This document shows, piece after piece, positions 1 to 57,387 of a DNA stretch of 57,387 bases. Numbering within the stretch: position 1 is the stretch's first letter; every line of letters begins with the position of its first letter. The position numbers and the translations under genes were made by a program. The DNA comes from an uncultured Pelagibacteraceae bacterium (GTDB lineage: Bacteria > Pseudomonadota > Alphaproteobacteria > Pelagibacterales > Pelagibacteraceae). The DNA lies in the NCBI GenBank assembly GCA_902596045.1, contig CACJSJ010000005.1, positions 1-57,387 of the forward strand, written 5' to 3'. The notes under the pieces were generated by a model, which was not told the DNA's origin, ran no database searches, and saw nothing but the letters and a program-made list of their open reading frames with translations.

Positions 1-120
1 AAAAGAATTGATAGATCGTATGGCAAAATATTTGATTTCATATATAAAGTTGACGAGCTTAGTTTAAAAAAGAAAAAACCTATTGATTTTAAGATTATTA
101 AAGAGGTTTTAGGAGAATAA
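1..120 (+). CDS. Hda/DnaA-like AAA+ protein, C-terminal fragment
   Basis: The first 39 codons form an open frame ending in TAA directly before aspS. The gene starts outside the window. The visible tail (RIDRSYGKIFDF, KVDELSLKKKKPI, IIKEVL) matches the end of the AAA+ domain of Hda/DnaA regulators, where a helix with D..S....R/K is followed by a short strand and a terminal (I/V)KE(I/V)L. In the family, Hda stimulates ATP hydrolysis on DnaA after replication initiation. With only 39 residues the assignment is by pattern and not firm. No alternative family came to mind that fits as well. Confidence 0.6.
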   Translation, partial: KRIDRSYGKIFDFIYKVDELSLKKKKPIDFKIIKEVLGE

Positions 121-1908
121 TTGAGTAATAAATATCGAACACATAATTGCAGTGAATTACGTAAAGAAAATGTTGGAAACAATGTTGTTCTCTCAGGATG
201 GGTTAATAAAAAAAGAGACCATGGAAATCTTTTATTTATTGATCTTAGAGATAATTATGGAGTCACGCAGTGTATTATCGACAAAGAAAACTTAAATTTC
301 AGTCAATTAGAAAAAATTCAATTAGAAACAGTCATAAGAATTGAAGGAAAAGTCGTAAATAGATCGAGTGACACTATTAACAAAGAAATTCAAACTGGTG
401 AAATTGAAATAGGAATAAAAGAATTTAAAGTTCTTGGCTCTTGCAAGGAGCTTCCATTACCAGTTTTTAGTGATCAAGAGTATGCAGAGGATATTAGGCT
501 GAAGTATAGATTTCTTGACCTAAGAAGAAAAAAAATTCATGAAAATATTATTTTAAGATCAAAAGTTATTTCGTTCATAAGAAGTGAGATGAACAAATAT
601 GGATTTTTAGAATTTCAAACTCCAATTTTAACTTCATCAAGTCCTGAAGGTGCAAGAGATTTTTTAGTTCCAAGCAGATTAAACCCAGGAAAATTTTATG
701 CACTTCCTCAAGCACCACAACAATTTAAGCAATTAATAATGGTATCCGGATTTGATAAATATTTTCAAATTGCTCCTTGTTTTAGAGATGAAGATGCAAG
801 AGCAGATAGAAGTCCGGGTGAATTTTATCAATTAGACTTAGAAATGTCGTTTGTGGAACAAGAGGATGTTTTTAAGGTAGTTGAAAAATTATTAGTTAAC
901 ACTTTTAAAAAATTTTCTAATAAAAAATTACTATCTGATAAATTTCCTAGAATTACATATAAAGACGCGATGTTAAAATACGGTACAGATAAACCAGATC
1001 TTAGAAATCCATTAATTATCAAAGATATCACTGAAATTTTTTCAAGAGAGGATGTGACATTTGAAATTTTTAAAAAACTTGTGAAATCAGGATCAATTGT
1101 AAGATGTATTGTTACCAAAAATACCAAAGATAAACCGAGAAGTTTTTTTGATAATATAGATAAATGGGCAAAAGAGCAGGGAGCCTCAGGTCTTGCATAT
1201 TTTACTATAGAAAAAGAAAAAGAAATTTCAGCTAAAGGGCCGGTCGGGAAGTTTTTTTCTAAAGAGGCATTGGAAGAAATATTGAAATTAACAGGCGCAG
1301 AGGTGGGTGATAGTATATTTTTAGCCTGCTCTAAACAAAAAGAACTTGAAAAAATTATATCTATATCAAGAGACAAGATAGCAAAAGATTTAGATTTAAT
1401 TAATAATGAAATTTTTGCATTTTGTTGGATAATTGATTATCCAATGTTTGAAAGAAACGATACAAGTAATAAAATAGAATTTAGTCATAATCCTTTTTCA
1501 ATGCCACAGGGAGAAATTGATAAGATTAACTTTGATAAACCTCTCGATATTCTTGCTTATCAATACGATATTGTTTGTAATGGTGTTGAATTATCATCTG
1601 GAGCAATTAGGAACCACATTCCAGAATTAATGTATAAACTTTTTTCTATTGCAGGATATTCAAAACAAGATGTTGATCAAAAATTTAGTGGAATGATAAA
1701 TGCTTTAAGCTATGGCGCACCTCCTCATGGAGGTATTGCTCCTGGAATTGATAGAATAGTTATGTTACTTGCTAATGAGAAAAATATTAGAGAAGTGACA
1801 ATGTTCCCCATGAATCAAAATGCTCAAGACTTAATGATGAACGCTCCATCAGATGTGACTGATAAACAACTTAAAGAATTAAATATTAGCCTAAAGTCTA
1901 AAAAATAA
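121..1908 (+). CDS. aspS: Aspartate--tRNA(Asp/Asn) ligase, non-discriminating type
   Basis: Class II aminoacyl-tRNA synthetase of 595 residues, the normal bacterial AspRS length. It has an N-terminal OB anticodon-binding domain (about 1-110), motif 2 FRDEDARADR at 221-230, a GAD insertion domain in the middle and motif 3 (GAPPHGGIAPGIDR) near 550. The start is a TTG immediately after the upstream stop; no ATG is suitably placed. His34 in KKRDHGNLL sits at the site that is His in non-discriminating and Leu in discriminating bacterial AspRS. This suggests that the enzyme also makes Asp-tRNA(Asn) for amidation by GatCAB, as is usual in alphaproteobacteria without AsnRS. Family identity is certain; the tRNA specificity is inferred. 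It ends directly against the convergent next gene with no spacer. Confidence 0.97.
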   Translation: MSNKYRTHNCSELRKENVGNNVVLSGWVNKKRDHGNLLFIDLRDNYGVTQCIIDKENLNFSQLEKIQLETVIRIEGKVVNRSSDTINKEIQTGEIEIGIKEFKVLGSCKELPLPVFSDQEYAEDIRLKYRFLDLRRKKIHENIILRSKVISFIRSEMNKYGFLEFQTPILTSSSPEGARDFLVPSRLNPGKFYALPQAPQQFKQLIMVSGFDKYFQIAPCFRDEDARADRSPGEFYQLDLEMSFVEQEDVFKVVEKLLVNTFKKFSNKKLLSDKFPRITYKDAMLKYGTDKPDLRNPLIIKDITEIFSREDVTFEIFKKLVKSGSIVRCIVTKNTKDKPRSFFDNIDKWAKEQGASGLAYFTIEKEKEISAKGPVGKFFSKEALEEILKLTGAEVGDSIFLACSKQKELEKIISISRDKIAKDLDLINNEIFAFCWIIDYPMFERNDTSNKIEFSHNPFSMPQGEIDKINFDKPLDILAYQYDIVCNGVELSSGAIRNHIPELMYKLFSIAGYSKQDVDQKFSGMINALSYGAPPHGGIAPGIDRIVMLLANEKNIREVTMFPMNQNAQDLMMNAPSDVTDKQLKELNISLKSKK

Positions 1909-2730
1909 TTATTTTTTACCCTTAAGATTAATCTTAACATCAGATAAATCCACAAGGTTTTTTTTGTAATTATTTCTTACAAAACCTTTACTAGTTATAT
2001 CTTTAACTATCTTTAATAGTTGATTTTGATCTTCAGAGCCTTGCTCATCTGAATTAGTTGACTCTAGCCCACCAATTGAAGGTGTATGAGCTAAATCTTC
2101 TCTATTTTGATAAGAAATTGCTAATTCTCTAAATATATAATCTAGAATAGATGAAGCACTCAATATTCTATCGTTACCATGAACTTTTCCAGAAGGTTCA
2201 AATTTTGTACCAATAAATGCGTTGATAAATTCATCTAATGGGACACCATATTGTAAACCAAGAGAAACAGCTATCGCAAAATTATTCATTAAAGCTTTTA
2301 CTAACTCTCCCTCTTTACTAGTATCTATAAATATTTCTCCAATTTTACCATCCTCATATTCTCCAGTATGAAGATAAACTTTATGATCTCCAATAGTTGC
2401 TTTTTGAATATAGCCTTTTCTTCTATCAGGCATACTAAATCGTTTTCCTGATTTTTCAGATTTATTTAAAATTTGTGTAACTGATTGTTCAAAATTTTCT
2501 TTTTTCGTATCATTATTAGATGTAACTAAGTCAATTTTATTATCTATAGCATTGTTTTTATTTGGATCTAAATTTTTTGTTTTTCTGTTGTCAAGCTTGA
2601 CATCTATAACTTCAAATTTACCATCATCTCTCTTCTCAAGATTTTTAAGTTCTGTTTCATTAATTTCATCAAGATAGTGATTTACCTTAAATGTGCATGT
2701 ATAATAAGTCTCAACTAAATATTTTGCCAT
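1909..2730 (-). CDS. Stand-alone TSCPD-domain protein (NrdJ C-terminal-like)
   Basis: A 273-residue protein. Residues 100-250 resemble the C-terminal TSCPD part of B12-dependent ribonucleotide reductase NrdJ. The matching parts are [11 protein letters not shown] (100-110), an [17 protein letters not shown] strand region, [16 protein letters not shown], a PLDEF segment and [11 protein letters not shown]. The reductase barrel with its radical cysteines is absent. Instead there is an unrelated N-terminus with one Cys (YYTCTFKV) followed by a low-complexity Asn/Lys linker (about 45-95). It could assist a reductase encoded elsewhere or be an independent nucleotide-binding protein. It is transcribed away from the NDUFA12-like gene through a 114-bp divergent spacer. 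The domain similarity is clear; the role is unknown. Confidence 0.8.
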
Positions 2731-2844
2731 TTTACTCCAATTTAAAAATTTATTTTGAATAATGAATTAATTCTTTTATATACAAATCCATATTTTAGTC
2801 TAATTTAATTTATACAATTTGAAATTGAATAATTAAAAATTTAT

Positions 2845-3210
2845 ATGTTGACACTTTTAAAAAAAATTTTCACTTGGTGGAATCAAGATACCTTTGGAAC
2901 AAGATTAAAAACTATTTTATTTGGAAAATTTGTTGGATCTGATTCTTTGGGAAACAAATATTACCAAGATAAAAAAGGTAAAAGATGGGTTATATACTCA
3001 GATGAAATTGATGCGACGAAAATACCTGTCGAATGGTATTCTTGGATGCACTTTACCTCAAATAAGATTGAAAAAGATCATGATTTAAAAAAATATGATT
3101 GGCAAAAACCTCATCAATCAAATTCCACAGGAACTGAAAAAGCTTATTATCCCTATAAAAATAAAGATAATGTTATCAATAAAAAATATAAGAGCTGGAA
3201 ATCTGAATAG
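2845..3210 (+). CDS. NDUFA12-like complex I accessory protein
   Basis: A 121-residue basic, aromatic-rich protein with the NDUFA12/B17.2 pattern. It starts with TWWNQDTFGTRL, then has GSDSLGNKYYQDKKGKRWVIY, DEIDATKIPVEWYSWMHF and a C-terminal HQSNSTGTEKAYYPY segment. Members in alphaproteobacteria and mitochondria are supernumerary subunits or assembly factors of NADH:ubiquinone oxidoreductase on the matrix/cytoplasmic side. Its 3' end overlaps the start of the DUF2155 gene by 41 bp, so the two are probably co-transcribed, the usual alphaproteobacterial arrangement. No signal peptide is visible. Confidence 0.9.
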   Translation: MLTLLKKIFTWWNQDTFGTRLKTILFGKFVGSDSLGNKYYQDKKGKRWVIYSDEIDATKIPVEWYSWMHFTSNKIEKDHDLKKYDWQKPHQSNSTGTEKAYYPYKNKDNVINKKYKSWKSE

Positions 3211-3577
3211 GCTTTTAATTAGCATTTTTATCAGCATTTTAGTATTCAAAATTACAAATGTAAAAGCAGAAAGTGATATGAGCGGCACTAAAACTGATAT
3301 TAAAATTTTAGATAAGATTAGTTCAAAAAATGAATTAGTTAGTTTAACTAACACTGAGGAGCTTATTTATAAAGATTTAGCAATCAAAAGTATGAAATGT
3401 ACAAACTCAGAACTTGATGACAATCCTGAAATTAAAGCTTACATCCAAGTTAGAGATTTAACAAAAAATGATAATGATAAAGTATATGTTTTTAATGGAT
3501 GGATGTTTTCCTCAAGTCCCTCAATAGCACCTTTTGATCATCCCGTTTATGATATTTGGCTTGTAGATTGTTATTAA
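3170..3577 (+). CDS. DUF2155 secreted protein
   Basis: A DUF2155 (COG4765) protein of 135 residues from the ATG at 3170. This start gives a clean signal peptide (NRLLISIFISILVFKIT, then VKA before ESD). The longer frame from 3095 would bury the signal under 25 extra residues. The family core is present: an early Cys (IKSMKCTNS), IKAYIQVRDL, and the diagnostic FNGWMFSSSPSIAPFDHPVY ending in DIWLVDC, so the two cysteines probably pair in the periplasm. The function of the family is unknown. Alphaproteobacteria often have aat (Leu/Phe-tRNA transferase) between this gene and accC; it is not here. The stop codon overlaps that of convergent accC within TTAA. Confidence 0.88.
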   Translation: MLSIKNIRAGNLNRLLISIFISILVFKITNVKAESDMSGTKTDIKILDKISSKNELVSLTNTEELIYKDLAIKSMKCTNSELDDNPEIKAYIQVRDLTKNDNDKVYVFNGWMFSSSPSIAPFDHPVYDIWLVDCY

Positions 3578-4911
3578 ATTATTTTTTCTTTGTCTAGCCA
3601 GCTTACATTAAAATCTGACTCTAAAAATTTTTTGTGATTTAGTAGTTTTTTATGTAATGGAATAGTAGTTGTTATTCCTTCTATCACAAATTCATCAAGA
3701 GACCTATTCATTCTTTGAATAGCTTCTTTTCTGTTTCTGCCATGACATATCAATTTACATACCATGCTGTCATAATATGGAGTTACTTTATAACCTTGAA
3801 ATATTGCACCATCTACCCTAGTTCTAAAACCTGAAGGTTGATGACACATTCCTATAGTTCCAGGTGAAGGTTGAAAGTTTTTGCTAGCATCCTCAGCATT
3901 AATTCTACATTCTATTGCATGACCTCTTGGCATTATATCGCTTTGTTTAAGAGCAGTTTCTCCAGAATAAGCTATCCAAATTTGTTCTTTTATAATATCA
4001 ATTCCGGTTACCATCTCTGTTACTGGGTGTTCTACTTGAACTCTTGTATTCATTTCTAAAAAGTAGAATTTTCCATCTTCATAGATAAACTCTACAGTAC
4101 CAGCACCTTCATAACCAATTTTGCTTACCATTCTTACAGTTCTTTCAAAAAGATCTTTTCGAATTTCATCATTTAAGACTGGACTAGGTGTTTCTTCTAT
4201 AAGTTTTTGATGTCTTCTTTGGATAGAACAATCTCTTTCATGCAAGTGAACAGTTCTATTCTTTCCAGCCAGGATTTGTACCTCAATATGTCTTGGGTTT
4301 TGAAAAAATTTTTCTAAATAAATTTCATCATTTCCAAAATATTTTTTTGCCTCAGATTTTGCAGTGGAAAACAATGCCTCAAATTCCTCTTCTTTGTAAA
4401 CGATTTTCATTCCCTTACCACCACCTCCAGCAGATGCTTTTATTAAAACTGGGAAACCGATTTTTTTACATAGTTTTTTTGCTTCCTGAATATCTTTGAC
4501 ACCACCTTCAGATCCCTCGATTACTGGTAAACCATTTTCTTTAGCAATTTTTTTTGCTTGAATTTTATCACCCATCATTTGAATTAATTTAGATGAAGCA
4601 CCGATAAATTTGATATTATTTTCTTCCAGAACTCGAGCAAAGTTTGCATTTTCAGATAAAAACCCATAACCTGGATGTACTGCCTCAGCATTCGTAATTT
4701 CGATTGCTGACATTAGTGCAGGAATATTTAGGTAACTATTAGCAGGTTGATGAGATCCTACACAAACACTCTCATCTGCCATTCTGACATGCATACTATC
4801 TCTGTCCACATCAGAGTGAACAGCAACAGTAGAAATTCCCCATTCCTTACATGCTCTTATAATTCTAACTGCAATTTCCCCACGGTTTGCAATTAGAATC
4901 TTTTTAAACAT
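3574..4911 (-). CDS. accC: Biotin carboxylase subunit of acetyl-CoA carboxylase
   Basis: Biotin carboxylase of 445 residues, the family length. It carboxylates the biotin of AccB with ATP and bicarbonate, the first half of the acetyl-CoA carboxylase reaction that starts fatty acid synthesis. Visible features are the N-terminal IANRGEIAVRIIRA, the ATP-grasp glycine loop KASAGGGGKGM, the HLHERDCSIQRRHQK segment and the catalytic region EMNTRVQVEHPVTE. The start ATG shares one base with the accB stop (TAATG), so AccC is translationally coupled to AccB. Cytoplasmic. Nothing is missing or truncated. Confidence 0.97.
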   Translation of the reverse strand: MFKKILIANRGEIAVRIIRACKEWGISTVAVHSDVDRDSMHVRMADESVCVGSHQPANSYLNIPALMSAIEITNAEAVHPGYGFLSENANFARVLEENNIKFIGASSKLIQMMGDKIQAKKIAKENGLPVIEGSEGGVKDIQEAKKLCKKIGFPVLIKASAGGGGKGMKIVYKEEEFEALFSTAKSEAKKYFGNDEIYLEKFFQNPRHIEVQILAGKNRTVHLHERDCSIQRRHQKLIEETPSPVLNDEIRKDLFERTVRMVSKIGYEGAGTVEFIYEDGKFYFLEMNTRVQVEHPVTEMVTGIDIIKEQIWIAYSGETALKQSDIMPRGHAIECRINAEDASKNFQPSPGTIGMCHQPSGFRTRVDGAIFQGYKVTPYYDSMVCKLICHGRNRKEAIQRMNRSLDEFVIEGITTTIPLHKKLLNHKKFLESDFNVSWLDKEKII

Positions 4912-5351
4912 TACTCTAATATGATTATTGTTTGCCCAAACTCTACTGCTTGACCATCAGCGACACATATTTCTTTTACCACTCCATCTGCAGTAGATGG
5001 CACATGGTTCATTGTTTTCATTGCTTCAACAATCATTACTGTATCGCCTTTTTTTATTTTTTTTCCTACTTCTACAAATTTTTTAGCACCTGGTTCAGGT
5101 GAATGATATGCAGTACCAATTATAGGAGATGTTACTTGTATACCTGAAATTATTTCTGACGTAGTTTTTGCAGCCACCTTACCTACCGATGTAGAAGAAG
5201 TACTCGGTGCACTTATAGACTGATTAGAAATAGATGAATTAGATTTTGAAACTTTTATTTTTGTATCTTTTTCTGTATATTCAATTTCAGTTAGATTAAA
5301 CTCGTTAAGATAATCAGTTAACTCTTTAATAATTTTTTTATCTATTTTCAT
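4911..5351 (-). CDS. accB: Biotin carboxyl carrier protein
   Basis: AccB of 146 residues. An N-terminal helical part (1-35) is joined by a Ser/Thr/Ala-rich flexible linker (about 36-65) to the C-terminal biotinyl domain. The biotin attachment lysine is K112 in VEAMKTMNHV, with Thr in place of the usual Leu after it. It carries the carboxyl group between AccC and the carboxyltransferase, whose genes are not in the window. The gene overlaps the end of aroQ by 14 bp and the accC start by one base, giving an aroQ-accB-accC operon on the minus strand. Confidence 0.96.
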   Translation of the reverse strand: MKIDKKIIKELTDYLNEFNLTEIEYTEKDTKIKVSKSNSSISNQSISAPSTSSTSVGKVAAKTTSEIISGIQVTSPIIGTAYHSPEPGAKKFVEVGKKIKKGDTVMIVEAMKTMNHVPSTADGVVKEICVADGQAVEFGQTIIILE

Positions 5352-5787
5352 TTTTCAAAAGCTTTTGCATTGAAATTATGGCTAAAATATAACCTTCAGT
5401 GCCTAATCCGAAAATTCCTCCATTAACAACTTCGCTGATGAGAGATTTATGTCTAAATTGCTCTCTTTTGTATATATTAGATATATGTAACTCAATTATT
5501 GGTTTTTTAAAAATATCAAGAGCATCTCTGATTGCTACAGATGTATGAGTAAAACCTGCTGCATTAATAATCATTCCATCAAATTTTTTTCTAGAGTCTT
5601 GAATTTTAGTGACAATTTCGCCTTCTATATTTGATTGAAAAAATTCAGCTTCAATTTTTAATTCTGTAGTTTTTTTAAGACATTTTTCTTTTAGTTTATC
5701 AAATGTTTCAGATCCATATTCTGATTGTTCTCTTTCACCTAATAGATTAAGATTGGGACCATTAATAATAACTATTTTATTATTCAT
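5338..5787 (-). CDS. aroQ: 3-dehydroquinate dehydratase, type II
   Basis: Type II dehydroquinase of 149 residues, third step of the shikimate pathway. The frame stays open upstream to 5991 only because it runs antisense through thiS. The ATG at 5787 gives the classical beginning MNNKIVIINGPNLNLLGERE. Catalytic Arg19 and Tyr24 are present, as are the INAAGFTHTSVAIRDAL helix and the ELHISNI segment with the family Glu and His. First gene of the aroQ-accB-accC unit. Its start codon lies only 16 bp from the divergent thiS start, so both promoters must overlap coding sequence of the opposite gene. Confidence 0.95.
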   Translation of the reverse strand: MNNKIVIINGPNLNLLGEREQSEYGSETFDKLKEKCLKKTTELKIEAEFFQSNIEGEIVTKIQDSRKKFDGMIINAAGFTHTSVAIRDALDIFKKPIIELHISNIYKREQFRHKSLISEVVNGGIFGLGTEGYILAIISMQKLLKNENR

Positions 5788-5803
5788 CCAGCATTTATAT
5801 ACG

Positions 5804-6022
5804 ATGAAAAAATTAAAAAAAATAAAAATTAAAATAAATGGAAAAATTAAGACTATTATTGATAAATTAACGTTATATGAATTAATAAATGATCTAAAAA
5901 TACCAATTAGAAAAGTAGCAATAGAATTAAATAAAGAAATAATTAATAAAAAAGAAATAAAAAAAATAAAATTAGAAAATAATGACGTCATTGAGATTGT
6001 TCATTTTATAGGGGGAGGGTAA
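5804..6022 (+). CDS. thiS: Sulfur carrier protein ThiS
   Basis: A 72-residue ubiquitin-fold protein from the ATG at 5804. It has a very Lys/Ile/Asn-rich sequence and ends in the diagnostic IVHFIGGG. In the family the terminal Gly is adenylated and converted to a thiocarboxylate that donates sulfur for the thiazole ring of thiamin. It is the partner of ThiG directly downstream (4-bp gap). The codons for the Gly tail, GGGGGAGGG, double as the ribosome binding site for thiG. A ThiF/MoeB-type activator and a glycine or tyrosine oxidase are not in the window. Confidence 0.88.
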
Positions 6023-6026
6023 ATTT

Positions 6027-6797
6027 TTGAAAGATAAATTAATAGTGGCCAATAAAAAATTTAGTTCAAGATTAATTGTTGGAACTGGAAAATATAAGAG
6101 CATGAATGAATGTGCTAAAGCTATAAAACTTTCTGGTGCTGATATTGTTACGGTAGCTGTAAGAAGAGTAAATATATCTGATAAAAATAAACCATTATTA
6201 ATGGATTATATTGATCCCAAAAAAATTACTTATCTACCAAATACAGCTGGTTGTTTTACTTCTGAAGACGCTCTTAGAACTTTAAGACTTGCGAGAGAGA
6301 TTGGTGGATGGAAATTAGTTAAACTGGAAGTTTTAGGAGATAAAAAAAATCTTTTTCCAGATATGATTGAAACCTTAAAATCAACTGAGGTTCTGTCTAA
6401 AGAGGGTTTTAAAGTAATGGTTTATTGTAATGACGATCCTTTAATGGCAAAAAGGTTAGAAAATTCAGGAGCCTCAGCAATTATGCCTTTAGCTGCACCA
6501 ATTGGATCTGGGTTAGGGATTTTGAATAAAACAAATATCATGATTATAAGAAATCAAACTAAGCTTCCTTTAATAATTGATGCGGGGCTGGGACAGGCTT
6601 CAGATGCTACGATTGCAATGGAGTTAGGTTGTGATGGTGTTTTAGTTAATACAGCAATAGCTAAAGCAAAAAAACCATTTGAAATGGCCCAAGCATTTAA
6701 AAATGCAGTTATAGCAGGAAGACAATCATACCTCTCAGGAAGAATTGATAAAATGTTAATGGGAAGTCCATCTTCACCATCAAAAGGAATTATTTAG
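6027..6797 (+). CDS. thiG: Thiazole synthase ThiG
   Basis: TIM-barrel thiazole synthase of 256 residues. It condenses deoxyxylulose phosphate, dehydroglycine and the ThiS thiocarboxylate. The Schiff-base lysine is K99 in VKLEVLGD. Other family blocks are [62 protein letters not shown] and the C-terminal GRMxK-like [17 protein letters not shown]. The start is TTG at 6027, 7 bp after the GGAGGG within the end of thiS. Other starts fall inside the conserved N-terminus. Its stop overlaps that of convergent rne by 8 bp. Confidence 0.96.
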
Positions 6798-8646
6798 TTT
6801 TTTTGTAAAATTTTTTTTTATAACCTTTTTTCTTACTAAATTTCTTCTTTTCTTTGATGTCATAAATCTTAAGTTCAACTTTTTGCTGTTCTAAGTTTTT
6901 CAATTTTTCATGATGTTCAACTAATTCTATTGTTTTTTTAGACTTATTTTTAAGATCAATTTTGTACTCTGGAATGATCAAAGAGTTATCAGTTATAATA
7001 TCAATTTTCATCTTATTTTTTTTTTCAAAATAAGTTAAATTTTCTATAAAATTTTCTTTTAAAAAATCAGAAATTTTTTCACATACTTTCAATTCAACAA
7101 ATTTAGCTTTATTTAGCACTGATTTTAATTCTACTATTTTTAATAGTTTTTGAGCAAATGACTCGTCAGTTAATTCAACTTTCCATTTTACTGCACTTTC
7201 CCTTAATCTTTGTCGAGACATTTCAAGTAAACCAAAATTACTAATTCTGCCAATTTGTATTCTTGCTCTATCGGATCTACATTTTTCTTTTAATTTTTTT
7301 TCAACCATCCTTCGATTTCCGTAACTTAGCATATCGATAAAATCTATGATTATTAAACCTGAAAGATCTCTAATTTTTATCTGTCTAGCAATTTCTTCAG
7401 CAGCCTCAATGTTCGTATCAAGTGCAGTACTTTCAACATTTTTTTGTCTAATTGAACTTCCAGAGTTAATATCAATTGATACCAGAGCCTCTGTTGGATT
7501 AATTACCAAATATCCACCTGAGTTAAGTTTAATTTCTGAGTCAAATATTTGGTTTAATTTTTGTTCTATTTTTTCTTCAATGAATAAAGATATCTTGCCT
7601 CTATATTTTTTAATCTTCTTTACATGGGAGGGCATCATCATTTTCATAAAGTTTTGAGCTTTTTTATAACCCTCGTTACCTTCTACGATTATATTTTTAG
7701 TATTTTCATCATACATATCTCTTAAAGTTCGTTTAATGATTTCACTTTCTTGATGAATTAATGAGGGAGCTATAGAGCTCAAAGCATTATCTTTAATTTG
7801 ATTCCAAGTTTTTTTTAATGTTTCAAGATCTTGATTAATTTCATTTTTAGTTTTGTTACTTCCAGCTGTTCTAACTATCAAACCCATTTCTTTTGGAATT
7901 TCAATCTCATTTAGAATAGATCTAATTTTTTTTCTATCAGCTGGATTAAATATCTTTCTAGAAATACCACCGCCTTTAGGAGTATTAGGCATTAAAACAA
8001 TATATTTACCAGCTATTGAAATAAAAGTGCTTAATGCAGCTCCCTTTTGACCTCTTTCATCTTTTATAACTTGAACAAGAATTACTTGATTTGGCTTTAT
8101 AACTTCTTGAATTTTGTATCTTTTAAATTTGCGAGTTTGATTTTGTTTCTCTTTTTCATCTCTAGAGATAGGATTATTTTTTTCATTTTGAGCATTATTA
8201 TCATTAGGCAAATCACCTTCATCAATATTTTCAATTATACTAGAAATTTCTTTGTCATCCTCTATTTTCTGAATTTCTAAAGGATCATCTATTTCTAATT
8301 TACCTTCTGCTAAATTTTTTTCATCTTTTTCCTCAACTTCTTTTGAAAGTTCTTCTCTAGCTTTCTCTTCTTCTTGTTTGATTATTTCTAAATCACTTTT
8401 GGGAATTTGGTAATAATCTGACTGAATATCATTAAATGATAAGAAGCCATGCCTGTCTCTTCCAAAATCAATAAAAGCAGCTTGTAGAGAAGGTTCAATT
8501 CTACTTACTTTTCCTAAGTAAATATTATTTTTTATGAGATTATTCTTTAAACCTTCGTATTCGTAATCTTCGATACTGTTTTCAGATTTAAGTACAACTC
8601 TAGTTTCATTAGGATGCGAAGCATCAATATATAAATTTTTTTCCAT
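6790..8646 (-). CDS. rne: Ribonuclease E/G
   Basis: Endoribonuclease of 618 residues for mRNA decay and rRNA/tRNA processing. It has an S1 RNA-binding domain (about 38-215) interrupted by a highly acidic, low-complexity insert (85-170, rich in Glu, Asp, Asn, Lys), as is common in alphaproteobacterial RNase E. The RNase H-like and DNase I-like parts follow. The catalytic aspartates are D392 (VSIDINSGS) and D435 (IIIDFIDML), and [10 protein letters not shown] is at 473-482. The Zn-link CPxCxGxG that normally follows this block is absent: the sequence continues [15 protein letters not shown] with no Cys pair. The C-terminus is a short Lys-rich tail. There is no long degradosome scaffold. Confidence 0.94.
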
Positions 8647-8742
8647 GATATTTGATTTAATAGGTTCATTTTTTTGTATTAAAAATTTTGTTTAATATTT
8701 GTGCCTTATCTTTAACAAATTCGGGGATATAATGAAATTAAA

Positions 8743-11082
8743 ATGACTAATTTATTCAAAAATATATTTGTTATACTTTTAAGTTTATTTTTGCTTTCTT
8801 CAGTAACTATTTTGATAGTTTTATGGACTTTTTCAAACAGTATTCCTGATTATAGGTTTTTAAAGAATTATAAGCCCCCAGTTTCAAGTAAAATGTATTC
8901 TGGAAATGGAGAGCTAGTGGCTGATTTTTCAAAAGAAAAAAGAATTTTTGTACCATATGAAGCTATCCCAAAAAACGTCATTAATTCTTTCTTATCAGCT
9001 GAAGATAAAAATTTTTTTTCTCATCCAGGAGTTGATGCTAAAGGAGTGATGAGAGCAATTGTAAATAATATTCAAAATATAATGACCTCTAAAAGACTTG
9101 AGGGAGCATCTACTATAACTCAACAAGTAGCAAAAAATTTTCTATTAACAAACGAAGTTAGTTTAAACAGAAAAATTAAAGAGGCAATTTTAGCATTTAG
9201 AATTGAACGAGCTTTATCAAAAGAAAGAATTTTAGAACTATATCTTAATCAGATTTATTTGGGAAGTGGAGCCTATGGTGTTGCTGCGGCAAGCCTAGAG
9301 TTTTTTGACAAGTCAATTAAAGAGCTTAATTATAATGAGGCAGCATTATTAGCTGCGTTACCTAAAGCACCAAGTAAATATAATCCTTATAGAGATAAAG
9401 AGCTTGCAAAGTTCAGAAGAGATCTCGTTTTAAAAAATTTATTTGAAAATAATTTTATTGACCAAAATAAATATTTGGAGCTAAAAAATAAAACTATTAA
9501 ATTAAAAAAGGTTAAAAAAGTTTTTTTGGAAAATTCACAGTATTATATTGAAGATGTTAGAAAAAATATTATAGAGAAATTAACTTATAATAAAGTTTAT
9601 AACCAAGGCTACAATATTAATACCCCGATTAATTTAGAGTTACAAAAAATTGCTACACAATCATTAAGAAATGGTTTGGTATCTTACGATAGAAGAAAGG
9701 GGTGGCGTGGGCCAATTAAAAATATTAAGTATTCTAAAGACTGGTATAAGAATATCGAAAAAAAATTTAAATTAGAAAAATCTATTGAATGGCAAATAGT
9801 AATTGTAAAAAAGATTAATCAATTTAATTCAATAATTGAAACAGAGAATAATTTACAAGGTGTAATTAATTATAAAGATATATCGTGGACAAAAAAAGAA
9901 TTTAAAGATTTATTTAAAGTTGGTGATGTAATTTATGTAAAAAAAATCGACTCAGATTCTTATAGTCTTCAACAACTTCCTAAAATTAATGGTGGTATGG
10001 TGGTTATGGACCCATTTACAGGAAGAGTTCTAGCATTAAGTGGAGGTTTTAGTTTTAAAAATAGTGAATTTAATAGAGCATCTCAAGCATTACGACAACC
10101 AGGTTCAGCGTTTAAACCTTTTGTCTATGCTTTAGCATTAGAAAATGAATACACTCCATCTTCTTTAATTTTAGATGCACCACTTGTTTTAGATCAAGGT
10201 GTAGATTTAAAAAAATGGAAACCTGAAAATTACGGAAAAAAATTCTATGGCCTTTCAACATTAAGAATTGGATTGGAAAAATCTAGGAATTTGATGACTG
10301 TCAGAATAGCTCAAAACTTAGGAGTTGAGAAAATTGCAAATCTTACAAAAAGAATGAATATTTATAAACAACCTGAGGAATTATTATCAATTTCATTAGG
10401 TTCAGCCGAAACAACATTATTAAATTTGACATCAGCATATTGTTCATTTGTTAATGGAGGAAAATTGATTAAGCCAATTTTAATTGATCGAATTCAAGAT
10501 GGTGAAGGAAATACTATAATTAATAATGAAAATAGAAAATGTACAAATTGTGATAAAATTTCTTTTACTGGAAAAGAATTTCCAAAAATAGAAGATAATT
10601 ATGAAAAGGTTTTATCACCTCAGACGGCTTATCAATTAACTTCAATTTTACAAGGAGTTGTAGAGAGAGGAACAGGAAAAAAATTAAAAAAACTGGGGCT
10701 AAACCTTGCTGGAAAAACTGGTACCACAAACGATAATACTGACGCATGGTTTATTGGTTTTACTTCAAATTTAGTTATTGGTGTTTATGTTGGTATGGAT
10801 AACCCAAAACCGTTAGGTAAATTCGAAACAGGATCAAAAGCGGCCCTTCCAATTTTTGAAGAGTTTGTAAAAAAAGCAGTAAAAAAATCGGACGCTAGAC
10901 CATTTAAAGTTCCTAAAGATATAACATTAATGGTTGTAGACCCTAATACTGGTAACAAAGCTAAATTTAGTTCAAAAAACACAATAATTGAGTCATATAA
11001 AAGTAAAAACATATCTGACGGAAAAATTTTATATTCAAATAATAATAGATTAGATACCAATAATATATTAAGGTTTTATTAA
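8743..11082 (+). CDS. mrcA: Penicillin-binding protein 1A (class A)
   Basis: Bifunctional peptidoglycan synthase of 779 residues, anchored by one N-terminal membrane helix (about 7-30). The glycosyltransferase domain has catalytic Glu87 in EDKNFFSHPG and GASTITQQVAKN (121-132). The transpeptidase domain has SxxK at S455 (GSAFKPF), SRN at 514-516 and KTGTT at 658-662. An OB-like insert occupies about 310-420. A TATAAT box at 8728-8733 lies so close to the ATG that transcription would begin within a few bases of it, so the message may be leaderless; no good -35 was seen. The stop is fused to the prfB start (TAATG). Confidence 0.96.
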   Translation: MTNLFKNIFVILLSLFLLSSVTILIVLWTFSNSIPDYRFLKNYKPPVSSKMYSGNGELVADFSKEKRIFVPYEAIPKNVINSFLSAEDKNFFSHPGVDAKGVMRAIVNNIQNIMTSKRLEGASTITQQVAKNFLLTNEVSLNRKIKEAILAFRIERALSKERILELYLNQIYLGSGAYGVAAASLEFFDKSIKELNYNEAALLAALPKAPSKYNPYRDKELAKFRRDLVLKNLFENNFIDQNKYLELKNKTIKLKKVKKVFLENSQYYIEDVRKNIIEKLTYNKVYNQGYNINTPINLELQKIATQSLRNGLVSYDRRKGWRGPIKNIKYSKDWYKNIEKKFKLEKSIEWQIVIVKKINQFNSIIETENNLQGVINYKDISWTKKEFKDLFKVGDVIYVKKIDSDSYSLQQLPKINGGMVVMDPFTGRVLALSGGFSFKNSEFNRASQALRQPGSAFKPFVYALALENEYTPSSLILDAPLVLDQGVDLKKWKPENYGKKFYGLSTLRIGLEKSRNLMTVRIAQNLGVEKIANLTKRMNIYKQPEELLSISLGSAETTLLNLTSAYCSFVNGGKLIKPILIDRIQDGEGNTIINNENRKCTNCDKISFTGKEFPKIEDNYEKVLSPQTAYQLTSILQGVVERGTGKKLKKLGLNLAGKTGTTNDNTDAWFIGFTSNLVIGVYVGMDNPKPLGKFETGSKAALPIFEEFVKKAVKKSDARPFKVPKDITLMVVDPNTGNKAKFSSKNTIIESYKSKNISDGKILYSNNNRLDTNNILRFY

Positions 11083-12177
11083 TGGATGATAAATATTTAA
11101 ATTTAAAAAAAGAAATAGAAAAAATTAATAAAAGAATTAAGGAGTATCTTTGAAAAAAATGATATTCATTCAAAATTAGAAAATCATAATAATAAAATGC
11201 TTGAAGCAAACTTCTGGCAAGATAAATCAAAATCTCAAAAAATAATTAAAGAAAAAAAACTATTTCAAGATTTAATAGATTCCTATAATCAATCAAATAA
11301 TCAACTCAAAGATCTTAATGACTTATATGAATTAGCTTTAGAGGAAAATAATATTGATATTCAAAATGAAGTAAGTCAAAGTATCTCTAATTTAAGATTA
11401 CTAACAAAAAAAAATGAGATAAAATGTTTTTTATCCAATGAAGCAGATCCATTAGACTCATATATAGAAATTCACGCGGGTGCTGGAGGAACTGAAAGCC
11501 AAGATTGGGCAGATATGTTGAGAAGAATGTACCTAAAATGGGCTGAAAATAAAAAGTACAAATATCAAATTGTGAGTGAGCATAAAGGAGATGAAGCTGG
11601 TATTAAATCATCAACAATAAAGATTGAAGGCGATTATGTATTTGGTTGGTTAAAAAAAGAATCTGGTATTCATAGATTGGTAAGAATATCACCATTTGAC
11701 TCTGGTGCTAGACGACATACAAGTTTTGCCAGCGTTTGGGTATATCCAGTGGTTGATGAAAATATTAATATCGAAATATTAGAAAAAGATCTAAGAATAG
11801 ACACTTATCGGTCAAGTGGTGCTGGAGGACAACATGTTAATACAACTGATAGTGCCGTTCGAATTACACATATTCCTTCAAAAATAGTAGTTCAATGTCA
11901 AAATGAAAGATCTCAACATAAAAATAAAGAGACATGCATGAATATGTTGAAAGCAAGATTATATGATTTTGAAATGAAAAAAAAAGAAGAACAAAGTCAA
12001 AGTACTGAAGCATCAAAATCAGAAATAGGCTGGGGTCACCAAATTCGATCTTATGTATTACAACCGTATAGACTAATTAAAGATAATAGAACCAATCATG
12101 AAAGTACTAGCCCTGATAAAGTTTTGGACGGGGAAATAGATGAATTTTTAGAAAAATCTTTATATCAAATTTTATGA
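11082..12177 (+). CDS. prfB: Peptide chain release factor 2, with programmed +1 frameshift
   Basis: RF2 catalyses termination at UGA and UAA. The frame opens at the ATG at 11082 and hits an in-frame TGA at 11151-11153. The context AAGGAGTATCTTTGA has the standard RF2 recoding elements: an internal AGGAG just upstream, then the CTT slippery codon and TGA. A +1 shift (joining 11082-11150 to 11152-12177) gives 364 residues, against 365 in E. coli. SPF for stop codon recognition (RISPFDSGARRH) and GGQ (GAGGQHVN) are both present. Gene callers that ignore recoding will start it falsely at about 11197. The site implies autoregulation by RF2 level. It overlaps the next gene by ATGA. Confidence 0.97.
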
Positions 12178-12959
12178 TAAAAATAATTTATAGATCATTT
12201 ATCAGTTTAATAATAATATTGGCACTTGTAGCAACATATTTAAGTATTATTGGAATTAAAACAGATAAACTAAATTCAAAAATAATATCTCAAATAAATG
12301 AAATTGAACCAAATATTAAACTTGAATTAAATGATGTAAGCGCAAAACTAGATCCATTTAACTTTGGAATTAATGCTAAAACTATTGGTACAAATCTAAT
12401 TTATAAAAATAAAGAAATTAAAATTGAAACAATTAAAACAAAAATTTCTATAAAATCATTTCTAAGAGACAAGTTTTCTATAACTGAAATTTTTATATCA
12501 ACAAAACCATTATTGATAAAAGATTTAATCACTTTTGTCAGGTTATTAAATAATGATCCTAAACTTTTCATAGCCGAAAATTTCATTAAAAAAGGCTATG
12601 TTATAGCTGATTTACAATTAGAATTTGATGATTCAGGTAATGTCAAAAAAAATTATAAATTTAATGGATTAGTAAAAGATGGAAAAATTGATTTATTCAA
12701 AAAATATAATTTAGATAATATAGACTTTATTTTTGAAATTAATGAAAAAAATCAAAAATTTAAAGACATTAAGATAATTCTTAATAATAATAATATTTTA
12801 ATACCAGAGATAATTGTATCAAAACAAAATAAGAAATATTTTGTTTCAGGTAAACTTAATACTAGAAATATAAGTCTTACAAAAAATGAAATTAATGATT
12901 TTATTAGTGATGATTTAATAGATTTGGATATCCAAAAAATTTTATTAAGTTCGAAATAA
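12174..12959 (+). CDS. AsmA-like protein, N-terminal part of a frameshifted gene
   Basis: A frame of 261 residues that starts in the ATGA overlap with prfB. It has an N-terminal membrane anchor (about 8-28) followed by beta-rich, repetitive sequence typical of AsmA/DUF3971 proteins, which are envelope proteins thought to span the periplasm in lipid traffic. It ends abruptly at TAA 12957-12959, while the matching downstream sequence continues in another frame from about 12914. The likely joining point is the CCAAAAAATTTTATT run near 12933-12946, where one base appears to be missing. This is either a sequence error in the homopolymers or a true frameshift mutation. It is best treated together with the next entry. 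Confidence 0.65.
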   Translation: MIKIIYRSFISLIIILALVATYLSIIGIKTDKLNSKIISQINEIEPNIKLELNDVSAKLDPFNFGINAKTIGTNLIYKNKEIKIETIKTKISIKSFLRDKFSITEIFISTKPLLIKDLITFVRLLNNDPKLFIAENFIKKGYVIADLQLEFDDSGNVKKNYKFNGLVKDGKIDLFKKYNLDNIDFIFEINEKNQKFKDIKIILNNNNILIPEIIVSKQNKKYFVSGKLNTRNISLTKNEINDFISDDLIDLDIQKILLSSK

Positions 12960-14350
12960 ATAAAGATTTTAAAATAAAAAATTTAGATATTAAATCAGAT
13001 ATAGATCTTGATAATTTTGAATTTAAAAATCCATTTAAATTAAAAAATATTTTTCCAAAAGTAAAAAAAAATTTTGTATTTAAAAATCAAAAATTAAAAC
13101 TTGAATACAAAAAAGATAATCTTAATATTGTTGGAGAAGGTGACGCTCTTTTGCAAAATGAAATTGATAAAATTGAATATGAAATTTATAAAAAAAAAAA
13201 TGAAATTAAATTTAATACAAAGCTAAAAATTTCAAAAAATCCATTCAAATTGGATCTTTTAAATTATAAAAAAAATAAAGATTCAAATTTAGAATTAATT
13301 TTTTTAGGAAAAAGTAATATAGAAAAAGGTTCAGTGTTTAATAAGATTTCTTTAAAGGAAGAAAAAAATATTATTTCTATTGAAAACTTGTCTTTATCAA
13401 GTGATTATAAAATTAATGACCTAGGTAATCTTAATATTAATTATATAGATAAAGAAGATTTAAAAAATAATTTAAAATTAATCAAAAAAGATAGTAATTA
13501 TTTAGTTTCAGGAAATAGTTTTAATATCAACAGTTTAATTGACGAATTATTAGACTCAGGAAATGACAATAAATTAAAAATTTTTAATAAAAATTTTAGA
13601 ATTAACTTCGATGTTAAAAAAATTTATTTGAATAAAAATGATACTATAAATACTCTAAAGGGATTTTTATTTTTAAACAAAAATGAAATTTCTGAATTAG
13701 AATTAAAATCAAATTTTTCTAATAATGAAAATATAAAATTTACTATTAAAGATAATGGCAATGAAAAAATTACAACTCTATATTCTTTTAAAGCCAAACC
13801 TTTTGTAGATAGATATAAATTTATAAAAGGTTTTGAAGAAGGTGATCTTGATTTTTATTCAATAAAAAAAAATGGTATTACAAATTCTATATTAAAAATT
13901 GATAATTTTAAAATTCAAGAAATCCCTGTATTAGCAAAACTTCTTACCTTAGCATCTTTACAAGGAATAGCTGACCTTTTAACTGGCGAGGGTATAAGGT
14001 TTACAGATTTTGAAATGCAATTTTCAAGTAAAAACAATTTAATGACCATCGAAGAACTTTACGCGATAGGTCCTGCAATTTCAATTTTAATGGAAGGATA
14101 TATTCAAAGTAAAAAATTAATTAGTTTAAGGGGCACATTAGTTCCAGCAACAACCGTAAATAGAACAATTTCTTCAATACCGTTAATTGGGGATATATTA
14201 ATTGGAAAAAAAGTTGGTGAAGGGGTTTTTGGTGTTAGTTTTAAGATTAAAGGTCCTCCAGGTGATTTAGAAACTACAGTTAATCCAATTAAAACATTAA
14301 CACCTAGATTTATTACTCGTACTTTAGAAAAAATAAAAAAAAATAATTAA
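12914..14350 (+). CDS. AsmA-like protein, C-terminal part of the frameshifted gene
   Basis: The frame is open from 12914 to 14350. No ATG lies in its first 230 bases, and the first usable start is TTG at 13151 (399 residues), so it is probably not an independent gene. The C-terminus carries the AsmA-like C-terminal domain: FKIQEIPVLAKLLTLASLQG, LLTGEGIRFTDFEMQF, GPAISILMEGYIQ, RGTLVPATTVNRTISSIPL, IGDILIGKKVGEGVFGVSF. Joined with the N-terminal part it would give a protein of about 725 residues with one membrane anchor. Its stop overlaps the convergent tyrS stop in TTAA. Family identity is fairly sure; whether the gene is active depends on whether the frameshift is real. Confidence 0.75.
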   Translation, partial: FNRFGYPKNFIKFEINKDFKIKNLDIKSDIDLDNFEFKNPFKLKNIFPKVKKNFVFKNQKLKLEYKKDNLNIVGEGDALLQNEIDKIEYEIYKKKNEIKFNTKLKISKNPFKLDLLNYKKNKDSNLELIFLGKSNIEKGSVFNKISLKEEKNIISIENLSLSSDYKINDLGNLNINYIDKEDLKNNLKLIKKDSNYLVSGNSFNINSLIDELLDSGNDNKLKIFNKNFRINFDVKKIYLNKNDTINTLKGFLFLNKNEISELELKSNFSNNENIKFTIKDNGNEKITTLYSFKAKPFVDRYKFIKGFEEGDLDFYSIKKNGITNSILKIDNFKIQEIPVLAKLLTLASLQGIADLLTGEGIRFTDFEMQFSSKNNLMTIEELYAIGPAISILMEGYIQSKKLISLRGTLVPATTVNRTISSIPLIGDILIGKKVGEGVFGVSFKIKGPPGDLETTVNPIKTLTPRFITRTLEKIKKNN

Positions 14351-15576
14351 TCAATTTTAATTTTGATATGTCTTTTTTTTCCAATAGAAAGTTTTAGATA
14401 ATTTTTATTAAATAGTTCATTTTTAATAATAAATTTTTCATCCTTAATCAGCTCATCATTTATCTTAATAGCATTACCTTTAAATAATCTTCTTATTTCA
14501 CTTTTAGAATTTTCTAATTTAGATAAGATTATGAGATCCATTATACTCATCTGTTTATGAAGTTCTTTTGATTTAATTTTTACTGACGGTAAATTAGCAC
14601 CAAGAGAATTACCTGAAAAAGCTTCTTTAGCAGCTTGTTCTGAATTTTCAGCAGCCTTTTTACCATGAAGCATTGCAGTAGCTTTATTTGCTAATAATAT
14701 TTTTAATTCATTAATATTATTATTTTGTAAATTATCAATTTCACCAATGTCAAGATCAGTAAAAATTTTTAAAAATTTTACAACATCTCTGTCATCCGTA
14801 TTTCTCCAAAATTGCCAGTAATCATATACTGATAAAAATTTTTTATCTAACCAAATTGCTCCAGCCTCAGTTTTTCCCATCTTTGCCCCTGATGCCAATG
14901 TAATTAAAGGAGTTGTTAGGCCATAAGCTTGTTTGTTAGAATACCTTTTTATTAGCTCAACACCATTCACAATATTTCCCCATTGGTCAGAACCACCAAT
15001 TTGAAGTGTACAATTTTTCTTTTTGTTCAATTCTACAAAGTCATAAGCTTGAAGTATCATATAATTAAACTCCATATAGCTAAGAGACTGTTCTCTTTCT
15101 AATCTAGTTTTAACACTATCAAAACTTAACATTTTATTTATTGTAAAATGTTTTCCAATATCTCTTAAAAAAGAAATATAATTTAAGCCTTTAAGCCAAG
15201 AATAATTATTTACAAAAACTGGTTTTGTTTTAGGATTTTTGACATCTAAAAAATTTTTTAATATTTTCTCTATATTTTTGATATTTTGATCTATTTCTTT
15301 TTCATTTAAAATTTTTCTTGTTTTATCTTTACCAGAAGGATCACCAATTCTAGTTGTTCCACCCCCTAATAATACGATTGGTCTGTGTCCATGTTTTTGA
15401 AGCAATCTTAAACACATTATTTGTAGAAGACTACCAACATGAAGACTTTCAGCTGTGCAATCAAAACCTATATAACCACTGATTTTTTCTTTATCTAATA
15501 ATTTAGATAAATCCTCTTCACTAGTGCATTGATAGAAAAAACCTCTATCTTTAAATTCTTTTAAAAATTTATTCAT
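14347..15576 (-). CDS. tyrS: Tyrosine--tRNA ligase
   Basis: Class I TyrRS of 409 residues from the ATG at 15576, which gives the usual MNKFLKEFKDRGFFYQCT beginning. A TTG 18 bp further upstream would add six residues but has less support. Visible are the HIGH-equivalent HVGSL (CTAESLHVGSLLQI), the tyrosine pocket segment YDFVELNKKKNCTLQIGGSD, the QWGNI motif, and the KMSKS-equivalent KMGKTEAGAIW. A C-terminal S4-like RNA-binding domain (IRRLFKGNAIKINDELI) closes the protein. It charges tRNA(Tyr) in the cytoplasm. Single gene on its strand, between two plus-strand genes. Confidence 0.97.
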   Translation of the reverse strand: MNKFLKEFKDRGFFYQCTSEEDLSKLLDKEKISGYIGFDCTAESLHVGSLLQIMCLRLLQKHGHRPIVLLGGGTTRIGDPSGKDKTRKILNEKEIDQNIKNIEKILKNFLDVKNPKTKPVFVNNYSWLKGLNYISFLRDIGKHFTINKMLSFDSVKTRLEREQSLSYMEFNYMILQAYDFVELNKKKNCTLQIGGSDQWGNIVNGVELIKRYSNKQAYGLTTPLITLASGAKMGKTEAGAIWLDKKFLSVYDYWQFWRNTDDRDVVKFLKIFTDLDIGEIDNLQNNNINELKILLANKATAMLHGKKAAENSEQAAKEAFSGNSLGANLPSVKIKSKELHKQMSIMDLIILSKLENSKSEIRRLFKGNAIKINDELIKDEKFIIKNELFNKNYLKLSIGKKRHIKIKID

Positions 15577-15623
15577 AGGTCTATAGTTCCACAATATACA
15601 TTATTTAATAAAAAAAAATAAGA

Positions 15624-16772
15624 ATGGGAAAAATATATACAGCAATGGGTCTAATGAGTGGCACCTCATTAGATGGCGTAGATGTATCTATAATTGAGTC
15701 AGATGGTAATAAGGAATTTTCATCAATTTTAGATATATATTTTGAATACGATAAAGAATTAATTCAAAAAATATTGATTTTAAGGGAAAAAATCACAGAT
15801 TCAGAGCAATTAAACAAATACTTAAATGAAATTAAAGATCTAGAAAGAGAGATTACCTTATTTCATGCTGAAGCTATAAATGAAACACTTGGAATAACAA
15901 AATCCTCAGTAGATTTAATAGGTTTTCATGGGCAAACAATATTTCACGATTCAGAAAAAAAAATTTCCAAACAATTAGGTGATGGAAAACTATTGTCTCA
16001 ATTAATAAAGAAAAAGGTTGTTTATAATTTTAGACAAAATGACCTAGAAAATGGGGGACAGGGTGCTCCTTTAACACCTATTTTTCATAACGTTCTTGCA
16101 AATAAAATAGATAAAAAATTTAATTTAGGATTTCCTTTAAATTTTTTGAATATTGGAGGTATTTCAAACATTACCTCCACAGTAGATTGGAAAAATTTAG
16201 ATCACAAATTAAATGATATTAATGCTTATGACATTGGACCCGGAAACTGTCTAATCGATGAATGGATAAGAAAAAATTCTAAAAAAAAATATGATAAGGA
16301 TGGTTTAATAGCAAAATCTGGAACAATAGATGAATTAGTTTTAAATCAAGCGTTAGAAAATTTTGAAGAAAATTCTAATTACAAAAAATCTTTAGATGTT
16401 AGAGATTTTGATATTTTTTTTGCAAAAGGTCTTTCATTAGAGAACGGTGCTGCAACTATTACTAATTTTACTGCGACGCTCATATCTAATGGAATGAAAT
16501 ATTCTCATAAAATGGATAAACCAATTATGAATAATTGGTTAGTATGTGGAGGAGGAAGAAAGAATAAATATCTTTTAGAAAGTATAAAAGATACTTTTGA
16601 AAAAATAAATATTCAGACAATTGATGAATATGAAATAGATGGAGATTTTGTAGAATCGCAAGCTTTTGGTTATTTAGCTATTAGGTCTTTTTTAAAATTA
16701 CCAATTTCATTCCCTAATACAACTGGCTGTAAAGAACCAAGTACTGGAGGTGTATTAGTAAAAAATTTTTAA
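15624..16772 (+). CDS. anmK: Anhydro-N-acetylmuramic acid kinase
   Basis: AnmK of 382 residues, the full family length. It phosphorylates 1,6-anhydro-MurNAc with ring opening, for peptidoglycan recycling in the cytoplasm. The family N-terminus MGLMSGTSLDGVDVSIIESD is clear, followed by GFHGQTIFHD, NDLENGGQGAPLTPIFHN, FLNIGGISNIT and NAYDIGPGNCLIDEW. Spacing to tyrS is 47 bp, a small divergent promoter region. Other recycling enzymes are not in the window. Its TAA overlaps the stop of the convergent hydrolase gene. Confidence 0.95.
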   Translation: MGKIYTAMGLMSGTSLDGVDVSIIESDGNKEFSSILDIYFEYDKELIQKILILREKITDSEQLNKYLNEIKDLEREITLFHAEAINETLGITKSSVDLIGFHGQTIFHDSEKKISKQLGDGKLLSQLIKKKVVYNFRQNDLENGGQGAPLTPIFHNVLANKIDKKFNLGFPLNFLNIGGISNITSTVDWKNLDHKLNDINAYDIGPGNCLIDEWIRKNSKKKYDKDGLIAKSGTIDELVLNQALENFEENSNYKKSLDVRDFDIFFAKGLSLENGAATITNFTATLISNGMKYSHKMDKPIMNNWLVCGGGRKNKYLLESIKDTFEKINIQTIDEYEIDGDFVESQAFGYLAIRSFLKLPISFPNTTGCKEPSTGGVLVKNF

Positions 16773-17425
16773 TATAAAGCAGTTTCTTTTTTAATATACT
16801 TATCCAAATATTTAATTAATTGATCTTCATTTTTAGTAAAAAAATGATTTGCCTCTGCGATAGATTGAAACTCTACTTTAATTCCTTTTTGTGCGCTCAA
16901 TCTTTTATTTATTTCAGTTATATATTCTAAGGGCACTAATTCATCTTTTTTACCATAAATCATTAAACCAGAAGTTGGACAAGGAGATAAAAATGAAAAG
17001 TCATATACATTTGGTTGTGGCGAGATGGCTACAAATCTGTTTATTTCAGGTCTTCGCATTAATAATTGCATTGCAATTAACGAGCCAAAAGAAAAACCTG
17101 AAACCCAACATTGGGAATTATCAAAGTTTTCTCTTTCAAGCCAATCTAAAGCTGCAGCTGCATCTGCCAATTCTCCTTGACCATTATCAAACTCTCCATC
17201 ACTTTTGCCAACACCTCTAAAATTTACTCTACAAACTGAAAAATCATTTTCCATAAATGTTTTGAAAGTCTCAACAACTACTTTATTATTCATTGTTCCA
17301 CCGTATTGTGGATGTGGCTGTAATACCAAAGCTACAGGAGAAGTACTTTTTTTACTTTTAAAATATTTTGCTTCCAGTCTTCCAGCAGGGCCAGGTATAA
17401 AAATTTCTAAAATTTTATTATCCAT
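16769..17425 (-). CDS. Alpha/beta hydrolase (COG2945 type)
   Basis: An alpha/beta hydrolase of 218 residues. Nucleophile elbow GFSFGS (WVSGFSFGSLIAMQLL), acid region GKKDELVPLEY and a C-terminal His in EANHFF complete a Ser-Asp-His triad. The oxyanion region LQPHPQYGGTMNNKVV and the NFRGVGKSDGEFDNGQGE segment are the marks of the COG2945 'predicted alpha/beta superfamily hydrolase' group. The substrate is unknown. The start ATG is five bases from a Fur-box-like sequence and shares the upstream region with iscR, so iron control is possible. No signal peptide, hence cytoplasmic. Confidence 0.85.
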   Translation of the reverse strand: MDNKILEIFIPGPAGRLEAKYFKSKKSTSPVALVLQPHPQYGGTMNNKVVVETFKTFMENDFSVCRVNFRGVGKSDGEFDNGQGELADAAAALDWLERENFDNSQCWVSGFSFGSLIAMQLLMRRPEINRFVAISPQPNVYDFSFLSPCPTSGLMIYGKKDELVPLEYITEINKRLSAQKGIKVEFQSIAEANHFFTKNEDQLIKYLDKYIKKETALY

Positions 17426-17429
17426 AAGT

Positions 17430-17448
17430 GTTATTGATTATCATTCTC
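17430..17448. promoter_or_regulatory. Fur-box-like site between hydrolase and iscR
   Basis: Read on the minus strand, GAGAATGATAATCAATAAC agrees with the classical 19-bp Fur box GATAATGATAATCATTATC at 16 of 19 positions. It lies at the 5' end of the hydrolase gene and about 60 bp upstream of the IscR operator. Fur binding is inferred from sequence only. Some alphaproteobacterial Fur homologues (Mur) recognise other motifs, so this is tentative. Confidence 0.45.
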
Positions 17449-17509
17449 AAAAAAAAAATTACATTTATCATAAGTCAGCGACAATATGTTAGTTTTTTTA
17501 TTATATTCT

Positions 17510-17534
17510 ATACTTGACCAATTTAGTCAGGTAT
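17510..17534 (+). promoter_or_regulatory. Type 1 IscR operator
   Basis: A 25-bp imperfect palindrome with left half ATACTTGAC and right half AGTCAGGTAT around CAATTT. Compared with the E. coli type 1 IscR consensus it matches 24 of 25 positions; only the base after GAC differs (C for T). It covers the -35 hexamer TTGACC (17514-17519), so [2Fe-2S]-IscR binding here would repress the operon. Confidence 0.85.
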
Positions 17535-17541
17535 GTATAAA
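17514..17541 (+). promoter_or_regulatory. Sigma-70 promoter of the iscR-suf operon
   Basis: The -35 TTGACC (17514-17519) and -10 TATAAA (17536-17541) are 16 bp apart. The -35 lies within the IscR operator. A ribosome binding site AAAGGG (17555-17560) precedes the ATG at 17565, giving a leader of roughly 17 bases. Confidence 0.7.
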
Positions 17542-17564
17542 ACCCATTGAAATTAAAGGGTAAT

Positions 17565-17990
17565 ATGAAATTAACATCAAAAGGTAGATATGCCGTAATG
17601 GCATTAGTTGATTTAGCAAGGTTTGATAACATCAATCCAGTTTCATTAAGAGATATTTCTTTAAGACAAGGTATTTCTTTAGATTATCTTGAACAAATTT
17701 TTTCAAAACTTAAAAAAAATCAAATTGTGAAAAGTATTAGAGGCACACAAGGAGGTTATGTACTTTCTAAAAAACCAAACGAAATAAAACTTAATAATAT
17801 TTTTCATGCAGTTGATGAAAAAGTGAAAACTGTACAATGTAAAAAAGAATCTAAAAAAGGTTGTAATGGTAAAGCTACAAAATGTGTGACTCATAATCTT
17901 TGGGATGAATTAGAAACCCACATAAATAGTTTTTTTGAAAAAAAAAGTTTAGAAGATTTATTAAAAGAAAATATAGAACGAAGAATATAA
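17565..17990 (+). CDS. iscR: Iron-sulfur cluster regulator IscR
   Basis: Rrf2-family repressor of 141 residues from the ATG at 17565, matching IscR's [18 protein letters not shown]. An in-frame TTG at 17547 is less likely because the AAAGGG site fits the ATG. The N-terminal winged helix has [18 protein letters not shown] and [12 protein letters not shown]. The cluster ligands are C92, C100, C107 and H110 (C-x7-C-x6-C-x2-H, slightly wider than E. coli C92/C98/C104/H107). It senses Fe-S supply and controls the sufB-sufA genes that follow, starting one base after its stop. The operator upstream suggests autorepression. Confidence 0.96.
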
Positions 17991-17991
17991 T

Positions 17992-19434
17992 ATGGATAAT
18001 AGGCAAAAAGAAATTGACAGTTTAAAAGATTATAAATACGGTTTTTCAACTGACATTGAAAATACCAGGGCTCCAAAAGGTTTGAATGAAAATGTAATCA
18101 AATTTATTTCAAATATCAAAAAAGAGCCTGAGTGGATGCTTGATTTTAGATTAAAAGCATTTGAAAGATTTAAACTTTTAAAAGAACCAGATTGGCAAAA
18201 ACCAAAATATCCAAAAATTGACTATCAAGATTTGTACTATTATTCAGCACCAAAAAGTATGGATGATAAACCAAAAAGTTTAGATGAATTAGACCCAAAA
18301 CTTTTAGAAACTTATAAAAAACTTGGGATCCCTCTTCAAGAACAAGCAAGGCTGAATGGTATTGCCGTTGATGCTGTCTTTGATTCTGTTTCTGTTGCTA
18401 CTACATTTAGAGAAGAATTGACAAAACATGGAATTATTTTTTGCCCAATTTCAGAGGCTATTCAAAAACATCCTGAACTAGTTAAAAAATATTTAGGATC
18501 AGTTATTCCAATAACAGATCATTTTTTTGCTACTCTAAACTCAGCAGTTTTTACAGATGGATCTTTTGCATACATTCCTGAGGGAGTAAGATGTCCAATG
18601 GAATTGTCTACATACTTTAGAATTAACGCTTCTAATACTGGACAATTTGAGAGAACATTAATTATAGCAGATAAAGGAAGTTATGTAAGTTATTTAGAAG
18701 GATGTACTGCACCGATGAGAGATGAAAATCAATTACATGCAGCAAATGTAGAATTAATTGCTCTTGATGACGCAGAAATAAAATATTCAACAGTACAAAA
18801 CTGGTATCCAGGAGACAAAGATGGCAAAGGTGGTATCTATAACTTTGTAACTAAACGGGGTCTATGTAAAGGTAAAAACTCTAAAATTTCATGGACACAA
18901 GTTGAAACTGGATCTGCTATTACTTGGAAATATCCAAGTTGTATTTTAAGAGGAGATAATTCTGTTGGAGAATTTTATTCAATTGCAATTACAAACAATC
19001 ATCAAAAAGCTGATACAGGGACAAAAATGATTCATCTTGGAAAAAACACTAAAAGTAAAATTATATCAAAAGGAATAAGTGCTGGATTTTCTGATATGAC
19101 GTATAGAGGTCTTGTTGATGTTTCATCGAAAGCAACTAATTCCAATAATTATACTCAATGTGATTCATTGTTAATGGGTAACAAATGTGGAGCACATACA
19201 GTCCCATATATTAAAAATAAAAATTCAGAATCAACTATAGCTCATGAAGCAACGACATCAAAAATTAGTGAAGAACAATTACATTATTGCCAGCAGAGAG
19301 GCTTAAGTTCAGAAGAGGCTGTTGGGCTGATTGTAAACGGTTTTTGTAAAGAAGTTTTACAACAATTACCAATGGAATTTGCTGTTGAAGCCCAAAAACT
19401 TGTTGGAATCAGTTTAGAAGGAAGTGTTGGTTAA
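17992..19434 (+). CDS. sufB: SufB, Fe-S cluster scaffold
   Basis: SufB of 480 residues. It forms the SufBC2D scaffold on which Fe-S clusters are assembled. Typical blocks are [59 protein letters not shown], and the C-terminal [19 protein letters not shown]. The Cys in YLEGCTAP and the Glu/His residues of HEATTSKI are in the conserved assembly region. Its stop shares one base with the sufC ATG (TAATG), so expression is coupled. Full length; no anomaly seen. Confidence 0.97.
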
Positions 19435-20168
19435 TGCTCAAAATAAATAACTTGAATGCAACTATAGATAACAAGTCTATTTTAAAAGGATTTTCTTTAA
19501 ATATTAATCCTGGAGAAGTACATGCTATTATGGGCCCTAATGGTTCTGGTAAAAGCACTTTATCAAATATTTTATCAGGAAAAAAAGGATACGAAACCTC
19601 TGGAGAGATTCTTTTTGAAGGAAAAGATTTATTTGAATTAGAAACCGAGGAAAGAGCCCACAAAGGAATATTTCTAGCTTTTCAATACCCGTTAGAAATT
19701 CCAGGTGTAAATACAAATATATTTCTTAAAACCTCTTTAAATGCAATTAGAAAAGCCAGAGGAGAGAAAGAGCTTGATGCTATAGAATTTTTAAAATTAG
19801 TAAAAGAAAAGTCCAAAGATCTTAAGTTTGATGAAGATAAATTAAATCGACAATTAAATGTTGGTTTTTCAGGGGGAGAAAAAAAGAAAAACGAGATTTT
19901 ACAAATGTCATTACTGGCACCAAAACTATCAATCTTAGATGAAACTGACTCAGGATTAGATATCGATGCTTTGAAGATTGTTGCTGATGGTGTGAACACA
20001 TTAAGAGATAAAAAAAATTCATTTTTGATCATTACTCACTATCAAAGATTACTTGATTATATAAAACCTGATTTTGTTCATGTTTTGATGAATGGAAAAA
20101 TTGTTAAATCTGGAGGACCAGATCTAGCTATTGAATTAGAAAACAAAGGATACGAAAATTTTAATTAG
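19434..20168 (+). CDS. sufC: SufC, Fe-S assembly ATPase
   Basis: ABC-type ATPase of 244 residues that powers SufBCD. Walker A GPNGSGKST at 34-42, Q-loop FLAFQYPLEIPG, signature FSGGEKKKNE, Walker B LSILDETDSGLDID and switch His in ITHY. There is no membrane partner, as expected for SufC. It starts within the sufB stop and ends directly against the sufD ATG. Confidence 0.97.
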   Translation: MLKINNLNATIDNKSILKGFSLNINPGEVHAIMGPNGSGKSTLSNILSGKKGYETSGEILFEGKDLFELETEERAHKGIFLAFQYPLEIPGVNTNIFLKTSLNAIRKARGEKELDAIEFLKLVKEKSKDLKFDEDKLNRQLNVGFSGGEKKKNEILQMSLLAPKLSILDETDSGLDIDALKIVADGVNTLRDKKNSFLIITHYQRLLDYIKPDFVHVLMNGKIVKSGGPDLAIELENKGYENFN

Positions 20169-21413
20169 ATGAAAGAGCAATTACAAAAAGATTTTAACAA
20201 TATTATTAAAGATTTTAGTTTATCTCAAAAAGATATTGAAATTAAAAAATTTTTTTTAGATAATTTTATAAATAGAGGTTTTCCAAATAAAAAAGAAGAG
20301 GATTGGAAATTCTCAGATCTTAATCAAATAATAAGAAAAAATATTGGGGAATTAAGTTTTTATAGCGATTATAAGTCTACCAACAAAGTTGATACTTCTA
20401 TATTCGTAGATGGGCTAGAGCATAATAAAATAGTTTTCATAAATGGTAGAATTGAAAAAATTGACTTTGATTATGAAAAAAAAGACCAAATAGAAATAAT
20501 TGATCAGTCAGAAACTATTAATGAATTTAATAATAATTCTTTATCTGATTTAAATAATGCCTTTACCAATAAATCTTTTAAAATATTGGTTAAGGAGGGC
20601 TATCAATTAGCAAAACCTCTCATTGTTTATCATACAACCAACACTAAAATTTGGTCTAAAAATATTAATTTAAGATTAGATTTTGAGCTAAATAAAAATA
20701 GTTCTCTGAGAATAGTTGATTTATTTAATGATACTTCTGAAAAAAATTTTTTAAATATTTTTTATAACTTTGAGTTAAAAGAAAATGCAATTTTAAAAAA
20801 TTATAAAATTGATAAATTTGAGAATAAAAACATAAAATACTCTTTTAATAATATTGACCAAGAAAAAAATAGCATCTCAGAAACATTTATTTTATCATCA
20901 GGATCTAATTTCGTTAAAAATGAAATTAATTGCAATTTAAAGGGTAAATACTCATCTGCATTTGTGAATGGTATTCTTTCTCTTAACAATGATAAACATC
21001 ATGAAATTAGATCGATAATAAATCATTTAACTGAGAATACAAAAAGCTATCAATTAATTAAAAGCGTTTTAGAAAATAGCTCTAAAGCAGCATATCAAGG
21101 AAAAATATTTGTTAATTCCAAAGCACAGAAAACTGATGGATATCAACTTAGTAAAGCAATATTACTAAACAAAGACTCAGAGTTTAATGCAAAGCCAGAG
21201 TTAGAAATTTATGCTGATGACGTGAAGTGTTCACATGGTTCCGCATCTGGTAGTTTAAATGAAGACTCTATATTTTATTTGATGTCTAGAGGATTAAGTT
21301 ATCAGCAATCAAGAGAATTACTAATTAATGGTTTTTTACTTGATGTAGTTGAAAAAATAACTGACTCAGAAATAAAAAATTTAATTAAAAATTTGATCGG
21401 AATTAAAGAATGA
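20169..21413 (+). CDS. sufD: SufD, Fe-S cluster assembly protein
   Basis: SufD of 414 residues, the paralogue of SufB in the SufBC2D complex. The N-terminus is divergent (NRGFPNKKEEDWKFSDLNQI). The C-terminal half carries the family blocks KAAYQGKIFVNSKAQKTDGY, LEIYADDVKCSHGSASGSL and the RGLSYQQSRELLINGFL helix. The Cys and His in VKCSHGS correspond to the conserved interface residues of SufD. Overlaps sufS by 4 bp (ATGA). Confidence 0.95.
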   Translation: MKEQLQKDFNNIIKDFSLSQKDIEIKKFFLDNFINRGFPNKKEEDWKFSDLNQIIRKNIGELSFYSDYKSTNKVDTSIFVDGLEHNKIVFINGRIEKIDFDYEKKDQIEIIDQSETINEFNNNSLSDLNNAFTNKSFKILVKEGYQLAKPLIVYHTTNTKIWSKNINLRLDFELNKNSSLRIVDLFNDTSEKNFLNIFYNFELKENAILKNYKIDKFENKNIKYSFNNIDQEKNSISETFILSSGSNFVKNEINCNLKGKYSSAFVNGILSLNNDKHHEIRSIINHLTENTKSYQLIKSVLENSSKAAYQGKIFVNSKAQKTDGYQLSKAILLNKDSEFNAKPELEIYADDVKCSHGSASGSLNEDSIFYLMSRGLSYQQSRELLINGFLLDVVEKITDSEIKNLIKNLIGIKE

Positions 21414-22630
21414 ATATAGACCAAGTTAAAAAACAATTTCCAATTTTTGATGAAAAAATTCAAAATAATGATTTAGTTTACCTAGATAGCGCAAACTCTT
21501 CACAAAAACCAAAAGTAGTAATCGATAGAGTAAATGAATTTTATACAAAACAATTTTCAAACGTTGGTAGAAGTGTTCATTATCTTGCAGTAGCTGCAAC
21601 TAATTTGTACGAAAATACTCGAACTTCAGTTCAAAAATTTATTAATGCCAAAGATAAAAATGAGATTGTCTTTACTAAAGGTGCAACAGAAGCACTGAAT
21701 CTTGTAGCTAATACTTTGGGGCAAAACTATTTACAGGAAGGTGATGAAATTCTTCTTACTGAATTAGAACATCATTCTAATTACGTACCATGGCACTTTT
21801 TAAGAAAATCAAAAAATATTAAGATTAATTTTGCTGAGATTAATGAAGATGGAGAGGTTACTTTAGAGGAAATTGAAAAAAAAATAACCTCTAAAACAAA
21901 AGTTATTGCAATTACTCATTTATCAAATGTTACTGGAGCAATATTGCCTGTTAAACAGATAACTGAGTTAGCACATTCAAAAGGTATAATTGTCGTAGTT
22001 GATGGTTGTCAGGGAGCCCCCCATTTAAAGTTAGATATGCAAGATTTAGATTGTGATTTCTATGCAATTTCTTGTCATAAAATGTATGGACCTACAGGAT
22101 TAGGTGTTTTGTATGGTAAGAAAAAATGGCTTGAAGAGTTGCCACCATATCAAGGCGGTGGTGGAATGATCAATGAAGTTAAAAAAGATAGAATTTCTTA
22201 TGGTGAGTTACCTAATAAATATGAGGCCGGTACAATGGCTACAGCGCAAGTTATAGCATTTGATCAATCAATTAAATTTTTAGAAAGTATTGGAATAGAT
22301 AATGTAATGAAACATGAAGCTGAATTAATTGAATATGGACAAGAACTATTACAAAAAAATAATTCTGTAAAATTAATTGGTAACCCAAAAAATAAGGGTG
22401 GCGTTTTATCTTTTACTATAGAGGGTATTCATCCACATGATGTTGCGACCATATTAGATGAGGATGGTGTAGCAATAAGAGCAGGACATCATTGTTGTCA
22501 AATACTTCATGACAAACTAAATATACCTGCTAGTTCACGAGCATCAGTTGGAATTTACAATACTAAAGATGATTTAGATAAACTTAATGCTGCAATAAAT
22601 AATTGTAAAAAAATATTTAATTTAAAATGA
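21410..22630 (+). CDS. sufS: Cysteine desulfurase SufS
   Basis: Group II cysteine desulfurase of 406 residues. It removes sulfur from cysteine as a persulfide and hands it to SufU, encoded next. PLP is held by K224 in SCHKMYGPTGLG, and C362 in RAGHHCCQ is the persulfide cysteine. A second Cys directly follows it, unlike E. coli SufS, which has HHCA. The N-terminal VYLDSANSSQKP and the VDGCQGAPH block are also typical. No sufE gene is found in the cluster. The following gene overlaps by 4 bp. Confidence 0.97.
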   Translation: MNIDQVKKQFPIFDEKIQNNDLVYLDSANSSQKPKVVIDRVNEFYTKQFSNVGRSVHYLAVAATNLYENTRTSVQKFINAKDKNEIVFTKGATEALNLVANTLGQNYLQEGDEILLTELEHHSNYVPWHFLRKSKNIKINFAEINEDGEVTLEEIEKKITSKTKVIAITHLSNVTGAILPVKQITELAHSKGIIVVVDGCQGAPHLKLDMQDLDCDFYAISCHKMYGPTGLGVLYGKKKWLEELPPYQGGGGMINEVKKDRISYGELPNKYEAGTMATAQVIAFDQSIKFLESIGIDNVMKHEAELIEYGQELLQKNNSVKLIGNPKNKGGVLSFTIEGIHPHDVATILDEDGVAIRAGHHCCQILHDKLNIPASSRASVGIYNTKDDLDKLNAAINNCKKIFNLK

Positions 22631-23091
22631 ACTTAAAAGAATTGTACCAAGAAATAATACTAGAACATGGTAAAAATCCAAGAAATCTTGGAAAGACAGA
22701 AGATTTTAATAAAGATGCAAAAGGACATAATCCTTTATGTGGTGATAATGTTCATGTTTATTTAAAATTGAATGGACAAAAAATTGTTGAAGATATCTCA
22801 TTTGAAGGCAGTGGGTGTGCTATCTCAATGGCATCAGCATCAATTATGACAGACTTAATTAAAGGCAAAAATGAACACGAAGCTAAAGAAATTGTTGAGG
22901 ATTTTTTAGGAATGATAAAAGAAAATCCTGAATTGAAATCAGAAAATTTAAAAGAGGATGAAAAAACAAAATTAATGTGTTTATCAGGAGTGAAACAATA
23001 TCCAATGAGAGTTAAGTGTGCAACACTATCTTGGCATACTCTTGTTTCAGCTATTGATGAGAAAAAAGAAGAGGTAAAAACAGAAAATTAA
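22627..23091 (+). CDS. sufU: SufU-type sulfur acceptor
   Basis: IscU/NifU-N fold protein of 154 residues. Ligand residues are C38 and D40 (PLCGDNVHV), C64 (GSGCAISMAS) and C131 (RVKCATLSW). The roughly 20-residue insertion before the third Cys (PELKSENLKEDEKTK) and the SufS partner mark it as SufU, not IscU. In Firmicutes SufU is a zinc-dependent sulfur shuttle that replaces SufE, and the absence of SufE here agrees. Co-transcribed with sufS (4-bp overlap) and the next gene (2-bp gap). Confidence 0.93.
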   Translation: MNLKELYQEIILEHGKNPRNLGKTEDFNKDAKGHNPLCGDNVHVYLKLNGQKIVEDISFEGSGCAISMASASIMTDLIKGKNEHEAKEIVEDFLGMIKENPELKSENLKEDEKTKLMCLSGVKQYPMRVKCATLSWHTLVSAIDEKKEEVKTEN

Positions 23092-23093
23092 AT

Positions 23094-23393
23094 ATGTCTA
23101 AAAAAGAGCAAATTATAGAAGAAATTAGAAAGATTTACGACCCTGAGTTACCTGTGAATATTTATGAATTGGGATTAATTTATGATATACAAGTTGAAAA
23201 TGAAAAATCTGCTAAAATTAAAATGACTTTAACAACTCCAAATTGTCCTGTTGCTGAAAGTTTACCAAAAGAAGTTAAAGAAGGAGCAATGCAAGTTGAA
23301 GGAATTGAAGAAGTTGATTTAGAATTAGTTTGGGATCCACCTTGGAATAAAGATATGATGTCTGATGCAGCTAAACTGGAGTTAAACTTATAA
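23094..23393 (+). CDS. sufT: SufT-like DUF59/MIP18 protein
   Basis: A DUF59 protein of 99 residues with the family beginning IRKIYDPELPVNIYELGLIY, the conserved Cys in LTTPNCPVAESLP and the ending LVWDPPWNKDMMSD. Proteins of this family in suf operons help Fe-S cluster maturation. The single Cys may bind or transfer iron or sulfur. Sits between sufU and sufA; the sufA start overlaps its stop by one base. Confidence 0.9.
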   Translation: MSKKEQIIEEIRKIYDPELPVNIYELGLIYDIQVENEKSAKIKMTLTTPNCPVAESLPKEVKEGAMQVEGIEEVDLELVWDPPWNKDMMSDAAKLELNL

Positions 23394-23728
23394 TGAGTCC
23401 TATTATTAAATTAAGCGATAATGCTGCTTTAAAAATTAGAGAAATCATGTCCAATGCTGAACAAGGTTCACTTGGTGTGAGAGTTTCAGTAAAATCAGGT
23501 GGTTGTGCTGGAATGTCATACGTTATGGAATATACAAAAGAAACTAATCCAAACGATGAACTTATAGAGGAAAAAGGTGTTAAGGTATTCGTTGATTCTG
23601 CTGCTGTAATGTACCTACTTGGGACTGAAATGGATTATAAAAAAGAAGAATTATCCTCTTCATTTGTCTTTAATAACCCTAACGAAACCGAGCGTTGTGG
23701 TTGTGGAGAATCTTTTAAAATCGGATAG
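23393..23728 (+). CDS. sufA: SufA/IscA-type A-type carrier
   Basis: A-type Fe-S carrier of 111 residues. The three cysteine ligands are C38 in SGGCAGMSYV and C102 and C104 in ERCGCGESFKIG. Members accept clusters from SufBCD and deliver them to target enzymes. It is the last gene of the iscR operon; no clear terminator hairpin was seen after it. Whether it is orthologous to SufA or ErpA cannot be told from sequence alone. Confidence 0.93.
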   Translation: MSPIIKLSDNAALKIREIMSNAEQGSLGVRVSVKSGGCAGMSYVMEYTKETNPNDELIEEKGVKVFVDSAAVMYLLGTEMDYKKEELSSSFVFNNPNETERCGCGESFKIG

Positions 23729-23794
23729 GTTGTAATATCCCATTATTTGCATAACAGTATTGCATTAAACGCATATCTAATGTATAAATGAATC

Positions 23795-23965
23795 ATGAAC
23801 ACGTTTGAATTTAAAAATCTTGTTAATAACCTTAAAAATTCTTTAAAGCAGAAAACTTTTTTTAAAGATCTTCGTAAGGAAGTAGAAACTGGTGCGAACG
23901 GCACTCAGGATTATGTTGTTAAAAAGGGTGTTAACAAAGATACGATCGCAACTACAAGACAGTAA
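23795..23965 (+). CDS. Unknown 56-residue protein
   Basis: ATG at 23795 to TAA at 23963-23965 in the gap between sufA and glnA. The product starts MNTFEFKNLVNNLKNSLKQK and ends GVNKDTIATTRQ; it is basic, with no signal peptide, membrane helix or Cys. Base composition is clearly less A/T-rich than the surroundings in its second half. Codons rare in this window (CGT, GCG, GGC, CAG) are clustered there, as in strongly expressed genes or structured RNA. It ends 7 bp from the convergent glnA stop. I do not recognise a family. It could also be a small RNA with a fortuitous frame. Confidence 0.55.
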   Translation: MNTFEFKNLVNNLKNSLKQKTFFKDLRKEVETGANGTQDYVVKKGVNKDTIATTRQ

Positions 23966-23972
23966 TTAGTTA

Positions 23973-25379
23973 CTAACTACTGTAATACATCTCAAATTCA
24001 ACTGGATGAGGTGCATGTTCAAATTTGTGTATCTCTTCAAACTTAAGTGCAATGTAAGCATCAATTTGATCATCAGTAAACACTCCACCTTGGGTTAAAA
24101 ATTCTCTATCTTTGTCCAAACTTTCCATAGCCTCTCTAAGTGAACCACAAACAGTTGGAATGGCACTAACTTCTTCCGGTGGTAATTCATATAAATCTTT
24201 ATCAAATGATTCTCCTGGATGAATTTTATTTTTAATACCATCGAGACCAGCCATAAGCATTGCTGCAAAAGTTAGATAAGGGTTCCCTGAGGCATCAGGA
24301 AATCTTATTTCACATCTAGCTCCTTTTTTACTCAAGGTAATAGGTATTCGACATGAAGCAGATCTATTTCTAGCTGAGTAAGCAAGAAGCACAGGAGCTT
24401 CAAAACCTGGAATTAATCTTTTATAACTATTAGTAGTAGAGTTAGCAAAAGCATTAATTGCTTTAGCATGTTTAAGAATTCCACCAATATAGTGCAAGGC
24501 AGTTTCTGATAAACCAGCATAAGCATCACCAGAAAATACTGGTGTATCACCTTTCCAAATAGATTGATGGATATGCATTCCAGAACCATTATCACCAGCT
24601 ACAGGTTTTGGCATGAAAGTTGCAGTTTTTCCAAACGAATGTGTAACCATTTGGACAACATACTTATATAATTGAACATTGTCTGCTTGATCTACTAAAG
24701 TTCCAAAGTACATACCTAGCTCATGTTGACTTGGAGCAACTTCATGGTGATGTTTTTCAACTTTAATACCTACTTCTTTTAAATTTTTTAAATATTCACC
24801 ACGCATGTCTTGCTCGCTATCAACAGGTGGCACTGGGAAATAACCACCTTTTATTGGAGGTCTATGTCCCATATTTCCATTTTCATATTCTTTACCTGAA
24901 TTATATGGACCTTCTTTACTATCAATTTTAAATCCACATTCATTCATATCATTCTTTATTCTTACGTCATCAAATACAAAAAATTCAGGCTCAGGACCAA
25001 AAAATGCTTTATCTCCAATACCAGATGATTTTAAATATTCTTCAGCTTTTTTTGCAACACCTCTTGGATCTCTTTCGTAAGGAGATCTTTTTATAGCATC
25101 CAAAATATCACAAAATAAAACTACAGTGTTATGAGAAGTAAAAGGATCCATAAACATTCTTGCAGTATCTGGTTTTAAAATCATGTCAGACTCATTAATT
25201 GCTTTCCATCCTGCAATTGATGAACCATCAAAAAAGACTCCGTCATTTAGCATACCCTCATCAACCACACCTACGTCCATGGTTAAGTGTTGAAGTTTGC
25301 CTCTAGGGTCTGTAAACCTAAGATCTACAAATTCCGCTTCTTTATCTTTAATAAACTTTAAAACATTTGCTGCGCTCAT
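23973..25379 (-). CDS. glnA: Glutamine synthetase, type I
   Basis: GSI of 468 residues; makes glutamine from glutamate, ammonium and ATP. Seen are the beta-grasp N-terminus ([17 protein letters not shown]), [16 protein letters not shown], the ammonium/metal region [25 protein letters not shown], and NRSASCRIP. Tyr397 in [11 protein letters not shown] corresponds to the E. coli adenylylation site, so control by GlnE-type adenylyltransferase is expected. A GGAG lies 6-7 bp before the ATG. The leader (25380-25520) contains two TATGCAA repeats and ACACC/GGTGT inverted elements of unknown meaning; no known glutamine riboswitch was recognised. Confidence 0.97.
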
Positions 25380-25520
25380 TTAGTCTCCTATATAAATCTG
25401 TAGGTGGTAAGTAACAAAATAATTACTAAAAATATTGCTTATTTAATAAATAACACCTATGCAATTTTCACATAAGTGGTGTATTTATGCAATATTATTA
25501 AACAAAAATTTTTTAAATTT

Positions 25521-26003
25521 GTGAATTCAATACTTAATAAAGAGCCAGTTAAAAGAGCTCAAAAATCAATTAAAGAATTTGATCCTAATCTTGAGATTAT
25601 CTATTTAGAACAAACAGCAAGGACAGCTCAAGACGCAGCTACAGCTTTAGGTTGTAATGTTGGAGCAATTGTTAAGAGTTTACTTTTTAGTGCTGGTGAC
25701 ATTTTTATACTTTGTTTAGTCTCAGGGGATAAAAGATGTTCATTAAAAACACTTAAAAAAATTTTAGATGAAAAAGATGTTTCAATGGCAAATCCTGATG
25801 ATGTTAAAAAAATTACGGGCTATACAATTGGAGGAGTTTCACCTGTTGGGCTCTTAAGCAAAGTAAAAATATATGTTGATACTAATTTAGAAAGATTTAC
25901 AACAGTTTTTGCTGCAGCAGGTCATCCAAATTGTGTTTTCAAAATACAATTTAATCAATTAGTAAAATTAACATCAGGTGAAATTAGAGAAATAGCCGAA
26001 TGA
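25521..26003 (+). CDS. YbaK/EbsC-family aminoacyl-tRNA deacylase
   Basis: A protein of about 160 residues from the GTG at 25521, which gives MNSILNKEPVKRAQKSIKEF. The frame is open from a GTG at 25476, but that extension looks like leader sequence. The YbaK fold blocks are present: TARTAQDAATALGCNVGAIVKSLLF with the conserved Lys, LCLVSGDKRCSLKTLKK, and GYTIGGVSPVG. Relatives hydrolyse Cys-tRNA(Pro) or other mischarged tRNAs, and which substrate is used here cannot be told. It overlaps the permease gene downstream by 4 bp. Confidence 0.88.
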   Translation: MNSILNKEPVKRAQKSIKEFDPNLEIIYLEQTARTAQDAATALGCNVGAIVKSLLFSAGDIFILCLVSGDKRCSLKTLKKILDEKDVSMANPDDVKKITGYTIGGVSPVGLLSKVKIYVDTNLERFTTVFAAAGHPNCVFKIQFNQLVKLTSGEIREIAE

Positions 26004-26887
26004 GACAACCAAAATTAATTGATTATATTTTATTGACTGTCTTAGCTTTAATCTGGGCATCAGCTTTTTTTAATATTAAGATTGCTACATATTCATTTGG
26101 ACCTGTAACGATTGCCTTCCTAAGAGTCTTTTTTGGAGCGATTCCAGTTCTAATACTTTGTTATTACAAAAATATTAAGATTGAGGCTTTTTCTAAGGAT
26201 TGGTATTGGTTTGCAATGATTGGATTTATAAATTTAGTAGCACCATTTTTTTTAATTGCGTATGGAGTAAAATCTGTTCAAAGTAATTTGGCAGCTATTT
26301 TAATGTCCACAACACCTTTAAGTTCAACTGTATTAGGTCATTTTTATACAAAGAATGAAAAATTTAATTTTATAAAAACTTTTGGAATTTTAATTGGTTT
26401 TTCAGGAATAATTTATTTATTTTCAGACAATTTATTAATAGATGATAATAATTTTTTATCTGCTTTGCTAATCCTTCTTGGGTCTACTTGTTATGTTATT
26501 GGAGGTGTTTTAACTTTAAAAATAAGTAAGAAAAAAAATGAAAATGTAACTGGCTCAATATTGATTTGGGCAATTATAATTCTAATTCCACTTGTAAGCT
26601 TTATCGAACAACCGTGGAATGTTAACCCAAGACTAGACTCAACAATCTCAGTAATATATTTAGGATTAGTCTCTACAGGAATTGCTTGGTTGTTAAGATT
26701 TAGAATTTTAGTAAAAAATGGTTTAATATTTCAATCTCAAGTTTCTTATTTAATTCCTATTTTTGGAACTATTTTGAGTTATATCTTTTTAAAAGAACTA
26801 ATTACAACAAAAGTACTAATTTCATTAACAGCTGTTTGTATTGGTATTTACTTTGTGAGAAAAGCAGACAATAAAAAAATTGTTTAA
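26000..26887 (+). CDS. EamA-family (DMT) permease
   Basis: Inner-membrane protein of 295 residues with about ten hydrophobic helices in two EamA repeats. The first begins LALIWASAFFNIKIATYSFGPV; the second contains LLILLGSTCYVIGGVLTLK and a Pro-containing VSYLIPIFGTILSYIFLKE helix, typical of the DMT superfamily. Members export amino acids, nucleotides or other metabolites. No substrate can be assigned. Probably translated with the YbaK-like gene (4-bp overlap). Its stop overlaps that of the convergent TauE gene. Confidence 0.88.
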   Translation: MRQPKLIDYILLTVLALIWASAFFNIKIATYSFGPVTIAFLRVFFGAIPVLILCYYKNIKIEAFSKDWYWFAMIGFINLVAPFFLIAYGVKSVQSNLAAILMSTTPLSSTVLGHFYTKNEKFNFIKTFGILIGFSGIIYLFSDNLLIDDNNFLSALLILLGSTCYVIGGVLTLKISKKKNENVTGSILIWAIIILIPLVSFIEQPWNVNPRLDSTISVIYLGLVSTGIAWLLRFRILVKNGLIFQSQVSYLIPIFGTILSYIFLKELITTKVLISLTAVCIGIYFVRKADNKKIV

Positions 26888-27630
26888 ATGAAAATTCTAA
26901 AACCCATTCTTATAGAAACAAAAATGACCAATATAGATGTTATTACAGCAAGTGTTCTATTAGATAAAATTTTTAGATTTAAATAATTTCCTACTAGACC
27001 ACCAACTAAAACTGTTAAGAATAAAGGTAGATATAATATAATTTTATCTAATACAGCTTCTTTTGTTAATTGTCCTAAGATTCCGAAAATTGAGTTAATA
27101 AGTATAAATAACGATGCTGAAGTAACAATATTTTTCGGCTTATCTGCTTTTAATAAAAAAAGAATAGGGCTAAGAAAAATTCCTCCACCTATACCTACTA
27201 TGCCAGAAATTAGCCCTATGACCGAACCTATTAAAATTGAAAAAAATGAATTAAGTTTTTTTATGGTTATGTTTTTTTCTATGTAAGATTTATTATTTAT
27301 CAATAACAATACCCCTGCAATTGATAGAACTAAAAATAATAAAATTTCAAATATCTCTTTATTTATTAATAAAGTACCACCAAAAAAAGCCATTGGAATA
27401 GAACCAATCAAGAATGGTATTAATAATTTAAAATTATGGTTTCCTGCTCGGACATAATTAATAGAATTACCTGTAACAACAATTATGTTACAAAGTAGCG
27501 CTATTACTGGAAAAACATAGTAGGGAACATTCCAAATTAACAATAAAGCTAAATAGGTGGACCCGCCTCCAAAGCCAACACTTGAATATAAAATTGCTGT
27601 TATAAAAAATAAAATTGATAATATAATCAT
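26884..27630 (-). CDS. TauE/SafE-family anion permease
   Basis: Membrane protein of 248 residues with about eight helices and the two glycine-rich family motifs SSVGFGGGSTYLALL (near 20) and GIVGIGGGIFLSPIL (about 145). The family exports sulfite, sulfoacetate and other organosulfur anions, though many members have unknown substrates. The presence of sulfite-dehydrogenase-like and HpsN-like genes in the window makes a sulfur anion plausible, but they are not adjacent. It starts 14 bp from the divergent moaB. Confidence 0.88.
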   Translation of the reverse strand: MIILSILFFITAILYSSVGFGGGSTYLALLLIWNVPYYVFPVIALLCNIIVVTGNSINYVRAGNHNFKLLIPFLIGSIPMAFFGGTLLINKEIFEILLFLVLSIAGVLLLINNKSYIEKNITIKKLNSFFSILIGSVIGLISGIVGIGGGIFLSPILFLLKADKPKNIVTSASLFILINSIFGILGQLTKEAVLDKIILYLPLFLTVLVGGLVGNYLNLKILSNRTLAVITSILVIFVSIRMGFRIFI

Positions 27631-27644
27631 ATCAATTAATTTTT

Positions 27645-28145
27645 ATGAAAGTAAACATTGCACTTTTGACTGTAACAGATACCAGAACATTTGATAATGA
27701 TAAATCGGGTGCGATCTTGGTAGATAAGATTAAAGAAGCTAATCATATTTTGACAGATAGAAAAATATGTAAAGATAACAAGGATGAAATAGTTTTAATA
27801 TTAAAAGATTGGCTCAAAAATAAATTAATAGATGTAATTATTACAACTGGAGGAACAGGACTAACAGGCAGAGATATAACTCCAGAAGCGATTGATGAAA
27901 TAGCAGATAAACAAATACCAGGTTTTGGGGAAGTATTTAGAAATATAAGTTTAAAAACTGTGGGTACTTCGGCGATACAATCAAGAGCAAGCGCAGTTTT
28001 AGCAAATGGAAAATATGTTTTTGCACTGCCAGGATCTTCTGGAGGTGTAACTGATGCTTGGGAAGGAATATTAAAACATCAATTAGATATAAATCATAAA
28101 CCTTGTAACTTTGTAGAATTGTTTCCTAGATTAAAGGAAAAATAA
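27645..28145 (+). CDS. moaB: Molybdenum cofactor biosynthesis protein MoaB
   Basis: A MogA/MoaB-fold protein of 166 residues. Visible are TVTDTRTFDNDKSGAILVDK, IITTGGTGLTGRDITPEAI (the TGGTG molybdopterin-binding loop), FRNISLKTVGTSAIQSRA and FALPGSSGGVTDAWEGIL. In the family it adenylates molybdopterin before Mo insertion or plays a related role. It is detached from the other moa genes by about 7 kb. It ends directly against the convergent DUF1244 gene. Confidence 0.93.
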   Translation: MKVNIALLTVTDTRTFDNDKSGAILVDKIKEANHILTDRKICKDNKDEIVLILKDWLKNKLIDVIITTGGTGLTGRDITPEAIDEIADKQIPGFGEVFRNISLKTVGTSAIQSRASAVLANGKYVFALPGSSGGVTDAWEGILKHQLDINHKPCNFVELFPRLKEK

Positions 28146-28391
28146 TTATTTCTGATATTTTTCTTTCCATTTAGGGTAAGGCATTCCATAAACATGCTCT
28201 CTAGCTTCAAGATCTGAAATAGAGACACCTTTTTTTTCAGCTTCCTCCCTGTACCATCTTGAAATACAATTTCTACAAAAACCAGCTAAATTCATTAGAT
28301 CAATATTTTGAACATCTTTTCTTTTATCTAGATGTTTTAACAATCTCTCAAAAGTGGCTGATTGTAATTCTTCATTTATATTTTTATTCAT
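28146..28391 (-). CDS. DUF1244 protein
   Basis: A DUF1244 (COG3492) protein of 81 residues. The family core LAGFCRNCISRWYREEAEKK with its Cys-x2-Cys pair and the REHVYGMPYPKWKEKYQ end are complete. It is a small, charged cytoplasmic helical protein of unknown function, widespread in alpha- and gammaproteobacteria. The CxxC could bind a metal. Confidence 0.9.
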   Translation of the reverse strand: MNKNINEELQSATFERLLKHLDKRKDVQNIDLMNLAGFCRNCISRWYREEAEKKGVSISDLEAREHVYGMPYPKWKEKYQK

Positions 28392-28457
28392 AATTAATTA
28401 TTATATAAACTAAAATATATAATAAGATGAGGGTAAATATCAAAGTTAGAATGAAAA

Positions 28458-29273
28458 ATGGATAATCTAAAGACTTATTGCTTATGTATACATGACGAAT
28501 TATTAGAAAAAGTGAAAAAGCTTAATTATATACCTGTAGGATTAGGTGAAGGTAATTATAAAAAGGGATGGTTAAGAGATAATACTGGTAAAAATATTTC
28601 ATATAAAAACAAACATTATGGAGAATATTCTTTTCATTACTGGATTTGGCAAAACAAGATGGAAATATTTAATGATAAAGATTGGATTGGTTTTTGTGCT
28701 TATAGAAGGTTTTGGTTAGAACAAAGAGAACTTACAAATTCTAAACTTGATTTTAAAGATAAAATTTTAACTCAAGTCCCTGAGGCCTGGAAGGACTATA
28801 ATGTAATATTAGCAAATAAAATGTTTATCGATGATATTAAACCTATAAAAATAATAAAAAGTGGAAAACTTGCTCTTTTAAATAATCCTAAATCTATTTT
28901 CAAGAAAGGTAGAAGTATTAAATTTCATTTTGATATGTTTCATGGAAATGGAGTTTTAGATCAGGCTATAAATCTTTTAAAGAATGAAGATAAAGAAGAT
29001 TTTAGAGAATATGTAAATACTAACAATTCATTTAATCCAGCAAATTTATTTATTTGTAATTCAAAAGAATTAATGAATAGATATTATCAAACTATTTTTG
29101 AATGGCTTAGTGATTGTGAAAAAGTTTTCAAATTTGATCTTAAGGGATATGGTCAAATGAGAATTTATGCTTTTCTTGCAGAAAGGTTTTTGCCATTTTG
29201 GTTTTATAAATATGCTAGATGTCTTGAGTGGCCAATAGTATTTAATGATTTACGGGAAGAGAATTCTTTATAA
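28458..29273 (+). CDS. DUF4422 glycosyltransferase-like protein
   Basis: A 271-residue protein with DUF4422 features. These are an early tyrosine-rich segment (NKHYGEYSFHYWIWQN), DWIGFCAYRRFWLE, which resembles the family's GLCHYRRYF, and a C-terminal FNPANLFICNSKELMNRYYQ, which resembles FNMFIMKKE. DUF4422 proteins occur in capsule and O-antigen clusters and are believed to be glycosyltransferases. Together with the facing methyltransferase it forms a small A/T-rich islet between housekeeping genes, suggesting transfer. The acceptor and donor are unknown. Confidence 0.8.
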   Translation: MDNLKTYCLCIHDELLEKVKKLNYIPVGLGEGNYKKGWLRDNTGKNISYKNKHYGEYSFHYWIWQNKMEIFNDKDWIGFCAYRRFWLEQRELTNSKLDFKDKILTQVPEAWKDYNVILANKMFIDDIKPIKIIKSGKLALLNNPKSIFKKGRSIKFHFDMFHGNGVLDQAINLLKNEDKEDFREYVNTNNSFNPANLFICNSKELMNRYYQTIFEWLSDCEKVFKFDLKGYGQMRIYAFLAERFLPFWFYKYARCLEWPIVFNDLREENSL

Positions 29274-29280
29274 AAACAGA

Positions 29281-30117
29281 TTAATTATTTAATTTATCTA
29301 AATATTTTTTAATTAGATAGTTTTCATAAATACTTTGTAAAAATCCTTTTTTTGAAATTTTTAATTTGATGTAACTTAATAAGGGTATTTTACTGTCATT
29401 TTTTTTTATAATTGTTCTTTTAAATCTATAATCTGTAAAAAATGAATTTAATTTTTTATTATTATGTAAATTTTTGCTATAGCTATATTTTTTTTTACTA
29501 ATTTTTATTATTACTATAGAGTCAAAGTACTCAATTGAACTAATCTTTTTTGAAAAGAGATTCATTTTTTTTTTGATCATTGGGTTTCTTCTATGTAAAT
29601 TTTCAATTATTTTATTAGTAAAATTGATTAAAGAATAATCTGATGGATTTTTAAAACCTTTATAGTTCATAAAACTTGTGTGGGTGTCTTCGATTAAAAT
29701 TAAACCATCATTTTTAATGTTTTCAATTGACTCCATTAAAGCAGTTATTTGCTGTAAATTGGTATGACCACCATCATCAATTAAAATATCGATTTTTCCA
29801 TTCTTGCTATAAAATTTTTTCCAAAAATTGGGATCCGCTTGATCTCCTATAAATATTTTAAACCCAAATTTTTCAAATTTTTTTGCATCAGGATTTAAGT
29901 CAATACCAATTATTTTAGCCTTACTACCCAAAAATTTCTTCCACATGAATAATGATCCACCATTACCAACTCCAATTTCAACCAACGTAACTTTTTTGTT
30001 GATAAATTTTTTGAGAGAAGCCTCGTAAATTTCAAAATAATTATCCCATTTTAAAGATGAATGAGGAGAAGATTTAAATAATTTGAAAATTTTATTCATA
30101 TATTTATTAAAATACAT
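29281..30117 (-). CDS. Class I SAM-dependent methyltransferase
   Basis: A Rossmann-fold methyltransferase. The SAM-binding loop is LVEIGVGNGGSLFMW, the acidic strand IIGIDLNP, and a metal/acid motif IDILIDDGGHTNLQQI resembles macrocin O-methyltransferase (MycE)-type sugar methyltransferases with their D-D-G-(S/G)-H. Two ATGs are possible (30117 and 30099); the frame is open to a non-ATG codon at 30198. Pairing with a DUF4422 gene points to modification of a surface glycan. The C-terminal 90 residues are Lys/Asn-rich and unassigned. Confidence 0.8.
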   Translation of the reverse strand: MYFNKYMNKIFKLFKSSPHSSLKWDNYFEIYEASLKKFINKKVTLVEIGVGNGGSLFMWKKFLGSKAKIIGIDLNPDAKKFEKFGFKIFIGDQADPNFWKKFYSKNGKIDILIDDGGHTNLQQITALMESIENIKNDGLILIEDTHTSFMNYKGFKNPSDYSLINFTNKIIENLHRRNPMIKKKMNLFSKKISSIEYFDSIVIIKISKKKYSYSKNLHNNKKLNSFFTDYRFKRTIIKKNDSKIPLLSYIKLKISKKGFLQSIYENYLIKKYLDKLNN

Positions 30118-30255
30118 TTTTAAGTATAAAATAAACTTATAACCTTCAAGTATCCATATTAGATTTAGGCACAAGATGTAGTATTGATACAATTTCAAGT
30201 AGAAAAATTAAATTATAAAAATAGACAGTTATAATTATTCTTTGTTTAATACGAT

Positions 30256-31995
30256 ATGGCTATTAAAAGAAAAAATAAAGCTAAGCCAAAGACCAAAAAA
30301 ATAAAATCAAGATTGGTCAAATCATCTAGAAAAAAAATAAAAACGAAAAAAAAAGTCGTGACAAAAAAGTCTGCGACTAAGAAGCGTTCTAAAAAATCTA
30401 GAAAAAATAATAAGCTTAAGTCAACTAATAAAAAAAAAGGAGATAGAAAAATGAGTGCAGAAGCAATGAAGGTGTCTTCAGTACTAGATACATCTCATTT
30501 AAAGGTTAAATTTCCATTTAAAGCAAAATATGGAAACTACATCAATGGAAAATTTGTAGAACCTAAGTCAGGCAAGTATTTTGATAATCCTAGCCCGATT
30601 TCAAATGAGATAATCTGTTCGGTAGCACGATCAAATGAAAAAGATGTTGAAGCAGCATTAGATGCAGCTCATACAGCTTTTGAAACATGGGGAAAAACTG
30701 ACATCACTACAAGATCAAATATAATGATGAAAATAGCTGATGTTTTAGAAAAAAATCTAGATTTACTAGCTACAGCAGAATGTTTAGATAATGGAAAACC
30801 AATAAGAGAGTGTATGGCAGCAGACTTACCATTGGTAATTGACCACTGGAGATATTTTGCTGGAGTAATAAGAGCTGAAGAAGGTTCTGTTGCAGAGATC
30901 AGCAATTCACAATACTCTTACAACATTCCTGAGCCATTAGGAGTAGTTGGTCAGATTGTTCCTTGGAACTTTCCATTATTAATGGCTACATGGAAACTAG
31001 CGCCAGCGTTAGCAGCAGGTAACTGTTCAGTTTTAAAACCAGCAGAACAAACCCCAGCATCTATCATGGTTATGATGGAACTGATTGGTGATTTATTACC
31101 TCCAGGAGTTGTAAATATCGTGAGTGGTTTTGGATTAGAAGCAGGTAAGCCTTTAGCATCTTCAAAAAGAGTTGCAAAAGTTGCTTTTACTGGTGAGACT
31201 TCCACTGGAAGATTGATCATGCAGTATGCTGCTCAGAACATCATTCCAATCACATTAGAGTTAGGTGGTAAATCTCCTAATATCTTCTTTGCAGACATCA
31301 TGGATAAAGATGATGATTTCCTAGATAAGTGTGTCGAAGGTTTTGTGATGTTTAACTTAAACCAAGGTGAGGTATGTACTTGTCCAAGTAGAGCATTAGT
31401 CCAAGAATCTATTTATGATAAATTTATGGAAAAATGTATTGCTAGAACAAAAGCTGTTGTCCAAGATAATCCATTAAAAATGGAAACAATGATTGGTGCA
31501 CAAGCTTCAGTTGAGCAAATGGAGAAGATTAAATCTTATCTAGATCTTGGTAAAAAAGAAGGTGCTAAAGTTCTTGCCGGAGGAGCTGTTGGTAAACTTA
31601 ATAGTGGATTGGAAAAAGGTAACTATATCCAACCTACAATTTTTGAGACCAACAATAAATCTCGTATTTCTCAGGAAGAAATATTCGGCCCTGTAGTGTC
31701 TGTAATTAAATTTAAAGACGAGGCAGAAGCTCTAGAAATAGCTAATGATACTCTTTATGGTTTAGGTGCAGGTGTTTGGACTAGAAATGGAAACATTGCT
31801 TATAGAATGGGTAGAGCAATACAAGCAGGAATTGTGTGGACTAATTGTTATCACGCTTATCCAGCTCACTCTCCATTTGGTGGTTACAAACAATCAGGTG
31901 TTGGAAGAGAAACACACAAAATGATGCTTAGTCATTATAGACAGAATAAGAACCTTCATGTTTCTTATGCTGAAAAGAAATTAGGCTTCTTTTAA
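30256..31995 (+). CDS. Aldehyde dehydrogenase with lysine-rich N-terminal extension
   Basis: An NAD(P)-dependent aldehyde dehydrogenase. The dehydrogenase proper begins near residue 66 and is full length, with [20 protein letters not shown], the Glu motif ELGGKSPN and the catalytic Cys in [16 protein letters not shown]779 gene next to it is typical of acetaldehyde/AldB-ExaC-type enzymes. The first 65 residues are almost only Lys, Arg, Ser, Thr and Asn ([18 protein letters not shown]), like a histone H1 tail. A strong ribosome site AAGGAG (30437-30442) lies 8 bp before an in-frame ATG at 30451, so a form without the tail is probably the main product. The body uses more G/C-ending codons than its neighbours, suggesting high expression. 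Confidence 0.93.
30437..30453 (+). promoter_or_regulatory. Internal ribosome binding site and start in the aldehyde dehydrogenase gene
   Basis: AAGGAGA followed by ATAGAAAA and ATG at 30451-30453, inside the open frame that begins at 30256. It is one of the best Shine-Dalgarno matches in the window and gives a product [16 protein letters not shown], the expected beginning of the enzyme. Confidence 0.65.
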
Positions 31996-32010
31996 ACAAA
32001 TAATATATAC

Positions 32011-32037
32011 TGGCCCATGATTCGTAATCATGGGCCA
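32011..32037. repeat. 27-bp perfect inverted repeat between aldehyde dehydrogenase and DUF779
   Basis: Arms TGGCCCATGATT and AATCATGGGCCA flank the loop CGT. The RNA would form a 12-bp hairpin just upstream of the DUF779 start at 32048. No T-run follows on the plus strand, so it is not a simple terminator. It could be a processing or stability element or a protein operator. Confidence 0.75.
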
Positions 32038-32047
32038 GAGATTAAAA

Positions 32048-32398
32048 ATGAAAGTATCAGCAACTCACTCAGCTTTAAATCTGTTATCAGAGCTTCAGGA
32101 AAGATATGGTGAAAAATTAATGTTTCATCAATCTGGAGGTTGTTGCGATGGAAGTGCACCTATGTGTTTTCAAGAAGGTGAATTTCCTTTAGGTGATAAT
32201 GATATAAAATTAGGAGAAATCGGTGGCGTTCCTTTTTATATGAATGGTGATCAGTATGAAAAATGGAAACATACAGATTTAACCATAGATGCTGTAAAAG
32301 GAATAGGTGGAATGTTTTCTTTAGATAACGGGACAGGTAGAAGATTTTTAACTAAATCTGAAATATGTCTTGTTGTTGATAATGAACAAAAAAATTAA
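32048..32398 (+). CDS. DUF779 protein
   Basis: A DUF779 protein of 116 residues from the ATG at 32048 (MKVSATHSALNLLSELQERY). An ATG at 32030 would place the start inside the hairpin and add six non-family residues. The diagnostic FHQSGGCCDGSAPMCF motif with three Cys is complete and may bind a metal. The gene regularly accompanies AldB/ExaC-type aldehyde dehydrogenases, as here; its function is unknown. Its stop overlaps the convergent msrQ stop. Confidence 0.9.
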   Translation: MKVSATHSALNLLSELQERYGEKLMFHQSGGCCDGSAPMCFQEGEFPLGDNDIKLGEIGGVPFYMNGDQYEKWKHTDLTIDAVKGIGGMFSLDNGTGRRFLTKSEICLVVDNEQKN

Positions 32399-32967
32399 CT
32401 AGTTTTCTGAAATTTTATTCTAAATCCTAATAATAAAATAATTATCAATAAATAAATTAAAGGCTCAGTAACATCCCTTTTAACTAGCCATATAAAGTGT
32501 GTAACTCCTAAAAGAGCAATTAAATAAATTAGCCTGTGTAGTTTTTTCCAGTATTGTTTCAACACACTCATCATTTTTTTAGATGAAGTAAGTGCTAAAG
32601 GAACTAAAAGTAACCACGCAGCAAACCCGACAAAAATAAATCTTTTAGTTAAAATATCTTTTGAGATTTCATTCATATCAAATCTATAATCAAGCCCTAC
32701 ATATGTTAGCATATGTAGTGAAGCATAAAAAAAAGCAAACAAACCCAGCATTCTTCTTACAGAAATCCAAATATTCATATTTGTAATTTGTTTTAGAGGA
32801 GACATTGCTAGCGTAAAAATTAAAAATAACAATGTCCATTCACCAGTATGATGCGTAATCTCTTTAATTGGCTCAGGACCTAATTTATTTAAAAAAATTT
32901 TATAGGTGATAAAAATAAAAGGTATTGTGCTCAGTAGAAAAACTGATGATCTAAAATATTTTATCAT
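32395..32967 (-). CDS. msrQ: MsrQ, heme-binding membrane subunit of methionine sulfoxide reductase
   Basis: Membrane protein of 190 residues with about six helices of the YedZ/ferric reductase type. Heme-ligand histidines are in EITHHTGEW, FYASLHMLTYV and YWKKLHRLIYLIALLGVTHF. RRMLGLFAFFYASLH and the TKRFIFVGFAAWLLLVPLA helix are family features. It passes electrons from the quinone pool or flavins to periplasmic MsrP, whose gene is directly upstream and shares a base with it. Confidence 0.92.
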   Translation of the reverse strand: MIKYFRSSVFLLSTIPFIFITYKIFLNKLGPEPIKEITHHTGEWTLLFLIFTLAMSPLKQITNMNIWISVRRMLGLFAFFYASLHMLTYVGLDYRFDMNEISKDILTKRFIFVGFAAWLLLVPLALTSSKKMMSVLKQYWKKLHRLIYLIALLGVTHFIWLVKRDVTEPLIYLLIIILLLGFRIKFQKTS

Positions 32968-33875
32968 TAAAAATATTTTTTCAAATCCATACCAGAATAC
33001 AAATGTTCAACATCATCTCCATATCCATTGAACATTAAAGTTTTTATTCTAGGAGCAAAAATATCTCCGTTAATTGGTCTTTCAGTTGCCTGAGACCATC
33101 TAGGATGATTTACATTTGGATTAACATTTGAATAAAAACCATATTCTCTGGGCGAGGCATTCATCCAAGCTGTATTGGGTATTCTTTTTACAAATTTTAT
33201 TTTTACAATTGCTTTTGCACTTTTAAAACCATATTTCCAAGGAATGAAAATTCTTAATGGAGCACCATTTTGTTTTGGCAATTCTTTTTGATATAAACCA
33301 GTCACAACAGTTGTTAAAGGATGCATCGCTTCATCAATTCTTAAGCCTTCAATGTAAGGCCAGTTTAGAATTGGTCTTCTTTGACCAATCATTTGTTCTG
33401 GATCATAAACTGTTTCGAATTCAACAAATTTTGCAGTTGGCTTTAAGTTAACTTTTTTAATAAGCTTACTTAATGAAAAACCCATCCATGGAATTACCAT
33501 TGACCAACCCTCTACACATCTAAGTTTTAAAATTCGTTCTTCCGAAGGGAAAGATGATAAAATTTCTTCAATTGAAAGCTCTAAAGGTTTTTCAATTTCT
33601 CCTTCAATTTTAATTGTCCATGGTTTTGTTTTAAAGTTTTGTGATTTTAAATAAGGATCACTCTTACCAGTCCCAAATTCATAATAATTATTATAAGTAG
33701 TAATATCCTTAAAACTCGTTGGTTTATTTTCCTCAATGTTTGCAAAAGCATTATTAATTAAAGATAAAGAGCTTATTGATAATGAACCTAATCCAAAACC
33801 TAATGATTTAACAAAAGATCTTCTTTTGTTATAAATTTTTTCTGGAGTAATTTCTGAATATTTAAACTTTTTCAT
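32967..33875 (-). CDS. msrP: MsrP, periplasmic methionine sulfoxide reductase (Mo subunit)
   Basis: A YedY-family molybdoenzyme of 302 residues. It has a twin-arginine signal KRRSFVKSLGFGLG (17-30) with a hydrophobic stretch and a probable cleavage after AFA at about 46. The molybdenum cysteine is C120 in LKLRCVEGWSMVIPW. Other family blocks are GAPLRIFIPWKYGFKSAK and FYSNVNPNVNHPRWSQATER. It reduces oxidised methionines in envelope proteins, using electrons from MsrQ. It overlaps moaE by 14 bp, so the enzyme is co-expressed with its cofactor pathway. Confidence 0.95.
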   Translation of the reverse strand: MKKFKYSEITPEKIYNKRRSFVKSLGFGLGSLSISSLSLINNAFANIEENKPTSFKDITTYNNYYEFGTGKSDPYLKSQNFKTKPWTIKIEGEIEKPLELSIEEILSSFPSEERILKLRCVEGWSMVIPWMGFSLSKLIKKVNLKPTAKFVEFETVYDPEQMIGQRRPILNWPYIEGLRIDEAMHPLTTVVTGLYQKELPKQNGAPLRIFIPWKYGFKSAKAIVKIKFVKRIPNTAWMNASPREYGFYSNVNPNVNHPRWSQATERPINGDIFAPRIKTLMFNGYGDDVEHLYSGMDLKKYF

Positions 33876-34314
33876 TAGTAATAGTATTTCCTTTTAACCA
33901 TTCGCTTTCTTCATTTTCATAATGTTCTTTTTTCCAAATTGGAGATCTTTTTTTTATTTCCTCAATTATATATCTAGAGAATACGTAGGCTTGATCACGA
34001 TGTTTGCAAGCAACTGCGATAATTATGCTAATCTCGCCTAACTTCAAATGTCCTTTAGCATGTTCAATAAATACAGCTTTATCCTTAATATTTAGCTTTT
34101 GATCTGCTTCATTATAAATTTCCTCAAAACTTTTAATAACCATTTCATCATGACTATCGTAAGTAATTCCTGTTACTGTTTTATTATCATTGATATTTCT
34201 TACAGTGCCTAAAAAATAAATAGATGCTCCAAACTTAGAATCCTTAATAAATTTTTCAGCGTTTGAAGTAAGTATTTTCTCTTTTTTAGAATCTACTATT
34301 TTTGTATGAAGCAT
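33862..34314 (-). CDS. moaE: Molybdopterin synthase catalytic subunit MoaE
   Basis: MoaE of 150 residues. Family blocks are ASIYFLGTVRNINDNKTVTG, LTYDSHDEM-like ITYDSHDEMVIKSFEEI, AVFIEHAKGHLKLGEISIIIAV, HRDQAYVFSRYIIEEIKKRSP and the C-terminal IWKKEHYENEESEW with the active-site Lys. It converts cyclic pyranopterin phosphate to molybdopterin with MoaD. The start overlaps the moaD stop by one base (TAATG). Confidence 0.95.
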   Translation of the reverse strand: MLHTKIVDSKKEKILTSNAEKFIKDSKFGASIYFLGTVRNINDNKTVTGITYDSHDEMVIKSFEEIYNEADQKLNIKDKAVFIEHAKGHLKLGEISIIIAVACKHRDQAYVFSRYIIEEIKKRSPIWKKEHYENEESEWLKGNTITNEKV

Positions 34315-34583
34315 TAACCTCCTCCAATAGGGGGTATAATACCAATCTTTTGATCTTTTGTGATTTTATAATTGTCGCTTATTATCTCATTATTTTCAGA
34401 GCAAAAAGCTGAAGATTTTACAACTTTGATAAAACTCTCATTACCATTAAAATTTTCTTTCAAATATTTAATGATTTCATTTTTTAAATCGTTTACTGAG
34501 GCTTTTTCCTGAACTTCAAGCTCTAGGTACTCTTTTTTGCTAAAATCTCTACTAGCTCCAAATAATTCTAATTTAACTTTCAT
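34314..34583 (-). CDS. moaD: Molybdopterin synthase sulfur carrier subunit MoaD
   Basis: Ubiquitin-fold protein of 89 residues ending in IGIIPPIGGG; the terminal glycine carries the thiocarboxylate. FGASRDF at 9-15 and the central KVVKSSAFCSENNEIISDN region are usual. It overlaps the upstream thioesterase-like gene by 4 bp and moaE by one. Confidence 0.92.
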   Translation of the reverse strand: MKVKLELFGASRDFSKKEYLELEVQEKASVNDLKNEIIKYLKENFNGNESFIKVVKSSAFCSENNEIISDNYKITKDQKIGIIPPIGGG

Positions 34584-35050
34584 TTCTTTAATTTAGATGA
34601 GAATTTTAAATTCTCATTATTAAATTGTGATTTATTTTTATCTATAAAATCATCCATAATCTTAACTTTCTCTTCCTCAAATTCTGAAACCTTTCTTTCA
34701 TTAAGATCCACATATAAAGCTAGAATTTCAATAGTTGAGGCTAGATATTTTTTTTCTTTGTGGATCATTTCCATTTTATATTGAAGCCTTTTTTTATCAT
34801 GATCAAAATAAACACAATTGATATCTACCTCATCATTTAGTTGAAGTTCTTGGTTGTAAGTTATATGTGACTCTACAATCATTGTACTTTTCTTAGTTTT
34901 TTTTGCAGACTGTTCTCCCATCTCAAAAATGTTATTCAAAGTATCAGCACCATATTTATCAAATATTAATAGATAATATGAAACATTCATATGATCGTTG
35001 TAATCAATCCAATCTTTAATTACTTTTTGAGAACTTAGATAAACAGACAT
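34580..35050 (-). CDS. 4HBT-type thioesterase within the moa operon
   Basis: A hot-dog-fold thioesterase of 156 residues. The active-site segment WIDYNDHMNVSYYLLIFDKY has the Asp/Asn and HMN features of 4-hydroxybenzoyl-CoA thioesterase relatives; FDHDKKRLQYKMEMIH and ASTIEILALYVDL follow. It resembles thioesterases linked with carnitine metabolism, but the substrate is not evident. It lies between moaC (6-bp gap) and moaD (4-bp overlap), so it is co-expressed with Moco genes with no obvious biochemical reason. Confidence 0.82.
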   Translation of the reverse strand: MSVYLSSQKVIKDWIDYNDHMNVSYYLLIFDKYGADTLNNIFEMGEQSAKKTKKSTMIVESHITYNQELQLNDEVDINCVYFDHDKKRLQYKMEMIHKEKKYLASTIEILALYVDLNERKVSEFEEEKVKIMDDFIDKNKSQFNNENLKFSSKLKK

Positions 35051-35056
35051 TAAATA

Positions 35057-35602
35057 TTAAAAAATATTTTTGAGGAACTCGGGTAAACCGTCTGGATTTT
35101 TCCATAATCCACTTTTTCCACCTTCTTTAATTAATAATCTAACGTTATCGATTTTTAAATGTGGATTTACTATTTTACTTAAATCATAAATTGTTATTAA
35201 TGCAGCGTTAACACCCATAATAGATTCCATTTCAACACCTGTCTTTGCAATAGCTGAAACTACACAGAAAATTTCAAGAGAATTATCAACTTCGTTCATA
35301 ATAATTTTAGTAGCAGTATGATCAATTGGAAGTGGGTGACACAAAGGAATTAATTCACTAGTTTTTTTAACTCCTAAGACTGCTGACACTTCTGCTAAAG
35401 TAATAGGATCACCTTTTGGCATTTTTTTATTTTTTATTAAATCAAAAACTTCTTTACCAACATAAATTTTTCCTGAAGCTAATGCTCTTCTGAATGTTTC
35501 CTTTTTAGATGAAACGTCAACCATATTAAAAGTATTTTTCTTAAATATTTCTTTAGCCCAGTCTTTTAAATCATTTTGATTTACAACTTTTAGATTTTTC
35601 AT
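35057..35602 (-). CDS. moaC: Cyclic pyranopterin monophosphate synthase MoaC
   Basis: MoaC of 181 residues. The family blocks are MVDVSSKKETFRRALASGKI, GDPITLAEVSAVLGVKKTSE, IPLCHPLPIDHT, VVSAIAKTGVEMESIMGVNA and LLIKEGGKSGLW. It works after MoaA in the first step of molybdopterin synthesis. It has about 25 extra N-terminal residues compared with many homologues (MKNLKVVNQNDLKDWAKEIF). It abuts moaA with no spacer. Confidence 0.95.
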   Translation of the reverse strand: MKNLKVVNQNDLKDWAKEIFKKNTFNMVDVSSKKETFRRALASGKIYVGKEVFDLIKNKKMPKGDPITLAEVSAVLGVKKTSELIPLCHPLPIDHTATKIIMNEVDNSLEIFCVVSAIAKTGVEMESIMGVNAALITIYDLSKIVNPHLKIDNVRLLIKEGGKSGLWKNPDGLPEFLKNIF

Positions 35603-36595
35603 TTAACCACCAGTTTTAGATAAATTTTTTGTTAGTCCAGTCTCTCCAAGCTCAAGGTAATGAGACTCTTTTTTAAATCTCATTTGACCTAATATAAGAT
35701 CTTTTAACTCTTCAGTTTGATCATCTTTTTGAAGCAAATGTCTTATGCTTATTCCTGTATTGCCAAATAAACAAAGTCTTAAATCTCCTTTTGATGTAAT
35801 TCTTAAACGGTTACACGATTTACAAAAATCTTTAGAATAAGGAGCGATAATTCCAAATTTCCCTTTGTAATCTGGATTTATATAATTTAGTGATGGACCA
35901 GCATCTAAACCTTGAGTTTGATATATCCAATTATTATCATTTAAATAACTTTTAAAAATTTTGGATGAAATGTGATATTTATTGAAATAATCTAAATTAT
36001 CTCCAGTTTGCATTAATTCAATATATCTAAAATTTACTTTATTAATTTTTATGAATTCAGACCATGCATTAAAATCTTTAGTAGATGCATTAATACCATT
36101 TAGAAGAACAGCATTTATTTTTATATTATCAAAACCTAAATCTTGTAAATTTTGAATTCCTTTAAGAATTTCAGGCAATCTGTCATGCTTAGTTACATTC
36201 TTAAAAGTTTCTCTATCCAAACTATCAATACTAATGTTAATACCATCTAAACCACTATCTATTAATAACTTTGCTTTTTGATCTAAATGATATCCGTTAG
36301 TAGTAATAACAACTTTTTTTATAGTTGTTTCATTTTTTAAAATTTTTACAATTTCGAAAAAATCTTTTCTTACTGTTGGTTCTCCACCAGTTAATCTAAT
36401 TTTTTGAACCCCCAACTCTGAAAATCCTTTAGCAAGACGTCTTATTTCATCTATATGTAAAAATTTTCTGTTATCACTTTTGTCTGCCATGTAACCATTG
36501 GGCAAACAGTAGCCACATTTAAAGTTACAAACTTCAGTTATAGACATTCTAATGTATGGAAATTTTCTACCAAAACTATCTTGCAAGTGTTGCAT
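35603..36595 (-). CDS. moaA: GTP 3',8-cyclase MoaA
   Basis: Radical SAM enzyme of 330 residues. The first [4Fe-4S] cluster is bound by C23, C27 and C30 (CNFKCGYC), with the SAM motif LTGGEPTVRKD. The second cluster is held by the three cysteines of CKSCNRLRITSKGDLRLC near the C-terminus. The end is KTGG, the GG tail conserved in MoaA. It is the first gene of a seven-gene operon (moaA, moaC, thioesterase, moaD, moaE, msrP, msrQ). A 150-bp divergent region separates it from the sulfite-dehydrogenase gene. Confidence 0.96.
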   Translation of the reverse strand: MQHLQDSFGRKFPYIRMSITEVCNFKCGYCLPNGYMADKSDNRKFLHIDEIRRLAKGFSELGVQKIRLTGGEPTVRKDFFEIVKILKNETTIKKVVITTNGYHLDQKAKLLIDSGLDGINISIDSLDRETFKNVTKHDRLPEILKGIQNLQDLGFDNIKINAVLLNGINASTKDFNAWSEFIKINKVNFRYIELMQTGDNLDYFNKYHISSKIFKSYLNDNNWIYQTQGLDAGPSLNYINPDYKGKFGIIAPYSKDFCKSCNRLRITSKGDLRLCLFGNTGISIRHLLQKDDQTEELKDLILGQMRFKKESHYLELGETGLTKNLSKTGG

Positions 36596-36746
36596 AAAAT
36601 AAACTTATACTAGAATCGTTAATTAATAAATTTAATTAAGAAAGAAAACTAATAAAAATTTACTACAACTCAAAATTGTAAATTAATTTTTATATTTTTA
36701 GTAAAGTATTTTTTTGATAATATTTAATCAAATCGGAGGTACTTTT

Positions 36747-37964
36747 ATGAGCAAAAATAAAACAAAATTAAACTTAAACAGAAGAAATTTTTTAACAGGA
36801 ACAGCAGCACTTGCTGGTATAGCTGCAACGGCATCAGTTGTACCAATAAGTATTGCTAATGCTAATCATACAGATGGAAAAAAAGGTTTACCAGATTTTA
36901 TAAATTGGAAAGATCGAGATGCTCTAATTGTGCACTCTGATAAAGGAATTGAAACTCATAGAAGTGCTATTGGTGAAAGTTTAGTCACTCCAAATAGAAA
37001 TATTTATATCAGAAATAATATGCCGACTATGACTGATACACAAATTGGTGATAGAAAAAAATGGAAAGTTTCTATAGAGGGTGTAAAAAATCCTCGAACT
37101 TTCACATTGGCTCAACTTCAAAAATTAGGCCATGAAACAAAGGCAACAATTTTACAGTGTTCAGGAAATGGAAGAGGATTTTTTGAACATAAGCCGAGAG
37201 GATCGCAATGGAAAACGGGTGCAGCAGCATGTGTTCTTTGGACTGGAGTTCCTATGAAAACAGTTGTTGATGCTTGCGGGGGCGTTAGTGGAGGAGCTGT
37301 GTATATGACTTCAGAAGGAGTTGATCATGTACCGACAGGTTTAGATCCAAAAAAAGCAATGATAGCTAGATCGGTTCCTAAAAAAGTTTACAAAGATGCA
37401 ATGCTTGCATGGGAAATGAATGGGGTTCCATTACCTAATGCGCATGGTGGACCACTAAGAATGGTTACACCAGGATATTTCGGAATTAATAATGTGAAAC
37501 ATTTAGGAAAAGTCGCTTTTACTTCAAAAGAGTCGTCTGTGAAATATATGGCAAAAAGCTACAGGATATCTCCGATTGGAAAAAAAGGATCTCAATATCC
37601 ATCTTGTTGGGAGATGCCAGTTAAATCATGGATAACAAGACCAACAAATGAAACAGGAATTACAAAATCTGGAAAAGTTCAAATTGTCGGGGTCGCTATG
37701 GGAGGCACAAAAAAAGTAAGAAGTGTAAAAGTATCTATCGATGGTGGAAAAAGTTGGAAAAAAGCAAAATTTATTGGACCTGACTTAGGAAAATATGCTT
37801 GGAGGCAGTTTGTTTTGGAAACAACCCTCTCTAAAGGTAGATATTCTATAGCAAGTTTAGCTTCAAATGGTGGAGATAAACAACCAGAGCTCAGAATGGA
37901 AAATAGAAGAGGCTATGCACATAACGGCTGGAAAGATCATAGCGTTGATATTACTGTAGTATAG
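36747..37964 (+). CDS. Sulfite dehydrogenase-like molybdopterin subunit (SorA/SoxC family)
   Basis: Sulfite-oxidase-fold molybdoenzyme of 405 residues. The ATG at 36747 has a GGAGG (36735-36739) in front; an ATG at 36714 would displace the signal. The twin-arginine signal is NRRNFLTGTAALAG (11-24) with cleavage after ANA. C138 in ILQCSGNGRGFF is the Mo ligand. NAHGGPLRMVTPGYFGINNVKHLG and a C-terminal Mo-co dimerisation domain with VKVSIDGGKSWKKA follow. The next gene encodes its probable electron acceptor, a cytochrome c. SorAB oxidises sulfite, while SoxCD acts on sulfane sulfur bound to SoxYZ; no sox genes are present here, so sulfite oxidation is favoured. Confidence 0.87.
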   Translation: MSKNKTKLNLNRRNFLTGTAALAGIAATASVVPISIANANHTDGKKGLPDFINWKDRDALIVHSDKGIETHRSAIGESLVTPNRNIYIRNNMPTMTDTQIGDRKKWKVSIEGVKNPRTFTLAQLQKLGHETKATILQCSGNGRGFFEHKPRGSQWKTGAAACVLWTGVPMKTVVDACGGVSGGAVYMTSEGVDHVPTGLDPKKAMIARSVPKKVYKDAMLAWEMNGVPLPNAHGGPLRMVTPGYFGINNVKHLGKVAFTSKESSVKYMAKSYRISPIGKKGSQYPSCWEMPVKSWITRPTNETGITKSGKVQIVGVAMGGTKKVRSVKVSIDGGKSWKKAKFIGPDLGKYAWRQFVLETTLSKGRYSIASLASNGGDKQPELRMENRRGYAHNGWKDHSVDITVV

Positions 37965-37990
37965 AAGTTAAAAAAGTTTAGAGTAAACTA

Positions 37991-38317
37991 ATGAGAATTA
38001 AAAAATTTTTATTGGTTCTTATATTTTTTTTATCAAATACACAAATATTATTTGCTGATGAAGCAAAAATGAATAAAGGATTACTAATCTTTAATGAAAC
38101 TGCTGGATGTGCAGCATGTCATGTTTTAAAAGCAGCTGGCTCAGAAGGAAACATTGGTCCAAATTTAGATACTGTTGAGGGTTTAAATTATGACTCTGTA
38201 ATGGATATCGTAATTCATGGTCTTGGAGTTATGCCTGCTTTTGGAGAAGATGAAATATTAAGTAAAGATGAAATAGATACAGTTTCATTTTATGTTGCAA
38301 ATTCAGTTGGTAAATAA
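37991..38317 (+). CDS. Small c-type cytochrome, partner of the sulfite dehydrogenase
   Basis: A 108-residue protein with a signal peptide (RIKKFLLVLIFFLSNTQILF, cleavage after FA at about 22) and one heme site C40-A-A-C43-H44. M81 in GLGVMPAFGE is the likely sixth ligand. It is 26 bp downstream of the SorA/SoxC-like gene and would carry electrons from it to the terminal oxidase, as SorB does. Followed by a strong hairpin. Confidence 0.88.
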   Translation: MRIKKFLLVLIFFLSNTQILFADEAKMNKGLLIFNETAGCAACHVLKAAGSEGNIGPNLDTVEGLNYDSVMDIVIHGLGVMPAFGEDEILSKDEIDTVSFYVANSVGK

Positions 38318-38336
38318 CTTATCTTTTAATAAAAAA

Positions 38337-38373
38337 TTAATTAACTTCAAGGTCAGGTCTTGAAGTTAATTAA
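38337..38373. terminator. Bidirectional terminator between cytochrome and GYD genes
   Basis: Perfect 15-bp arms TTAATTAACTTCAAG and CTTGAAGTTAATTAA around a 7-base loop. On the minus strand the stem is followed by TTTTTT (38336-38331), so it fits a Rho-independent terminator for the GYD gene best; on the plus strand it follows the cytochrome gene. Confidence 0.82.
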
Positions 38374-38378
38374 ATATA

Positions 38379-38696
38379 TTATTGGCCTGGAGCTTTATAA
38401 CCAATTTTACTTGCCTTAGTAGTCGCTTTTGTAAAATCAATAGTTTCTAAAATAGTTAAATTTTTTACAGCACCTGATGCTTCAACAACTAATTTAATTG
38501 CTGCAAAGTCTTCGAAACTAGGCACATCAGTTACAACTACGAAGTCGTATGAACCTCTTACAATGTCCATGCTATGCATTGTTCCACCCATAGCTTTAGT
38601 AAGTTGTTCAACTACAGCTTTTCTATCACTTGAAGGATCTTTTAAAAAACCTTGAAATGCTTTTTCTGTGTAGTTTCCCATTATGTATGCTTTCAT
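38379..38696 (-). CDS. GYD-domain protein
   Basis: A GYD-family (COG4274) protein of 105 residues with a ferredoxin-like alpha/beta fold. MKAYIMGNYTEKAFQGF, MHSMDIVRGSYDFVVVTDVP (the G-(S)-Y-D core) and the IKLVVEASGAVKNLTILETI helix-strand are recognisable. The function of the family is unknown. Good ribosome site AGGAG before the ATG. Ends at a bidirectional hairpin. Confidence 0.85.
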   Translation of the reverse strand: MKAYIMGNYTEKAFQGFLKDPSSDRKAVVEQLTKAMGGTMHSMDIVRGSYDFVVVTDVPSFEDFAAIKLVVEASGAVKNLTILETIDFTKATTKASKIGYKAPGQ

Positions 38697-38799
38697 AAAT
38701 ATCTCCTTTCTAATATTTTAGGTTATCATTGTTTTAAAATTATTTGATGTGTAAAAATTACATGGTAGACACAACCTACAGTCATGTTAGAGTAAAAAA

Positions 38800-40242
38800 A
38801 TGTACGAAAAACTTGGTCAATTTATTGATGGTAAGTGGCAACAATCCTCAGATAAAGGAACTTATGAAGTTATTAATCCAGCCACAGAAGAAATAATTGG
38901 ACATGCTTCAAAAGCAACTTCAGATGATGTTGAAAGAGCATTACAATCTGCAAAAAAAGGATTAGAGTTATGGAAAAAAACTCCACCCTGGCAAAGATCA
39001 TATATTATAAGACGTATTGCAGATAGGATTAGGGAAAAGCAAGATGTGCTTGCTAAGTGGATGACTTTAGAAGTTGGAAAGCCTCTAGCTGAAGCAAAAG
39101 GAGAAATTAATGGAGCTGCAGATATTTTTGAATGGAATGCTGAAGAAACAAAAAGAATTTTTGGACAAACTGTTGAGAGTAGATATGAAGATACAAGAGT
39201 ACATGTTTATTACCAACCAGTTGGAGTTGTTGCAGCCTTGTCTCCCTGGAACTTTCCTGCAGTTTTATCAGCCAGAAAAATATCAACAGCATTGGCAGCA
39301 GGATGTTCAGTAATAATAAAACCAGATGTAATTACTCCTGGAGTAGTTATGGAAATGGTAGACATTTGTAATAAATGTGGAGTTCCACCAGGTGTTGTAA
39401 ATCTATTATCTGGAGATCCTCCCAGTATTGCTCAGCAATTAATAGCTTCTGATATTGTTAAAAAAATATCTATAACTGGCTCTTCAAGGGTTGGAAAATT
39501 AATTTTAAAACAAGCAGCAGATAAAGTTCAAAGAGTTACTATGGAATTGAGTGGCCATTCACCTTTTATAGTTTTTAAAGATGCAGATATTAAAAAGGCT
39601 ACAGACATAGCAATTGCTGCAAAATTTAGAAATAATGGCCAAGTATGTATATCTCCTAATAGATTTTATATTCAAGAAGAGAAAAAAGATGAATTTGTAA
39701 ATTTATTTGTTGAAAAAACAAAAAAATTGAAAATTGGTAACGGTATGGATCCCGATACTCAATTAGGCCCCTTAACAACTCAAAAAAGATTAAACGAAGT
39801 TGAAACTTTAGTGGAAAAAACAAAAAAAGAAGGAGCTAAGGTTTTATTGGGTGGAAAAAGACCAGCAGGTTTTAATAAAGGATTTTTCTTTGAACCTACT
39901 ATATTTGATGATGTTAAAGATGATTTTACAATTATGAAAGAAGAGCCTTTTGGACCATTAGTACCCATGCTTTCTTTTAAATCGTTTGATGAAGTTATTA
40001 AAAGAGCTAATAATCATGAATTAGGTTTATGTAGTTATGTTTGTACCAATTCAATGGAGAAAGCACATTTAGCATCAGAACAACTAGAAACTGGATCAGT
40101 AGCAGTTAACACAGGAGTAGTAGCAATAGCAGAAGCACCTTTTGGAGGAATAAAACAAAGCGGATATGGTAGAGAAGGTGGTTCAAATGCAATAAAAGAT
40201 TACTTGAACGTTAAGTATACTCATTTGGGTATTAAGGGATAA
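38800..40242 (+). CDS. NAD(P)-dependent aldehyde dehydrogenase, succinate-semialdehyde type
   Basis: Aldehyde dehydrogenase of 480 residues. The cofactor region is VVAALSPWNFPAVLSARKIS, the general base Glu lies in TMELSGHSPFIVFKDAD (ELSG instead of the usual ELGG), and the nucleophile is Cys in NNGQVCISPNRF. The active-site Cys context and the N-terminal PPWQRSYIIRRIADRI and LEVGKPLAEAKGEI resemble succinate-semialdehyde dehydrogenases (GabD), but specificity within this superfamily cannot be read safely. The leader (38760-38787) can form a bulged hairpin with ACATG/CATGT and GTAG/CTAC. Confidence 0.9.
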   Translation: MYEKLGQFIDGKWQQSSDKGTYEVINPATEEIIGHASKATSDDVERALQSAKKGLELWKKTPPWQRSYIIRRIADRIREKQDVLAKWMTLEVGKPLAEAKGEINGAADIFEWNAEETKRIFGQTVESRYEDTRVHVYYQPVGVVAALSPWNFPAVLSARKISTALAAGCSVIIKPDVITPGVVMEMVDICNKCGVPPGVVNLLSGDPPSIAQQLIASDIVKKISITGSSRVGKLILKQAADKVQRVTMELSGHSPFIVFKDADIKKATDIAIAAKFRNNGQVCISPNRFYIQEEKKDEFVNLFVEKTKKLKIGNGMDPDTQLGPLTTQKRLNEVETLVEKTKKEGAKVLLGGKRPAGFNKGFFFEPTIFDDVKDDFTIMKEEPFGPLVPMLSFKSFDEVIKRANNHELGLCSYVCTNSMEKAHLASEQLETGSVAVNTGVVAIAEAPFGGIKQSGYGREGGSNAIKDYLNVKYTHLGIKG

Positions 40243-40253
40243 TCTTAATTATA

Positions 40254-40961
40254 ATGATTGAATTAACAGTTGCCTTTGGAGCAGGTTTAATAAGTTTTTT
40301 GTCTCCTTGTGTATTGCCATTAATTCCAGGTTATATTTCTTATATATCGGGGAGTTCCTTAAATGAATTGTTAGAAAAAAAGAGTATAAACTTAATTCCA
40401 ATATTTTTATTTACACTAGGTTTTTCAATTGTTTTTATAATTTTTGGCGCTGCTTCCACTTTTTTAGGTCAAGTATTACTTCAAAACTCTTACGAGTTAA
40501 GAATATTTGCTGGATTAGTAATAGTAATTCTTTCATTACATATTATTGGAATAATAAATTTAAAATTCCTAAATTATGAAAAAAGAATTCAAACAAATAC
40601 AAATACAAATTTTTATAGTCCTATATTAATTGGTATGGCTTTTGCTTTTGGTTGGACACCTTGTATTGGTCCAATCCTAGGTTCAATCTTAGTTCTAGCT
40701 GCTACAGAGGAAAGTATAAATAAAGGTATTTTGCTTTTAATTTCTTATTCCTTGGGATTAGCCTTGCCATTTATTTTATCAGGATATCTGATACAAAAAT
40801 TTTTGATATTTTCTAAAAATTTTAAAAAGAATATTAATCTGGTGTCTAAAATAGGTGGATTTATTCTATTAATTACTGGTATTTTGATATTAACTAACCA
40901 ATTACAAGCTTTGGGATTTTATTTGTTAAATATTTTTCCATTCTTACAAAATTTTGGATAG
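40254..40961 (+). CDS. ccdA: CcdA-type cytochrome c biogenesis/thiol transport protein
   Basis: Membrane protein of 235 residues with six helices of the DsbD-gamma/CcdA family. The two redox cysteines are in FLSPCVLPLIPGYISYISG and FGWTPCIGPILGS, with the usual flanking prolines. It moves reducing equivalents across the membrane to keep heme-binding cysteines of apocytochromes reduced. The 12-bp gap to the upstream dehydrogenase suggests shared transcription. The thioredoxin partner is not in the window. Confidence 0.93.
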   Translation: MIELTVAFGAGLISFLSPCVLPLIPGYISYISGSSLNELLEKKSINLIPIFLFTLGFSIVFIIFGAASTFLGQVLLQNSYELRIFAGLVIVILSLHIIGIINLKFLNYEKRIQTNTNTNFYSPILIGMAFAFGWTPCIGPILGSILVLAATEESINKGILLLISYSLGLALPFILSGYLIQKFLIFSKNFKKNINLVSKIGGFILLITGILILTNQLQALGFYLLNIFPFLQNFG

Positions 40962-40969
40962 AAAATATT

Positions 40970-41557
40970 ATGAAAATTTATCAAATAGACTCTAGTGCTA
41001 GAAAAGAAGGCTCAACTTCAAGGGCTTTAGCTAAAAAATTATTAAATAAAATAAAAAAACCAAATGATGAAGTTATTTATCGAGATCTAGATGATGAAAT
41101 GGTTTTTGTATCAGGTTTAACAGAGTCAGGTATGAAAATTGCTGAAAAAGATCAAACTGAACATCATAAAAAGATGTTTGAATTGTCAGATACTTTAGTG
41201 AAGGAGCTTAAGGAAAGTGATATCATTATAATATCTGCCCCAATTTATAATTATGGTCCCCCTGCAACTTTAAAAGCTTGGTCAGATCTTGCTGCTCGTA
41301 TCGGAGAGACTTTTAAATTTAAACCCGACGGTAGAAGAGAGGGCCTATTAAAAAATAAACGTGCTTATTTAGTAATTACTTCTGGTGGTACAAAACTTAA
41401 TAGTAATGAGGATTTTTTAACTCCTTGGCTTAAATTTATTTTGAATTTTTTTGGAATAGAAAAAGTTGAAGTAGTAAGCGCTGATCAAATGGCACTTGAT
41501 TATGAAAAATCAATTAAAGATGCAGAAAGACAGATAGAAAAAATCTCTACTCGTTAA
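40970..41557 (+). CDS. FMN-dependent NADH-azoreductase-like flavoprotein
   Basis: Flavodoxin-like protein of 195 residues: IDSSARKEGSTSRALAKKLL forms the phosphate-binding loop, and APIYNYGPPATLKAWSDLAAR the FMN-contact segment typical of AzoR (P-M-Y-N-F in E. coli). ITSGGTKLNSNEDFLTPWLKFILNFFGI closes the fold. AzoR enzymes reduce quinones and azo compounds with NADH. The physiological substrate here is unknown. 8 bp after ccdA. Confidence 0.87.
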   Translation: MKIYQIDSSARKEGSTSRALAKKLLNKIKKPNDEVIYRDLDDEMVFVSGLTESGMKIAEKDQTEHHKKMFELSDTLVKELKESDIIIISAPIYNYGPPATLKAWSDLAARIGETFKFKPDGRREGLLKNKRAYLVITSGGTKLNSNEDFLTPWLKFILNFFGIEKVEVVSADQMALDYEKSIKDAERQIEKISTR

Positions 41558-41599
41558 TTTAAGCTTTATTCAATACCAATATAATAGTAATAGGAACAT

Positions 41600-42406
41600 G
41601 TGTTTAAAATAAAATCCTCAGATTACAAAACTTATTCTAAGTTTATTGAAAATTTAGCAAAAAAATTGACTAAATTTTATTATTTAAAATTGAATAAGCC
41701 TTTTAAAGTGTCTAACAAACTTAAGGGAAAAGGATACGATCCTGTTACCAGTGCTGATAAAGCATTTGAAAAATTTATAAGAAAAGAGATTAAAAAAAAA
41801 TTTCCTGAGCACCAAGTGATAGGGGAGGAATATGGTCACAAAAAAAGTAAAAGTGATTTTTCATGGGTGATTGATCCAATTGATGGAACAAGATCTTTTG
41901 TTATTGGTAATCCCACTTGGAGCAATTTAATATCACTTAATTACAAAGGTAATCCAGTTGTAGGTCTTGCAAATTTTCCAATACTTAAAAAATTTTATTT
42001 TAATAATTCTTTAAATTCAGCATATGTTTCAGAAAATGGAAAAAAAAGAAGAATAAAAATTAATAGTAAAGCAACTTTTTCAAATATGAAATTATCAGCA
42101 GCTTTTCATGGGAGTCTTTCATTAAATCAACAAAAAAAAATACCTCAAATATTAAAACGAATGCAATTTCCTTGTGCAGATGCTTTAAGCTATTCTCATT
42201 TTGCAGAAGGTAAATTAGATATTGTTATTCAATATGGAAATAAAATTTGGGATATTCATGCTTTGATTCCAATAATTAGATCTGCAGGAGGTATAGTTAC
42301 AACCTGGAAAAATGATGATGCTAAAAAGGCTGGAAATATAATTTGTTCAGCAAATAAAAGCCTACATAAAAAAATACTTAAAATTTTAAAACCTGTCTCT
42401 AAGTAG
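41600..42406 (+). CDS. Inositol monophosphatase-family phosphatase (HisN-like)
   Basis: Mg-dependent phosphatase of 268 residues, starting with GTG at 41600. The metal-binding motifs are GEEYG (near 80), WVIDPIDGTRSFVIGNP and a C-terminal WDIHALIPIIRSAGG. The DGTRSF form is more like histidinol-phosphate phosphatases of the HisN group than like SuhB (DGTxNF), so a role in histidine synthesis is possible. Its stop overlaps that of the convergent SMR gene by 8 bp. Confidence 0.87.
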   Translation: MFKIKSSDYKTYSKFIENLAKKLTKFYYLKLNKPFKVSNKLKGKGYDPVTSADKAFEKFIRKEIKKKFPEHQVIGEEYGHKKSKSDFSWVIDPIDGTRSFVIGNPTWSNLISLNYKGNPVVGLANFPILKKFYFNNSLNSAYVSENGKKRRIKINSKATFSNMKLSAAFHGSLSLNQQKKIPQILKRMQFPCADALSYSHFAEGKLDIVIQYGNKIWDIHALIPIIRSAGGIVTTWKNDDAKKAGNIICSANKSLHKKILKILKPVSK

Positions 42407-42734
42407 TTTTACCAAGCAAGTTAACTATTAACACCCCAGAAATGATTAAAGCTAAACCAATGATAGTATAAAGATCTGGCATCTGATTAAATTTATAAAT
42501 TCCAATAAAAGTTGTAGCTATGATGCATAAACCAGCAAAAGAGGCATACGTGACTCCAACTGGGATAATTTTCATTACTATTGATAATGTAAACATGCAC
42601 CCAACAATACTTACTGCTGTAAGCATACTTGGAAAGAGTAAAGTAAAACCTTGAGCACTTTTAGCAAAACCATTAGCTGCAGTACCTAGAATGACGGCTA
42701 TTATAAGCACAATGTATGCTGAGATATTGCTCAT
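42399..42734 (-). CDS. SMR-family membrane protein lacking the key glutamate
   Basis: A 111-residue, four-helix protein that aligns with EmrE without gaps at the start: SAQGFTLLFPS matches SEGFTRLWPS, IPVGVTYASFAG matches IPTGIAYAIWSG, and the C-terminal IIGLALIISGVLIVNLLGKT is typical. Val14 occupies the position of Glu14, the proton- and substrate-binding residue of EmrE, and the Trp63 position is not Trp. It is therefore unlikely to be a cation/proton drug antiporter. Possibly a transporter of another solute or a DMT relative. First or last gene of the small-gene cluster. Confidence 0.85.
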   Translation of the reverse strand: MSNISAYIVLIIAVILGTAANGFAKSAQGFTLLFPSMLTAVSIVGCMFTLSIVMKIIPVGVTYASFAGLCIIATTFIGIYKFNQMPDLYTIIGLALIISGVLIVNLLGKTT

Positions 42735-42749
42735 TAAATAAGATTAAGC

Positions 42750-42971
42750 TTATTTAGTGATTTTATCTACAAACTTTTTTGCGAAGGGGCCAACCAATAA
42801 AGCTGTAGATATTGCGATAGGAAGCCCTACAGCCCAAGCTTTTAAAAATCTATTTAAGTAACCACCATCTATACCAGTATTCACGTATGTAATTATTAAG
42901 GTCATAAGTAAACTCATGGTAAAACCCATAACCAGTATAAATAAAAAGTTATGATATTTTTTAGGAAACAT
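42750..42971 (-). CDS. DUF2798 membrane protein
   Basis: A 73-residue protein with two hydrophobic helices. FLFILVMGFTMSLLMTLIIT, a short loop with NTGIDGGYLNRFLKAW, and GLPIAISTALLVGPFAKKFV fit DUF2798. Function unknown. 17 bp downstream of the SnoaL-like gene and 15 bp upstream of the SMR gene, so probably in one operon. Confidence 0.85.
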   Translation of the reverse strand: MFPKKYHNFLFILVMGFTMSLLMTLIITYVNTGIDGGYLNRFLKAWAVGLPIAISTALLVGPFAKKFVDKITK

Positions 42972-42988
42972 TGAATAAAGTTTATACT

Positions 42989-43309
42989 TTATTTTGGTAG
43001 TTTAGTAGCTCCTGTTTCTTGGTATGCTACCTTTCCATCTTTAAACTTATAATAAGTCATAACAGCTTCTTTATTACCATCATTAAAAGTTACCATTGCA
43101 TGTTCGAAACCAACTTCATCATTTTCAAAAAGCACTCTTAAATTACTTTTTTTAACATCTTTCATACCAACCCAACCAACTACATCTTTCTTAGTCAAGC
43201 TTTTACCAGATGAATGCATTAAAAATTGATAGTCATCATGTATTAATTCTTCTGCTCCAGCGGTATCACCTTCATTCACTATTTTAGTCATCTTTTCTAT
43301 AATCGACAT
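42989..43309 (-). CDS. SnoaL/NTF2-like protein
   Basis: A 106-residue protein with the NTF2-like cone fold pattern: MTKIVNEGDTAGAEELIHDDYQFLMHSSG at the start (helix then strand), a central ENDEVGFEHAMVTFNDGN and the final MTYYKFKDGKVAYQETGATKL. Members are isomerases, cyclases or binding proteins; no substrate is evident. AGGAG precedes the ATG. Part of the 42.4-45.4 kb minus-strand cluster. Confidence 0.75.
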   Translation of the reverse strand: MSIIEKMTKIVNEGDTAGAEELIHDDYQFLMHSSGKSLTKKDVVGWVGMKDVKKSNLRVLFENDEVGFEHAMVTFNDGNKEAVMTYYKFKDGKVAYQETGATKLPK

Positions 43310-43320
43310 AATTTCTCCTG

Positions 43321-43737
43321 TTAAATATAAATTTTATCAGCTAGACCGTAGCAAAGAATTGCACTTAAAATAGTTAAAAATAAAGGGGCATAGATTGCTT
43401 CGTCTGAAGTTTTATCTGTATGTCCAAGTTTATTCATTTTTGTACTATAAAAACCAACTATAAACGCTGACAGATTTTGTAAAAATATTAAGTTAAAGAA
43501 TGCCCAAGTTGCTTCCAAACCATTTGGTCTAATAAATCCTACATAAATTGCCATTACAGTTGAGCCAATAAATATAGATCCAAAAAATCTTACAATCCCA
43601 GCTCCCGTATCATGCATTCCATATTGATTTAAAAAAGATTGAGTTAGAAAAACACATCTAAACCCGTAATAAGCAAATCCTATAAAATGAATTAAAAATA
43701 CAGCTAAATAAATTATTCCATTAAATTTTTCTAACAT
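43321..43737 (-). CDS. Unknown four-helix membrane protein
   Basis: A 138-residue protein with about four hydrophobic helices (near 5-25, 45-65, 75-95 and 115-135). Charged or polar motifs are FAYYGFRCVFLTQSFLNQYG and RFFGSIFIGSTVM. I do not recognise the family. It lies 11 bp upstream of the SnoaL-like gene and 12 bp after the 102-residue protein, so it is expressed with the cluster. Confidence 0.75.
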   Translation of the reverse strand: MLEKFNGIIYLAVFLIHFIGFAYYGFRCVFLTQSFLNQYGMHDTGAGIVRFFGSIFIGSTVMAIYVGFIRPNGLEATWAFFNLIFLQNLSAFIVGFYSTKMNKLGHTDKTSDEAIYAPLFLTILSAILCYGLADKIYI

Positions 43738-43749
43738 AATTTATGTTCC

Positions 43750-44058
43750 TTAACTAAATATTGGTCTAATCTCATCTTCAATAGTACCTTCTATTGCAAC
43801 TTCTTTCAATTGTTCTAAAAGTTTTATATATTCAGGATCTGCAGACATGTTAGCGTCAGCGTCATTATCACCTTCAAACATAGTTCCGATTAAGGTCTCT
43901 CTTATTGTTCTTGGGTCTCCACCCATTTGAAAAGAAAAATAAACTTCATGATTAGGGTAATGTTTTTTTCTAACCGCCGCTAAACCCTTTCCAATTTCCA
44001 TTGCTTTTCCTAAACCGTCATCTTTTACTCTCATTGTTCTTGTATAAATTACTTTCAT
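43750..44058 (-). CDS. Unknown small protein, possible alpha/beta-barrel dimer
   Basis: A 102-residue soluble protein. MKVIYTRTMRVKDDGLGKAM suggests a first strand and helix, EVYFSFQMGGDPRTIRETLIG a central strand, and YIKLLEQLKEVAIEGTIEDE a last helix. The order fits a ferredoxin-like dimeric barrel as in NIPSNAP/ABM proteins, but there is no firm family match. Separated from its neighbours by 12 and 15 bp. Confidence 0.7.
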   Translation of the reverse strand: MKVIYTRTMRVKDDGLGKAMEIGKGLAAVRKKHYPNHEVYFSFQMGGDPRTIRETLIGTMFEGDNDADANMSADPEYIKLLEQLKEVAIEGTIEDEIRPIFS

Positions 44059-44073
44059 TCTTAATCCTTTTTT

Positions 44074-44364
44074 TTATTTAGCATTAAAATCTATAATATC
44101 ATCTGTACACTCAACAAATTTATGAGGTTCATAGAAATCATTCATAGACTCTAACTGCTTATTAATTGCATCTGGATCTGTACCTTTCCACCAACAAAAC
44201 ATTGTTAAATTATCACCTGGTGTATTCCAGCTCATTTGACATTTTGCATTATCACTTGTCATTGCTTTAGTCATATCTTCCATAGACATCGAACCAGTAA
44301 CTTCTATCATTTTAGCTTTAGCTTCTTTTGATTTAAAAGTGTGTGTTACTATATAGTTTTTCAT
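44074..44364 (-). CDS. Unknown small protein with ferredoxin-like pattern
   Basis: A 96-residue soluble protein. The middle, CQMSWNTPGDNLTMFCWWKG, followed by TDPDAINKQLESMNDFYEPH, recalls DUF4242-type proteins (S-W-x-x-D and F-C followed by a D/P helix), but the match is weak. Three Cys residues. Precedes the 102-residue gene by 15 bp. Confidence 0.7.
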   Translation of the reverse strand: MKNYIVTHTFKSKEAKAKMIEVTGSMSMEDMTKAMTSDNAKCQMSWNTPGDNLTMFCWWKGTDPDAINKQLESMNDFYEPHKFVECTDDIIDFNAK

Positions 44365-44371
44365 ATTTCTC

Positions 44372-44656
44372 CTATTTTACTTTTGTTAAATCATAGATTG
44401 AATAACTATCTATGACAGCATCCATGACAGGTTTTGATACTTCTGTTCCTTCAATAAATTTGTGTAATGCAGGTTCATCAGTACAAAATATCTTAAACAT
44501 TACAGTGCTTTTATCTGGGGTTACCGTTCCAATAGTTTTTTCTACTACTGCAACTTTAGCTCTTTCTGCTAGACCTTCTGGTGATTGCATAAATCCCATA
44601 AATTTTTCAAACATACCTTCTTTTAATTTAGCCACTACCAACATTTCTTTTTCCAT
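44372..44656 (-). CDS. Unknown small protein
   Basis: A 94-residue soluble protein with strand-helix-strand order (MEKEMLVVAKLKEGMFEKFM, then VMFKIFCTDEPALHKFI and a short C-terminal strand IYDLTKV). It may share the ferredoxin-like fold with the next two genes, suggesting a series of diverged homologues. AAGGAG lies before the ATG. Function unknown. Confidence 0.7.
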   Translation of the reverse strand: MEKEMLVVAKLKEGMFEKFMGFMQSPEGLAERAKVAVVEKTIGTVTPDKSTVMFKIFCTDEPALHKFIEGTEVSKPVMDAVIDSYSIYDLTKVK

Positions 44657-44673
44657 TTTTTTCTCCTTGTTTA

Positions 44674-45054
44674 TTAATATATCCCTGACTCTGCTATTTT
44701 TTTGATTTCATCTTTAGATCCTGAAATTAATTTAAAGATAAATTCATCACATTTTTTTGTTGTTTCTTTCTCATATGGTTTACCGTAACGAATATCGACA
44801 ACTTTTAATAATTCCTCGTTAAGTTTGTCTTCCTTAACGCCTTCCTTTAACAAATAAGAATTTAAAAACTTTTTAGCTGCGAAAGAGTGAACAATCTTTT
44901 CTAATTCAAGTTCTCCCTGGGGTATCATACTATTAGCATAATAAATTCCAGTACATTCTATTGTTTTCTCTTTATCTGCTTTGCTTAAATGACCATCTGC
45001 AAATGCAGAAAACGTAAAAAATACTAATGATAAAGTAAAAATTGTTCTTTTCAT
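44674..45054 (-). CDS. Secreted protein, paralogue of the next gene
   Basis: A 126-residue protein with a signal peptide (KRTIFTLSLVFFTFSAFA, cleavage about residue 19). The mature part is helical and charged, with two cysteines in ECTGIYYANSMIPQG and KKCDEFIFKLI that align with those of the upstream gene and probably form a disulfide. No known domain. Two bp from the upstream paralogue. Confidence 0.78.
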   Translation of the reverse strand: MKRTIFTLSLVFFTFSAFADGHLSKADKEKTIECTGIYYANSMIPQGELELEKIVHSFAAKKFLNSYLLKEGVKEDKLNEELLKVVDIRYGKPYEKETTKKCDEFIFKLISGSKDEIKKIAESGIY

Positions 45055-45056
45055 AT

Positions 45057-45446
45057 TTAATATAAAGTTTGAATTACTTTTTTGACTCTTTCAGCTCCGT
45101 TAGGGATTAAAGCTTCAACAAATGAATGACATTTATCAGTTTTAGCTTTGTCATATTTCGATCCGTAATGTTTATCTACTGCCTTATTAACTCCTTCATC
45201 CCAATCTTTTTCAGGAATACCTATTTCAAGAGCATAAGTTTTTAATACTTTTACAGTTGATATAGATTTTTCTTTCATGGCGTATTCAAATGTTTCACCA
45301 GAGGGAAGAAAGTAGTTAGCCATATAAATACCAGTACAATCCCAAGCTTTAGACTTATCGTCGTCACTCATACCAGCCATTGATGAAGTAGATATTAGAA
45401 TTGCTAAGCAGTTAGTAGCAAGTATTTTTAAAATATTTTTAAGCAT
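45057..45446 (-). CDS. Secreted protein with two conserved cysteines
   Basis: A 129-residue protein with a signal peptide (ILKILATNCLAILISTSSMA, cleavage about residue 24). DCTGIYMANYFLPSG and DKCHSFVEALI correspond to the paralogue's ECTGIYYANSMIPQG and KKCDEFI. The mature chain is otherwise acidic and helical. Preceded by a GGAGG ribosome site and, in the leader, a 9-bp hairpin. It heads the minus-strand cluster that runs to the SMR gene. Function unknown. Confidence 0.8.
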   Translation of the reverse strand: MLKNILKILATNCLAILISTSSMAGMSDDDKSKAWDCTGIYMANYFLPSGETFEYAMKEKSISTVKVLKTYALEIGIPEKDWDEGVNKAVDKHYGSKYDKAKTDKCHSFVEALIPNGAERVKKVIQTLY

Positions 45447-45465
45447 TTGACCTCCATATTTGCTT

Positions 45466-45491
45466 AATAAAGATCTCCGCTAATCTTTATT
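45466..45491 (-). promoter_or_regulatory. Leader hairpin of the secreted-protein cluster
   Basis: Arms AATAAAGAT and ATCTTTATT (9 bp, perfect) around the loop CTCCGCTA. In the minus-strand message the loop reads UAGCGGAG and the hairpin lies a few bases before the GGAGG of the first gene. A role in translation or mRNA stability is possible. Confidence 0.5.
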
Positions 45492-45520
45492 TAATTTTTA
45501 AAGTTAATTAAATGTATAAG

Positions 45521-45542
45521 AAAAAAGTAACAGTTTTGTTAC
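45521..45542 (-). terminator. Rho-independent terminator of cysE-cysK
   Basis: On the minus strand GTAACA-AAAC-TGTTAC is followed at once by TTTTTT. It begins 18 bp after the cysK stop and separates the cys genes from the secreted-protein cluster. Confidence 0.8.
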
Positions 45543-45559
45543 ATAGCAGCTATGCGATA

Positions 45560-46561
45560 TTATAACCAACTTGGAAAAGGTAGCTTTTTTTCTTTTAAAA
45601 AAGATTTGTTAAACATCTTTGAGTTGTATTTATCTGACTTATCACAAAGAATTGTTACAATAGTTTTTCCTGGACCAAGTTCTTTTCCAAGTCTAATTGC
45701 ACCTGCAATATTAATTCCACAACTCGTACCTAAACTTAAACCCTCGTTTTGTATTAGATCATAAAGAATGGGTAAGGCCTCATGATCATCAATTGAGAAA
45801 GCATCATCAATTTTTGCACTTTCAAAATTTTTTGTAATTCTACTTGATCCAATACCTTCTGTGATTGAACCTCCTTCAGATTTTAATTCACCATTCTTAA
45901 TATAATTGTAAAGAGCAGAACCTTTTGGATCAGATAAATAAATCTTTATATCTTTATTCTTTTCTTTAAGAGCATTACTAACTCCTGAAATTGTTCCACC
46001 AGTTCCTGATGAGCAAACAAATCCGTCTACTTTACCTCCAGTTTGTTCCCAAATTTCTTTACCTGTTCCCTCGTAGTGTCCTTTTGCGTTAGCTGTGTTA
46101 TCAAATTGATTAGCCCAGACAACTCCATTATTGTTAGAAGGTCTTAATTCATCAGCAAGTCTTGCAGCAACTTTTACATAATTACCATCATCTTTATAAG
46201 GTTTAGCTGGAACTAGTCTCAACTCTGCACCTAGATTTCTTAAAGTATCTTTCTTTTCTTGAGTTTGACTATCATTCATTACAATAATAGTTTTATAACC
46301 TAGCGAATTGCCCAATAGACCTAATCCAATACCAGTATTACCAGCCGTTCCCTCAACAACAGTGCCTCCTTTGGAAATTAATTTTTTCCCCTGAGCATCT
46401 TTAATAAGTGCTAATGCAGCTCGATCTTTTACTGAGCCACCAGGATTTAAAAATTCAGCTTTACCATAAATATTGCACCCAGTAATTTCAGAAGCTGCTT
46501 TTAATTTTATAAGAGGAGTATTCCCAATAGAGTCGATAAAATTATTTCTAATGTTTATCAT
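45560..46561 (-). CDS. cysK: Cysteine synthase
   Basis: PLP-dependent O-acetylserine sulfhydrylase of 333 residues. The PLP lysine is in NPGGSVKDRAALALI, the phosphate-binding loop in SSGTGGTISGVSNALK, and GTAGNTGIGLGLLG is the substrate loop, where most enzymes have TSGNTG. The last part, ILCDKSDKYNSKMFNKSFL, is the conserved C-terminal Cys/Asp region. It makes cysteine from O-acetylserine, the product of CysE encoded directly upstream; stop and start codons share one base. Confidence 0.94.
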   Translation of the reverse strand: MINIRNNFIDSIGNTPLIKLKAASEITGCNIYGKAEFLNPGGSVKDRAALALIKDAQGKKLISKGGTVVEGTAGNTGIGLGLLGNSLGYKTIIVMNDSQTQEKKDTLRNLGAELRLVPAKPYKDDGNYVKVAARLADELRPSNNNGVVWANQFDNTANAKGHYEGTGKEIWEQTGGKVDGFVCSSGTGGTISGVSNALKEKNKDIKIYLSDPKGSALYNYIKNGELKSEGGSITEGIGSSRITKNFESAKIDDAFSIDDHEALPILYDLIQNEGLSLGTSCGINIAGAIRLGKELGPGKTIVTILCDKSDKYNSKMFNKSFLKEKKLPFPSWL

Positions 46562-47130
46562 TATTCTTTATCTTCATCTGTAACTGCGTATGGCTTAAAT
46601 CCTTTTGAAGCATCACCAACTCTTTTTGCAGGTATGCCCGCCATTACAGATTTCTCTGTAACATTTTTTGTTACTACTGAATTAGATCCTATTAAAGAAT
46701 TTTTTCCTATTGTGATAGGTCCTAAAATTTGTGCACCAGATCCGATTACCACATTATCTTCTAAAGTTGGGTGTCTTTTCATATCTCTTTGATTATTAGA
46801 ATTAATACTTGGCGCAATTCCTCCCAAAGTAACATTATGATAGATAGTAACATTATCACCGATCTCAGATGTTTCACCAATCACTACACCCATACCATGG
46901 TCAATAAATAAATTTTTTCCAATTTTTGCTTTAGGGTGAATTTCTATTCCTGTTAAGAATCTTGAGAATTGGGATATGAATCTTGCAAGTAAATTAAACT
47001 TTGCTATGGCAAAAAAATTTGCAATTTTGTGAAAAAAAATAGCTTTAACACCAGGGTAAGTTAATATTAAACTTAGTTTAGATTTTGCCGCAGGGTCTCT
47101 ATCAATTATAGATTGCAAGTAATCATTCAT
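46561..47130 (-). CDS. cysE: Serine O-acetyltransferase
   Basis: A left-handed beta-helix (hexapeptide) acyltransferase of 189 residues, the short EpsC/CysE form without the long N-terminal helical domain of E. coli CysE. The N-terminal DPAAKSKLSLILTYPGVKAI is diagnostic of serine acetyltransferases. FIDHGMGVVIGETSEIGDNV carries the catalytic His; GSNSVVTKNV and GIPAKRVG close the helix. It supplies O-acetylserine to CysK. The 73-bp region upstream is divergent to the VOC gene. Confidence 0.94.
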   Translation of the reverse strand: MNDYLQSIIDRDPAAKSKLSLILTYPGVKAIFFHKIANFFAIAKFNLLARFISQFSRFLTGIEIHPKAKIGKNLFIDHGMGVVIGETSEIGDNVTIYHNVTLGGIAPSINSNNQRDMKRHPTLEDNVVIGSGAQILGPITIGKNSLIGSNSVVTKNVTEKSVMAGIPAKRVGDASKGFKPYAVTDEDKE

Positions 47131-47203
47131 AAAATTTGTTATCTTGATATAAAATATTGTCTGAGTTATATAGTGATTATATTAAGATTTTAAAGGAGAT
47201 AGT

Positions 47204-47614
47204 ATGTATAGAAATACCAATTGTTTTCACCTCGCAATACCTTGCGGTGATTTAGAGACAGCAAAAAAGTTTTACAGTGAGACCCTAGGTTGTCGCCTTG
47301 ATAACTCTGCTCAAGAATGGGCTGATGTTGATTTTTGGGGAAATGAATTAACTCTTCATGCTAGTGATCATAAATTAGATAGTGAGAGACACGATGTGGA
47401 TATGGGAAATGTTTCTGTTCCTCACTTTGGAGTCCACCTATCTAGAAAAGATTTTGATACTTTAAAAAGTAGGTTAAAAGAAAAGGGTGCAAAATATTAC
47501 GATGAACCTTACCTAAGATTTAAAGGAACAAAATATGAGCAAGAAACATTTTTTGTAAAAGATCCTAACGAAAACATTTTAGAAATTAAAACTTTAACGG
47601 CTAATTCAGAATAA
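47204..47614 (+). CDS. VOC/glyoxalase-family protein
   Basis: A vicinal-oxygen-chelate protein of 136 residues with paired beta-alpha-beta-beta-beta modules. His in NCFHLAIPCGDLETAKKFYS, His in ELTLHAS, His in PHFGVHLSRKDFDTLKSRL and Glu in NILEIKTL could bind a divalent metal. Typical for glyoxalase-like or dioxygenase-like enzymes of unspecified substrate. Ribosome site AAGGAGAT is well placed. Followed by the LysE gene with an 11-bp gap. Confidence 0.85.
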   Translation: MYRNTNCFHLAIPCGDLETAKKFYSETLGCRLDNSAQEWADVDFWGNELTLHASDHKLDSERHDVDMGNVSVPHFGVHLSRKDFDTLKSRLKEKGAKYYDEPYLRFKGTKYEQETFFVKDPNENILEIKTLTANSE

Positions 47615-47625
47615 TTTAAAATTAG

Positions 47626-48234
47626 ATGGAATACCTGGTATTGGGTTTTTTTACCGGGCTTAGTTTAATTTTAGCTATTGGTGCACAAAATATTTTTGTA
47701 ATAGAGCAGGGTTTAAAAAAACAGTACATCTTACTAGTTTGTTTGATTTGCTCTATTTCAGACTTAATTCTTATATTCTTAGGAATATTTCTTTTTCATT
47801 ATTTTGTACAGTATTTTAATTCTACAATTGAATTAATACTTAATATTTTATTAATAATTTTTTTAATTCATTTTATTTATTCAAAAATTAAATCTTATAC
47901 TTCTAAAGTAGAATTTAATAGAGAGACGCAAGACGTATCAAAATTTGATATTTTTTTAAAGACTTTGGGATTTACTTATCTTAACCCTCATGTTTATTCA
48001 GATACAGTTTTTTTTCTTGGAAATTTTTCAAAAAATTTTGTTTTTAGTGATAAGATTTTATTTGGAGTAGGTGCCTCACTAGCGTCTTTTTTATTCTTTT
48101 TTTTAGTTGGTTATCTTTCAAAATATTTATCTCATTATGCAAAAAGTGAAAAAGTATGGAAAATAATAAATCTATTTATTATTATCTTTATGAGTATGCT
48201 TACAATATTTGTTATTCTAGAAACAATTAATTAG
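47626..48234 (+). CDS. LysE/ArgO-family exporter
   Basis: Membrane protein of 202 residues with six hydrophobic helices. The N-terminal LGFFTGLSLILAIGAQNIFV followed by IEQGLKKQY, LLVCLICSISDLILIFLGI, and TLGFTYLNPHVYSDTVFFLG with the Asn-Pro-His signature resemble ArgO/LysE. Exports basic amino acids in known members. Its stop overlaps that of the convergent dehydrogenase by 8 bp. Confidence 0.9.
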   Translation: MEYLVLGFFTGLSLILAIGAQNIFVIEQGLKKQYILLVCLICSISDLILIFLGIFLFHYFVQYFNSTIELILNILLIIFLIHFIYSKIKSYTSKVEFNRETQDVSKFDIFLKTLGFTYLNPHVYSDTVFFLGNFSKNFVFSDKILFGVGASLASFLFFFLVGYLSKYLSHYAKSEKVWKIINLFIIIFMSMLTIFVILETIN

Positions 48235-49513
48235 AAAATCCATATTTTCTTAATCTTATATCACCAGTTCTAGCATGAGCTTCCATACCTTCATATCTTG
48301 AAATTCTAGCACAAGCAGCACCAACTGATTTTGTAGACTCTTTAGTCATTCTTTGAAAACTTAGAGTTTTAATAAATTTTCCTACAAACAGACCTCCTGT
48401 ATATCGTCCAGCCCCTTTCGTTGGTAAAATATGATTTGTACCAGAACATTTGTCTCCATATGCAACAGTAGTTTCTTCTCCTATAAATAAAGATCCATAA
48501 TTTTTTAGTCGTTTATGAAACCATTCAAGATTTTGAGTTTGAACTTCTAGGTGTTCAGGAGCATATTCATCACTTATAGTTGCCATTTCCTCATCCGTAT
48601 CACACAGAATAACTTCACCATAATCTCTCCAAGCAGCTTCTGCACTTGTTCTTGGAACTTCTGGTAATTCTGAAATTAATTCTGGAACTCTTTTCATCAC
48701 TTCTTCAGCTAATCTTTTACTTGTTGTGTATAACCAAGCAGGCGAGTTATAACCATGTTCTGCTTGACCTACTAAATCTACAGCAACCATTTCAGCATCA
48801 GCCTTATCATCTGCGATAACAGCTATTTCAGTGGGACCTGCAAATAAATCTATTCCAACTTTTCCAAACAAAATTCTTTTTGCTTCAGCGACAAATTGAT
48901 TTCCTGGTCCTACAAGAATATCTGCTGGTGGATTTTTAAATAAACCATTTGTCATAGCAGCAATTCCTGGAACACCACCTAAATTTAAAATAACATCAGC
49001 ACCACACAAATCAGCTGTGTAAACTATAGCAGGATGTGCGCCTATACCTTCTTTGGGAGGGCTACAAGCAATAATATTTTTTACACCAGCTACTTTTGCA
49101 GTGGTTACACTCATAACTGCAGAAGCTATATGAGCATATCTTCCGCCCGGAATATAACAACCAGCTGTATTCACAGGTATTAACTTTTGTCCTGCAAATA
49201 ATCCTGGAGAGAGCTCAACTTCAAAATCTTGTCCATAATTTTTTAATTGTGCTTCTGCAAATTTTCTCACTCTTTCATGAGAAAATTGAATATCATCTTT
49301 TGTTTTTTGATCTAATTCTTTTTTAATTTTTTCAATTCTTTCTTTTGAAACAACTATCTCACCATCATATTTATCAAATTTTTTTGTTAAATTAATACAA
49401 GCTTCCTCTTTTGAATTTTCAATTTCTTTTAAGAGATTTTTTACAATTTCTGTTGTTTTAGAGTCATCAGTAGACGATGTTTTTGGTGATTTTTTTAAAT
49501 ATTTAATAGCCAT
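48227..49513 (-). CDS. HisD-superfamily dehydrogenase, HpsN-like (sulfopropanediol dehydrogenase-like)
   Basis: A 428-residue member of the histidinol dehydrogenase superfamily. All zinc and catalytic residues of HisD are there: Q and H in VGQAEHGYNSP, E and H in YAPEHLEVQ, D in YGDKCSGTNHILPT and H in EGMEAHARTGDIR. The N-terminus MAIKYLKK, FAEAQLKNYGQDFEVELSPG and the lack of his genes nearby point to the HpsN type of marine Roseobacters, which oxidises dihydroxypropanesulfonate to sulfolactate. Databases often call such genes hisD. The assignment to HpsN is based on recalled sequence resemblance and context, and a true HisD cannot be ruled out. Confidence 0.8.
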   Translation of the reverse strand: MAIKYLKKSPKTSSTDDSKTTEIVKNLLKEIENSKEEACINLTKKFDKYDGEIVVSKERIEKIKKELDQKTKDDIQFSHERVRKFAEAQLKNYGQDFEVELSPGLFAGQKLIPVNTAGCYIPGGRYAHIASAVMSVTTAKVAGVKNIIACSPPKEGIGAHPAIVYTADLCGADVILNLGGVPGIAAMTNGLFKNPPADILVGPGNQFVAEAKRILFGKVGIDLFAGPTEIAVIADDKADAEMVAVDLVGQAEHGYNSPAWLYTTSKRLAEEVMKRVPELISELPEVPRTSAEAAWRDYGEVILCDTDEEMATISDEYAPEHLEVQTQNLEWFHKRLKNYGSLFIGEETTVAYGDKCSGTNHILPTKGAGRYTGGLFVGKFIKTLSFQRMTKESTKSVGAACARISRYEGMEAHARTGDIRLRKYGFSN

Positions 49514-49608
49514 TGATTACTACTCTTAGATTTGTTGAGAAGTATTTAAAGTATATGATCTTTTTTTTCAATGAAGAATTTGAAATAATTACTCCTTATT
49601 AATTAGTA

Positions 49609-50520
49609 TCAATCTAAAGCTACTACAGCCGCTGCTATTGATGCTAATCTTGCCTGAGCTTCATCAGATCTACTTGTTATAACCACTGGTACTTTCCCAC
49701 CAACAACAACACCTGCAGCACAAGCACCAGAAAAGTAAATTAACATTTTAACAAGCCCATTTCCAGTCTCAACACTAGGAACTAACAAAACATCTGCTAT
49801 ACCAGCAACATCATTTTTAATACCTTTAATTGCTGCAGATTTTTTTGAAATACTATTATCAAATGCAAGTGGACCAAATACATCAGCATTTAAATTTTCT
49901 TTTTTAGCGAGCTTTGTTAATTCATAAGCATCTTTTGAACTTGGAACACTATCTAAAACTTCTTCAGTTGCTGATAGAATAGCTACTTTAGGTCTCTCAA
50001 TACCAATTCTATTAGAGAAGTTGATAACATTTTTTAAGATATGCATTTTTGTTTTTAGGTTTGGTAAAACATTCAATGCACCATCTGTTATAATAAGAGG
50101 TCGATCTTCTTTACCAATTGTCATATGCCAAATATGACTTAAACGAGTTTTTCCTAATAAATCATATTCTCTTTTTAAAACTTCTTTCATCAAAACATCA
50201 GTATGAATATGACCCTTAACAATAATTCTTATTTTTTTTTCACTAGCTAGTTTTGCAGCTATTGCTGCTGTGTTATTTTCAACTGGCTCATGAATGATCT
50301 CATAATTAGAAATATCCCATTTTAAATCTTCTGCGCATTTTAATATTTCTTTTTCATCTCCAATGAAAATTGGTTCAATTAAATTTTCATTTACAGCATC
50401 TTGAGCTGACAACATTGGCAATGGTTTACCAGCATTAACTATTCCAACTTTTACACCTTTTTTTTTATATGCATTATTTAAAAGGTTAACTGGACAAACA
50501 ATTTCTTTATTAGAGAGCAT
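49609..50520 (-). CDS. Phosphate acetyl/butyryltransferase-like protein
   Basis: A PTA/PTB-family protein of 303 residues, lacking the MaoC-like domain fused to it in many alphaproteobacteria. KVGIVNAGKPLPMLSAQDAV at the start, IKGHIHTDVLMKEVL-like VKGHIHTDVLMKEVL, RLSHIWHM, ITDGALNVLPNLK and VLLVPSVETGNGLVKMLIYF correspond to the family. It interconverts acyl-CoA and acyl phosphate. Ninety-five bp upstream of the HpsN-like gene in the same direction; acetyl phosphate formed by Xsc in sulfonate degradation needs such an enzyme, but xsc is not here. Confidence 0.85.
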   Translation of the reverse strand: MLSNKEIVCPVNLLNNAYKKKGVKVGIVNAGKPLPMLSAQDAVNENLIEPIFIGDEKEILKCAEDLKWDISNYEIIHEPVENNTAAIAAKLASEKKIRIIVKGHIHTDVLMKEVLKREYDLLGKTRLSHIWHMTIGKEDRPLIITDGALNVLPNLKTKMHILKNVINFSNRIGIERPKVAILSATEEVLDSVPSSKDAYELTKLAKKENLNADVFGPLAFDNSISKKSAAIKGIKNDVAGIADVLLVPSVETGNGLVKMLIYFSGACAAGVVVGGKVPVVITSRSDEAQARLASIAAAVVALD

Positions 50521-50572
50521 GTAAAATAATTATAATATTTTTTTAATGTATATACTTCATTTTTGTTAAAAT

Positions 50573-52378
50573 TTATCTCTTTTTATAAATTGTCCAAGGC
50601 GAAAGATCTTTATATAAAAAATAGTTATCTATTATAAATTTATCGGCATTTGGAGCATTATTTTTAATTTTGAACCAATTTATTTCTGATGAATAAACAA
50701 TGTAGTTTGGCTTAGATTCCTTAAGCTCTTCGATGAAATTATTTTCAGTCCAATTTTGAATTATATGAGCATTAACATAATATTTAGTGCAAGTTGGTTT
50801 TTTAACTAGATATGGAATAGCATTATCATCTGTGAACTGCTGTACACAACTATCATCTTTTATCAAATCTTTATAAATCTCAATAAATTCATAATAATCA
50901 TTTTTTAAAAATTTTTTATCATCAATTTTTGTAATCATCTGAAAATTTTTATTAGGATTAAAAATGTTAAATAGACCTAAATAGTTATTTTGAAAAAAAA
51001 ACAAAAAACAAATGATAATTGACAGGGTAAGAAATATAGATTTTTTTTCCAATAAAATATTTATTTTAAAAAAAAAATTAAAATTACTTAAAAAATTAAT
51101 TAAATAATAAGAAATAAAAAAAAATATTAATATCATATATAATCCAGATGTGTATTTTATATGAGGTGCGTCGGATCTTGTTAATCCAGATTTAAAAAAT
51201 ACAATTGAAGAAATGAATATAAAAAATAGCAAAAATTTTGACTCAATACTTTCATTTTTTAGTTTATTAAAAATGTAATTAATAAGAAAAACACCTGAAA
51301 AAATGATTAATAATAAAGCTTTAGTATGTCTTGTGGATCCATCTGAAAAAGGTTGAGGAAATTCTATTCCAACTAAATAGTCTGATATATTTAATATAAA
51401 TACATATTGATTAAAAAATTCTTCAATTTCATTGTTTGGTATAAAAATAAAAAATAATAACCAGGATGATAATATTCCAAAAATAATCCAATAAAAATTA
51501 ATAAATTTTTTTACTATAAATAAATAAGTCAATAATATTAATAACAAAACATTAATATAGGTTCCAATATCCCAATAAAATAAAATAGAAAATAATGAAA
51601 AGAAACCAGATAAAAAAGATAAAAAAAGATTGTTTTTTTTTGAAGTTATTACATTAAAAATTAATAAGGTGAATATCAAATATATGAAAATTCTAGAATG
51701 TAGCGGTGGAACAGGATCATAAAAACTTGCTAATGTAATTGAGGATAGGCTAAAAATTAAAAATAAAACCTCTTTTTTATTTGTAAGGTCAAGACTAATA
51801 ATAATTTTTCTACAAATTAGTATTACTAAAATTTTATTTAAAAGAATTAAAAATTCAAAGAAAAACCTTTGAGTTCCAATTGAATAGTCATCAAAAAAAT
51901 AATTAAAAAAAATTCCTATAGAATTTCCTAAAAAACCATAATCAAAAAAAGTTCCAGTCCAAATCTGACCTTTAGAAAAAAAATTTAGTTGTGCAGTTAA
52001 AAAGGTACCCTCATGATGAACATCTAGATCACCTAAAAAATTTTTATAATCTAAACTGTAAAATTCTAAAAATGAAAAAATAATTAGTATAATGCATAAA
52101 TAATCTACATTCTTATTTGAAGTAATATTTTTTGATTGAAAAATTTTTGTATTTATTGATTCATTATTAAATTTTATAAAAGTAAGAAAATATAGAAAAA
52201 GAGGAAAAAAAATAAAAAATAACCCCCTAAGTGTATCATTTAGTGGATTTATTTTTTTTAATGAATATTCACCATTAATTGTATTTGAGTAGTCGTATGT
52301 AAGAGAAATATAACCCCAAATTACAGTTGAAAAAATAATCCCCAAGATTAAAAACAACCAAGGTATAGTTTTCTTCAT
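50573..52378 (-). CDS. Polytopic membrane protein, possible GT-C glycosyltransferase
   Basis: A 601-residue integral membrane protein with roughly 12 hydrophobic helices and a C-terminal soluble part (about 480-601) that ends in FLYKDLSPWTIYKK. A large periplasmic loop near 115-130 contains DYKNFLGDLDVHHEGTFLTA, an acidic motif in the place where GT-C enzymes have their D/E catalytic loop. No certain family match. With the adjacent GT2 polyprenyl-phosphate glycosyltransferase it may transfer a sugar on the periplasmic side. Very A/T-rich, like the rest of the cluster. Confidence 0.72.
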   Translation of the reverse strand: MKKTIPWLFLILGIIFSTVIWGYISLTYDYSNTINGEYSLKKINPLNDTLRGLFFIFFPLFLYFLTFIKFNNESINTKIFQSKNITSNKNVDYLCIILIIFSFLEFYSLDYKNFLGDLDVHHEGTFLTAQLNFFSKGQIWTGTFFDYGFLGNSIGIFFNYFFDDYSIGTQRFFFEFLILLNKILVILICRKIIISLDLTNKKEVLFLIFSLSSITLASFYDPVPPLHSRIFIYLIFTLLIFNVITSKKNNLFLSFLSGFFSLFSILFYWDIGTYINVLLLILLTYLFIVKKFINFYWIIFGILSSWLLFFIFIPNNEIEEFFNQYVFILNISDYLVGIEFPQPFSDGSTRHTKALLLIIFSGVFLINYIFNKLKNESIESKFLLFFIFISSIVFFKSGLTRSDAPHIKYTSGLYMILIFFFISYYLINFLSNFNFFFKINILLEKKSIFLTLSIIICFLFFFQNNYLGLFNIFNPNKNFQMITKIDDKKFLKNDYYEFIEIYKDLIKDDSCVQQFTDDNAIPYLVKKPTCTKYYVNAHIIQNWTENNFIEELKESKPNYIVYSSEINWFKIKNNAPNADKFIIDNYFLYKDLSPWTIYKKR

Positions 52379-52385
52379 TTAATAT

Positions 52386-53318
52386 TTATTTATAATCTTT
52401 TATTTCTTTGATTACGTATTGTTCTCTTCCTTTTGTTTGTTCAAATATTCGTGCTAAATAAATTCCAAGTATTCCTAAAGTAAAAAGTATAATTCCAGAG
52501 AAAAAAGAAATAGATATAACAATACTAGTAGAGCCTGGAATCGCTAAATTATTAAACTTCAAATATAAAGCATAAATTATTAATAAAAAAGATATTATCA
52601 TTGAAATAAGTCCAAAAATGATACCGACATAAAGGGGTTTTAATGAATAACTTGTTACTCCATTTATAAAATCAGTAATAGGTCCAGCTGATAGAAGAGG
52701 CATTTTGGACTCACCTTCACCTCTTGCTTCTCGTTCATAATATACAAAATCCTGTTTAAAACCTACCCAAACAGATAAACCTCTTACATAAGGTCTAAAT
52801 TCTTTTTGTTTTAAAATTTCATTTAGAGCTTTTTTTGATATTAATTTATAATCTCCTGCTTGTATTGGAAGATTAATATCAGATACAGTATCAATAATTT
52901 TGTATGCAATTTTTGTTAAAAACATTCTAAACTTTCCTTCACCTTTTCTCTTTGTTCTAACTGTATGTACAATCTCATTTCCTTCTTCATGTTTTTTAAT
53001 AAGATCAGGTATAATTTCAGGTGGGTCTTGTTGATCAGTATGTAAATATATTATCGCATCCCCAGAACTATTTCTAAAACCTGCCAATACACAAGGATCT
53101 ATTCCAAAATTTCTACTCATATTTATAAGTTTGATAGGATAGTTTTTTTGAAGATCTAGTAAAATTTTTTCAGATTTATCAGTAGAGTCATCATTTACAA
53201 AAACAAGTTCATATTTCCAATTTTCTATTTTTTCCATTGTTGTTGCAATTCTTTTTACCAAAGGTTCAATATTACCTTCTTCATTTCTAAAAGAGAAAAC
53301 AATTGATAATAATTTCAT
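52386..53318 (-). CDS. GT2 polyprenyl-phosphate glycosyltransferase (GtrB/ArnC-like)
   Basis: A 310-residue family 2 glycosyltransferase. The N-terminal GT-A domain has FSFRNEEGNIEPL, VFVNDDSTDKSE, NMSRNFGIDPCVLAGF and LHTDQQDPPEII, the last replacing the usual DADLQDPP. Two C-terminal helices (about 225-255 and 262-290) anchor it. Relatives load glucose, mannose or aminoarabinose on undecaprenyl phosphate for transfer outside. Seven bp upstream of the membrane protein gene; probably one operon. Confidence 0.92.
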   Translation of the reverse strand: MKLLSIVFSFRNEEGNIEPLVKRIATTMEKIENWKYELVFVNDDSTDKSEKILLDLQKNYPIKLINMSRNFGIDPCVLAGFRNSSGDAIIYLHTDQQDPPEIIPDLIKKHEEGNEIVHTVRTKRKGEGKFRMFLTKIAYKIIDTVSDINLPIQAGDYKLISKKALNEILKQKEFRPYVRGLSVWVGFKQDFVYYEREARGEGESKMPLLSAGPITDFINGVTSYSLKPLYVGIIFGLISMIISFLLIIYALYLKFNNLAIPGSTSIVISISFFSGIILFTLGILGIYLARIFEQTKGREQYVIKEIKDYK

Positions 53319-53389
53319 TTTTGTATTTTATAAAAATCGTTGAGATTAAATAAATTGATTATAACGATTATTAATTTAATGTGCAAATT

Positions 53390-54559
53390 ATGAAAAATTA
53401 TAAATGGCAATTAATGTCGAACAATATATTGCTTAAAGATAAAAATAATCTAATTCAATTCATAAAAAAAACTAATAAGTTCACCAATGGACCAAAAGTA
53501 ATAGAATTTGAAAAAAAATGGTCTAAATGGCTTGGTGTAAAATATAGTACTTTTGTAAATTCTGGGGCTTCAGCTAATTTAATATCAATAAATATTTTAA
53601 AAGAACTTAATAACAATAAGAAAGAAATTATATTACCAGCTTTTACTTGGAGCTCTGATGTAGTTGCTGTAATAAATGCAGGGTTCAAACCAATTTTTGT
53701 AGATATAAATTTTGAGAACTTAGCTTTGAATGAAAATTTAGTAAGAAAAAAAATAAATAAAAATACGTTAGCTATTTTCATTACTCATGCTATGGGCTTT
53801 AATGGATTAACAAAAAAATTTGTTGAATTTGTAAAAAAAAAAAAGATTTATTTAATAGAAGATGTTTGTGAGTCTCATGGTGCAAAATTAGGAAAAAAAA
53901 AAGCAGGGACATTTGGAGAAATTTCAAATTTTTCATTTTACTACGGTCATCATATGACGACTGTCGAAGGAGGAATGATTTCAACTAATTCAAAAAAAAT
54001 AGACAGGTTAGCAAAAATGAAACGAGGGCATGGTTTATTAAGAGATTCTCAAGATAATAATTTTATTAAAGAAAATATAAAAAAAAGAAAAGATTTAAAT
54101 AATGATTTCATATTTTATACTGAGGGTTTTAATTTAAGAAGCACTGAACTATCAGCAGTTATTGGTATCAATCAGCTTAAAAGACTTAATAGGAATATTA
54201 AAATTAGAAACCAAAACCACAAGATATTTCTCAATCATCTAAGAGGTGATATTTTTTTTAAAGATTTTAAACTAAAAGGTGCAAGCAATTATGGTTTGCA
54301 TCTAATTCTTAGAAAAAAAAATTCTAATTTATTTAAAAGAATATTAGGAATATTAGATAGAAATTTAATAGAGTACAGGTTAGGAAGTTTAGGGAACCAA
54401 ATTAGGCAGCCATATCTAAGAAAATTTAAAAAAAAATCGTATTTAAAATTACTTAAAAATACTGAACACATGCATTTTTACTCAGTATATATTGGTAATC
54501 ACCAAGCTTTAGATAAAAATAGAATAATTAAACTTTGTAATAATTTAGATAAGATTTAA
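53390..54559 (+). CDS. DegT-family PLP enzyme with His in place of catalytic Lys (ColD-like 3-dehydratase)
   Basis: A 389-residue DegT/DnrJ/EryC1 protein from the ATG at 53390; a GTG nine bp upstream is less likely. Fold markers are VNSGASANLISINIL, LPAFTWSSDVVAVINAGF, LIEDVCESHGAKLG and GTFGEISNFSF. The position of the PLP-binding lysine is His187 in SFYYGHHMTTVEGG. The same Lys-to-His exchange defines sugar 3-dehydratases RfbH/DdhC and ColD, which use PMP to remove the C3 hydroxyl. The gmd gene downstream supplies GDP-4-keto-6-deoxymannose, exactly ColD's substrate. So GDP-4-keto-3,6-dideoxymannose is the likely product. An aminotransferase role is unlikely without the lysine. Confidence 0.85.
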   Translation: MKNYKWQLMSNNILLKDKNNLIQFIKKTNKFTNGPKVIEFEKKWSKWLGVKYSTFVNSGASANLISINILKELNNNKKEIILPAFTWSSDVVAVINAGFKPIFVDINFENLALNENLVRKKINKNTLAIFITHAMGFNGLTKKFVEFVKKKKIYLIEDVCESHGAKLGKKKAGTFGEISNFSFYYGHHMTTVEGGMISTNSKKIDRLAKMKRGHGLLRDSQDNNFIKENIKKRKDLNNDFIFYTEGFNLRSTELSAVIGINQLKRLNRNIKIRNQNHKIFLNHLRGDIFFKDFKLKGASNYGLHLILRKKNSNLFKRILGILDRNLIEYRLGSLGNQIRQPYLRKFKKKSYLKLLKNTEHMHFYSVYIGNHQALDKNRIIKLCNNLDKI

Positions 54560-54573
54560 TAGATAAAATTTTG

Positions 54574-55077
54574 ATGAAAATATTAATTGATAAAAAATTG
54601 AAAGAAGTAAAAATTTTTAAACCAAAAATATTTAATGATTTTAGAGGTGAGATTTGGACCAAATGGGAAAAAAAATTTTTTAAAAATACAAAATTTAATT
54701 TAAGCAAGTATACGTCCTCTAAAAAAAATGTGCTCAGAGGATTTCATGGTGATCAAAAATCATGGAAATTAGTTTCTTGTATTAGAGGCGAAGTTTTAAA
54801 TGTTGTGGTTGATTATCGAAAAAGTTCAAAAAATTATCTCAAATATACATCTTTTGTTTTAAATGATAAAAATAAACTATCAGTACTCATCCCACCTAGA
54901 TTTTTAAATTCTTGGCTTTGTTTAAGTAAAAATTGTGTTTATTCATATGATTATTATTTTAAAGGAAATTATAATGATGTTAAAAATCAAATAAGTATAA
55001 AATGGAATGATGCTAAAATTAACTTTAAGTGGCCAATTAAAAAACCAATACTATCTTTTCGTGATAGACAGCGTTAA
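54574..55077 (+). CDS. RmlC-like sugar epimerase (cupin)
   Basis: A cupin of 167 residues related to dTDP-4-dehydrorhamnose 3,5-epimerase. FNDFRGEIWTKWEKKFF, the catalytic His in NVLRGFHGDQKSWKLVSCIRG-like VLRGFHGDQKSWK, EVLNVVVDYRKSS, and IPPRFLNSWLCLSKN with Tyr in YSYDYYF are recognisable. It is shorter than RmlC. The ATG at 54574 follows an in-frame TTG. Flanked by the ColD-like and gmd genes, it probably epimerises a GDP-4-keto sugar, not the dTDP sugar. Confidence 0.82.
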   Translation: MKILIDKKLKEVKIFKPKIFNDFRGEIWTKWEKKFFKNTKFNLSKYTSSKKNVLRGFHGDQKSWKLVSCIRGEVLNVVVDYRKSSKNYLKYTSFVLNDKNKLSVLIPPRFLNSWLCLSKNCVYSYDYYFKGNYNDVKNQISIKWNDAKINFKWPIKKPILSFRDRQR

Positions 55078-55106
55078 AGATAATATATACAAAAAATTCT
55101 AATTTT

Positions 55107-56165
55107 ATGAAAAAGAAAAAAGCATTAGTCTTTGGAATTACTGGTCAAGATGGTTCATACCTAGCAGAGTTATTATTAAATAAAAATTATCTTGTATATG
55201 GTGTAAAAAGAAGAACTAGCTTAATTCATACGACTAGAATTGACCACATATATAAAGATTTTCATCTAAAAACTAATCTAATATTAAAGTATGGAGATGT
55301 AACTGATTTTTCAAATGTATTTAGATTAATCAATGAAATTAAACCTGATGAAATTTACAATTTAGCAGCCCAAAGTAATGTAGGAGTTTCTTTTGAATTA
55401 GCCGAATATACTGCTCAAACAGATTCAATTGGTACACTCAGAATTTTAGAGGCAATTAGAATAATAGATACAAAAAGAAAAATGAAATTTTATCAAGCGT
55501 CCACTTCAGAGATTTTTGGTAATAGCCCAGATAAACCTTATAACGAAAAAAGCAAGTTCGAACCTGTTTCACCTTATGGAACAGCAAAACTTTATTCATA
55601 TTGGACAACTAGAAATTATCGAGACGCATATTCAATGTTTGCTTCAAATGGTATTCTTTTCAATCATGAGTCACCAAGACGAGGTGAAAATTTTATTTCA
55701 AGAAAAGTAATAATAGGAATTATCAAAATCTTAAAAGGCCATCAAAAATGTCTTTATCTAGGAAATTTAAAATCTAAAAGAGATTGGGGGCATGCGAAAG
55801 AGTTTGTGGATGCACAATGGAAAATTCTTCAATACAAATTTCCTGATGATTTTGTAATAGCAACGGGTAAGAATTATTCAGTCAAAGATTTGGTAAATTT
55901 AGTGTTAAAGAAATTAAAAATTAAATTTTTATGGAAAAAAGATAAAAAGGGCTACGAATATGCTATAGCTAAAAATGATATTGGACAAATCAAAAAATCA
56001 CAAATAATTATAAAACAAGAAAAGATTTACTTTAGGCCTAATGAAGTTCATAATCTTGTTGGTGATTACAGAAAAGCCACTAAATTACTTAAGTGGAAGC
56101 CAAAAATTAAATTTGATCGACTTATATCGGAAATGATTGATTCTGATCTAAAAAATATTATTTAA
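55107..56165 (+). CDS. gmd: GDP-mannose 4,6-dehydratase
   Basis: SDR-family dehydratase of 352 residues. GITGQDGSYLAELLL at the start binds NADP. The catalytic Thr and Glu are in QASTSEIFGN, and Tyr and Lys in SPYGTAKLYSYW. VKRRTSLIHTTRIDHIY, FNHESPRRGENFISRKV and DWGHAKEFVDAQW are specific to GMD. It converts GDP-mannose to GDP-4-keto-6-deoxymannose, the precursor of fucose, colitose, perosamine and rhamnose. The stop shares a base with the following transketolase gene. Confidence 0.95.
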   Translation: MKKKKALVFGITGQDGSYLAELLLNKNYLVYGVKRRTSLIHTTRIDHIYKDFHLKTNLILKYGDVTDFSNVFRLINEIKPDEIYNLAAQSNVGVSFELAEYTAQTDSIGTLRILEAIRIIDTKRKMKFYQASTSEIFGNSPDKPYNEKSKFEPVSPYGTAKLYSYWTTRNYRDAYSMFASNGILFNHESPRRGENFISRKVIIGIIKILKGHQKCLYLGNLKSKRDWGHAKEFVDAQWKILQYKFPDDFVIATGKNYSVKDLVNLVLKKLKIKFLWKKDKKGYEYAIAKNDIGQIKKSQIIIKQEKIYFRPNEVHNLVGDYRKATKLLKWKPKIKFDRLISEMIDSDLKNII

Positions 56166-56920
56166 TGTTCAAAAATGAATTAAATAAAATAAGATATTCA
56201 ATTTTAGAAAGTTGTTTTAATACCAAAGAAGGACATATCGGAAGTGCTTTTTCTGTAATTGAAATTTTATATGTTATTTTCAAAAAATATTTCAAAAAAC
56301 ATTATTTCATATTAAGCAAAGGTCATGCAGCAATTGGTTTATATGCTGTAATGAATCATTTTAAAATTCTTAAAAATAAAGATTATAAGTCATTTTGTAA
56401 GCTTAATTCAAAATTAGGTGGGCATCCAGACTCAACAAAATTGCCAAATTTAAAATTTTCCACAGGATCACTAGGTCATGGTTTGCCAGTTTCATCAGGT
56501 TTAGCCTATGGTCTTAAAATACAAAAAGATAAACGTAAGATAATTTGTTTAGTTGGTGATCAAGAATTAATGGAAGGAACAACTTGGGAAAGTTTACATA
56601 TTATTAATAATTATAAAATTAAGAATATTCTTCTTATAATTGATAGAAATAATTCTGATTTTAGAAGTATCAAATTTCTACAACTTAAAAAAAAACTTTC
56701 AGTTTTTTGTGATAAAATTTCAGAAGTAGATGGACATAATATAAAAGCTCTTTCTAGTAGAATTGATAAAGCAATAAAAAATAAAAAATCTTTTGAAATA
56801 TTAATTGCTAAAACAATTAAGGGAAAAGGTATACGATCTATGGAGAATAACCCAGAATGGCATCATAAAGCACCATCAAAAAATGAAATGATTAATTATA
56901 AATTAGAGCTGAAAGTATGA
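56165..56920 (+). CDS. Transketolase-like protein, N-terminal (thiamin diphosphate-binding) subunit
   Basis: A 251-residue protein equal to the pyrophosphate-binding half of transketolase. KEGHIGSAFSVIEILYVIF, ILSKGHAAIGLYAVM, STGSLGHGLPVSSGLAYG and the ThDP motif VGDQELMEGTTWESL with Asn in IIDRNNSD are intact (GDQ replaces GDG). The HHKAPSKNE end is the family linker. Two-gene transketolases occur in central metabolism and in secondary pathways. The overlap with gmd suggests a role in making a modified sugar here. Confidence 0.92.
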   Translation: MFKNELNKIRYSILESCFNTKEGHIGSAFSVIEILYVIFKKYFKKHYFILSKGHAAIGLYAVMNHFKILKNKDYKSFCKLNSKLGGHPDSTKLPNLKFSTGSLGHGLPVSSGLAYGLKIQKDKRKIICLVGDQELMEGTTWESLHIINNYKIKNILLIIDRNNSDFRSIKFLQLKKKLSVFCDKISEVDGHNIKALSSRIDKAIKNKKSFEILIAKTIKGKGIRSMENNPEWHHKAPSKNEMINYKLELKV

Positions 56921-57387
56921 GAAAAAATTTCCCAATCGTAACTGAAAAATTAATGCAAAAAAATAAAAAGATTTTTTGTTTACTTGGCGACATTGGTGTT
57001 TTTTCTTTTAGTAATATTTTTAATAAATATAAGAATAGAATTTTAAATATGAGTACAATGGAGCAGTCTATGATTGGTTTTGCTGCTGGATTATCTAAAG
57101 CCGGTTTTATTCCCATAATACATACTATTGCACCATTTTTAGTTTTACGGGCTTTAGACCAAATTAAGATTGATTTTGTTTATAATAAATTAAATTGCAA
57201 TATTGTATCCGTGGGGGCCTCAAATGATTATACAAAACTTGGCACAACCCATCATTGTTTTGAAGATATTAATATCCTTTCAAGTTATGAAGATATCAAT
57301 TTGTTTATCCCTTCAAATGAAAAAGATTTTAAATATTTGTTTGAAAAAAATTACAATAATAATTCAATAAATTATTTCAGATTATCT
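56917..57387 (+). CDS. Transketolase-like protein, C-terminal subunit (partial)
   Basis: The frame starts ATGA at 56917, overlapping the previous stop, and runs off the window after 157 codons. It has the pyrimidine-binding half of transketolase: the catalytic Glu in MSTMEQSMIGFAAGLSKAG, PIIHTIAPFLVLRALDQIK, and THHCFEDINILS with the substrate-binding His pair. With the N-terminal subunit it forms an enzyme that moves two-carbon ketol units. The C-terminal domain is not seen. Confidence 0.9.
   Translation, partial: MRKNFPIVTEKLMQKNKKIFCLLGDIGVFSFSNIFNKYKNRILNMSTMEQSMIGFAAGLSKAGFIPIIHTIAPFLVLRALDQIKIDFVYNKLNCNIVSVGASNDYTKLGTTHHCFEDINILSSYEDINLFIPSNEKDFKYLFEKNYNNNSINYFRLS

Follow-up and report, generated by a model that had tools for sequence, protein, structure and literature searches.

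A predicted His-type 3-dehydratase beside a split transketolase in a Pelagibacteraceae-like genome: a candidate operon for a branched dideoxy sugar

Described C3-dehydratases and sugar carboligases

ColD, the GDP-4-keto-6-deoxy-D-mannose 3-dehydratase (PDB entries 2gms, 2r0t, 3b8x and 3gr9), carries a His residue in place of the PLP-binding Lys residue of the DegT-family sugar aminotransferases, an exchange that one review ranks as the most important difference from those enzymes (PMC8987622). RfbH/E1, the CDP-4-keto-6-deoxyglucose 3-dehydratase (3bcx), has the same exchange, acts on a CDP-sugar and uses a [2Fe-2S] cluster, as described in that review (PMC8987622). In Campylobacter jejuni, 3,6-dideoxyheptoses are reported to be made through a GDP-heptose 4,6-dehydratase, a C3-dehydratase, a C5-epimerase and a C4-reductase (PMC10440746). 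The C. jejuni C3-dehydratases are 62–67% identical to two ColD-type enzymes (PMC10440746) and thus belong with ColD rather than with the clade described below. Thiamine diphosphate (ThDP) carboligases can act on the C4 ketone of such sugars: YerE adds a two-carbon branch to CDP-4-keto-3,6-dideoxyglucose, and the split-gene transketolases of the miharamycin and amipurimycin pathways are proposed to act on a keto sugar by transferring a hydroxyacetyl unit (PMC12247030). The same 2025 review describes the role of transketolases with keto sugars as still pending, with none characterized in vitro, and lists 13 further putative split transketolase sequences, all from Streptomycetes (PMC12247030).

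The locus analysed here lies near the end of a stretch of 57,387 nucleotides, referred to as the window, from a genome of 1.07 Mb that is 87% complete and whose nearest named relatives are Pelagibacteraceae. Its central protein resembles ColD in the fold, the His-for-Lys exchange, the HH motif, the lack of a four-Cys motif and an adjoining GDP-mannose 4,6-dehydratase (GMD) gene. Unlike ColD, it has a split transketolase alongside and belongs to a separate clade at 27–29% identity, and its genome is without a GDP-fucose-synthase-type gene over the cut-off. The His-for-Lys exchange and, as predicted, the overall reaction are shared with RfbH/E1, which differs in its CDP-sugar substrate, its [2Fe-2S] cluster and its place on the tree. 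The C. jejuni HS:5/HS:11 systems likewise place a 3-dehydratase, acting on GDP-6-deoxy-4-keto-heptose, and a GDP-4-keto-sugar C5-epimerase in one cluster, but the substrate is a heptose, and the passages of that report on these enzymes mention no transketolase (PMC10440746). In the yersiniose-type YerE pathway, a ThDP carboligase acts on the C4 ketone that a 3-dehydratase leaves (PMC12247030), as proposed here, and a YerE-like enzyme occurs in one relative of the window; the window itself combines a split transketolase with GDP-sugar enzymes. The miharamycin and amipurimycin transketolases are split in the same way, whereas the window belongs to a Pelagibacteraceae-like genome and holds nucleotide-sugar genes. 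The kind of enzyme is thus already known, and it is the combination of the pathway that looks new.

The His-type DegT-fold enzyme and its clade

The enzyme is encoded on the forward strand at 53390–54559 by an open reading frame of 389 residues, which starts at the first ATG (53390) and ends with the stop codon at 54559; a GTG codon is found 9 bases upstream (53381). The protein matches the DegT/DnrJ/EryC1 family (Pfam PF01041, 202 bits) and is predicted to be a PLP/PMP-dependent GDP-4-keto-6-deoxyhexose 3-dehydratase. Two CAT codons (53948–53950 and 53951–53953, forward strand), in frame with the reading frame, encode H187 and H188, numbered from the ATG, in the context SFYYGHHMTTVEGG, as the original prediction quoted them. 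That prediction placed the first His at the position of the aminotransferase Lys, and the alignments agree. In a phmmer search across the PDB, H187 is aligned with ColD His188, and the best match is ColD 2gms (1.5e-47, 165.6 bits). The ColD His188 column contains Asn in chain 3b8x and Lys in chains 2r0t and 3gr9; the PDB titles identify 3b8x and 3gr9 as the H188N and H188K mutants of ColD, respectively.

At the H187 column, a first set of 35 rows contains His in the window protein and 30 other rows and Lys in the remaining 4. In the extended set, all 84 sampled rows of the window protein's clade and all 28 remaining His-type rows have His in this column, and all 50 Lys-type rows have Lys, so that H187 is neither a chance residue nor a sequencing slip. 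The search patterns that retrieved most clade members did not include the motif around H187. Both H187 and H188 are invariant across an alignment of 56 of the clade's 84 rows, which also served as input for the structure model. Asp158, which in the DegT/aspartate-aminotransferase fold faces the pyridine nitrogen, is retained by all 84 sampled rows of the clade. Another Lys residue at the PLP site, named in the original prediction as the refuting finding, received no support. The conserved K171 (81 of 84 clade rows) was considered as a substitute and rejected because Lys also occupies this position in 17 of the 50 Lys-type rows, which retain their own catalytic Lys. The protein contains only two Cys residues (Cys160 and Cys383), which are therefore too few for the four-Cys [2Fe-2S] motif of the E1 kind. 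A narrow search for the E1-type Cys motif found it in E1 and in none of the 84 clade rows. Because two rows placed with E1 escaped this search as well, the clade-wide count says little beyond the window protein.

To relate the protein to both classes, a tree was built by a quick method and rooted at the midpoint; its 164 sequences comprise 162 locus sequences, made unique beforehand, together with ColD and E1 from the PDB. The 50 Lys rows and 114 His rows part with a single change (support 98). The window protein is found in a His clade of 84 rows (support 100) on a long stem. ColD is grouped with ten other rows (support 100) apart from this clade, and E1 is also placed apart. Thus, of the earlier statement that the exchange is the hallmark of RfbH/ColD enzymes, the part on the Lys-to-His exchange is retained, as it is shared with His-type dehydratases, but the window protein falls outside both the ColD and the RfbH clades. 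It lies in a third His clade, neither ColD nor RfbH/E1, that is spread over many phyla. No characterized member of this clade was found in the PDB or in open-licence papers.

Profile and structure comparisons rank ColD first. A profile of the clade searched against the PDB scores 269.5 bits with ColD, 192 bits with E1 and 159 bits with perosamine synthase. The best curated NCBIfam model for the window protein is RfbH, at 195.2 bits, which is below the equivalog cut-off of 423. The AlphaFold2 model of the window protein (pLDDT 94.2, pTM 0.92) is matched first to ColD by both Foldseek (7e-31) and VIA (best entry 3b8x; Z scores of 47.6–48.7 over 375–378 residues for ColD), followed in VIA by E1 (45.8) and by aminotransferases (45.6 and below). 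Because the margin over the aminotransferases is small, the fold alone is indecisive, and the His residue and the tree decide. Sequence, profile, tree and predicted structure, with ColD as the closest solved structure, all favour the originally predicted 3-dehydratase over an aminotransferase, and we regard this assignment as very probable.

The operon in the window and in its relatives

Four further genes follow on the forward strand. The gene at 54574–55077 encodes an RmlC-fold epimerase (PF00908, 123 bits) that is predicted to act at C5 (or C3/C5) of a GDP-4-keto sugar and that scores 110.8 bits with TIGR01221, under the cut-off of 155.75. In the PDB, eight sequences match it at 132–139 bits, and the next entry follows at 78.7 bits; several of the eight are titled GDP-4-keto-heptose epimerases, and some thymidine diphospho-4-keto-rhamnose 3,5-epimerase. 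The epimerase searches used 54586–55074, which begins inside the reading frame. The GMD gene (55107–56165) exceeds the TIGR01472 cut-off (460 versus 415 bits) as the sole match in its genome to do so, and its product matches 1db3 best (392 bits), compared with 104 bits for the GDP-heptose 4,6-dehydratase 7us5. The last two genes encode the N-terminal, ThDP-binding component (56165–56920; PF00456, 78 bits) and the C-terminal component (56917–57387; PF02779, 65 bits) of a split transketolase, the latter covering 157 residues before the contig ends at 57387. The corresponding proteins of a relative (locus L057) match the N and C components of a split-chain transketolase (6yak, 128 bits, and 6yaj, 59 bits, respectively). 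The GMD and transketolase N genes overlap by one base, and the transketolase N and C genes overlap by four. By their sequences, the 4,6-dehydratase and the His-type 3-dehydratase, present together in this operon, would generate a C4 ketone. A YerE-like carboligase occurs only in the relative L053, and the split transketolase occupies the window operon.

Elsewhere in the window genome, there are a separate full-length transketolase gene and a GDP-mannose pyrophosphorylase-like gene, the latter under the cut-off. In searches of this 87% complete genome, the HddA heptose-kinase model had no match, and the best GDP-fucose-synthase-type protein stayed under the cut-off (61 versus 500 bits). In a search of 150 genomes, 31, including that of the window, match the window protein at an E value of 1e-40 or better.

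Within the clade, the window protein belongs to a subclade of 11 rows. Seven of these (the window, L040, L050, L051, L054, L057 and L058) share the split transketolase pair and its gene order, and all seven are bordered on the left by the same glycosyltransferase gene. A short-chain dehydrogenase/reductase (SDR) gene follows the pair in L054, L057 and L058, the three rows whose contigs continue. The contigs of the other four rows (the window, L040, L050 and L051) end inside the transketolase C gene, after 157, 103, 277 and 136 residues, respectively. L053 has the same left border but contains an SDR gene and an acetolactate-synthase-type ThDP enzyme in place of the transketolase pair; the best PDB match of this enzyme is 8rph (288 bits), named JanthE and described as YerE-like (PMC12188165). 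Since the dehydratase and the border are the same in L053 and in the pair-bearing rows, the YerE-like enzyme and the split transketolase seem to stand in for each other, a replacement observed at one locus; the other acetolactate-synthase-type neighbour in the clade (L066) lies on the opposite strand. L055 and L056 contain the dehydratase gene with neither the transketolase pair nor the SDR/acetolactate-synthase-type substitute, and the neighbourhood of L059 ends at the contig end. Among four relatives' genomes searched for GMD, two have no match over the cut-off of 415 (best 273 bits in that of L058 and 84 bits in G045), and in the genome of L054 a GMD over the cut-off lies outside the operon. 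G045, the 75% complete genome that holds L040, also gave no match for GDP-mannose pyrophosphorylase.

The wider clade was sampled from a genome scan that confirmed 450 relatives; the best 80 of the 450 were taken, so the clade counts come from the nearest relatives. Neighbouring genes were labelled with home-made profiles, mostly seeded from those same neighbours. Checks of the labels covered ten representatives in NCBIfam, eight of the same ten plus two others in Pfam, and ten further locus proteins in NCBIfam. The clade set spans phyla, and the controls come mainly from relatives of the window genome. Of the 84 clade rows, 44 have a ThDP enzyme of any type within 4 kb (transketolase in 23, E1-type in 19 and acetolactate-synthase type in 2); the control figures are 4/28 for the other His-type rows and 6/50 for the Lys-type rows (10/78 together; Fisher 5e-8). 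With full flanks only, the counts are 33/58, 3/16 and 6/37, respectively. The remaining 40 clade rows have no ThDP enzyme within 4 kb, some for a short flank, and 25 of the 58 rows with full flanks have none.

De-replication at 65% retained the row with the longest flank, so one row may stand for a subclade with mixed neighbours. In this reduced set, the enrichment is seen for any ThDP enzyme (14/26 versus 9/61, p 3e-4) and for the E1 type (8/26 versus 3/61, p 0.002), and transketolase alone is not significant (4/26 versus 4/61, p 0.18). Within Pelagibacterales alone, the corresponding values are 6/9 versus 8/56 (p 0.002) for any ThDP enzyme and 1/9 versus 4/56 (p 0.54) for transketolase. Complete transketolase pairs (22/84) and E1-type pairs (15/84) never share a locus (P 0.006, a value that ignores the kinship of the rows). 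These surroundings point to C4-branched dideoxy sugars with interchangeable ThDP carboligases. Outside the clade, L149 contains in a row a cytidylyltransferase-like gene (under the cut-off), a CDP-glucose 4,6-dehydratase gene (over the cut-off), a His-type DegT gene, a split transketolase and an SDR gene, and is a CDP counterpart of the logic of the window operon.

Other neighbours were observed during the survey. A B12-binding radical SAM protein, a family of which one representative was scanned, lies within 4 kb in 24/84 clade rows (L045, L062, L075, L117, L124 and others), 0/28 other His-type rows and 1/50 Lys-type rows, and perhaps methylates or rearranges the same sugar. Eight loci (L062, L079, L087, L106, L110, L121, L123 and L126) contain pairs of very short E1-alpha-like (median ∼200 residues) and E1-beta-like (median 178 residues) proteins. 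They are far shorter than the pyruvate dehydrogenase E1 models that they match, which have 315 and 327 positions (one of each scanned), and such a pair is possibly a minimal ThDP carboligase. In two genomes, at L049 (6933–8720) and L146, an acetolactate-synthase-type ThDP gene shares a few bases with another His-type DegT gene. Split transketolase pairs are also located near Lys-type DegT genes at L163 and L188, where the distance to the nearest transketolase gene is at most 1.1 kb.

Proposed pathway and its alternatives

As a whole, the locus is best explained by a route from GDP-mannose to a GDP-4-keto-3,6-dideoxyhexose that is then branched at C4 by the split transketolase, an explanation that we favour with moderate confidence. 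We infer the reactions, their order and their stereochemistry from what was computed, namely, the replacement by His, how the proteins are related, how the genes are arranged and to which families the partners belong. GDP-mannose would be 4,6-dehydrated by the product of 55107–56165, and the resulting GDP-4-keto-6-deoxyhexose would be 3-deoxygenated by the window protein (53390–54559) in a ColD-like manner. By analogy with the described ColD mechanism (PMC8987622), a ketimine would first form between PMP and the C4 ketone. A proton would then pass from the cofactor to His187 with departure of the C3 hydroxyl group, the enamine would be hydrolysed to the 4-keto-3,6-dideoxy sugar, and glutamate would regenerate PMP. 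With Lys at this place, ordinary transamination would be possible; with His, it would not. This dehydratase step is strongly supported by the sequence comparisons as a prediction. Epimerization, probably at C5, would be carried out by the product of 54574–55077.

The C4 ketone left by the dehydratase would be the acceptor that a ThDP carboligase needs. The split transketolase (56165–57387) would transfer a two-carbon hydroxyacetyl unit onto this ketone to yield a 4-C-branched 3,6-dideoxyhexose, a step to which gene order and the replacement in L053 give about an even chance. The downstream SDR may reduce the branch or a ketone; it is seen in relatives only, and the transketolase C component of the window is truncated at the contig end. 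More tentatively still, and with slightly less than even confidence, the product may be a GDP-activated 4-C-branched 3,6-dideoxyhexose for a Pelagibacteraceae surface glycan, made by a modular pathway in which a conserved, unrecognized clade of His-type 3-dehydratases, present across many phyla, is combined with exchangeable ThDP carboligases: a split transketolase, an E1-type pair or a YerE-like enzyme.

The best-surviving alternative is a plain, colitose-like 3,6-dideoxyhexose made by GMD, the 3-dehydratase, the epimerase and a C4-reductase, with the split transketolase as an unrelated neighbour. A pathway of this type would begin with precisely these genes, for GMD, a 3-dehydratase and a GDP-sugar epimerase, the C. 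jejuni dideoxyheptose route follows the same scheme, and L055 and L056 contain the dehydratase gene without a transketolase. The one- and four-base overlaps of the transketolase genes with their neighbours, the occurrence of the pair in 22 of 84 clade rows but never alongside an E1-type pair, and the YerE-like enzyme in its place in L053 all speak against an unrelated neighbour. ColC resembles GDP-fucose synthase, of which the window genome has no example over the cut-off. A plain colitose-like sugar is retained as an alternative because the contig is cut, and we consider it unlikely.

In a second alternative, a GDP-heptose pathway would be fed by sedoheptulose 7-phosphate (or a longer ketose phosphate) from the split transketolase, and the dehydratase would act on a GDP-heptose. 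It is retained because 54 of the 84 clade rows have an HddA-like, heptose-type kinase gene within 4 kb, compared with 3 of 78 controls (17/26 versus 3/61 after 65% de-replication, p 5e-9), although the representative of this kinase scores 156 bits against an HddA cut-off of 600. A GmhA-like isomerase and a sugar nucleotidyltransferase are found within 4 kb in 20/84 and 29/84 clade rows, respectively, and L096 and L117 unite transketolase, kinase, nucleotidyltransferase and isomerase. Given the frequency of the kinase, the sugar elsewhere in the clade is probably a heptose. In the window subclade, however, all three heptose-type genes are absent within 4 kb of the 11 rows. The window genome, moreover, lacks an HddA-model match, its GMD is of the GDP-mannose kind and it has another, full-length transketolase. 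By established enzymology, sedoheptulose 7-phosphate is not a product of the E1-type and YerE-like enzymes that occupy this position, which also counts against such feeding. The evidence says that the sugar of the window operon is a hexose, and a GDP-heptose substrate there is improbable.

Two alternatives concern the enzyme class itself. A 4-aminotransferase whose PLP lysine is displaced, or supplied by another residue position, would suit the DegT fold, the Pfam family name and the routine labels, but it is hardly credible given the His residue fixed in the whole sampled clade, a K171 that is not specific to His-type rows, the kinship with ColD and E1, and the reviewed finding that restoring Lys in E1 (H220K) led to transamination that was not catalytic (PMC8987622). 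A 3-dehydratase of the E1/SpnQ type, dependent on a [2Fe-2S] cluster and on a partner that donates electrons, is suggested by RfbH as the best curated model, well under its cut-off, and is equally remote in view of the two Cys residues, the position of E1 elsewhere on the tree and an operon that has no reductase gene up to the contig end.

If the proposed branching by the split transketolase is true, it would extend a transketolase route to tertiary-alcohol (branched) sugars beyond Streptomyces and show what Pelagibacteraceae display on their surface. The Pelagibacteraceae-type group is very abundant among ocean bacteria. Because different ThDP enzymes accompany a single dehydratase clade, four or five purified proteins would suffice to test the branching idea.

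The consequence for annotation, which the original prediction had raised, is twofold. The label 'aminotransferase' is easily given and would mislead about the sugar, as originally argued, here by implying an amino sugar in place of the predicted deoxy sugar; the view of the sugar is refined in that the split transketolase suggests a branched rather than a plain 3,6-dideoxyhexose as the final product. Such labels are found on phage and plasmid homologues. Fifty phage records match at 1e-20, and homologues in the Synechococcus phages S-CAM7 and ACG-2014f (L218, 6016–7149, and L219, 5980–7173) are 35% identical to the window protein and both share its GHHMTT motif. Two records of the S-CAM7 homologue disagree, one naming it 'aminotransferase' and the other 'putative CDP-4-keto-6-deoxy-D-glucose-3-dehydrase'. 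Seven plasmid homologues, compared by identity (29–32%) and by label, are all named aminotransferases. The neighbours of the cyanophage homologues are genes for a GDP-mannose 4,6-dehydratase, an epimerase or GDP-L-fucose synthetase and a glycosyltransferase, and by its gene content the cyanophage cluster is a predicted phage-encoded deoxysugar route.
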